A stretch of 6,309 bases of DNA, taken from DATKZS01 sp035527835 [NCBI: bacterium]. Lineage in GTDB: Bacteria; RBG-13-61-14. A program made the translations under genes and the position numbers. The notes below the pieces were generated by a model. That model worked only from the letters and a program-made list of their open reading frames with translations. It was not told where the DNA came from and did not search any database. Positions within the stretch are counted from its first letter, which is position 1. Each line of letters opens with the position of its first letter. Shown here piece by piece: positions 1-6,309 of the stretch. Where the stretch lies: the NCBI GenBank assembly GCA_035527835.1, contig DATKZS010000111.1, positions 1 through 6,309 of the forward strand, written 5' to 3'.

Positions 1-162
1 CCCGTCGGCCGGTTCGCCAAGCAGGTTGGGGCCAAAGCCCTGGAGTTGTTTTTTGTCCCGCCGCAAAGAAACACCAGAATTTACTTGGCGATTCTTGGCG
101 TTCTTGGCGCCTGGGCGGTTTTCTTAGCTCCTATTTTGGACAAGAGTGATACTAGATACTAA
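1..162 (+). other. Window edge; possible 3' end of an upstream gene
   Basis: Reading from base 1, the first plus-strand frame stays open to a TAA at 160-162. The first 16 or so codons have mostly G or C in the third position, as in the real genes here, and would read PVGRFAKQVGAKALELFF. After about base 55 the frame runs through the decayed inverted repeat and the ATACT repeat, so that part is unlikely to be conserved protein. The other plus-strand frames are also open for more than 120 bases, and a minus-strand frame over 1-69 is open too, so openness alone proves little. I do not recognise a family. It may be a C-terminal end into which a repeat has been placed, or simply non-coding. Confidence 0.2.
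61..111. repeat. Decayed inverted repeat, CGC(A/C)AAG family (copy 1)
   Basis: The right arm has three copies of CTTGGCG, at 84-90, 94-100 and 103-109, with spacings of 10 and 9 bases. The left arm at 61-80 (CCGCAAAGAA then ACACCAGAAT) follows the expected mirrored CGCCAAGAA pattern only loosely, with several mismatches. The unit, the 9-10 base periodicity and the T-rich centre match the three better copies in this window. I read it as a member of the same family whose left arm has degenerated and lost a unit. It lies downstream of dtd, on that gene's 3' side. Confidence 0.5.
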
Positions 163-167
163 ATACT
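149..167. repeat. Short heptamer tandem repeat (ATACTAR)
   Basis: ATACT occurs at 149, 156 and 163, an exact 7-base period over three units (ATACTAG, ATACTAA, ATACTGT). It ends two bases from the dtd stop codon, so it lies in the dtd 3' untranslated region. It is AT-rich against a GC-rich background. With only three units, chance cannot be excluded. Confidence 0.45.
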
Positions 168-168
168 G

Positions 169-618
169 TTAGAAGGTCTTCTTGCTGTCCAGGAGCAGCG
201 TCACCGGCCCCCGGTTCACCAGCGCCACGTCCATCATCGCCTGGAACCGGCCCGTCCGCACCGAAACGCCCCGTTCCTCCACCCCGCGCGCGAACTTCAA
301 GTACAACTCCCGCGCCTGCTCCGGACCCGCCGCGCCGGAGAACGACGGCCGCCGCCCCTTCCGGCAATCGCCCAGCAGCGTGAACTGCGACACCACCAAA
401 AGCTCGCCGCCGGACTCCTGAAGCGACCGGTTGAGCTTGCCCTCGTCGTCCTCGAACACCCGGAGGTTCACGATCTTCTCCGCCATCCACTCCGCGTCCG
501 CCTCGCTGTCATCACCCGCGACCCCCAGGAGCACCAGGAACCCGCGGCCGATCGCAGCCACCGTCTCGCCCTCGACCGCGACGCTCGCCTCCGAAACCCT
601 TTGCACCACCGCCCGCAT
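169..618 (-). CDS. dtd: D-aminoacyl-tRNA deacylase
   Basis: Dtd hydrolyses D-amino acids wrongly attached to tRNA, recycling the tRNA and keeping D-residues out of protein; it is a cytoplasmic homodimer. The 149-residue product matches the family's usual length of about 145-150. Visible landmarks are the N-terminus [18 protein letters not shown] at 77-81, GRRPSF at 88-93 and the Gly-cisPro motif GPVT at 137-140, which gives chiral selectivity. The residue before GPVT's glycine is Arg136, where E. coli Dtd has Asp (NDGPVT). The open frame extends 37 residues further upstream, but I chose ATG at 616-618 because AGGAGG lies 6 bases before it and family homology begins there. It is divergent from the nuclease-like gene. 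No clear intrinsic terminator follows; a heptamer repeat and a decayed inverted repeat do. Confidence 0.96.
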
Positions 619-624
619 CCTCGA

Positions 625-630
625 CCTCCT
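625..630 (-). promoter_or_regulatory. Ribosome binding site of dtd (decides start)
   Basis: CCTCCT on the plus strand reads AGGAGG on the minus strand, 6 bases before the ATG at 618. This perfect Shine-Dalgarno core rejects the longer reading frame that begins at 729. Confidence 0.9.
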
Positions 631-638
631 GAATCCAT

Positions 639-668
639 ATTCTAAGCGCACCACCGCCGCGCCGGCAA
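639..668 (-). promoter_or_regulatory. Putative promoter of dtd
   Basis: On the minus strand TTGCCG (663-668) and TAGAAT (639-644) are separated by 18 bases, a reasonable sigma-70-type pair (4/6 and 5/6 matches). Transcription would start near 631-633, leaving a very short leader that begins about at the Shine-Dalgarno sequence. This is prediction from sequence only. Confidence 0.45.
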
Positions 669-697
669 GACCGGGGACGGGCCCATCCATTTTTCGG

Positions 698-726
698 TTG
701 CTTTTTTCATCCCGAAACGGTATAAT
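698..726 (+). promoter_or_regulatory. Putative promoter of the nuclease-like gene
   Basis: TTGCTT at 698-703 and a perfect TATAAT at 721-726 are spaced by exactly 17 bases. The start point would be near 733, giving a leader of about 63 bases before the ATG at 796. It lies back to back with the putative dtd promoter, whose -35 element is about 30 bases away. Confidence 0.6.
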
Positions 727-738
727 CATGTTTACCGT

Positions 739-756
739 CCGGGGCCCTGGCCCCGG
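739..756 (+). promoter_or_regulatory. GC-rich hairpin in the 5' leader
   Basis: CCGGGGC (739-745) pairs perfectly with GCCCCGG (750-756) around a 4-base loop, CCTG. If the promoter at 698-726 is used, this very stable stem sits at about +6 of the transcript, roughly 30 bases before the Shine-Dalgarno sequence. No T-tract follows, so it is not an intrinsic terminator. It could stabilise the 5' end of the mRNA; this is inference. Confidence 0.45.
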
Positions 757-795
757 GCGGAAAACAGCGATCTAATGTTCCGGTGGAGGTGAGTC

Positions 796-1581
796 ATGAA
801 GCGGAAGATGCGGACTTTGGGATTGGTGATCGCTCTCCTGTTCATCAGCAGCGTGAGCCTGGCCGTGATGTACACCTGGACCGACCCGGACGGCAGCTAT
901 CACGCCACCGACCGTACCGACAAGCTCCCCCGGAAATACCGCGACCTTGTCCGCTACGACCTCGACCACTACACCACGCCCGCCGGGATCGGTTTTGACA
1001 AAGACGAGAAGGGCAACTTCATTTTTTACGACCACGCCTCGCCCGGCGCGGCCGCGGCCAAGCGCACTCCGCCGCCCGACGTCCCCGGACCGCCCGGCTC
1101 CGCGGTGACGCCCCAGCAGTTCCAGGAAATCCAGTTGCGTTATCATGCCTCGGGCCTGGACCCTCGGCCCCAGATTAACGAGGGCAAGGTCAAAAGGATC
1201 ATCTCCGGCGATACCTTCGAGCTGGACGACGGACAGAAAGTGACCTACGTCGGGATCGAGTTCCCCGATGAGCTCAAGGGCGACACCAAGGTCCACAAGG
1301 ACTCCGTCGAGTATCAGAAGAAGATCATGCAGGGCCGCACCGTGAACCTGATCTACGGGCTCCAGAAAACCGACGAGAAGGGCCGGCTCATGGCCTACGT
1401 CTTCGTGGGCAAGGACATGTTCGTGAACGCCGACCTGGTCATGAACGGCTACGCCCGCGTCAAGACCGGCGGTTCGCCCAACACCGAATACACCAAGCTC
1501 TTCCTCCGCCTCCAGGACTTCGCCAAGCGCAGCATGCTCGGCATGTGGGACGCCGGATCGGCCGCGCCGACCCAGAAGTAA
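796..1581 (+). CDS. Exported nuclease-fold (SNase-like) protein with DUF4124-like N-terminus
   Basis: The 261-residue product starts with a signal peptide (basic MKRKMR, hydrophobic core 7-20, likely cleavage after SLA at 21-23), so it should be periplasmic or secreted; there is no lipobox Cys. Residues 25-50 (YTWTDPDGSYHATD) resemble the DUF4124 module. A proline-rich linker at 84-105 leads to a staphylococcal-nuclease-like OB-fold domain at about 128-252. There GDT (138-140) keeps the position of a calcium-binding Asp, and KGR with Arg197 matches catalytic Arg87 of S. aureus nuclease. By my alignment the catalytic Arg35 position is Thr150 and Glu43 is Asp158 (TYVGIEFPD instead of the usual RLIGIDTPE), so nuclease activity is doubtful and a binding role is possible. 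GGAGG at 785-789 precedes ATG by 6 bases. It converges on dusB across an inverted repeat. Confidence 0.85.
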   Translation: MKRKMRTLGLVIALLFISSVSLAVMYTWTDPDGSYHATDRTDKLPRKYRDLVRYDLDHYTTPAGIGFDKDEKGNFIFYDHASPGAAAAKRTPPPDVPGPPGSAVTPQQFQEIQLRYHASGLDPRPQINEGKVKRIISGDTFELDDGQKVTYVGIEFPDELKGDTKVHKDSVEYQKKIMQGRTVNLIYGLQKTDEKGRLMAYVFVGKDMFVNADLVMNGYARVKTGGSPNTEYTKLFLRLQDFAKRSMLGMWDAGSAAPTQK

Positions 1582-1612
1582 AGGGATTCTGCGGGCGATG
1601 GATCCGCGGCTC

Positions 1613-1701
1613 TTTTCAACGCCAAGGCGCCAAGGCGCAGAGGTTTATTTATTCTAACAATATTATCGGACCTCTGCGCCTTGGCGCCTTGGCGTTGAAA
1701 A
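1613..1701. repeat. Long inverted repeat, CGC(A/C)AAG family (copy 2)
   Basis: Arms of 31 bases at 1613-1643 and 1671-1701 are perfect complements around an AT-rich 27-base loop. Each arm is a run of 8-base units: CGCCAAGG, CGCCAAGG, then CGCAGAGG next to the loop. Beyond the arms the match resumes after a 2-base bulge (CTC / GAG). It fills the gap between two convergent genes, 31 bases after the nuclease-like stop and 19 bases after the dusB stop. The T-run is on the 5' side and the A-run on the 3' side in both directions, so it is not a canonical intrinsic terminator, although such a long stem could still impede polymerase. Confidence 0.95.
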
Positions 1702-1720
1702 AAGAGCTTGTACCTTCACC

Positions 1721-2737
1721 TTACTCAGCAAAGTATTTCCCGACCATCTCCCTGATCTCGGCGGCGGTGCTTAATGTGTGCAGCTCGCGGCGCAGGTCGG
1801 CCGCGCGCGGCAGGCCCTTCGAGTACCACGCCAGGTGCTTGCGCATCTCGACCACGGCCCGCTTCTCCGGCATCAGGTCCAGCATCCACGAAAACAGCCG
1901 GCCCACGGCCTCCGCCCTCTCCGTCATGGAGGGGCGGCCGCTCCCGCGCCCACTGAGCGCCCGGAAGATCCAGGGCCCTCCCCTCATGCCCCGCGCCACC
2001 ATCACTCCCGCGCACCCGGTCTCATCCATCATCCGGGCCGCGTCCTCCGGCCGCAGGATGCCGCCGTTGCCGATCACCGGTATCTTCACCGCCTGCACCA
2101 CCGCGCGGATGCCCTCCAGGTCCACCTCCCCCGCGAAGCCCTGGGCCCGGGTCCGGCCGTGCACCGTGACCGCGTCCGCGCCCTCGCCCTCGCAAATCCG
2201 GGCCAGCTCCGCCGCGTTTTTCGAGGCGTGGTCCCAGCCGAGCCGCATCTTCACCGTGAGCGGCACCTTGACCGCGCCCCTGGTTTTTCTCACCATCTCG
2301 CCGGCGCGGGCAAGGTCCTGCATCAGCGCCGCGCCGCCGCCCCGCTTCACCACCTTCTTCACGGGACAGCCCATGTTGACGTCAATGATGTCGGCCTCCA
2401 AGGATGACAGGATGCGCGCGGCCTGCGCCATCTCCTCCGGGTCATGCCCGAAGAGCTGGATGCCCAGCGGCCGGTCGGCAGGCGCCGTCTTCAACGCGTT
2501 CAGCGTGTCGCCCCGCGCCTTGCCCCGCGCGATCGCCGCCGCGCTCACCATCTCCGTGAACGCCAGCGGCGCGCCCATCCGCCGGCACAGCATCCGCACC
2601 GGCCACGACGTGATCCCGGCCATCGGCGCCAGCACCACCGGCGGTTCGAACACCAGGTTCCCGATCTTCAACACGCCCGGGAGCGGAACCGCCGGGGCGC
2701 GGCCGGCCTGGGCAACCGTTTGTAGATCATTATTCAT
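1721..2737 (-). CDS. dusB: tRNA-dihydrouridine synthase (DusB/NifR3 type)
   Basis: Dus enzymes use FMN and NADPH to reduce specific uridines of tRNA to dihydrouridine in the cytoplasm. The 338-residue product has a TIM-barrel with the FMN motif APMAGIT (37-43), catalytic Cys124 in NMGCPVKKV, Lys163 in TVKMRLGWD, His193 in VHGRTR and the phosphate-site GNGGI (223-227). The C-terminal helical domain has RKHLAWYSKGLP (299-310), typical of DusB. A usual GR pair near the FMN phosphate reads AR (248-249), a mild change. Homology to E. coli DusB begins near residue 22, so the first 20 residues are an extension. No Shine-Dalgarno precedes the ATG; instead TATAAT lies 7 bases upstream, suggesting a leaderless message. 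A GTG at residue 22 is an alternative start, also without a good Shine-Dalgarno. It lies 127 bases downstream of tal on the same strand. Confidence 0.93.
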   Translation of the reverse strand: MNNDLQTVAQAGRAPAVPLPGVLKIGNLVFEPPVVLAPMAGITSWPVRMLCRRMGAPLAFTEMVSAAAIARGKARGDTLNALKTAPADRPLGIQLFGHDPEEMAQAARILSSLEADIIDVNMGCPVKKVVKRGGGAALMQDLARAGEMVRKTRGAVKVPLTVKMRLGWDHASKNAAELARICEGEGADAVTVHGRTRAQGFAGEVDLEGIRAVVQAVKIPVIGNGGILRPEDAARMMDETGCAGVMVARGMRGGPWIFRALSGRGSGRPSMTERAEAVGRLFSWMLDLMPEKRAVVEMRKHLAWYSKGLPRAADLRRELHTLSTAAEIREMVGKYFAE

Positions 2738-2744
2738 GACGCGA

Positions 2745-2750
2745 ATTATA
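2745..2750 (-). promoter_or_regulatory. Putative -10 element of a leaderless dusB message
   Basis: The minus strand reads TATAAT with 7 bases between it and the annotated ATG, which puts the expected start point on or next to the start codon. No convincing -35 lies 16-18 bases upstream (GCCTTT at 17); that sequence belongs to the adjacent inverted repeat. Chance occurrence in an AT-rich stretch is possible. Confidence 0.4.
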
Positions 2751-2756
2751 GATGTG

Positions 2757-2840
2757 TTTTTTCACGCAAAGGCGCAAAGGGCGCAGAGTCAAATTCAATT
2801 AATTTCTTCTCCGCGCCCTTTGCGCCTTTGCGTGAAAGAA
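2757..2840. repeat. Long inverted repeat, CGC(A/C)AAG family (copy 3)
   Basis: Perfect 25-base arms lie at 2760-2784 and 2813-2837. Pairing extends outward through one G-T wobble and inward past a single mismatch (2785/2812) to three more pairs, leaving an AT-rich loop of about 20 bases (2789-2808). The arm units are CGCAAAGG, CGCAAAGGG and a loop-side CGCAGAG. It sits between tal and dusB, which run in the same direction, starting 27 bases after the tal stop and ending 6 bases before the putative dusB -10 element. No T-tract of terminator type follows in either direction. Confidence 0.95.
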
Positions 2841-2864
2841 ATCTTTGCCTGTCCCCTCAAAGGT

Positions 2865-3518
2865 TTAGGGTAAAGAGTTCCCCGACTTTTTCCAGTCGTC
2901 CAGGAACGCCGCGATGCCCTTGTCCGTGAGCGGGTGCGAGGCGAGCTGCTTGATGACCTTGAACGGGATGGTCGCGATGTGCGCGCCCATCAGCGCCGCG
3001 TCCAGCACGTGAAGCGGGTTGCGGATCGAGGCCACGATGATCTCGGTCTTGAAGCCGTAGTTGTTATAAATCGTGACGAGCTGCTCGATCAGCTCCATGC
3101 CGTTGTGCCCGGCGTCGTCCAGCCTACCCACGAACGGGCTCGCGAAGCTCGCGCCCGCCTTGGCCGCCAAGAGGCCCTGCAGCGCAGAGAACACCAGGGT
3201 CACGTTGCAGCGGATCTTGTCCTGCTCCAGCACCTTAGCCGCCTTCATGCCCTCCACCGTCATCGGGATCTTGCACACGATGTTCTTGTGGATCTTGGAA
3301 AGCTGCCGGGCCTCCTTGATCATCCCCTCGTGGTCCAGCGCGATCACCTCCGCGCTGATCGGGCCGTCAACGATCCCCACGATCTCCCCGATCACGTCCT
3401 GGAACGGACGGCCCGTCTTCGCGCACAGCGACGGGTTCGTGGTCACCCCGTCAACCATGCCCATGGCCTTGGCCTCCCTGATCTCGGCCACGTCCGCGCT
3501 GTCAATGAAAATCTTCAT
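2865..3518 (-). CDS. tal: Small transaldolase (TalC/FSA-like family)
   Basis: Transaldolase moves a dihydroxyacetone unit between sugar phosphates in the non-oxidative pentose phosphate pathway, through a Schiff base on lysine, in the cytoplasm. The 217-residue product has the length of the small subfamily shared with fructose-6-phosphate aldolase (FSA). Visible are Asp6 in FIDSAD, TTNPSL (26-31), the Schiff-base Lys83 in CKIPMT and NVTLVF (105-110), like TalB's NLTLLF. Two positions argue for transaldolase over FSA: Glu57 (E. coli FSA has Gln59) and Phe129 in SPFVGR (FSA has Tyr131; TalB has Phe178). GGAGG lies 5 bases before the ATG. It diverges from the cyclase gene and could read through the inverted repeat into dusB. 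Confidence 0.95.
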
Positions 3519-3573
3519 CCCGTCCTCCCTGATTCATCATAAACCCGGCAGCAAGATGCCCCGCGCATTGCCT

Positions 3574-3604
3574 GTTATATCGCATGAAACCAGCGCCGTT
3601 GCAA
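3574..3604 (-). promoter_or_regulatory. Weak putative promoter of tal
   Basis: On the minus strand TTGCAA (3599-3604) and TATAAC (3574-3579) are 19 bases apart, slightly long. The leader to the tal ATG would be about 50 bases. The AT-rich TATAAC stands out from GC-rich surroundings, but the pair is not strong. Confidence 0.35.
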
Positions 3605-3652
3605 CCGGCGGAGCGATCCCGTCAGACATCCGAGAGGAGGCAGGATTTTTTA

Positions 3653-3729
3653 AGCCCAAAGACGCAAAGAACGCAAAGCAAAATCCAATAAAAGAATTCT
3701 TATCTTTGCGTTCTTTGCGTCTTTGCGCT
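3653..3729. repeat. Long inverted repeat, CGC(A/C)AAG family (copy 4)
   Basis: Perfect 22-base arms lie at 3657-3678 and 3704-3725, with three more pairs after one mismatch (3653-3655 with 3727-3729). The arms contain two ACGCAAAG units with 9-base spacing. The 25-base loop is AT-rich and itself contains the palindrome AAGAATTCTT. The element lies between the putative divergent promoters of tal and the cyclase, so it may not be transcribed from either. That placement is hard to reconcile with a terminator role. Confidence 0.95.
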
Positions 3730-3775
3730 CAACAAAAGGCCGAATGGCCCGGTCCGGCGGAAAAACGGGTCCCCG

Positions 3776-3804
3776 TTGAACCGGACAGGCTATTACGATA
3801 AGAT
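3776..3804 (+). promoter_or_regulatory. Putative promoter of the cyclase gene
   Basis: TTGAAC at 3776-3781 and TAAGAT at 3799-3804 are spaced by 17 bases (4/6 matches each). TAAAAT at 3804-3809 is a better -10 alone but has no partner at the right distance. The leader would be about 50 bases. Confidence 0.4.
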
Positions 3805-3845
3805 AAAATGGGATTATGTGTCCACGGGACGCGGACAGGGCCGTT

Positions 3846-3851
3846 AGGAGG
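3846..3851 (+). promoter_or_regulatory. Ribosome binding site of the cyclase gene (decides start)
   Basis: AGGAGG lies 9 bases before the ATG at 3861. The earlier in-frame ATG at 3816 has no comparable sequence, so the shorter protein beginning MEKSKGF is preferred. Confidence 0.85.
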
Positions 3852-3860
3852 ATCGAGCGA

Positions 3861-6302
3861 ATGGAAAAGTCCAAGGGATTTCTGCGCCGGCTGTTTGGCC
3901 TAAGCCCGTTCAAGATCAGCTTCCTGATCATGGGCCTGTTCCTTTTTCTGTATCTGGGCAAGGAGTTCAGCGATAAGTTCCAGGCATTGCAGCTGATCGA
4001 GCTCAAGGCTTACGACATCCGTTTCCGCGCGCTGGACTCGCTTTCCAAAGTAAATTACATCGGCCGCTTTTCCAAGCCGAGCCCATCGGACCAGGTGGTG
4101 ATCGTCGAGGTTGACGACCGGGCGCTGGGCTACCTGGGATGGCCGTTTCCGCGTTCGGAGTGGGCGAAATTTTTCCGGGAAATGCGCAAATACCAGCCGG
4201 CGGCGATCGGTTTCGATATTGTTTTCGATACCACGGGCAAGTATGTCGGACTGCAATTCCTGGAGGATGTTTCGGCCAAGTACCGCGAGCTCAACCTTGA
4301 CAGCCTGCCCGAGGAGGCTCGTGGCTCCGAGGGCAAGGCGGTTCGCGAGTATTTCGATCGCTCCGGTGAGTTCATAAGCTACGTTCATGCCAAGGAAGAG
4401 GATGCGGACTTTGACCGGAAAATGGCCGCGGAGCTGAAACAGAGTCCTGACGTGGTCCTGGGATGGTTCGGGTACAAGCAGGGCGAGGAAGTCGAGGAGC
4501 TCAAGAAGCAAGACCTGTCCACGGAGCTGGACAAGGTGAAGTCAACGTCGCTTTCCGTGATCCGGAGCGGTGGCATTGACTGGCCGACAATCGTGCAAAG
4601 AATGAGACCGGTGCGCTTCTACGGCTTCACCAACAACATCCAGGTACTCTGTGAAAATGCCGAGCACTTCGGGTTCTTCACGTCCGACGTGGACATATTG
4701 GACGGCACCATCAGGTGGGCCCCGCTGATCTCGTTGGTTACCCTCGACCCTGAGCATCCCAGCGAGGACAACTCATACCTGCTGCCTTCTCTGTCCCTGG
4801 CATCGCTGTCCGTTTTTTATGACCAAAAACCGCTGGTGAACATCAGCCCTCTGGGGGTGCAACAGGTCATGATCGGGGACGAGACCATACCCACTGACCA
4901 GTACGGCCGCATCCTCATCAACTGGATGGGACCGTCCCGTACCTTCACTTATGTTTCCATTTACGACATCCTGACCGAGTTCAAGGAAACGGCCCTGGCC
5001 AAGGACAAGATAGACCCCTATAAAACCTTAAAGGGCAAAATCGTACTGGTCGGGAGCACGGCCATCGGCGCGCATGACATGAGGACAACGCCATTCGGCA
5101 CCATGGCCGGAATCGAGATGCACGCGAACGTTGTCAGCAACATCCTGAATCACAATGTCCTGATTCGGCCACCCTGGTTCACCATGTTCGACATGGCGTT
5201 CATAATCGGGGTCGGCATCCTCTTCGGCCTGATCCTGCCCCGGGTTTCCGCGGTCTGGGGAGGCGCCGTGAGCCTGGGCCTGTTTTTGGGCTACATTGTC
5301 ATGGACGTTTACTTCTTCGAGGTCAAGCACTACTCCTTCACCATCGTCTTCCCGCTGGCCGAGATCCTGTTCATTTACCTCGGCGTGACCATTTACCGCT
5401 ACGCCACGGAGGAGAGGGAGAAGCGTTTCATCAAGGGGGCGTTCTCGCATTACCTGTCGCCCGCGGTGATCGAACAGCTGGTGAAGGACCCGTCGAAGCT
5501 GAACCTGGGCGGGGTGCGCAAGGAGATGACGGCGTTTTTCTCGGACATCCAGAGTTTCTCGTCCTTCAGTGAGAAGATGGAGCCGGAGCAGCTCGTGCAT
5601 TTCCTGAACATTTATTTGACCGAGATGTGCGACATCGTCCTCTCCTACGACGGTACGATTGACAAGTTCGAGGGCGACGCCATCATCGCGTTTTTCGGGG
5701 CGCCGCTGGACGTACCGGACCACGCGGCCAAGGCCTGCCTGTGCGCGGCGGAGATCCAGAAGAAGATGGTGGAGTACCGAAAGGAATGGCTGGCGGCGGG
5801 CTGGCCCGAGGTGCACATGCGCATCGGCTTGAACACCGGGGCCATGGTCGTGGGCAACATGGGCTCGAAGGACCGCATGGACTACACCATCATGGGCGAC
5901 GCCGTGAACCTGGCGTCCCGGCTGGAGAGCGGGGCCAAGCAGTACAAGGTCTATCTGATGATCAGCGAGGACACGCGGGACGAGGCCGGGGACGTGATCG
6001 AGGTCCGGGAGCTGGACGCGATCCGGGTCAAGGGCAAGGAGCAGCCGGTCAAGGTCTTCGAGGTGCTGGGCAAGAAGGGCGAGGTTGACCCGAAAAAGCG
6101 GGAGGCGGCCAAGCTCTTCGAGAAGGGCCTGGAGATGTACCGGCAGCGCTACTGGAGCCAGGCGGTGGAGCAGTTCAAGCAGGCGCTCGAGCTCGCGCCC
6201 AACGACGGGCCGTCGCTCACGTTCATGGACCGGTGCGAGGAGTACAGCGAGAACCCGCCGGGGTCAGGATGGGACGGCGTGTACACCATGACCAGCAAGT
6301 GA
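3861..6302 (+). CDS. CHASE2-domain class III adenylate cyclase with C-terminal TPR
   Basis: This 813-residue inner-membrane protein should make cyclic AMP from ATP in response to an extracytoplasmic cue. Order: TM1 (18-33); periplasmic CHASE2 (about 40-430), with VVIVEVDDRALGYLGWPFPR near its start and GKIVLVGSTAIGAHD (392-406) near its end; three TMs (about 441-459, 463-485, 492-513); a short linker; the cyclase domain (552-735); one TPR (about 747-780); and a tail with PP (799-800) and WDGVY (804-808). The catalytic set is complete: metal-binding Asp562 and Asp606, base-specifying Lys602 and Thr676, transition-state Asn683 and Arg687. The Lys/Thr pair favours ATP over GTP. CHASE2 carries a charged stretch at about 124-190 that seems longer than usual. 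The ligand is not known for this family. Two bases after its stop lies GGAGGG, so a downstream gene may follow closely. Confidence 0.95.
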   Translation: MEKSKGFLRRLFGLSPFKISFLIMGLFLFLYLGKEFSDKFQALQLIELKAYDIRFRALDSLSKVNYIGRFSKPSPSDQVVIVEVDDRALGYLGWPFPRSEWAKFFREMRKYQPAAIGFDIVFDTTGKYVGLQFLEDVSAKYRELNLDSLPEEARGSEGKAVREYFDRSGEFISYVHAKEEDADFDRKMAAELKQSPDVVLGWFGYKQGEEVEELKKQDLSTELDKVKSTSLSVIRSGGIDWPTIVQRMRPVRFYGFTNNIQVLCENAEHFGFFTSDVDILDGTIRWAPLISLVTLDPEHPSEDNSYLLPSLSLASLSVFYDQKPLVNISPLGVQQVMIGDETIPTDQYGRILINWMGPSRTFTYVSIYDILTEFKETALAKDKIDPYKTLKGKIVLVGSTAIGAHDMRTTPFGTMAGIEMHANVVSNILNHNVLIRPPWFTMFDMAFIIGVGILFGLILPRVSAVWGGAVSLGLFLGYIVMDVYFFEVKHYSFTIVFPLAEILFIYLGVTIYRYATEEREKRFIKGAFSHYLSPAVIEQLVKDPSKLNLGGVRKEMTAFFSDIQSFSSFSEKMEPEQLVHFLNIYLTEMCDIVLSYDGTIDKFEGDAIIAFFGAPLDVPDHAAKACLCAAEIQKKMVEYRKEWLAAGWPEVHMRIGLNTGAMVVGNMGSKDRMDYTIMGDAVNLASRLESGAKQYKVYLMISEDTRDEAGDVIEVRELDAIRVKGKEQPVKVFEVLGKKGEVDPKKREAAKLFEKGLEMYRQRYWSQAVEQFKQALELAPNDGPSLTFMDRCEEYSENPPGSGWDGVYTMTSK

Positions 6303-6309
6303 TGGAGGG
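6300..6309 (+). promoter_or_regulatory. Stop/start overlap or Shine-Dalgarno at the window edge
   Basis: The cyclase TGA (6300-6302) overlaps an ATG (6302-6304), and GGAGGG follows at 6304-6309. Either an overlapping start or, more likely, a ribosome binding site for a gene just outside the window would make the cyclase part of an operon. The window ends before this can be decided. Confidence 0.3.

Follow-up and report, generated by a model that had tools for sequence, protein, structure and literature searches.

REP and REPIN sequences have a GTAG-type conserved tetranucleotide beside the palindrome, cyanobacteria contain heptamer repeats and small dispersed repeats, and a MITE holding a minisatellite, an element of related kind, has reportedly been found in one study. 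REPINs are described as hairpin-forming inverted doublets that lie mostly outside genes and are sometimes inserted into one another (PMC3116915). Similar repeats have been presented in Geobacter papers as predicted regulator sites; in Geobacter metallireducens, arrays of 3-5 tandem repeats of 7-8 nt, mostly in opposite-strand pairs at variable distance, were annotated as predicted sites of global regulators, with IHF/HU as proteins that may bind them (PMC2700814). The IVS of 23S rRNA, which has inverted arms, a small gene in the loop and a sporadic distribution, has been proposed to be mobile (PMC4990558).

The palindromes considered here come from a 6,309-nt stretch of DNA, hereafter the window, and resemble REPs and REPINs in recurring, chiefly between genes, as inverted doublets that can fold into hairpins. 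The likeness extends to short size, many copies, insertion into or beside one another and a DNA-acting enzyme as partner (PMC3116915), whereas the arms differ in being runs of 7-nt direct units, the sequence of which varies between lineages, and the partner is a PD-(D/E)XK nuclease with its gene between the arms, not a Y1 transposase; association with RAYT was not borne out in a PF01797 search. The palindromes also resemble MITEs in being small, gene-less and many-copied with inverted ends, but no transposase parent or target duplication was identified, and the gene-bearing element that has the same arms encodes a nuclease. The class 2 consensus of G. metallireducens, TCTCCGTS[Y], fits on the other strand the CACGGAG arms seen here; where that account deals with the repeats, it gives the IHF/HU reading and mentions no nuclease gene, loop cargo or presence/absence (PMC2700814). 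The IVS, in turn, is found in rRNA genes and excised by RNase III (PMC4990558), whereas our elements are intergenic and the unit class of the window pairs with the GxxExxY protein, not with S23/IVP.

Architecture of the palindromes in the window

Three intact palindromes and one decayed copy, all strandless features, are present in the window, with arms formed by 2-3 direct units of CGC(A/C)(A/G)AG, the third often being CGCAGAG. The original prediction of four copies with arms of 2-3 units is confirmed, the fourth copy having a single good arm. The palindrome at 1610-1704, built of CGCCAAG and CGCAGAG units, lies between convergent SNase-like and DusB genes and has 35-nt arms that are 97% complementary and about 25 nt apart. 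That at 2757-2840 (CGCAAAG and CGCAGAG units; 32-nt arms, 94% complementary, 20-nt loop) occupies the co-directional transaldolase-dusB spacer, and that at 3646-3736 (CGCAAAG units; 33-nt arms, 91% complementary, about 25 nt between them) the divergent region between the transaldolase and CHASE2-cyclase genes, so that the three gene orientations claimed at the outset are all represented. Folded as single-stranded DNA, the intact copies surpass dinucleotide shuffles in stability by a wide margin, with z values of -12.1, -10.5 and -6.9 and none of 200 shuffles equally stable. In the decayed copy at 61-111, an intact arm (84-109, three CTTGGCG units) faces a degenerate one, and the z value is -2.0, with 7/200 shuffles equally stable. 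With at most one mismatch allowed, the window contains nine occurrences of CGCMAAGNCGCMAAG, where 0.01 would be expected. As had been noted, one of the five intergenic regions, the divergent one at 622-795, is without a palindrome.

The loops proved AT-rich (80% AT) and unrelated to one another (mean similarity 0.34 vs 0.36 for shuffled sequence, three pairs), again as predicted, and they hold no gene, be it of the four-helix type carried by the 23S rRNA IVS or of any other. Three copies lie between protein genes; the copy at 61-111 adjoins one protein gene, its left neighbour being beyond the window edge. AKAQR and LRLCV peptides, which the original prediction had named as spurious database products of such repeats, appear in the window's own open frames. 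No Rfam family reached its gathering score in a scan of the window, and a plasmid DNA search with one of the palindromes returned only four weak records. A simple terminator scan limited to loops of 3-8 nt missed the palindromes, whose loops of 20-25 nt exceed that range. Nor is the window itself an autonomous GxxExxY-bearing element, since the GxxExxY motif is absent from all six frames and this family is not represented among the five genes.

Distribution in relatives and at orthologous sites

The scarcity of further copies that would have counted against the prediction was not found when the search was run on relatives, for 48 Geobacteraceae genomes yielded 1574 three-unit arm matches vs 23 for the reversed pattern. 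Two-unit matches numbered 58 in G001, 51 in G002 and 52 in G009, with none for the reversed control in each. The first two of these genomes, the nearest of the relatives compared with the window, lack the palindrome of its transaldolase-dusB spacer and carry the family at other sites. In a 400-kb sample of G039, where predicted frames cover 88%, the inverted-repeat count, made without a masked stretch, gave nine tandem-unit palindromes with arm coverage by frames of 0.00-0.57. Intergenic regions are full of palindromes of such kind in two or more bacterial groups that are distant from each other.

At orthologous sites the palindromes are variously present, missing, of another unit type, nested or gene-bearing, and a single such site shows three unit types among eight species. 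A AACAGGGAT palindrome of G009 sits in the loop of a CGCAAAG palindrome, the outer part of which is found without the insert in G035 and G042. This filled/empty pair is compatible with no target duplication or with one not exceeding about 3 nt, the ends being themselves palindromic. At the E-F site of the relatives of G009 the elements start beside a GGAGG-like ribosome-binding site, which, judged by sequence, is left intact. At the B-C site, G038 has a second palindrome set together with a gene, both of which are absent from its 92%-identical relative G039. The loops of the G038 copies are related (mean similarity 0.42 vs 0.13 shuffled), in part by virtue of a common nested AGGGAT palindrome. 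A comparison of G038 with G039, confined to gaps between aligned blocks that are shorter than 2600 bases in both genomes and to sites other than B-C, found no CGCAAAG palindrome in these gaps; it did reveal that a different palindromic repeat, built of GGGGGG units, varies between presence and absence. The comparisons made here revealed no insertion event within one species.

The GxxExxY protein and its gene between the arms

GxxExxY (TIGR04256) is a widespread and little studied family, named only after a motif, of small PD-(D/E)XK nucleases with a RecB/Cas4-like fold. Its residues D67, E77, K79 and Q91 are invariant in all 37 sequences of our alignment, which comprises loci with a plus-strand gene. 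Comparison of three GxxExxY proteins with PADLOC gave no match, and the hits among sequences of solved structures were all weak (E 0.056 and 0.99).

Of the 54 loci that could be tested in the two groups sampled, 45 have the gene flanked by inverted tandem-unit arms, vs 91/1404 for mispaired flanks. The first set contributed 24/27 loci (mispaired, 46/702) after removal of L229, L239 and L241 at contig edges, and the second 21/27 (mispaired, 45/702) after removal of L358, L361 and L366 for the same reason; Dus genes used as control had such flanks in 2/42 cases. In the earliest sample of 12 genomes, from which L119 was dropped, 4/11 loci failed the arm score; among these is the locus of G002, where the arm directly after the gene is oriented like the preceding arms and the inverted arm follows only beyond a second gene. 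The arm units of L234, L240, L242 and L374 are oriented away from the gene. Four-helix/23S-IVP genes likewise lie within inverted arms, of other unit types, at 20/26 loci (mispaired flanks 50/650; L326, L343 and L348 dropped before the count), and the strict pattern of CRCRRAG/GAT arms occurs at 14/27 GxxExxY loci vs 0/26 four-helix loci. As in the 23S rRNA IVS, a PF05635 gene is found between palindrome arms at one locus outside rRNA, and TIGR02436 loci are of this kind too. Further genes placed between arms or palindrome copies are a NucS-like gene and, at sites of the relatives of G009, nucleotidyltransferase/HEPN-like and coiled-coil genes.

The phylogenetic tree of GxxExxY follows the unit sequence of the arms. 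With 41 proteins, left after 21 of 62 had been removed beforehand (14 for their weak arms and 7 for units of other types), the tree requires five changes of unit label vs a mean of 18.9 for shuffled labels, none of 200 shuffles being as low; the label of L236 is probably misassigned by the unit pattern, its units reading ATCTGAG as in L237. A clade of eight AAG rows unites members of both sampled groups.

A dedicated DNA-binding protein co-occurring with the palindromes, one of two partners originally envisaged, has a counterpart in the GxxExxY nuclease. Among 145 genomes of the phylum of G021, the arm pattern, defined as at least two matches, is present in 54/69 genomes with GxxExxY vs 6/76 without (p 4e-19, co-occurrence p-values being too small because the genomes are related), and arm matches total 1893 in the former vs 54 in the latter. 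The exceptions are the 15/69 genomes that have GxxExxY with fewer than two matches and the 6/76 that have at least two without it; G053 has 15 matches and no GxxExxY. Within Geobacteraceae the palindrome count has only a weak correlation with the count of GxxExxY (Spearman 0.32, p 0.026), compared with one of 0.47 for genome size.

The other partner, RAYT, did not hold up. Y1_Tnp, detected by PF01797 only, is present in 45/48 and 102/145 of the sampled genomes and alone associates with the arm pattern in the latter (55/102 v 5/43, p 1e-6). Given GxxExxY, its effect is not significant (50/62 v 4/7, p 0.17; 5/40 v 1/36, p 0.20), whereas that of GxxExxY is significant both among genomes with a Y1 hit (50/62 v 5/40) and among those lacking one (4/7 v 1/36). 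In the 48 Geobacteraceae genomes Y1 and palindrome counts do not correlate (Spearman -0.04), and Y1 hits are missing from G009, G031 and G064, which contain 41, 12 and 10 three-unit matches, respectively. The protein that tracks the palindromes is GxxExxY, not RAYT.

Interpretation of the palindromes and of GxxExxY

The original suggestion of REP-like mobile palindromes is sustained with regard to copy number and presence/absence at orthologous sites and fails with regard to RAYT; on our best reading, the palindromes work like REPIN/RAYT but fail the RAYT test. Movement by RAYT or another Y1 transposase, as in REP/REPIN-type elements, appears most improbable. REPINs are likewise hairpin-forming inverted doublets, mostly extragenic and sometimes nested (PMC3116915), and Y1_Tnp is common in both samples and alone associated with the pattern in the second, but RAYT as driver was rejected in view of the missing correlation, the Y1 effect that loses significance once GxxExxY is known and the genomes that have palindromes and no PF01797 hit. 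We also consider it very unlikely that selection keeps the palindromes as sites serving the host, such as bidirectional terminators or nucleoid or global-regulator (IHF/HU) sites. The great stability of the stems, the ribosome-binding site left intact at the E-F site and the annotation of the G. metallireducens tandem repeats as predicted global regulator sites (PMC2700814) would suit such a role; against it, the window copies lie between convergent, co-directional and divergent genes alike, orthologous sites in relatives lack the palindrome or have another unit type, and palindromes nest in one another and carry genes.

A less remote, if still unlikely, alternative is that something else moves the palindromes and that GxxExxY and four-helix IVP genes are passengers between the arms. 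Co-inheritance alone could give the agreement of tree and units, and the same architecture surrounds the four-helix genes as well as, between arms or copies, NucS-like, nucleotidyltransferase/HEPN-like and coiled-coil genes. However, whether a genome has GxxExxY predicts whether it has the arm pattern, a relation that is not required of a simple passenger, the two frequent genes differ in unit class, and the catalytic residues of GxxExxY are invariant.

In our view the palindromes of the window are probably gene-less copies of a widespread bacterial mobile element that is itself palindromic and has the GxxExxY nuclease as its partner. Each of its two arms would comprise 2-4 direct units, about 7 nt long and spaced by 8-10 nt, the arms being inverted relative to each other, and the loop between them would be either a gene or a short spacer, which in the window is AT-rich. 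For the unit class seen in the window, C[AG]C[AG][AG]AG, GxxExxY is the gene that the loop has been found to hold, and fuller copies would carry it. When single-stranded, the arms may fold into a hairpin or cruciform that the GxxExxY protein of the matching lineage would recognise and cut, and single-stranded DNA at a different place, such as the loop of another palindrome, could then receive the freed hairpin by copying or joining. Gene-less copies would rely on a nuclease supplied from another locus of the genome, in the way that RAYT is believed to serve REPINs. More tentatively, GxxExxY might be the dedicated mobility enzyme of transposase-free hairpin elements with lineage-specific tandem units, the folded arms of which it would process as a RecB/Cas4-like nuclease. 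The four-helix IVP elements, including the 23S rRNA IVS, could then form a sister class to these, alike in architecture and served by a different protein.

We did not find the link between GxxExxY and palindromes in print in the open-access literature searched. It provides a testable substrate for the GxxExxY family and, for the palindromes, a candidate enzyme other than a transposase. It also suggests that elements bracketed by palindromes may make up a wider class, to which the IVS of 23S rRNA, whose mobility has long been suspected, may belong.

Palindromes of the window and their relatives in other genomes

The window carries genes for a D-aminoacyl-tRNA deacylase, an SNase-domain protein, DusB, a transaldolase/fructose-6-phosphate aldolase and a CHASE2/cyclase protein, together with intact inverted repeats at 1610-1704, 2757-2840 and 3646-3736 (ssDNA folding z of -12.1, -10.5 and -6.9, respectively); of the four copies in the original prediction, that at 61-111 proved to be decayed (z -2.0). 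The arms contain two to three direct units each, as proposed, the unit CGC(A/C)(A/G)AG being wider than the CGC(A/C)AAG put forward at first. The claimed family of unit-built palindromes is borne out by these repeats and by nine two-unit matches (at most one mismatch) vs 0.01 expected, and the loops are indeed AT-rich (80% AT) and devoid of mutual similarity, with 0/3 pairs above 0.6.

The closest relatives of the window DusB (50% identity) belong to two uncultured deltaproteobacteria, G001 and G002, in which a transaldolase gene also adjoins dusB; the spacer between the two genes is 127 bp with a palindrome in the window and 69 and 83 bp without one in these relatives, and a two-unit arm was found in none of 80 dus loci. 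Matches to CGCAAAGN{0,2}CGCAAAG number 58 in G001, 51 in G002 and 52 in Geomonas diazotrophica (G009), with none for the reversed control in each. The two-unit pattern was matched in 9/22 genomes, of which the remaining six have at most 13 matches, and its reversed control was also matched in three genomes (G018, G019 and G021). A search for three units (CRCRRAG x3) in 48 genomes of G009's family, presumably Geobacteraceae, gave 1574 matches, spread over 45 of the genomes, vs 23 for the reversed pattern; the copy count suggested in the original prediction, run here on relatives, thus revealed far more than a few other copies.

An arbitrary 400-kb stretch of G039, another relative of G009, contains 26 inverted repeats with a score of at least 15, compared with 0, 0 and 1 in three Markov controls. 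At scores of at least 20, eight of nine show tandem-unit arms by eye, of the types CGCAAAG, CGTTCAA and AGGGAT; with one further CGCAAAG palindrome of score 15, 9/26 have the tandem-unit design. The one exception among the nine with scores of at least 20 is a GGGGGG repeat. At several sites a palindromic repeat with GGGGGG units (CCCCCCTTTGCGAAGGGGGG ... GGGGGGATTTG) was found in only one of the two species G038 and G039 (L379-L398 vs L399-L418). The strict CGCAAAG palindrome pattern also occurs in 19 IMG/VR contigs (L081-L099), several times in some. Such sequences had been recorded earlier: tandem 7-8 nt repeat sites, mostly in inverted pairs, were interpreted in Geobacter metallireducens as possible IHF/HU recognition sites (PMC2700814), and in G. 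bemidjiensis 12% of intergenic regions were reported to contain multicopy sequences, with more than one in 31% of these regions (PMC2996986).

The GxxExxY nuclease gene and its arms

The gene for GxxExxY (TIGR04256, PF13366), a small PD-(D/E)XK nuclease, was found in 44/48 genomes of G009's family and lies between inverted arms in 24/27 testable loci vs 46/702 mispaired flanks, the Dus control genes giving 2/42. A second sample, from the phylum of genome G021, gave 21/27 vs 45/702. Under the stricter score of an earlier 12-genome sample the ratio was 7/11 (reversed control 0), with the loci of G002 and G006 scored as misses. In G002, one of the two nearest relatives of the window, two CGCAAAG arms precede GxxExxY, the next arm has the same orientation and the inverted closing arm follows only beyond a NucS-like gene; in G006 the gene lies among CGCAGAG palindromes arrayed in tandem, one every ~115 bp (L112 957-2201, G006:C321; also L200). 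A motif like GAGCGAAGCGAACGGGCGTGAG follows each palindrome of this array, and its 7.7-kb contig also carries a four-helix gene. At L197 (3053-4033, minus strand) a gene for a NucS-C-domain protein adjoins GxxExxY inside one CGCAAAG arm set. The arms at GxxExxY loci mostly have about three 7-nt units, of classes including CACGGAG, CACAGAG, CGCAGAT, CAGGGAT and the window's own CGCAAAG (L227, L231, L233 and L246). GxxExxY is named in two papers of the open-access library searched, one of which places a gene with this domain close to a reverse transcriptase; a link with palindromes was not found there.

Across 37 GxxExxY sequences there is no variation at the motif residues G, G, E and Y or at D67, E77, K79 and Q91. 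The AlphaFold2 model (mean pLDDT 95.7) resembles nucleases, with alkaline exonuclease 3syy (E 2e-4) and SSO0001 4ic1, a Cas4 (E 4e-4), as top Foldseek matches; VIA-align ranks 4ic1 first (Z 9.5, rmsd 4.1, 101 residues), and its Z values of at most 7 for Hjc and other Cas4 entries may reflect a common fold alone. When 41 GxxExxY proteins are placed on a tree and each is given its unit class (AAG, GAG or GAT) as a label, 5 label changes are required vs a shuffled mean of 18.9 (0/200 shuffles as low), and a clade with 8/10 AAG rows mixes G009's family and G021's phylum. Such a match would be expected if GxxExxY and the arms function jointly, and equally if they are only co-inherited.

Orthologous sites and other genes between arms

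Mobility was assessed by comparing G009 with 20 relatives at four intergenic sites within a single gene cluster. At the D-E site, a CGCAAAG palindrome has an uninterrupted loop in G035 and G042 and, in G009, a AACAGGGAT palindrome within that loop; there is no palindrome in G048, G031 and G044, in which the aligned gene blocks are 26, 48 and 49 bp apart. The E-F site has arms of CAACGTT in 8/21 species, CTACGTT in three and AGATAAAG in two, with one arm in two species and none scored in six, among them G009, which has AGAT-type arms by eye. Palindromes of differing unit types nest in one another's loops at L158 2440-5060 (AGGGAT inside CGCAAAG). At the B-C site, G038 has two palindrome sets around a small gene and G039 (92% identical) has one set and no gene. 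The CGCAAAG palindrome is absent from the G038/G039 gaps examined, which counts against recent movement. Loops of this type are related in G038 (7/105 pairs above 0.6 vs 0 when shuffled; mean 0.42 v 0.13), partly because of a common nested AGGGAT palindrome; G039 has fewer such pairs (3/120) and G009 none (0/190).

Small genes lie between or beside palindrome copies at the B-C and C-D sites of G037, G038, G042 and G043; Pfam searches with the proteins of G037 and G043 identified a nucleotidyltransferase, a coiled-coil protein and, below the cut-off, a weak HEPN-type partner (E 0.004). As in a composite transposon, such genes (coiled-coil; nucleotidyltransferase/HEPN-like) are found between two similar palindrome copies (L285, L290; G037, G038). 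At the D-E site of G028 (L296, G028:C11), a 23S-IVP gene (four-helix, PF05635) lies between CAACGTT arms. The S23/IVP protein has been described in the 23S rRNA IVS, which are proposed to be mobile (PMC4990558); the gene of G028 is in an ordinary intergenic region, outside rRNA. Four-helix genes (TIGR02436), present in 43/48 genomes of G009's family, occur between inverted tandem-unit arms in 20/26 loci vs 50/650 mispaired flanks and constitute a second class of elements with the architecture of the GxxExxY ones. Under the strict pattern, CRCRRAG/GAT arms are found at 14/27 GxxExxY loci vs 0/26 four-helix loci, and thus the unit class of the window goes with GxxExxY.

Co-occurring protein and nature of the palindromes

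The original prediction had suggested looking for a RAYT transposase or a dedicated DNA-binding protein that co-occurs with the palindromes. Among 145 genomes of G021's phylum (identified by way of L073, whose title is Verrucomicrobia subdivision 3), at least two pattern matches are present in 54/69 genomes with GxxExxY vs 6/76 without (p 4e-19, ignoring kinship among genomes), the totals being 1893 vs 54 matches, which points to GxxExxY as the dedicated partner. Y1_Tnp, the transposase of REP/REPIN systems, is present in 102/145 genomes, and the pattern occurs in 55/102 with it vs 5/43 without; its effect is not significant within GxxExxY-positive (50/62 v 4/7) or GxxExxY-negative genomes (5/40 v 1/36), whereas that of GxxExxY is significant within both Y1-positive (50/62 v 5/40) and Y1-negative ones (4/7 v 1/36). 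For G009's family (48 genomes), Spearman correlations with pattern count, again ignoring kinship, are weaker (0.32 for GxxExxY, 0.47 for genome size, 0.25 for four-helix genes and -0.04 for Y1, which again speaks against RAYT); the four GxxExxY-negative genomes there have 2, 0, 3 and 15 matches.

The most likely reading of the window palindromes is thus that of gene-less copies of a mobile element, itself palindromic, whose partner is a PD-(D/E)XK nuclease. They would work like REPINs, from which they differ by failing the RAYT test, with the GxxExxY nuclease as the protein that would move them.
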